DNA from: Erysipelotrichia bacterium
GTDB taxonomy: Bacteria; Bacillota_I; Bacilli_A; Erysipelotrichales; Erysipelotrichaceae
DNA length: 19,177 nucleotides
Reading direction: 5' to 3'
Assembly: GCA_009929095.1 (NCBI GenBank)
Contig: SABF01000009.1
Coordinates: 1 to 19,177 of the forward strand
Below, in pieces: positions 1-19,177 of this stretch. How positions within the stretch are numbered: the first letter of the stretch is position 1; the number at the start of each line of letters is the position of its first letter. The position numbers were made by a program, and so were the translations under genes. Under the pieces are notes generated by a model. The model ran no database searches. It was not told the origin of the DNA and was given only the letters and a program-made list of their open reading frames with translations.

Positions 1-1761
1 CATATCGATATCATCGTCGTTGCCGACGGAATCAAACATGGTCAGCTCATAGTTATACAGAGCATACATATCAGACATTGTAATCGTGTGCTTGTCATTC
101 AGCGGGTCAATGCCAATGAGGCTGATCTCGTGATCGCCATCCTTGATAATGACTTCCTGAACAGCAGCGCCAACCAGCCAGATGGAAACATCCTTGCCGA
201 CTGTCGCAGCCTTGACGATGGCATCGCGCTGAGCTGCTGTAATCTTGCCCAGATCCTGATCCGGAATATAACGGGCAATCAAATTCTCGCCTTCAGCATC
301 CTTCAGGTCGCTGCCGTTTTCGACAATGCGGCCGATAGCATACATGCGGGAGCCAAGATTCAGTACAGCATTGACTGTATCGTTATTGACCTTTGCTTCA
401 TTTGCAGTAATTCCTGTATAGATGGATACTTCCTTGAATTCCTTGCCGATGATCTTTACATCTTCCGGGGTCAGAACAGTTCCCTGTTCATAAGTGACCT
501 TCTTGCCGTCAAGATCAGTAGCCAGGATTCTTCCTGCCAGAGATTCTGTCCATGAAGTCGGAACAGTCATAACATCCGGATGAGAGAACCGGTGAATGAA
601 CGGCATCGCCTTCATGTTGATGCCCTTGTTAATCTCATCTCTCAGATCGTTGCGGATATCCTTGTCAACCAGTCGATTCTTCTTGAGCAGCACTCTGCCG
701 TCAGCACCGATCAGATCGGACTTGAGCACATGACCTTCCATACGGTCAAGAATGTTCAGCTTTTTGCGGACCTTATAACGGCCAGCCTTGGTCAGATCAT
801 AACGGCGATAATCAAAGAACTTCGCATCCATCAGCTGGAAGGATCCATCAATGGTTGCGATTTCATCTGCACGCTGGTTCAGATACACAGAAAGAAGCGC
901 ATCATCGCGGGTTCTTGTCTTATCTGCATTCAGAGTGTTGATCAGTTCCGGATAATTGCCGAATACAGAAGTATAAAGGAGTGCATAATCATTCAGATAT
1001 TCACGCTCTTCTGAAGGAACTACGTTTTCCTCATAGATCGGAAAGTTCATGGTTCTCAGGAACTTCTTCATTGCAGAAGTATCAAATGGGTCATCACCCT
1101 TTTCCGGATTCAGGGACATGCCGATTGCCTTGAACAGAATGGTGCTGAACACCTTTCTGCGACGGTCAATGGACACATTCATAATGCGGCCAAGCGCAGC
1201 CTTCTTGTCATCTGACATGAATTCCAGCCAGGTGCCGCGGGAAGGAATGAGTTCACATGTATAAGTATCACGGCCAGTATGCTCTTCTGAAATGATATCG
1301 AAATATGCGCCCGGAGAACGGACAATCTGGCTTACAATGATACGTTCAGCACCGTTAATGATAAAGGTGCCGGTAGGCGACATGAGCGGGAAATCTCCAA
1401 AGAAGACTTCTTCCCATTTGGTCATGACTTCACCGGTTTCCGGATCCACCATCTCGAGTTCCATTTTCGCCTTCAAAGGAGCGCAGTAATTGGTTTCCCT
1501 GAACTTGCACTCCGAAATGGAATACTTTGGCTCCCCGAATTCATAGTCGAGAAACTTCAGCTTAATATTGCCCGCGTAATTGCTGATGGGATAGATATCC
1601 TCAAATACTTCGCGGATGCCTTCCTTGAGAAGCCACTCAAAGGATGCTGTCTGAATCTCCGTAAGATCGGGAAGATCCAGTCCCGCATCGACTCTCTCGT
1701 AGTCTCGGCGGGTTGATTTGTTGCCGTAATGCACAACGCGGTAGGTCTCTTTGTTTTCCAT
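1..1761 (-). CDS. rpoB: RNA polymerase beta subunit, N-terminal 587 codons (3' end cut by window)
   Basis: Beta subunit of RNA polymerase, part of the catalytic core. Translation from the ATG at 1759-1761 gives MENKETYRVVHYGNKSTRRD, and an AAAGGA site lies just upstream. Recognisable beta landmarks are the N-terminal ERVDAGLDLPDLTEIQTASF segment, MSPTGTFIINGAERIIVSQ (about residues 120-140) and VRSPGAYFD. The open frame runs off the left edge at NDDDIDM, which corresponds to the DDIDHLGNRR block before the rifampicin pocket, so the pocket itself lies outside the window. The block falls at about residue 583 here, against roughly 399 in B. subtilis (my recollection, counted back from His482). 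The protein therefore carries about 180 extra residues, mainly between residues 345 and 575, with repeated G-R-[IV]-[LV] barrel-like segments. The His of DDIDH is Met here. Last gene seen of the rplJ-rplL-methyltransferase-rpoB operon. Confidence 0.97.
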   Translation of the reverse strand, partial: MENKETYRVVHYGNKSTRRDYERVDAGLDLPDLTEIQTASFEWLLKEGIREVFEDIYPISNYAGNIKLKFLDYEFGEPKYSISECKFRETNYCAPLKAKMELEMVDPETGEVMTKWEEVFFGDFPLMSPTGTFIINGAERIIVSQIVRSPGAYFDIISEEHTGRDTYTCELIPSRGTWLEFMSDDKKAALGRIMNVSIDRRRKVFSTILFKAIGMSLNPEKGDDPFDTSAMKKFLRTMNFPIYEENVVPSEEREYLNDYALLYTSVFGNYPELINTLNADKTRTRDDALLSVYLNQRADEIATIDGSFQLMDAKFFDYRRYDLTKAGRYKVRKKLNILDRMEGHVLKSDLIGADGRVLLKKNRLVDKDIRNDLRDEINKGINMKAMPFIHRFSHPDVMTVPTSWTESLAGRILATDLDGKKVTYEQGTVLTPEDVKIIGKEFKEVSIYTGITANEAKVNNDTVNAVLNLGSRMYAIGRIVENGSDLKDAEGENLIARYIPDQDLGKITAAQRDAIVKAATVGKDVSIWLVGAAVQEVIIKDGDHEISLIGIDPLNDKHTITMSDMYALYNYELTMFDSVGNDDDIDM

Positions 1762-1796
1762 TAAACGCCATCCTTTCGCCTGCATCGCACTGATAC

Positions 1797-1843
1797 GCCG
1801 AAAAGGGCATACTAACCCCTTTTATTTAGAACATTCGGCTTTT
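1797..1843 (-). terminator. nested hairpin between methyltransferase gene and rpoB (attenuator-like)
   Basis: On the minus strand an inner stem AAAAGGG/CCCTTTT (plus 1801-1807 with 1817-1823) is nested in an outer stem GCCGAA/TTCGGC (plus 1834-1839 with 1797-1802). The U run is inside the inner stem and is followed by CGGC, so termination would be partial at best. It sits 36 bases before the rpoB start. The outer arm AAAAGCCGAA is identical to the arm of the hairpin at 2511-2540. It is likely an intra-operon attenuator or processing site that adjusts rpoB expression relative to ribosomal proteins; that role is inferred. Confidence 0.5.
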
Positions 1844-1881
1844 GTGCCAATTTGAAATGTTATCATCGTTCTGTCAATTCG

Positions 1882-2484
1882 TCAAATGCGTTTGATAGCC
1901 TTGAGAATCCAGTATCCTTTGTCTCTTGCAATGACCTTGCAGGCCCCGAAGATCTCCTCGATCTTCCGTGTCGAAGTCTCTGCACCCTGTTTTCTGCGGA
2001 CAACCGCCAGGAACAGGCCTCCGGGCTTCAGGTGCTCATAGGAGTCCTGATACATCCCGTATACTGTTTCTTTACCGGCTCTGATCGGTGGATTCGTAAG
2101 AATTGCATCGAAACTGCCGGGTATATTCTGAAATCTGTCTGATACAAGTGCCTTGATCTCAGTGCTGTTATTCAAGCCGTTGAGCTGGGCAAGTTCTACC
2201 GCCCGGGGGTTTACATCCCCTGCCGTGACTTCAGCGGAGGGAAACAGCGTCTTCAGCACAATGCCAATAACTCCGTATCCGCAGCCAAGATCCAGAAGGT
2301 CGCCCTTCAAGTCCTCTTCCGCAGCACTTTTCAGCAGAACTTCGGTACCGTAATCCACCTCATTCCGGCTGAATACCCCTTCGTCGGTCACAAATGAGAA
2401 AGTATGCGACGCAAACGTGTACATGTGCGTCTTCCGGTTGGAAGGAAGGTCGCGGTTATCCGTGAAGTAGTGAACATCCGCCAT
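1882..2484 (-). CDS. class I SAM-dependent methyltransferase, RsmC-like (ybxB type)
   Basis: Predicted 200-residue methyltransferase of the RsmC/RlmG-like family, which methylates guanine N2 in rRNA; the exact target in this lineage is not shown by the sequence. SAM-binding motif I is LLDLGCGYG (residues 63-71). The acidic residue after strand beta-2 is in AGDVNPRA (88-95). Catalytic motif IV is NPPI (131-134), the small-family variant of NPPF. The start was set at the ATG at 2484 because AAAGGA lies 8 bases upstream; a longer frame to 2526 would overlap the terminator hairpin and has no such site. The gene lies between rplL and rpoB, as ybxB does in B. subtilis, which supports a role linked to ribosome biogenesis. 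Confidence 0.88.
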   Translation of the reverse strand: MADVHYFTDNRDLPSNRKTHMYTFASHTFSFVTDEGVFSRNEVDYGTEVLLKSAAEEDLKGDLLDLGCGYGVIGIVLKTLFPSAEVTAGDVNPRAVELAQLNGLNNSTEIKALVSDRFQNIPGSFDAILTNPPIRAGKETVYGMYQDSYEHLKPGGLFLAVVRRKQGAETSTRKIEEIFGACKVIARDKGYWILKAIKRI

Positions 2485-2510
2485 CTTTGCACATCCTTTC
2501 TCTAGGGCAG

Positions 2511-2540
2511 AAAAGCCGAAGCTCATTCCGTTCGGCTTTT
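2511..2540 (-). terminator. perfect 10-bp hairpin after rplL
   Basis: The arms AAAAGCCGAA and TTCGGCTTTT are exactly complementary with a 10-base loop, giving a stem ending in a U run on the minus strand. It starts 26 bases after the rplL stop. It fits the partial terminator commonly found after rplL, which makes L10/L12 transcripts more abundant than rpoB transcripts. It ends 26 bases before the methyltransferase start. Confidence 0.8.
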
Positions 2541-2566
2541 CTGAACATGTTTAATCTCAGAAGAGA

Positions 2567-2938
2567 TTATTTGAATTCAACAGTAGCACCTGCTTCGGTG
2601 AGCTGCTTCTTGATGTTCTCTGCTTCATCAGCCGGAACGTCCTTCTTGATTTCTGCCGGAACAGTATCAACAAGCTTCTTAGCCTCAACCAGGCCAAGAC
2701 CTGTGATGGTGCGAACAACCTTGATGACTGCAACCTTGGATTCGCCGAAGCTGCTCATTACAACAGTAACGTTCTTCGGAGCTGTATCTACTGCTTCAGC
2801 CGGAGCTGCTGCTGCTGCAACCGGAGCTGCTGCAGATACGCCATACTTCTCTTCAATTGCCTTTACCAGATCGTTCAGTTCAAGAATTGTAGCTTCGTCG
2901 AGATAAGCAAGAATCTCGTCCTTTGTTAACTTTGCCAT
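2567..2938 (-). CDS. rplL: 50S ribosomal protein bL12 (L7/L12)
   Basis: Stalk protein of the large ribosomal subunit that recruits and stimulates translation GTPases. The 123-residue length is normal for the family. Residues 1-35 form the dimerisation domain ([20 protein letters not shown]), followed by an Ala/Pro-rich hinge (about 36-52) and the globular C-terminal domain with [27 protein letters not shown] and the conserved end [17 protein letters not shown] site lies 9 bases before the ATG. It follows rplJ by 21 bases in the same operon, as expected because bL12 dimers bind the uL10 C-terminus. Confidence 0.98.
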
Positions 2939-2959
2939 GGATTATTTTCCTCCTCTTCC

Positions 2960-3529
2960 TTAGGCAGCCGCAGCCTCAGTGGGCGCAGCCTCTTCTTCCT
3001 TTACTTCTGCCGGAGCAGCTTCTGCTGTCTCGGGTGTGTCTGTACCCTTTGCCTCTGCAACTGCGTTAAGAACGCGTGCAACAGAAGAGATCGGGGCCTG
3101 CAGAACTGACAGGAACATGCTGAGCATGCCTTCTCTGTTCGGCAGTGCAGCCAGCTGATTCACAACTTCAGCATCGACAACTTTTCCTTCAACGATGCCG
3201 CCCTTGAGGATCAGAGCTTTGTGCCTCTTAGCAAACTTCGCCATAACGCGAGCTGCTGCGGTTTCGTCTTCGCCAAACGCAATCGCATTCGGTCCGGTAA
3301 GAACGTTCTTCAAATCTCCGAATCCCGCTTCATCAGCAGCTTTAGCTGCCAATGTATTCTTGTAGACTTTCATTTCAACGTTTTCGCTGAGAAGAGCCCT
3401 GCGGAGCTCGGTGACTTCGGAAACGCTCAGGCCGCGATATTCTGCGACAACTGCAGAAGTTGTGTTCTTCAGTTTGCCGGAGATCTCAGTGACGACGTTC
3501 TTTTTGGATTCTAATACCGCCTGATTCAT
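2960..3529 (-). CDS. rplJ: 50S ribosomal protein uL10
   Basis: Base of the ribosomal stalk; binds 23S rRNA and bL12 dimers and, when free, represses its own operon by binding the leader RNA. Conserved family segments are NQAVLESKKNVVTEISGKL at the start, AVVAEYRGLSVSEVTELRR (about 28-46), VYKNTLAAKA and LTGPNAIAF. At 189 residues it is about 15-25 longer than usual. The excess is an Ala/Glu/Pro-rich tail (TPETAEAAPAEVKEEEAAP) past the bL12-binding helix. An AAGGTGG site is 4 bases before the ATG. First gene of the operon, behind a promoter and the L10 leader. Confidence 0.97.
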   Translation of the reverse strand: MNQAVLESKKNVVTEISGKLKNTTSAVVAEYRGLSVSEVTELRRALLSENVEMKVYKNTLAAKAADEAGFGDLKNVLTGPNAIAFGEDETAAARVMAKFAKRHKALILKGGIVEGKVVDAEVVNQLAALPNREGMLSMFLSVLQAPISSVARVLNAVAEAKGTDTPETAEAAPAEVKEEEAAPTEAAAA

Positions 3530-3552
3530 TTTCCACCTTCACCTTTCTCGTT

Positions 3553-3674
3553 ATCTCCTGCCAAATATAAATCAAGCCCTCGGCGGAAACCGGGGGCTGA
3601 AAATGTCTGCATGACTTTTCTACCTCGGTAACCTGATTAAGCTTTCGCCGTTACTGTCTTTGGTATTTGATAAC
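3553..3674 (-). promoter_or_regulatory. ribosomal protein L10 leader RNA upstream of rplJ
   Basis: The rplJ 5' untranslated region holds two conserved strings of the Bacillota L10 leader, ACCAAAGACAG (minus, plus 3654-3664) and TTACCGAGGTAGA (minus, plus 3619-3631). In between is the purine-rich GGCGAAAGCTTAA region. A GC-rich hairpin, GCCCCCGG...CCGAGGGC (plus 3576-3597), follows. The family is known to bind the L10-L12 complex and reduce expression of the operon when that complex is in excess. The exact ends are approximate, set from the predicted transcription start and the hairpin. Confidence 0.75.
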
Positions 3675-3680
3675 GAACTG

Positions 3681-3708
3681 ATATTATCACAATTATGCAG
3701 ATTGTCAA
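3681..3708 (-). promoter_or_regulatory. promoter of rplJL-rpoB operon
   Basis: On the minus strand a consensus -35 TTGACA (plus 3703-3708) is separated by 16 bases from TAATAT (plus 3681-3686), an acceptable -10 for the housekeeping sigma factor. The predicted start is at about 3674, immediately before the conserved L10 leader, which supports the call. Confidence 0.75.
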
Positions 3709-3777
3709 ATAGTTTCCTCGCTTAATCTGTCATTGACTTTCCTAATTGTTATAGCAGATTTTTATGAACGATCATCT

Positions 3778-4020
3778 TTAAGCATATCTGTTGGCACTGA
3801 GCAATGCTTTCCGCTTCCTGGCTATTTCATAGAACTGGCGATTATGTCCGCCTGTCCCAACACTCACACTCAGCTTACTGACAGCCGCAGAAACGGTATC
3901 GTCCCAGCGGTCTTTTGCTTAGAGCGGCTTCAGTCTCCGAAGCATATCATTCCGGATTATGATCGCAGCGAAAGAAATCATTGTCTTTAATTCCGGCGAT
4001 TCATCTGTGTATACAAGCAC
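3778..4020 (-). pseudogene. probable C-terminal remnant of an IS transposase
   Basis: One minus-strand frame reads LVYTDESPELKTMISFAAII, RNDMLRRLKPL, a stop (plus 3919-3921), then AKDRWDDTVSAAVSKLS and QFYEIARKRKALLSANRYA before the final stop at 3778-3780. The pattern, a hydrophobic F-AAIIIRN-ML segment followed by a small coupled domain and a basic A-RKRK tail, resembles the end of IS1634/IS4-like DDE transposases. It has no start, an internal stop, and no readable N-terminal part; the frame upstream of 4020 is full of stops. No terminal inverted repeats were found. The family call rests on recall of the fold pattern and is tentative. Confidence 0.4.
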
Positions 4021-4346
4021 GCCTTCAGATTAGTTATAGGATATCCAAATCACAGCTTGTTACAGCAGACTTTCAGTCACCAAAAAGGTTCATTTCAGCG
4101 CACCGATTGATGTCACTCGCAGTTTTTGGGTGATAGCTTTTGAATTAGTTAATGATTATTGCTAAAGGTTCCTGATTATCCTATATGCAGACAGAGATTT
4201 GCTGCCTGGGGAGGAACTTAGACCTATTGAGCTGATCATAATACCTCTGAAGTTATGCCCGATAAATCAGAATGCATACAATCCATCCGATATTTGAAAC
4301 TCCATTTCAATTTGGTGACCTGCCCGACTTATGCAGTCATGGAATT
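4021..4346. other. intergenic stretch without a recognisable gene
   Basis: About 325 bases between the transposase remnant and the end of the MATE gene. All frames are interrupted on the minus strand, and nothing on the plus strand resembles a protein. It may be further decay of the same mobile element. No hairpin with a U run was found to terminate the MATE transcript. Confidence 0.4.
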
Positions 4347-6179
4347 TTACGCCGCTTCCGGCAGATCCCTTACATCGGATTCAGGACTATTGATTTTCAT
4401 TACAATTACATTGGTATCCATCAAAAACATATATCTGATATCTGAAGATAAGCCCGCTAAAATTCTGTATCCAATATTCCCGGAAAGATTATCAGCAGAC
4501 CAGCAGTTATTCATATCCTCACAGAAATCATATTGTTTCAAGTTGTCCCGGAAATGGATTTCCACATTCCCGCTGTCAATGGATATGCCGATATCAATAA
4601 ACGGCCTGGCTTTCTTTCCATCGTCATTTTCAATAATCCGTCTGACCATTTCTTCTGTACATAGTGATATTGCCTGAACCTGTTTCTCCGGCAGGTGATA
4701 TAGTCGAAGTTTTTCAGGAAGAATGGCAGAGACCTCGGCCGCTTCTTCCATCGTCTTGACGGTTGTATAAAACACATGATGATCCTGACTGTCCAATTGT
4801 ACCGGAGTCTCTGCCAGATCTGTCAGTTTAAAAATGAAACTTCTTTTTTTGATTGATTTCACCAGTATGATCCCCAGTGTCATAGTAACAGAACTGATTC
4901 CCATAGCAGCGATCAAACCAAAAGGACCCCAGACTGATCCAAGCAGAAGAGACATTGCCAAAGGCAGAATAATACGTCCGAACATCATCAAAGTATTGAC
5001 AGTTCTGGTTTTCTTCAGTCCCTGGTAGAACCCGATATAGCAATCATTGAATGTGCTGAAAGGAAGGCATGCAAAATACCATGCGATTGCATATGAGGCC
5101 AGCTTAAGCACTGTATCCGAATCAACAATATACAGACGGGCAATCGCACCAGACAGCAGAACTCCAAGAAGAGACACTGGCAGGATAAACAGCAGATAGT
5201 ATTTTTTAGAAACACGAATCAGGTTATGCAGAGAATCCTTATCAGTTTCTCCAATATAGATGCTGACAAGCATCATAATAGTTCCCTGCATGCCAACGGA
5301 CAGCATATCCGGAAAATAGTGAATGCTGTTCTGAACCGCAATAGAGGACATCAGCGTTGAAGCACCCAGAAACAAGATCCATTTATTCAAAATGATTTTG
5401 TAAAACAAGTCATAAAATGTTCTCAGTGCTTTGGGGACGCCGACCGAAATGATGCCTTTCAGAAGTTTGATATCCAATCCATGAACAGCCAATTTCAAAT
5501 GATTGCCTTTCTTTCGGAAATGAAGAAGCAGAATAATAAAGGCGCTCCAGTAAGCTGCCATTCGGCCAATTGAAACTGCAATCATGCCCTGTTTGAGCAG
5601 GATGATTCCTATGGTTACAATTGCCACATTGGTTATCGACATTATAATTGTCGCGTATTTTGCTCTCTTTGTTTCTCCGTCCAGCTGCATTGCCGGCACA
5701 AGCAGAAGATTGCCCGTAAATGCCGGAGAAGAGCAGAACAGTCCTATCAGATACGTTTTGAGCATCACAACCCCTTCTGCTGATGTTCTGCCAGAGGAGA
5801 GGAACAAAGCCAGCGGATCAGAAAACACAACACCAAGAACGGCTATTAACAAAGAAACACACATCACCGTCCAGAAACTGGTTGCGAACGCTTTATTTGC
5901 ACTGTCCAAATCGCCTTTTGCAATTTTTTCTGCGCACACCACCTGCGTTCCAATCGAAAAAAGGGATCCAACTGAAGAGATCAGTAAAAAGTAAGGATCC
6001 GCCAGACCATAACTGGACATCGCAGCGCTGCCCAGGTAGCGGCTGATTACGATACTGTTTACTGATATGCAAAGCACGCTTGAGATCGAAACAAGTATCA
6101 GCACAAAAAATGTTTTTAAATACATCGATTCAATCACTTTTTCGCGATAGATTTTGGATTGACCGTCAATCACTGTCAT
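4347..6179 (-). CDS. MATE-family transporter fused to degenerate RsbW-like ATPase domain
   Basis: A 610-residue fusion. Residues 1-450 form a MATE-type secondary transporter with about 12 membrane segments; it starts with YLKTFFVLILVSISSVLCIS and has typical features such as NSIVISRYLGSAAMSSYGLA and the mid-repeat LKGIISVGVPKALR. Such proteins normally exchange drugs or metabolites for Na+ or H+. Residues about 465-600 form a cytoplasmic HATPase_c_2 (RsbW anti-sigma kinase) domain: ISLCTEEMVRRIIEN is the N-box helix, IEIHFRDN-like VEIHFRDN the D-box strand, and NIGYRIL (568-574) the lid helix. The N-box Asn that holds Mg in active members is Arg514, and the usual His is Asn518, so ATP turnover is doubtful. 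AGAGG lies 8 bases before the ATG. It lies 134 bases downstream of the cyclase gene on the same strand. Confidence 0.85.
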   Translation of the reverse strand: MTVIDGQSKIYREKVIESMYLKTFFVLILVSISSVLCISVNSIVISRYLGSAAMSSYGLADPYFLLISSVGSLFSIGTQVVCAEKIAKGDLDSANKAFATSFWTVMCVSLLIAVLGVVFSDPLALFLSSGRTSAEGVVMLKTYLIGLFCSSPAFTGNLLLVPAMQLDGETKRAKYATIIMSITNVAIVTIGIILLKQGMIAVSIGRMAAYWSAFIILLLHFRKKGNHLKLAVHGLDIKLLKGIISVGVPKALRTFYDLFYKIILNKWILFLGASTLMSSIAVQNSIHYFPDMLSVGMQGTIMMLVSIYIGETDKDSLHNLIRVSKKYYLLFILPVSLLGVLLSGAIARLYIVDSDTVLKLASYAIAWYFACLPFSTFNDCYIGFYQGLKKTRTVNTLMMFGRIILPLAMSLLLGSVWGPFGLIAAMGISSVTMTLGIILVKSIKKRSFIFKLTDLAETPVQLDSQDHHVFYTTVKTMEEAAEVSAILPEKLRLYHLPEKQVQAISLCTEEMVRRIIENDDGKKARPFIDIGISIDSGNVEIHFRDNLKQYDFCEDMNNCWSADNLSGNIGYRILAGLSSDIRYMFLMDTNVIVMKINSPESDVRDLPEAA

Positions 6180-6313
6180 GATACAAACCTCTTTCCTATG
6201 CTCAATCGAACAAAAGCACAGTTCAAAACAGAGCCTCGCTCTTTCAATCTCATAATTGCATCACAGCTTTTTAAAGCAAAGATTCTGGCGTGATTAAAGA
6301 CACTATTTCAAAG

Positions 6314-7702
6314 CTATTCGTCAATATGTGCATTAAACCAGCGTTCAAACCCTTCCGGGAATCCCGTCAGTCGAAGCAGTGTTCCCGTGGAGTCTGCAGA
6401 CAGCACTTTTGCATATAGTTTGCCGCCAATCTCGATAACAATATTATCGAACGGCTTTAACTTTACATCCGTATTCAGCAGAACATCCGTTTTGGAAAGA
6501 GCCAGAATGCTGCCATCTTCCAGATGAGTGGAAACATGCTTATCCTCGATCTGCGAAAATCTGATTTGAATTGGTGTCTTCAATGTCTTCGGGGGCTCAT
6601 TGTATGTCGCACAGGATAGATTGTAGGGCTCTCCAATTCCCGTTACGTCACTGATCTTAATCGTGACAGTTTCTCCCTTAGGCAGAATTTCAATCTCTTT
6701 TTCAATCGTGAGCGGTACTGCTGCAAGTTCGCGTGTTCTTGGTGAAATCAAAATCTGTCCGCCAACTGTATAGCTTTCGATTCGCCCGCACAGATTCACT
6801 CTGTTGCCAATCACGCCGTACTTTGTACGCTTGACTGACCCGATATTGCCAATGATCATTTGGCCTGTGACAGCCGCGATTCCCATGAGCAGTTCCGGGA
6901 ATCCATTATCTTTATTCCACTGGTTTACCGCAGGCATGCAGTTCTGCATAGCAATTGATGCAGCAATTGCATCCGCCGCATGAGTCTCTGAATACACTGG
7001 TGCGCCAAATACAACGAGTATGCCATCACCCATAAATTCAATGATTGTTCCATTATATTTCCTGATCACCTCTGTCATTTCTGCAAGATAATGATTCAGC
7101 ATATACAGAAGTCTGTCAGCATCTATGCGTTCGCTCAATGCGGTAAATCCACGCAGATCACTTTTAATCACGGTAAGCTCTTTGGAACATCCGCCCAGTT
7201 CCAAGCCATGCGGAGTATCAAGTAACTGCCTGACGATATCATCAGAGAGAAAGCGGCCAAAGGTTTCTGTGAGAAGCTTGTTTCTCATTTCCAGCTGCTG
7301 GTTAAGTTTGCTTATCTTTTCCGCCGTCTTGGCAGCGTCACGAAGTTCTGTAAGCTCACTGATATCGTTTATCACAAGAATAATGCCTATTTTTTTGAAA
7401 TCGTCCTGCAGAAATGCTGTACTGATATTCAACTGTTTGAACGCAATGCCATCATAATATGACACAGTGCAGCGATGCGTGGCTGCTGTGTCATAAAGCG
7501 CATCTAGTACCGTTTGGTTAAATGCATCATTTTCGGGATATTGAATGAAGCACTGTGCAAACGTCCGCTCAGTCAAATTTTCGTCATTCAGCCCCAGGAT
7601 TGTCCGGGCTGCTCTATTAATGAATTTTACTTTTCCATCAAAACCAATTAAAACTGCGCCTTCAGACATGTCGCGCAGCATTTTTTCAAAGACTAAATCC
7701 AT
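6314..7702 (-). CDS. PAS - class III nucleotide cyclase - PilZ-like signalling protein
   Basis: A 462-residue cytoplasmic protein likely to make a cyclic nucleotide. An N-terminal PAS domain (about 8-115, GAVLIGFDGKVKFINRAART) is followed by a coiled-coil linker (125-150), the FGRFLSDDIVRQLL segment and a class III cyclase domain (about 175-345). Metal-binding Asp182 (SDLRGFTAL) and Asp226 (FMGDG) and the transition-state pair Asn303/Arg307 (GNRVNLCGRIE) are all present, so it should be active. Purine-selecting positions are Glu222 and Gly296, unlike the Lys/Asp or Lys/Thr of adenylate cyclases. Residues about 375-462 (PIQIRFSQIEDKHVS, LYAKVLSAD) form a PilZ-like barrel often seen after such cyclases. 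The ATG at 7702 was chosen over an in-frame TTG at 7714 because GAGGAG abuts the TTG and lies 12 bases before the ATG. Confidence 0.85.
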   Translation of the reverse strand: MDLVFEKMLRDMSEGAVLIGFDGKVKFINRAARTILGLNDENLTERTFAQCFIQYPENDAFNQTVLDALYDTAATHRCTVSYYDGIAFKQLNISTAFLQDDFKKIGIILVINDISELTELRDAAKTAEKISKLNQQLEMRNKLLTETFGRFLSDDIVRQLLDTPHGLELGGCSKELTVIKSDLRGFTALSERIDADRLLYMLNHYLAEMTEVIRKYNGTIIEFMGDGILVVFGAPVYSETHAADAIAASIAMQNCMPAVNQWNKDNGFPELLMGIAAVTGQMIIGNIGSVKRTKYGVIGNRVNLCGRIESYTVGGQILISPRTRELAAVPLTIEKEIEILPKGETVTIKISDVTGIGEPYNLSCATYNEPPKTLKTPIQIRFSQIEDKHVSTHLEDGSILALSKTDVLLNTDVKLKPFDNIVIEIGGKLYAKVLSADSTGTLLRLTGFPEGFERWFNAHIDE

Positions 7703-7747
7703 GTAATTATCCAACTCCTCAAATTGAAAGCAGGAGATTCCCTTCCT

Positions 7748-7765
7748 GATATAATATTATATAAA
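7748..7765 (-). promoter_or_regulatory. possible -10 region of cyclase gene
   Basis: The minus strand reads TTTTATATAATATTATATC here and contains a perfect TATAAT about 50 bases before the cyclase start. No good -35 lies 16-18 bases further upstream, so this promoter may need an activator or another sigma factor. Confidence 0.3.
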
Positions 7766-8320
7766 ATTTCAGACATTTTTTGTGTGCTCGATGAAATCTA
7801 TTGTGATTTTTGCTGATAATTCACCGATGAGTTACGACGATAATGAAAAACGGCTTAGCTGAACTCAGCTGCAGACTTGCCATCTGGCCATCCTGTGATT
7901 ACCGATATCTATGCTTGCACACTGACCAGATATCTTCTTCAGATTTTTTCGGATTCCGGCAAGCTGTTCCGCCGCTTATCCTTGCAGAATCATTGTTCTT
8001 GCAATATCTGGCATAAGCCGGAAATAATATCTTTTTGACAATCAAATCGTGAGGACAGTCTTTTGCAATTCACAATGAATTGCGCATCAGGAGGGGGACG
8101 TTGCACCGCGATTCCATTTCTTCATCAAATCAACATGTCTGGAAGCAGAATCAATTGAAAACTTGCCTGATCATAGAAAACGTGAGGGCCTTTAGCATTC
8201 TGAAACCGCTATGCATAGATCATCAGCGATGCGTTTCTGCAGTTATTTGATCACCGCCGGTATCTGCAGTCGCAATGAAGCTGCTGTTTCACATATCATT
8301 GAATTCAATAGAAAGAACAT
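7766..8320. other. long non-coding stretch, no recognisable gene
   Basis: About 550 bases with frequent stops in all frames. A minus-strand frame around 7920-8190 reads fragments such as QFIVNCKRLSSRF and QKDIISGLCQILQEQ between stops and may be the ghost of a gene, but nothing identifies it. It holds one notable inverted repeat (8065-8083). No promoter or known RNA was recognised. Confidence 0.4.
8065..8083. repeat. 7-bp perfect inverted repeat
   Basis: GCAATTC and GAATTGC flank ACAAT. The symmetry could be an operator for a dimeric regulator or a chance palindrome; no gene start lies near enough to decide. Confidence 0.3.
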
Positions 8321-8695
8321 CTATAAAACTGCATAAAGAAAAAGCCCGCAGTTCGAAACCAGATTGTTTCCAGACTGTCTTGCTGAGAACTCTTTGATTA
8401 GTGACAGGGCAATCAAAAATGCATTGCTTGTCATAAACGTCTGCTTATCTATTTTGCTGTGAACAGCTTCGAAAATACGTTTCCGCTCCGTAATTGTCCA
8501 CAGTCTAAGTCGGGTATAGAATTTAACCTGTTTTGCCACAAATTTATAAAACAGCTTTTGAGCGCCTGACTCTGAACGGATCTTTGAAAGGTATATTTCC
8601 AAGACTGCCTGATGATTGATGAGGTTTGCCAGTATATTGTTACAACGTTTGTGATTGCATGAAAGCACTTTCTGATTTATACCTGCCACAATCAA
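8321..8695 (-). CDS. doubtful small protein or gene fragment
   Basis: An open frame of up to 124 residues whose only upstream start is a TTG immediately after a terminator U run, with no ribosome binding site. The single internal Met (in TFMTSN) would give under 40 residues. The middle, KFYTRLRLWTITERKRIFEA and VHSKIDKQTFMTSNAFLIA, has a protein-like mix of charged and hydrophobic residues and may be a remnant of a longer gene. No family was recognised. Confidence 0.22.
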   Translation of the reverse strand: MIVAGINQKVLSCNHKRCNNILANLINHQAVLEIYLSKIRSESGAQKLFYKFVAKQVKFYTRLRLWTITERKRIFEAVHSKIDKQTFMTSNAFLIALSLIKEFSARQSGNNLVSNCGLFLYAVL

Positions 8696-8696
8696 T

Positions 8697-8733
8697 AAAA
8701 AAAGTCCGTCTTCACATTATCGGAAAACGGACT
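8697..8733 (-). terminator. strong intrinsic terminator
   Basis: The minus strand has AGTCCGT, a loop of about 17 bases, ACGGACT and a run of seven Ts. It is the clearest rho-independent terminator in this part of the window and ends the candidate small RNA. Confidence 0.8.
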
Positions 8734-8826
8734 GTATATAACCATAATAATCGGAAGACAGCTCACTAAAGAGTGTCTTCCTTGCCTTATGGGGGAGGCC
8801 TGTTTAAGTACTCTGAATTTTATGCA
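8697..8826 (-). ncRNA. candidate small RNA with C-rich loop and intrinsic terminator
   Basis: The minus strand contains, in order: a short stem GCCT...AGGC with loop CCCCCATA (plus about 8787-8802); a strong hairpin GGAAGACA-CTC...GAG-TGTCTTCC (plus 8753-8781); and a rho-independent terminator AGTCCGT...ACGGACT followed by seven Ts (plus about 8697-8733). No coding frame precedes the terminator, so it most likely ends a free-standing RNA of about 125 nt. A -10-like TATAGT lies near 8835 (minus) without a good -35. The CCUCCCCC loop complements Shine-Dalgarno sequences, as in the C-rich-loop sRNAs of Staphylococcus. It matched no RNA family that I know. Confidence 0.5.
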
Positions 8827-9018
8827 TGAAAACTATATCACATAGCGATACCAAAAAATAGCGAAATGCAATAATTTTGCAAAAGGCAAATGAGAATCAT
8901 TTATAAAACACCCTCTTTTCATGATAGAATCGCAGAAGCCCTGATATACTGACCAAGCGTCATTTTTTGGACAGATATTTCGACACATTTCTGTTTGTGT
9001 CTTACCTCTTTCAGAAAT
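8827..9018. other. AT-rich upstream region between sRNA and membrane protein gene
   Basis: About 190 bases with no convincing coding frame. It should hold the minus-strand promoter of the candidate sRNA (near 8835) and the plus-strand promoter of the next gene. For the latter, TAGAAT at about 8925-8930 is a possible -10, without a good -35. A 68-codon minus-strand frame here has no suitable ribosome binding site. Confidence 0.4.
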
Positions 9019-10329
9019 ATGCATGCTAGAATTCTTCATGTGAAAAAGAACTGGTTTGATACACTCGGCAGTGCCGCAACTGACATACTTCTGCTGACCA
9101 TCGGAGTGCTGTTCTTCCTGTCCCGGGCTTCTACCTGGCGAATCTTAGGAATCATTTTTATTATCTATTCCCTGTATACTCCGACCATGCTGATAATACG
9201 TTTGGCAAGGCATGAAAAGGAAGCGGATTTTTTTGACTATGCAATCATAATCTTTGACTATTTCATGGCTATTACCGTTCTGGCTATTCCGGATTACTTT
9301 GTCCGCTTTGTCTATATCTTCACCGGCTGGTGGATGATTGCCCATGGACTTATTACCATGGTGGACTTCTATGTGCTGAGAAGAGATCATCTCAATGGCA
9401 CTCTCAGCACACTGTTTGCCGCTCTGGTATCTCTGTCAATTGGCATATTTTTTATCTTAAGTATGAATTTCACGGTTAAGCGCTGGCTGATGGGAACGAT
9501 TGCCGGTATCTACTTCTGCATCTATGGGGCAATTGGTCTGCTATTCCATCTGTCTGTCAATCGGCCAATCAGGAAAGGTCGAAAGAGATACAACTGGTCC
9601 TATTCCATGCCGGTAATTCTGAATGCCTTTATCCCGGTCAGAGTATATATCTCCAGCAGCAGGCTGATCCAGGAATCAGAAGTGCCAATGCTGAATCAGA
9701 AAGCAGAAGGTACAGATCTGCATATCTACAGCTATCTCAATGCCAAAGGCGGGGAAGCGTTCGGTCACACGGATATTGCCTATAAAGGCACCGTATATTC
9801 CTATGGCTGCCATGATCCCAAGGCAAGAAAGCTTTTAGGAACACTGGGTGACGGTGTACTGATTGTTGCTGATGAAGCAAGGTTTCTGAATGAAGCACTG
9901 CATGGGGAAAAGAAGATTGTCATCAGCTATGGAATCAAAATGACTGATCAGGAACGTTCTATACTGGAAAAGAGAATTGCAGAGCTGATGAGCAGAACTG
10001 TGCCATGGAAATGCGCACTGGCGGAAGCGGAAGAACAAGGTGTGCCCTATACAGGCTTCATGGACTATGCCTCACGTGTCTATGAAGGATCTCATGCCAA
10101 TATGTATAAATTCTCAAGAGGAAAGTTTCGAACCTACTTTGCTGCCGGCACCAACTGTGTACTGCTGGCAGATGAACTGGTTCGTTCCAACGAACTGATG
10201 CTGGTAGATATCAATGGTCTTGTCACTCCGGGTGCCTATCTGGCATTCCTGAATTCTGAATACCTCAAGAAAGACACCCTGGTGGTCTCCCGAACGCTGT
10301 ACCGCGTCAGTCAGGATTCAGCCAAGTAA
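9019..10329 (+). CDS. membrane protein with permuted papain-like (NlpC/P60-type) domain
   Basis: A 436-residue protein. Residues about 12-190 form six membrane segments in short hairpins (TDILLLTIGVLFFLS, WRILGIIFIIYSLY, YIFTGWWMIAHGLITM, LVSLSIGIFFILS, IAGIYFCIYGAIGLLF), similar in layout to HdeD-like proteins. Residues about 235-420 resemble circularly permuted papain-fold amidases such as DUF4105 and YiiX-type proteins. There is a His in AFGHTDIAYKG (His250), an SYG strand, and a later Cys in GTNCVLLADEL (Cys380), the His-before-Cys order typical of the permuted group. A cell-wall, lipid or amide hydrolase role is inferred from fold only. The start is uncertain: the ATG at 9019 lacks a clear ribosome binding site, and an in-frame TTG lies at 8995. 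Its stop overlaps the end of the opposing sulfotransferase gene by 12 bases. Confidence 0.75.
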   Translation: MHARILHVKKNWFDTLGSAATDILLLTIGVLFFLSRASTWRILGIIFIIYSLYTPTMLIIRLARHEKEADFFDYAIIIFDYFMAITVLAIPDYFVRFVYIFTGWWMIAHGLITMVDFYVLRRDHLNGTLSTLFAALVSLSIGIFFILSMNFTVKRWLMGTIAGIYFCIYGAIGLLFHLSVNRPIRKGRKRYNWSYSMPVILNAFIPVRVYISSSRLIQESEVPMLNQKAEGTDLHIYSYLNAKGGEAFGHTDIAYKGTVYSYGCHDPKARKLLGTLGDGVLIVADEARFLNEALHGEKKIVISYGIKMTDQERSILEKRIAELMSRTVPWKCALAEAEEQGVPYTGFMDYASRVYEGSHANMYKFSRGKFRTYFAAGTNCVLLADELVRSNELMLVDINGLVTPGAYLAFLNSEYLKKDTLVVSRTLYRVSQDSAK

Positions 10330-12240
10330 GTATCCGGTATCGTAGGTCACCTCATTGATCCTCAGATACAGATGTCCAGTCAATGTCTTCGAGTAGATAT
10401 ACCTCGACACCTTCACATCCGTTCCGGATTGACCAGGAATGAACACACACATTGCCTTGTAGTATTTTTTGACGACAGGCACTTCATAGTGATCTTGCAC
10501 GCCATCATGTTCAATGATCAGTTCCACTTCATCGCCAGTTTTAAAGCTTCCAGTGAATGCCAGCCGGTCATACTGCCGCATCAAGGCAATGCCGGCTTTT
10601 TTATATGTCTCGTCCGCAGATGCTGTATCCCTCACTGTGCCATCAGCAGTGGAATCTGGATGTGTATCACTGATACTTCCCAATTGTTTTGCGGCACCTG
10701 TTCTGTAAGTATCATTTGCATACAGCTGCATCTTCTCAATTCTGTAAGTATTGGTTGGAAGAATCATTTCAAAGACCACTTCGCCATCGACCAGTTCCAC
10801 CGTATCACTCCTCCGTGTATCAGCGGAGCCAAGTGATGCCGGTACATTCAGTATTTCACCATCTTTATAAGAGATGCCGCCGGATACCGTCAGATAATGA
10901 TCCTTCCCCAGTTCATCCACGTCTGAAATATAGGGAGAATAGAACTCACTGCCACGCTCCTTGCCATATTCGTATGTCTGTTCTGCAGTCATCGCATTGG
11001 CATCTATACGATAGCGAACCAGCCGACTGTAGTTATCTGCCGCAGCCACTGCAGCATCTTCCCTCTTAGAGCGATTGTTGCCATTGTCAAACAGCATGAT
11101 CTCGCCATCAGTGCAGATCATTGCAGCGTGCTGCATCCATTGCCATTCAAAGCCGTCTTTCACCGGTGTCAGAAAATACTTGAGGTATGATTGATCCCAG
11201 CCATCCGGAGAACCCAGAATCCAGTTGATGTTCAATGTGCTGTAATCAAGATTCACGACTGCATCGAGATGTCTTCCGGACAGGGTGATAGAATTGGTTT
11301 CTTCGTCATACCAGACAGCATTGTTATGAAACCAGTCATCTGCTGTCCAGGAAGCATTCTTGCCGCTTTCCATATTCAATATGTCTTTGAGGTCAATCGT
11401 TCTCAGGATTTCGCCAGTATCTCTGTTTACTTCTGCAATGACATCTTCTACGGTACCGGACGCATTGCCAAGATCATTGGTACAAATCAGCAGATTGCCG
11501 TTTTCCATCTCATAGCAGTCATGGTGATATCCGCCAGGAAGCGTATACTCTGAATAAATCTTGCCCAGCATATCCATCTCATATAACCCCGTTGAATAAT
11601 ATGGGCTGGCAATCAAGCGCTCTGTACTGAGCATCAGATGTCCATTGTCAAGTCTGGAGATATCCCACAGAGCCATCTGGTTCAAATACCATCTCACATC
11701 GCCGTTTGTATCATAGGCGCATGTATAGCCCGAACTTGCCGGGGTATAGAAATAAAGGGAATGATCCAGCGCTTTTTCGGTGCTGTATACAGACTCCGGC
11801 AGGATAAAGTCATCTGGCAGAGCTTCTGTCTGTATGCTCAGCACTCTGGTATTGCCGCCGCAGGTAACTGTAACCTGGTTATCAGTATCCGGATATAGGC
11901 CATATACTGGAATCATGTGATCTGTGGCCGCTTCAAAGCTGTGGCTGTAAGTCGTATCTTCATTTTTGCCCTGAATCACTATGGATACCGGCAGACTTTC
12001 ATCGCTGTGAAACAGCACCAGGGCAGTAAGAGGAGAGTTCCCATAGGGATCCACAATAACTTCCGGGTCATCAAATGTATAACCTGCAGTACTGAATCTT
12101 TTTTCCAGTTCCGCCTGCTGCTCCGCCAAACTTGGAGTGAAAGGAACAGGCTCACCTATTTCTGCTGCAGTACTGGCAGTGCAGCCAGTGAGTACGCTTA
12201 TCATCAATGATGCAGACAGTATCATTCCGGATAATTTCAT
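10318..12240 (-). CDS. aryl-sulfate sulfotransferase (AssT family) lipoprotein
   Basis: Surface enzyme of the AssT family, which moves a sulfuryl group from one phenolic sulfate to another phenol without PAPS. A lipoprotein signal is plain: residues 1-20 end in the lipobox LTGC with Cys20. Key residues of E. coli AssT (His252, His356, Arg374, His436) have counterparts at His239/240 (GGYHHDCYEMENGNLLI), His305 (WFHNNAVWY), Arg323 (LSGRHLDAV) and His371 (WMQHAAM). The 18-residue spacing from His305 to Arg323 equals that in E. coli. Length is 640 residues, with about 100 more at the C-terminus than usual. The ATG at 12240 has GGAGGA 8 bases upstream, better than the TTG at 12246. It lies 60 bases after the membrane XRE regulator on the same strand, probably co-transcribed. 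Confidence 0.88.
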   Translation of the reverse strand: MKLSGMILSASLMISVLTGCTASTAAEIGEPVPFTPSLAEQQAELEKRFSTAGYTFDDPEVIVDPYGNSPLTALVLFHSDESLPVSIVIQGKNEDTTYSHSFEAATDHMIPVYGLYPDTDNQVTVTCGGNTRVLSIQTEALPDDFILPESVYSTEKALDHSLYFYTPASSGYTCAYDTNGDVRWYLNQMALWDISRLDNGHLMLSTERLIASPYYSTGLYEMDMLGKIYSEYTLPGGYHHDCYEMENGNLLICTNDLGNASGTVEDVIAEVNRDTGEILRTIDLKDILNMESGKNASWTADDWFHNNAVWYDEETNSITLSGRHLDAVVNLDYSTLNINWILGSPDGWDQSYLKYFLTPVKDGFEWQWMQHAAMICTDGEIMLFDNGNNRSKREDAAVAAADNYSRLVRYRIDANAMTAEQTYEYGKERGSEFYSPYISDVDELGKDHYLTVSGGISYKDGEILNVPASLGSADTRRSDTVELVDGEVVFEMILPTNTYRIEKMQLYANDTYRTGAAKQLGSISDTHPDSTADGTVRDTASADETYKKAGIALMRQYDRLAFTGSFKTGDEVELIIEHDGVQDHYEVPVVKKYYKAMCVFIPGQSGTDVKVSRYIYSKTLTGHLYLRINEVTYDTGYLLG

Positions 12241-12300
12241 AGACAAAATCCTCCTTGATTAACTTAGCGGAGTATTCTCAAATAATCTACAGTTTTGGAC

Positions 12301-12999
12301 TCAACTGTCGGTTGAACTGCATGTATCAGCAGATGTTACCGGTATTGTATAGCCGACAGCTGTGCCAGCTTCGTTCACTGCCTGTATTTCTATCTGCAGC
12401 ACGCTGTCCGGTTTCACAGTACAGGCATCCTTTTCCTGATTAACCATAAACCTGACCCCTTTCAGATATTCGATGAGCGCTGTCGGTTCACTTCCCTCGT
12501 ATACATCCGTGTCCAACACAGTATCTCCCTCATAGAGAGAGCACTGAATCCGTCTGTACTTTGTATGATCTTCTTCTCCACAGTAAGTGATATCTGAAAT
12601 ATACAGATAGGATTGATCACTGCCCGAAGCGAGACTTCCGGAGATATTGAATGCCGAGCATCCAGAAGACAGTGTACGAAACTCAAAATAATCTCTTTTT
12701 CTTGTCCGCTGAAGATATCCTGCCAGCAGAATCAATGCTGCAGCAATGACTGCAATGATCCAGTACGGCTTCTTCTCAGCCGGTTTTGGTTCTTTACCAT
12801 CCAGCATGGCATTCAAATCAGTGCCAAACAGTGCACTGATCTCCCTGAGCATCAGTACATCAGGAACACTGCGTCCATTCTCCCATTTGGAAACCGCCTG
12901 AAATGTCACTCCGAGTCTGTCTGCCAGCTGGGCCTGTGTCATCCCTCGTTCTTTTCGCAATGTGCGTATTCTTTTTCCAAGATCTGCCGGATTCATCAT
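12301..12999 (-). CDS. membrane-anchored XRE-family regulator
   Basis: A 232-residue one-component regulator. An N-terminal Cro/C1-type helix-turn-helix spans residues about 8-65 (LGKRIRTLRKERGMTQAQL, GVTFQAVSKWENGRSVPD). A linker leads to one membrane segment at about 80-97 (WIIAVIAAALILLAGYL) with basic residues RTRKR on its outer side, and then about 130 residues rich in beta strands that should lie outside. The outside part contains several Cys. The signal is thought to be sensed outside while the DNA-binding domain stays at the membrane. No Shine-Dalgarno is visible before ATGATG at 12999/12996, so the start is uncertain. It likely controls itself and the sulfotransferase gene that follows. 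Confidence 0.82.
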   Translation of the reverse strand: MMNPADLGKRIRTLRKERGMTQAQLADRLGVTFQAVSKWENGRSVPDVLMLREISALFGTDLNAMLDGKEPKPAEKKPYWIIAVIAAALILLAGYLQRTRKRDYFEFRTLSSGCSAFNISGSLASGSDQSYLYISDITYCGEEDHTKYRRIQCSLYEGDTVLDTDVYEGSEPTALIEYLKGVRFMVNQEKDACTVKPDSVLQIEIQAVNEAGTAVGYTIPVTSADTCSSTDS

Positions 13000-13078
13000 G
13001 GAACTATTGTACAGGAGTGGCAAAGGCATGCACTAAAAAGCTGAAGCAATTTTCTTTTCCAAAAGAATTATTTGTTAT

Positions 13079-13098
13079 ATTCAGGATTTTTCCTGAAT
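13079..13098. repeat. perfect 8-bp hairpin upstream of XRE gene
   Basis: ATTCAGGA and TCCTGAAT flank a 4-base TTTT loop. It lies 80 bases upstream of the XRE start and about 110 bases beyond the end of the decayed gene. It could be an operator for the regulator or a transcript-end hairpin; no long U run follows on either strand. Confidence 0.45.
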
Positions 13099-13205
13099 AA
13101 ATCAACTTCTCTTCTGCTCTATTTCTGCCGGGCGTCATTCTTCAACTGACCTGTGATATAAAGAATTCCACACATACAAGATACGATGCCGCTTCCAGGG
13201 ATGAT

Positions 13206-13604
13206 TCAGCAATTCTTTTTATTCATGAACAAACGCTTTACCGCCTTATACTCAGGGAAGATCCGTCCTTCCAAGTGTAACGAATACATGCAGCACAATG
13301 CATGATCTGTTCTGCAATATTCCGGCAGTTCATCTGAAGCCCCGTGCAGGATAACAATGATCCTGATCCTATCTTATATAAAAGAGACGATATCTTCTTC
13401 ACGCTCTGTTCATTGCTGAGGTCATATTCGATAAAACGGAATATTCTGCCTATTCATGATCATATTTTGGCTGAGCAGTGTCTCTGTTTTCCTGTCCAGT
13501 GCATCTTCAAACCGGGCAATACTGATCGATGGTGTGGCATATCTGCCATGCTGCAGTTCTTCCTTGAGCGCAGTCTCATCAATCTGATGGAAATACTCTG
13601 TCAT
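13206..13604 (-). pseudogene. frameshifted remnant of an unrecognised gene
   Basis: Three consecutive minus-strand frames join into one plausible protein. The first runs from the ATG at 13604 (AGGAG 4 bases upstream) as MTEYFHQIDETALKEELQHG to QNIPFYRI and a stop at 13422. The second picks up at about 13435 as FIEYDLSNEQSVKKISSLLY and runs to a stop at 13238. The third ends GRIFPEYKAVKRLFMNKKNC at a stop at 13206. Charged, amphipathic composition and smooth joins at the frameshifts suggest an originally intact protein of about 130 residues. The family was not recognised. A plus-strand frame across the same bases has a low-complexity look and is a shadow. Confidence 0.45.
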
Positions 13605-13813
13605 CACACTCCTGACCGCAGCAGCACAGCAGAATCATCTGAGGCAGTACTATTCCCACTCTCCAGGAAATCCTTTAGTTATTCTTGTTTTTACGGCTTG
13701 ACGTTTCTGATAAGACATCGATCACAATTGCGATACCGGTTTCGCTTTTGCTTTATCGGCATACAAATAATGCCAACTTGCTGTAAACTGTCTGTGTTAA
13801 GGAGCTTGTGAAT

Positions 13814-14230
13814 ATGATTAGAGAAATCATTCATGATACTGCCATGCTTTCCATTCCTGCAGATCCCGCAGATGAATCAGACATCGCAGTCGCAGACGAT
13901 CTTCAGGATACATTGAAAGCGAATCGAGAAATCTGTGTAGGTCTTGCGGCCAACATGATTGGCATAAATAAGGCAATCATTGTATATACAGATACTGATA
14001 CCGGTGAACAGTTTGAAATGTTCAATCCGGCAATACTCAAAAAGAGCAGTGCCTATGAAGCAGAAGAAGGCTGTCTCTCGCTGGAAGGAACTCGAAAGGC
14101 TGTAAGGTATCACAAGATACTGGTGCAATGGGATGATCGCAGTATGGAATCACATACCAGAGCATTTTTTAATGACACTGCCCAGATCATTCTCCATGAA
14201 ACAGATCATTGCCATGGCATTCTGATCTGA
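13814..14230 (+). CDS. def: peptide deformylase, short divergent type
   Basis: Metalloenzyme that removes the formyl group from the N-terminal Met of new proteins. All three metal-site motifs are readable: motif 1 is VGLAANMIG (42-50), in which the usual Gln of GLAAxQ is Met48; motif 2 is EGCLS with metal ligand Cys87; motif 3 is HETDH (His128, Glu129, His132). At 138 residues it is shorter than classic bacterial enzymes (about 150-190), lacking the C-terminal helix. The Met variant occurs in similar short deformylases of gut Bacillota, as far as I recall. The ATG at 13814 was chosen because GGAG lies 9 bases upstream; the in-frame GTG at 13808 is too close. It may be a second, specialised copy. 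Confidence 0.9.
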   Translation: MIREIIHDTAMLSIPADPADESDIAVADDLQDTLKANREICVGLAANMIGINKAIIVYTDTDTGEQFEMFNPAILKKSSAYEAEEGCLSLEGTRKAVRYHKILVQWDDRSMESHTRAFFNDTAQIILHETDHCHGILI

Positions 14231-14240
14231 ATACAGCAAA

Positions 14241-14263
14241 GCCGCTGTATTCTCTGCAGCGGC
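14241..14263. terminator. hairpin between convergent genes
   Basis: GCCGCTG and CAGCGGC flank a 9-base loop, starting 10 bases after the deformylase stop and ending 14 bases from the stop of the opposing gene. The T run is weak (TGTTTT further on). The left arm can also pair as AATACAGC/GCTGTATT (14230-14251). It probably serves both converging transcripts. Confidence 0.5.
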
Positions 14264-14277
14264 CCTGTGCTTGTTTT

Positions 14278-14772
14278 CTAGAACTTTTTCTTTGAAGCTG
14301 TCGGATCCACACGCTGAATTGTGGTTCCGTCTTTTTTCTTCTTTGCCAGCTTGACATGGCTGGCTTCCAGGTATGCCTTGATCTCTTCCGTCTGGGATTC
14401 CCTGAAATAGATTGCTGAAGAGCCTTTGAATTTGAAGTGGAGACTGTGATCAGATTCATCAATGAATATGGAACCCGCCTTATCATAGGGAATCTCACGT
14501 CCGACCATGACGATACTTGTCGGAGTTAATCCGCTCTTCATAAACCAGTACATAACAGCCATCATGCTCAGAAGAATGGTCTGTATGTATCTGAAGATTC
14601 CGGAGAATCTGATAAAACTGAATAATGCAATGGTAAGAAACAGCACCGGAATCAGCCAGCGAAGTCCCGGATCAATTTCCAGCTCTACTTTCTTTGACAC
14701 CAGCAGCATCTTTATCAGCATGCCGATAATGACAAGATCCAGTCCATAGAACAGAAAATCCTCCATTGGCAT
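14278..14772 (-). CDS. small membrane protein, PH-like cytoplasmic part, unknown function
   Basis: A 164-residue protein. There are three membrane segments in residues 1-85 (FLFYGLDLVIIGMLIKMLLV, WLIPVLFLTIALFSFI, IQTILLSMMAVMYWFM). They are followed by about 45 residues of strand-rich sequence (REIPYDKAGSIFIDESDHSL, FKGSSAIYFRESQTEEIKA) that resembles the first strands of a bacterial PH-like domain. The tail is very basic (KLAKKKKDG, ASKKKF). The start at 14772 lies 2 bases after the stop of the TPR-like gene, with GAGG inside that gene's end, so the two are translationally coupled. No function can be given. Confidence 0.7.
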   Translation of the reverse strand: MPMEDFLFYGLDLVIIGMLIKMLLVSKKVELEIDPGLRWLIPVLFLTIALFSFIRFSGIFRYIQTILLSMMAVMYWFMKSGLTPTSIVMVGREIPYDKAGSIFIDESDHSLHFKFKGSSAIYFRESQTEEIKAYLEASHVKLAKKKKDGTTIQRVDPTASKKKF

Positions 14773-14774
14773 GA

Positions 14775-15476
14775 TCAGATCCTCATCTGCAGTACAGCTT
14801 CATAATTCTTTGTCTGCAGAACATTTCTGATCTCCGGATTGTAAGGGGTGCCGCGCAGCTTCACTTCAGCACGGTTCAGCATTTCTTCTGCATTCTTGAT
14901 ATCCTTCTTCAGTACATATGACTGAGCGGCCTTGAGATAATACACACCCGAAGGAATCGGATCCTTTACATTCTTGGCTTTCTGGAAGAGCTCATCTGCA
15001 TATTTGCCGCTCTTATCCAGGCGAATTGCCTTGATATATCTGCATTCCTTCATCGCATCTTCATGCCCAGCTTTCTGTTTGTCAGACATGGAATTAAAAA
15101 GGTTCTCAAGGTCTGTGAATATTTCCGACGCCTTCTCCAGATTGCCGCCGCTCATCTCAAATGACATCTGTTTTTCCAGCACAGTCATCCGATCACCGTC
15201 AGCCAGTCGATAGGTGGCAATTTCGGCAAAAATGGAGCGAAGCCTGTCCGTATCATTTTTCAGCATATAGGGATCGATTTCCATCATTTTGCGAAGACGT
15301 TTGTTGAAGAACAGTCTTGTCTGCCAGGAATCAAGTTCCTTCAGGTAAGCATCCGCATCTCCCTGACGATACAGCAGTACCGACATATAAGCGATCTGAC
15401 GCTGAGAGAAAAACATAATAGCGACATAGATTGCAATTCCGACAATCAGCAGGATCCAGAACAGTGTCCAGTTCAT
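14775..15476 (-). CDS. membrane-anchored TPR-like protein
   Basis: A 233-residue protein with one N-terminal membrane helix (residues 3-23, WTLFWILLIVGIAIYVAIMF). The rest is a helical domain with TPR-like pairs, for example SGGNLEKASEIFTDLENLF and SGVYYLKAAQSYVLKKDIKN followed by AEEMLNRAE. Such proteins scaffold envelope complexes; the partner is probably the membrane protein encoded just downstream. GGAGGT lies 9 bases before the ATG, and a TGA-TATACT extended -10 lies about 35 bases upstream, so this gene starts its own transcript after the liv operon terminator. Confidence 0.75.
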   Translation of the reverse strand: MNWTLFWILLIVGIAIYVAIMFFSQRQIAYMSVLLYRQGDADAYLKELDSWQTRLFFNKRLRKMMEIDPYMLKNDTDRLRSIFAEIATYRLADGDRMTVLEKQMSFEMSGGNLEKASEIFTDLENLFNSMSDKQKAGHEDAMKECRYIKAIRLDKSGKYADELFQKAKNVKDPIPSGVYYLKAAQSYVLKKDIKNAEEMLNRAEVKLRGTPYNPEIRNVLQTKNYEAVLQMRI

Positions 15477-15506
15477 AGTAGTATTACCTCCAGAATCAAT
15501 GTAAAT

Positions 15507-15515
15507 AGTATATCA
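15507..15515 (-). promoter_or_regulatory. extended -10 promoter for TPR-like gene
   Basis: The minus strand reads TGATATACT here, an extended -10 (TGN before TATACT), about 30 bases before the start codon. It lies just beyond the liv operon terminator. The -35 region overlaps the terminator U run and is poor, which the extended -10 may offset. Confidence 0.5.
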
Positions 15516-15528
15516 TGACCAATCGTTA

Positions 15529-15560
15529 TAAAAAGCACTATGCCGTTGCGGCACAGTGCT
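15529..15560 (-). terminator. intrinsic terminator of liv operon
   Basis: The minus strand reads AGCACTGTGCCG, loop CAA, CGGCATAGTGCT, then TTTTTAT. The 12-bp stem has one mismatch. It starts 13 bases after the stop of the CBS-ACT gene and closes the operon. Confidence 0.88.
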
Positions 15561-15572
15561 CCTTTTCAAGAT

Positions 15573-16226
15573 TTATTCGTTTGGAAGCGATCTGACATCG
15601 GTCAGTTCAAACCCGGCAGCTTCCAGTTTTTTAGCAAAGTCCGCGCAGGACGCATTGGCCAGAATCATGATCTCAATACCGCGTTCACGAGAATTGTCTA
15701 CAGACATCTTAGACAGGCTTATGCCGTCTTTGCTGAAGAGATCGGCAATCTGCCCCAGCACACCTACTCTGTCCGTTCCAATATGGATGACAAATCTGGT
15801 TCCTGCCTGACGATAGCCAAGCAATTCAATGAATGCCTCAAAGATATCATTTTCGGTAATAATTCCAATCACCTTGTTCTCATGATCCACAACCGGAAGA
15901 ACGCTGATTTTTTCTGAACGCATCTTAGACGCAGCAGCTTCCAGCAGATCATTCGGACCGATTGTTTTGACATCCGTAATCATGATATCGGATGCCTTAG
16001 TTCTTGAAAGCAGATAATTAAGTTCGTAAATCGTCAGGGAGGTGCTCTTGGCACCGGAGGAATCCGATACCAATCCTTCTGTCAGCAGACCGATCAGTTT
16101 CCCTTCACTGTCAACAACCGGCAGACGATGGAAGCCATTCTGTGACATAAGATCCAATGCTTTGGAAACCGTGATGTCCTTGGATATACAGGTGGGATTC
16201 TGAGTCATGTAGTCTATTACAAACAT
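15573..16226 (-). CDS. CBS-CBS-ACT sensor protein (AcuB-like)
   Basis: A 217-residue soluble protein with two CBS motifs at about 3-55 (MTQNPTCISKDITVSKALDL, FHRLPVVDSEGKLIGLLTE) and 79-133 (SDIMITDVKTIGPNDLL, ISVLPVVDHENKVIGIITE). An ACT domain follows at about 143-215 (TRFVIHIGTDRVGVLGQIAD). CBS pairs bind adenosine nucleotides and ACT domains usually bind amino acids, so it may combine energy and amino-acid signals. It is the last gene of the branched-chain amino acid transport operon, 4 bases after livF. GGAGGG lies 6 bases before the chosen ATG at 16226; a longer frame to 16274 would overlap livF and lacks such a site. AcuB itself was named from acetoin use, which has no support here. 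Confidence 0.88.
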   Translation of the reverse strand: MFVIDYMTQNPTCISKDITVSKALDLMSQNGFHRLPVVDSEGKLIGLLTEGLVSDSSGAKSTSLTIYELNYLLSRTKASDIMITDVKTIGPNDLLEAAASKMRSEKISVLPVVDHENKVIGIITENDIFEAFIELLGYRQAGTRFVIHIGTDRVGVLGQIADLFSKDGISLSKMSVDNSRERGIEIMILANASCADFAKKLEAAGFELTDVRSLPNE

Positions 16227-16230
16227 ATTA

Positions 16231-16935
16231 TTACCCTCCGAGGTAAGCCTTTCTGACACGTTCATCATCAGCAAGTTCAGAGCCCGTGCCTTCCAGTGTT
16301 ATTTTACCAATTTCCAGCACATATGCACGATTGGCAATTGCAAGTGCCATTCTGGCATTCTGCTCAACCAGCAGGATCGTTGTGCCCTGGGCGTTGATAT
16401 CCTTAATGATACGGAAGATTTCCTTTACCAGCAAAGGAGAAAGTCCCATGGATGGTTCATCCATCAGCAGAATCTTCGGACGTGCCATCAGAGCTCTTCC
16501 CATAGCCAGCATCTGCTGTTCGCCACCGGAAAGCGTACCGGCGGTCTGTTTGATGCGTTCCTTCAGACGCGGGAACAGTTCATAGACATTATCCAGATCT
16601 TTCTCAATGCCCTCTTTATCTTTGCGATGATATGCACCAAGCTGCAGGTTTTCCTGAACGGTCTGCTGAGAGAAGACTCTTCTTCCCTCCGGTACCTGAG
16701 CCAGTCCCATACTGACAATTCTATTGGCCGGCATCTTCGTCAGTTCGACACCATCCAGAACAATAGATCCTTCTTTCGGCTTCAGGAGTCCTGATATTGC
16801 GTGCAGGGTTGTAGTCTTGCCAGCTCCATTGGATCCGATCAGGGTAACAATCTCGCCATCATTAACCTCAAAGGAGATTCCCTTGATGGCATCGATCATT
16901 CCGTAACTGACGTGAAGATTATCAATTTTCAGCAT
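16231..16935 (-). CDS. livF: branched-chain amino acid ABC transporter ATPase LivF
   Basis: Second ATPase of the Leu/Ile/Val importer. Walker A is GSNGAGKTT (34-42), the ABC signature LSGGEQQ (134-140), Walker B ILLMDEP (154-160), followed by a conserved switch His equivalent in LLVEQNAR. Length 234 and the end segment with VRKAYLGG are typical of LivF, which is shorter than LivG. A GGAG site 7 bases before the ATG lies directly after the livG stop, only 9 bases away. Confidence 0.95.
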   Translation of the reverse strand: MLKIDNLHVSYGMIDAIKGISFEVNDGEIVTLIGSNGAGKTTTLHAISGLLKPKEGSIVLDGVELTKMPANRIVSMGLAQVPEGRRVFSQQTVQENLQLGAYHRKDKEGIEKDLDNVYELFPRLKERIKQTAGTLSGGEQQMLAMGRALMARPKILLMDEPSMGLSPLLVKEIFRIIKDINAQGTTILLVEQNARMALAIANRAYVLEIGKITLEGTGSELADDERVRKAYLGG

Positions 16936-16944
16936 ATCTTCTCC

Positions 16945-17718
16945 TCACTCTCCAATATAAGCCTTGATGACTTCCGGATTGGCCTGAATCTCTGCCGGAG
17001 TTCCCTGAGCCAGAGTCATACCGAAATTCAGCACGGTAATCCGTTCACAGATTCCCATGACCAGTTTCATATCATGCTCAATCAGAAGAATGGAAATATG
17101 GAACTGATCCCTGATGGAAGTAATCATCTTCATCAGATCTTCCGTCTCCTGCGGATTCATGCCGGCTGCCGGTTCATCCAGAAGCAGAAGCTTCGGCTGG
17201 GTAGCCAGAGCTCGTGCAATCTCAAGTCTTCTTTGCTGACCATACGGAAGACTGCCGGCCGGAGTGTCGGCCTCCTGTTCCAGATGGAACACTTTGAGAA
17301 GCTTCATAGCCTCTTCATCTGCCTTCTTTTCAATTTGATAATATTTAGGCAGACGAAGAACCGCCGTAAACACATTATAGTTCATCTGGTTGTACATGCC
17401 GGTCTTGACATTGTCAATAACTGACAGATTGGAGAACAGACGGATATTCTGGAACGTTCGGGCAACACCCGCCATATTTGCCTGTACCGGATCCAGTTTT
17501 GCCATATCCTTGCCATTCAGCGCAATCGTTCCGCGAGATGGCTGATATACCTTTGTCAGCATGTTGAATACGGTTGTCTTGCCAGCACCATTCGGACCGA
17601 TCAGGCCATAGATTTCATTGGGATACACGTCGAGATCCAGATTATTGACTGCGGTCAGACCGCCGAAGTCAATGCCAAGGCCGCGGATCTCAAGCACCGC
17701 TCTCTTTTCTTCAGACAT
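16945..17718 (-). CDS. livG: branched-chain amino acid ABC transporter ATPase LivG
   Basis: First ATPase of the importer, 257 residues. Walker A is GPNGAGKTT (41-49), the Q-loop lies in GVARTFQNIRLF, the family-typical signature is LPYGQQRRLEIARAL (157-171), Walker B is LLLLDEPAAGMNP, and the switch His is in LLIEHDMKLVM. The conserved end VIKAYIGE is typical. The start overlaps the livM stop by 8 bases, and AGGAG lies 10 bases before the ATG within livM, so translation is coupled. Confidence 0.96.
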   Translation of the reverse strand: MSEEKRAVLEIRGLGIDFGGLTAVNNLDLDVYPNEIYGLIGPNGAGKTTVFNMLTKVYQPSRGTIALNGKDMAKLDPVQANMAGVARTFQNIRLFSNLSVIDNVKTGMYNQMNYNVFTAVLRLPKYYQIEKKADEEAMKLLKVFHLEQEADTPAGSLPYGQQRRLEIARALATQPKLLLLDEPAAGMNPQETEDLMKMITSIRDQFHISILLIEHDMKLVMGICERITVLNFGMTLAQGTPAEIQANPEVIKAYIGE

Positions 17719-18769
17719 TGCTCTGTGCTCCTTTCTTCCGGAATAACTTCACTTTTATCTCTGCCATAACCAGTCTTGTCTTCTCATTGTTGGAAACAAT
17801 CATGATGACAATCAGCACAATGGCATAGATCAGCATTCTGTAACTGGAGAGAAAGCGAAGCATTTCCGGCAGAGCCACCAGCAGTGTAGTTGCGATAATG
17901 GTGCCAGTCATATTGCCGAGACCCCCAAGCACCACATATACAAGGATCAGAATTGAGGTGTTGAAATCAAACTTGGATGCGGCTACTGAAGAATAATTCA
18001 TCATATACAGAGCACCTGCGGCACCAGCCAGTGCCGAAGAAACGACAAATGCCAGCGTCTTGATCCTGGATACCCGGATGCCGACAGTCTCGGCAGCGAT
18101 ACGATTGTCACGGCAGGCCATAATTGCCCGGCCGCTGCGGCTGTAAATAATATTATATACAATGAACAGTGAGGCAATGATCAGCAGAATACCGGCAGTA
18201 TAGTTGGAGATCATCTGATTCCCAGCCACTCCCATTGGGCCGCTGATAATCATTTTGCCTCCCTGCAGCAGCTTAAGCGTATTAGTTCCAAAGGCAAAGT
18301 GCAGACCGGCACTGTCAAAGCCGATATACAGGTTGTTGAGAATGGACATGATGATCTGACCGAAAGCCAGTGTAACGATGGCAAGATAATCTCCCTGCAG
18401 TTTCAATACCGGAATGGAAATCAGCCAGCCGAATAAGCCGGCCATCACTGCTCCGGCAAGAATCGCCACAAGAAGCAGTATCGCACCATTGGAGATCGTG
18501 CCTTTCAGAATATATGCGACGATAGCCGCAGTAAAGCCGCCAATAGACATAAAGCCGGCCTGGCCAAGATTCAGTTCACCAGAGACGCCAACATTCAGAT
18601 TCAGTCCGATCGCCGCCACAATGTAACAGGCAATCGGAACCAGAAGACTGGATATCTGACGCGTCAGCGAGCCGGAGCTTTTCAGAACAGTGATGACCAT
18701 CCAGACAATCAGAATCAGTGCAAATGAGAAGATTCTAGATCGGTTTTTTTTCTGCAACAATTTCTTCAT
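17711..18769 (-). CDS. livM: branched-chain amino acid ABC transporter permease LivM
   Basis: Membrane permease of the Leu/Ile/Val importer, 352 residues from the ATG at 18769. About nine to ten hydrophobic segments are visible. Family blocks include LGLNLNVGVSGELNLGQAGF, QGDYLAIVTLAFGQIIM and the coupling loop SGRAIMACRDNRIAAETVGI that docks on the ATPases, then YVVLGGLGNMTGTIIA. A GTG at 18784 overlaps the livH stop; the ATG at 18769 is preferred because GAGGAAA lies about 8 bases upstream, but either is possible. The start is rich in Lys (KKLLQKKNRSR), as expected for a cytoplasmic N-terminus. Confidence 0.95.
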   Translation of the reverse strand: MKKLLQKKNRSRIFSFALILIVWMVITVLKSSGSLTRQISSLLVPIACYIVAAIGLNLNVGVSGELNLGQAGFMSIGGFTAAIVAYILKGTISNGAILLLVAILAGAVMAGLFGWLISIPVLKLQGDYLAIVTLAFGQIIMSILNNLYIGFDSAGLHFAFGTNTLKLLQGGKMIISGPMGVAGNQMISNYTAGILLIIASLFIVYNIIYSRSGRAIMACRDNRIAAETVGIRVSRIKTLAFVVSSALAGAAGALYMMNYSSVAASKFDFNTSILILVYVVLGGLGNMTGTIIATTLLVALPEMLRFLSSYRMLIYAIVLIVIMIVSNNEKTRLVMAEIKVKLFRKKGAQSNV

Positions 18770-18780
18770 CTTCACTTTCC

Positions 18781-19177
18781 TCACACTTTCTCATGATTCT
18801 TCTTGCCAAGCAATCCGGTTGGCTTGATCAGCAATACGATAATCAGCACTCCAAATACAATGGCATCAGAAAGCTGAGCGGAAATATAAACCTTGGAAAG
18901 ATTTTCTATGACACCCAGAAGCAGGCCGCCAAGGAAAGATCCCGGGATACTTCCAATACCGCCGAAGACGGCAGCGGTGAACGCCTTAATGCCCGGCATT
19001 GAGCCGAGCGTCGGATAAACAGAAGGATAGGTTGCTGCAAGCAGCACTGCCGCGATACCGGCCAGACCGGATCCAATGGCAAAGGTAATGGAGATAATCC
19101 GATTGACATTGATGCCCATCAGAGTTGCGGCACCTCGATCTTCTGAACAGGCACGCATGGCACGGCCTGTCTTAGTC
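18781..19177 (-). CDS. livH: branched-chain amino acid ABC transporter permease LivH (C-terminal part, 5' end cut)
   Basis: The last 131 codons of the partner permease; the frame is open to the right edge, beginning TKTGRAMRACSEDRGAATLM, which is the LivH coupling loop. LGSMPGIKAFTAAVFGGIGS and the segment SIPGSFLGGLLLGVIENL are hallmark LivH C-terminal sequences. The stop lies just before livM. The gene for the substrate-binding protein and the operon promoter must lie beyond the window, or elsewhere. Confidence 0.95.
   Translation of the reverse strand, partial: TKTGRAMRACSEDRGAATLMGINVNRIISITFAIGSGLAGIAAVLLAATYPSVYPTLGSMPGIKAFTAAVFGGIGSIPGSFLGGLLLGVIENLSKVYISAQLSDAIVFGVLIIVLLIKPTGLLGKKNHEKV

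Follow-up and report, generated by a model that had tools for sequence, protein, structure and literature searches.

A decayed SpoIIAB/RsbW-type domain at the C-terminus of a MATE-fold membrane protein from a widespread fusion family

The fusion gene and its surroundings

The window, that is, the whole analysed stretch of 19,177 nucleotides, carries a gene in which a MATE-fold membrane part is followed by a SpoIIAB/RsbW-type HATPase domain (Table 1). Profiles, the predicted fold and relatives all bear out this joining of a MATE part to an RsbW-like ATPase domain, which had been predicted from the letters of the sequence. MatE matches the protein at 89.6 bits, over its curated cut-off of 24.9, and a Foldseek search with the model of the membrane part returns MATE 3wbn as its best match (E 1.5e-11, TMt 0.79). 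HATPase_c_2 (PF13581) scores 21.3 bits on the window protein, under the curated cut-off of 27.4; the relative in locus L049 scores 41.0 against the same family. The C-terminal domain is modelled at pLDDT 85.4, and the model shows a SpoIIAB-type Bergerat fold, as the original prediction had expected of it.

Table 1. Coordinates of the fusion gene, its parts and motifs, the cyclase neighbour, and the symporters found at other loci
Feature	Position	Strand	Remarks
MATE-HATPase fusion gene	4347..6179	-	610 aa ORF; Pfam MatE and sub-threshold HATPase_c_2
MATE-fold membrane part, residues 1-450	4830..6179	-	MatE 2.3e-25; model pLDDT 83.3
Asn41 in TM1	6057..6059	-	place of DinF-BH Asp40 / PfMATE Asp41 (PDB sequence alignments)
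SpoIIAB/RsbW-type HATPase domain, residues 468-597	4389..4778	-	
N-box, residues 509-519	4623..4655	-	Glu510 kept; Asn to Arg514, His to Asn518, Gly to Asp519
D-box RDNL, residues 544-547	4539..4550	-	Asp545 kept
Lid motif NIG, residues 568-570	4470..4478	-	Gly570 kept
Class III adenylate/guanylate cyclase, PAS-like N-terminal part	6314..7714	-	134 bp upstream of fusion gene, same strand
Symporters with HATPase-like N-terminal domain	L049:2247-3893, L050:2239-3888, L067:1404-3065		

Active-site residues were assigned via an alignment with SpoIIAB, for which Glu46 is described as catalytic and Asn50 as Mg-binding (PMC10345196). Glu46 aligns with Glu510 of the window protein, Asn50 with Arg514, His54 with Asn518 and Gly55 with Asp519. 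The predicted replacements of the N-box Asn and His, and the predicted retention of the D-box and NIG lid, agree with this alignment. The window copy has the catalytic Glu and the D-box Asp of SpoIIAB/RsbW kinases (E510, D545), and Arg514 stands in place of the Asn that holds Mg. Residue 514 is encoded by CGG; a single-base sequencing error was rejected as the source of the change.

Because the Mg-binding Asn is absent and the Pfam cut-off is unreached, the window protein is not classed as a SpoIIAB/RsbW kinase; a partner-switch mode of action is possible for it, yet it is not assignable to these kinases. With Asn, His and Gly lost and Glu510, Asp545 and Gly570 retained, the domain most likely no longer phosphorylates, and would act as a docking or nucleotide-occupied regulatory domain. 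A phmmer search of PDB with the window HATPase domain alone gave 0 matches. A profile of 24 fusion HATPase domains alone reaches RsbW at 9.4e-4, with a histidine kinase next at 3.2e-3.

Elsewhere in the window, an L10 ribosomal leader RNA lies at 3561-3681 (-), upstream of the rplJ frame, and an arylsulfotransferase (ASST) with an Ig-like N-terminal domain is encoded at 10318-12246 (-).

Extent and variation of the fusion family

The MATE-HATPase domain order is neither unique to the window nor an artefact. Two proteins, P0002 and P0003, are full-length relatives of the window protein (P0001). At least 30 further matches span both parts in 100 genomes (own, same genus and same order), and 29 of 70 genus genomes, own genome included, have a fusion match at E <= 1e-25. 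A species-genome scan with a pattern of the HATPase part found at least 597 stretches. At least 535 of them code for relatives of the query, and each of the 80 loci retained has a frame that contains the MATE and the HATPase part. The search for other proteins with this domain order, suggested with the original prediction, has thus found many. Judging by record titles, most of the 80 loci come from ruminant-gut MAGs of Lachnospiraceae, Erysipelotrichaceae, Oscillospiraceae and other Bacillota; one is labelled Chloroflexi, and a few belong to Butyrivibrio and Sarcina strains. In 30 hand-picked fusions, MatE matches 30 and HATPase_c_2 matches 29 (E <= 0.001). A search by title and abstract opening, with bioRxiv and most subscription journals outside its reach, found no published description of a MATE-HATPase fusion among the papers listed.

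The source genome is a fragmented assembly (507 contigs, 74.6% complete), which is the one point in favour of an assembly or frame artefact. The original prediction had itself named separate genes joined by a sequencing error as the case that would overturn it. This explanation is ruled out, its probability being vanishingly small, because relatives carry the same frame across the joint: P0002, at 66% identity, spans it, the fusion frame recurs in every kept locus, and these loci include Butyrivibrio Su6, AE2015 and INlla14 and Sarcina DSM 11001, whose records are titled as strains and not as MAGs.

For motif comparison, the fusion set comprised frames of at least 200 aa with HATPase and MATE hits; rows with identical last 150 residues were dropped. 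The alignment has 113 rows from 112 loci or proteins, and 112 rows reach the HATPase domain. The equivalents of Glu510 and Asp545 are kept in all 112, the N-box His is present in 105, and the lid Gly in 111, the sole exception being P0002. The N-box Asn is intact in 107; it is replaced by G, D, A, T and R once each, R being the window copy. As 107 of 112 fusions keep this Asn, the broken N-box is not a hallmark of the fusion, and the original prediction is changed in this respect. Within this widespread family, whose MATE-fold proteins end in a SpoIIAB/RsbW-type domain, the window protein is a decayed member; the family is the more interesting part, and the decayed site alone is minor.

Of the relatives found, P0002 is the nearest, with 66% identity over 96% of the query. 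It keeps the N-box Asn and has lost the lid Gly. Between P0001 and P0002 identity is 57% in the HATPase part and 70% in the MATE part; among 586 comparable family pairs, this pair and one other are so lopsided, and the pairs are not independent. In a tree of 106 fusions, the two proteins join on a long branch (3.68), the deep placement of which is unsure. Because the two have lost different motifs and their HATPase half diverges more, this small lineage is read as showing relaxed constraint on the nucleotide site.

Pump or receptor: the membrane part

The original prediction described the membrane part as a MATE efflux pump. The MATE family and fold stand; the absence of the TM1 acid from the window copy and from most fusions casts doubt on the pump role. 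In MATE proteins a TM1 Asp (DinF-BH Asp40 / PfMATE Asp41) is what we take to be the coupling residue, and the window protein has Asn41 instead. Plain MATEs for comparison (at least 420 aa, 87 rows) came from the fetched loci. Position 41 is Asp in 85/87 plain MATEs versus 14/113 fusions, in which Ser is commonest (79/113). The TM1 core has an acid at some position in 15/107 fusions versus all 86 complete plain MATEs. In TM7, position 260 is Arg in 96/113 fusions, a count that a gap-sensitive recheck of this helix could not back with a usable figure, and Arg is not among the five commonest residues of plain MATEs there. Judged by these residues, most fusions are unlikely to be ordinary DinF-type antiporters, and a receptor or facilitator role of the membrane part is possible. 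The fusions resemble MATE/DinF proteins (PfMATE, DinF-BH) in fold and sequence; they differ in the added C-terminal HATPase domain, and most also in the lack of the TM1 Asp and the presence of the TM7 Arg.

Partner-switch and cyclase genes near the fusions

The original prediction had suggested a STAS/SpoIIE-type partner for the HATPase domain. For the family the link is supported; the window itself has no STAS or SpoIIE gene. Neighbourhoods were searched for STAS and SpoIIE genes up to 6 kb away, or to the end of a shorter contig, with STAS, SpoIIE, HATPase and MATE profiles built from genes of the same loci. Such a neighbour is found at 29/80 fusion loci versus 2/40 plain MATEs, which come from 18 of these genomes (Fisher 1.2e-4); strictly within those 18 genomes the counts are 4/18 fusions versus 2/40 plain MATEs (p 0.068), and within the genus 5/27 versus 1/32 (p 0.084), all three p-values being too sharp because the loci are related. 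The genus set of 27 includes four partial fusions and shares genomes with the 80 loci; L155, a split piece of a fusion itself, was excluded. The control MATEs were hand-picked, and a few of them are long (e.g. L171, L186, L248).

As the profiles came from the same loci, the neighbours were rechecked with Pfam. Each of the 49 STAS/SpoIIE genes that neighbour the fusions of the 80 loci has a Pfam match at E <= 1e-4 (29 STAS, 20 SpoIIE); 14 of them also match APH and seven HATPase_c_2. Every one of the 35 STAS neighbours examined, among them all 29 from the 80 loci, has the phospho-serine motif S[AG]GLR. In 11/80 loci the STAS or SpoIIE gene lies on the same strand less than 200 bp away, and stand-alone RsbW-like genes with an intact N-box Asn adjoin fusions in L049, L148, L153 and L154. 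Within the genus, a STAS gene is present in all 28 further genomes that match the fusion strongly, versus 23/41 without such a match. The neighbour counts at the 80 loci and their controls support, for the family, a partner switch that acts on a transporter-like protein; for the window copy the support is weaker.

In the window, the four profiles match only the fusion, and PADLOC returned 0 families. PF01740 and PF13466 found no STAS in the source genome at its 74.6% completeness; the absent STAS may be missing sequence of an incomplete genome. This genome has three SpoIIE matches, one of them beside an RsbW-like gene, and two further fusions: C142, with a damaged N-box (N to A and H to N), and C228, which is partial and has an intact N-box. 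On the strength of these genes, the source organism probably has the partner switch. The idea that a broken N-box tracks loss of the switch across the genome was rejected, the intact box of C228 being in the same genome.

The cyclase gene upstream of the fusion matches Guanylate_cyc at 5.8e-21; PAS families stay under their cut-offs in its N-terminal part, and sensory_box is over its cut-off. It is the only PF00211 match in its genome, and class III cyclases match in two of 70 genus genomes. In L083, L086 and L103, which are related Lachnospiraceae, a cyclase gene overlaps the downstream end of the fusion gene by 4 bp and is again the only match of each genome. CHASE2 and Guanylate_cyc each occur in three of 81 genes adjacent to fusions, and the cyclases of these three loci probably carry CHASE2. 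A four-seed cyclase profile found none adjoining at 72 plain-MATE control loci. Among 13 other fusion-bearing genomes, three have a cyclase match, counted anywhere in the genome.

A sigma-free partner switch on a membrane protein is our preferred reading of the family, with a non-catalytic docking or nucleotide-occupied domain in the window copy; we hold it tentatively, at somewhat below an even chance. A signal would reach a SpoIIE phosphatase, which would dephosphorylate a STAS protein. The dephosphorylated STAS would dock on the HATPase domain, the putative membrane-bound end of the switch, and docking would change the state of the membrane part; the direction of control and any transport belong to the conditional part of the scheme. 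RsbW-type kinase domains would reset the system by rephosphorylating the STAS protein. In the window copy, the HATPase domain would have been kept for docking or nucleotide occupancy, without phosphorylation.

Several results weigh against this scheme: the window is without a partner gene and its incomplete genome without a detected STAS, the enrichment concerns 29 of 80 loci and weakens in the matched subsets, the profile of fusion domains reaches RsbW at the modest value given above and the window domain alone has no PDB match, and the lost TM1 acid speaks against a conventional antiporter as the thing that is gated. This last point leads to an unlikely but serious alternative, in which the MATE fold is a receptor and no longer a pump, and ligand binding controls the HATPase domain, which acts on its STAS partner. 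The depletion of TM1-core acids, the Ser at position 41 and the Arg at position 260 all favour it. On the other hand, 14 fusions keep the TM1 Asp, the coupling role of this residue is taken from general knowledge, the TM7 comparison suffers from gaps, and the input of the switch may sit in SpoIIE, as some neighbouring SpoIIE phosphatases bear sensor domains. A further alternative, also rather improbable, is that the MATE part of the window lineage functions by itself, its HATPase domain being in decay or of structural use only. The faster change of the HATPase part between P0001 and P0002, the loss of different motifs in the two and the lack of a detected STAS in the source genome fit such a relic; the frame, however, is open to its end in both proteins, their HATPase parts are still 57% identical, and the window copy keeps Glu510 and Asp545 and yields a confident domain model.

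The cyclase suggests a further variant for the window lineage, in which a nucleotide signal takes the place of the partner-switch input and acts on the altered HATPase pocket or on the transporter. The closeness and shared strand of a cyclase that is the sole one of its genome, the rarity of such cyclases in the genus and the 4-bp overlaps elsewhere speak for it. It is nonetheless quite improbable: the lead was noticed after the fact, the overlaps concern three of 80 loci from one group of relatives, the three matches in the 13 other genomes may lie anywhere in relation to the fusion, and cyclic-nucleotide binding by the pocket is a supposition. Sigma factors are the main known targets of partner switches. 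The HATPase domain might be a membrane-tethered anti-sigma factor that sequesters a sigma factor; no sigma-factor family appears among the 25 commonest of 73 Pfam families in 81 adjacent same-strand genes, and this explanation is very improbable. A joint reading can be put forward that is doubtful as a whole. A sigma-free SpoIIE-STAS-HATPase switch would work via a kinase-like domain built into a MATE protein and be widespread in rumen and gut Firmicutes; most members, being without the TM1 coupling Asp, would be receptors or switchable facilitators and not drug pumps, and lineages like that of the window would be catalytically dead and tied to a cyclase.

The fusions differ from SpoIIAB/RsbW in several respects. 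They have the MATE part, and the window copy also lacks the N-box Asn, His and Gly; their D-box is mostly RDDC, in contrast to the DxG of the stand-alone RsbW-like neighbours; and the families seen near them, within the limit stated above, include no sigma factor. To our knowledge, MlaFB is without a HATPase kinase or SpoIIE, and the SiaABCD switch of Pseudomonas has no transporter-fused kinase. SLC26/SulP transporters are described as carrying a fused STAS domain, which is a partner-switch-type domain (PMC8256260); in the MATE fusions the fused domain is instead the kinase-like partner of STAS. In MlaFB, the STAS protein MlaB is described as tied to an ABC transporter (PMC7367683), in contrast to the MATE fold of the fusions. 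If the sigma-free switch is real, it becomes testable, in named Butyrivibrio strains, whether a partner switch controls a membrane protein directly at the post-translational level; gut-genome proteins annotated as MATE efflux pumps may not be pumps.

Two other domain arrangements can be observed near the fusions. In L078 (4407-5960), a single protein combines an RsbW-like domain with STAS and with a TIGR02172-like kinase domain; similar frames of 517 aa are found in L059, L084 and L093. In three loci (Table 1), a symporter, placed in the SDF family on the evidence of L049, begins with a domain similar to the HATPase family of the fusions (hhalign probability 95.5), and by this resemblance the symporter would be a second transporter type bearing such a domain.
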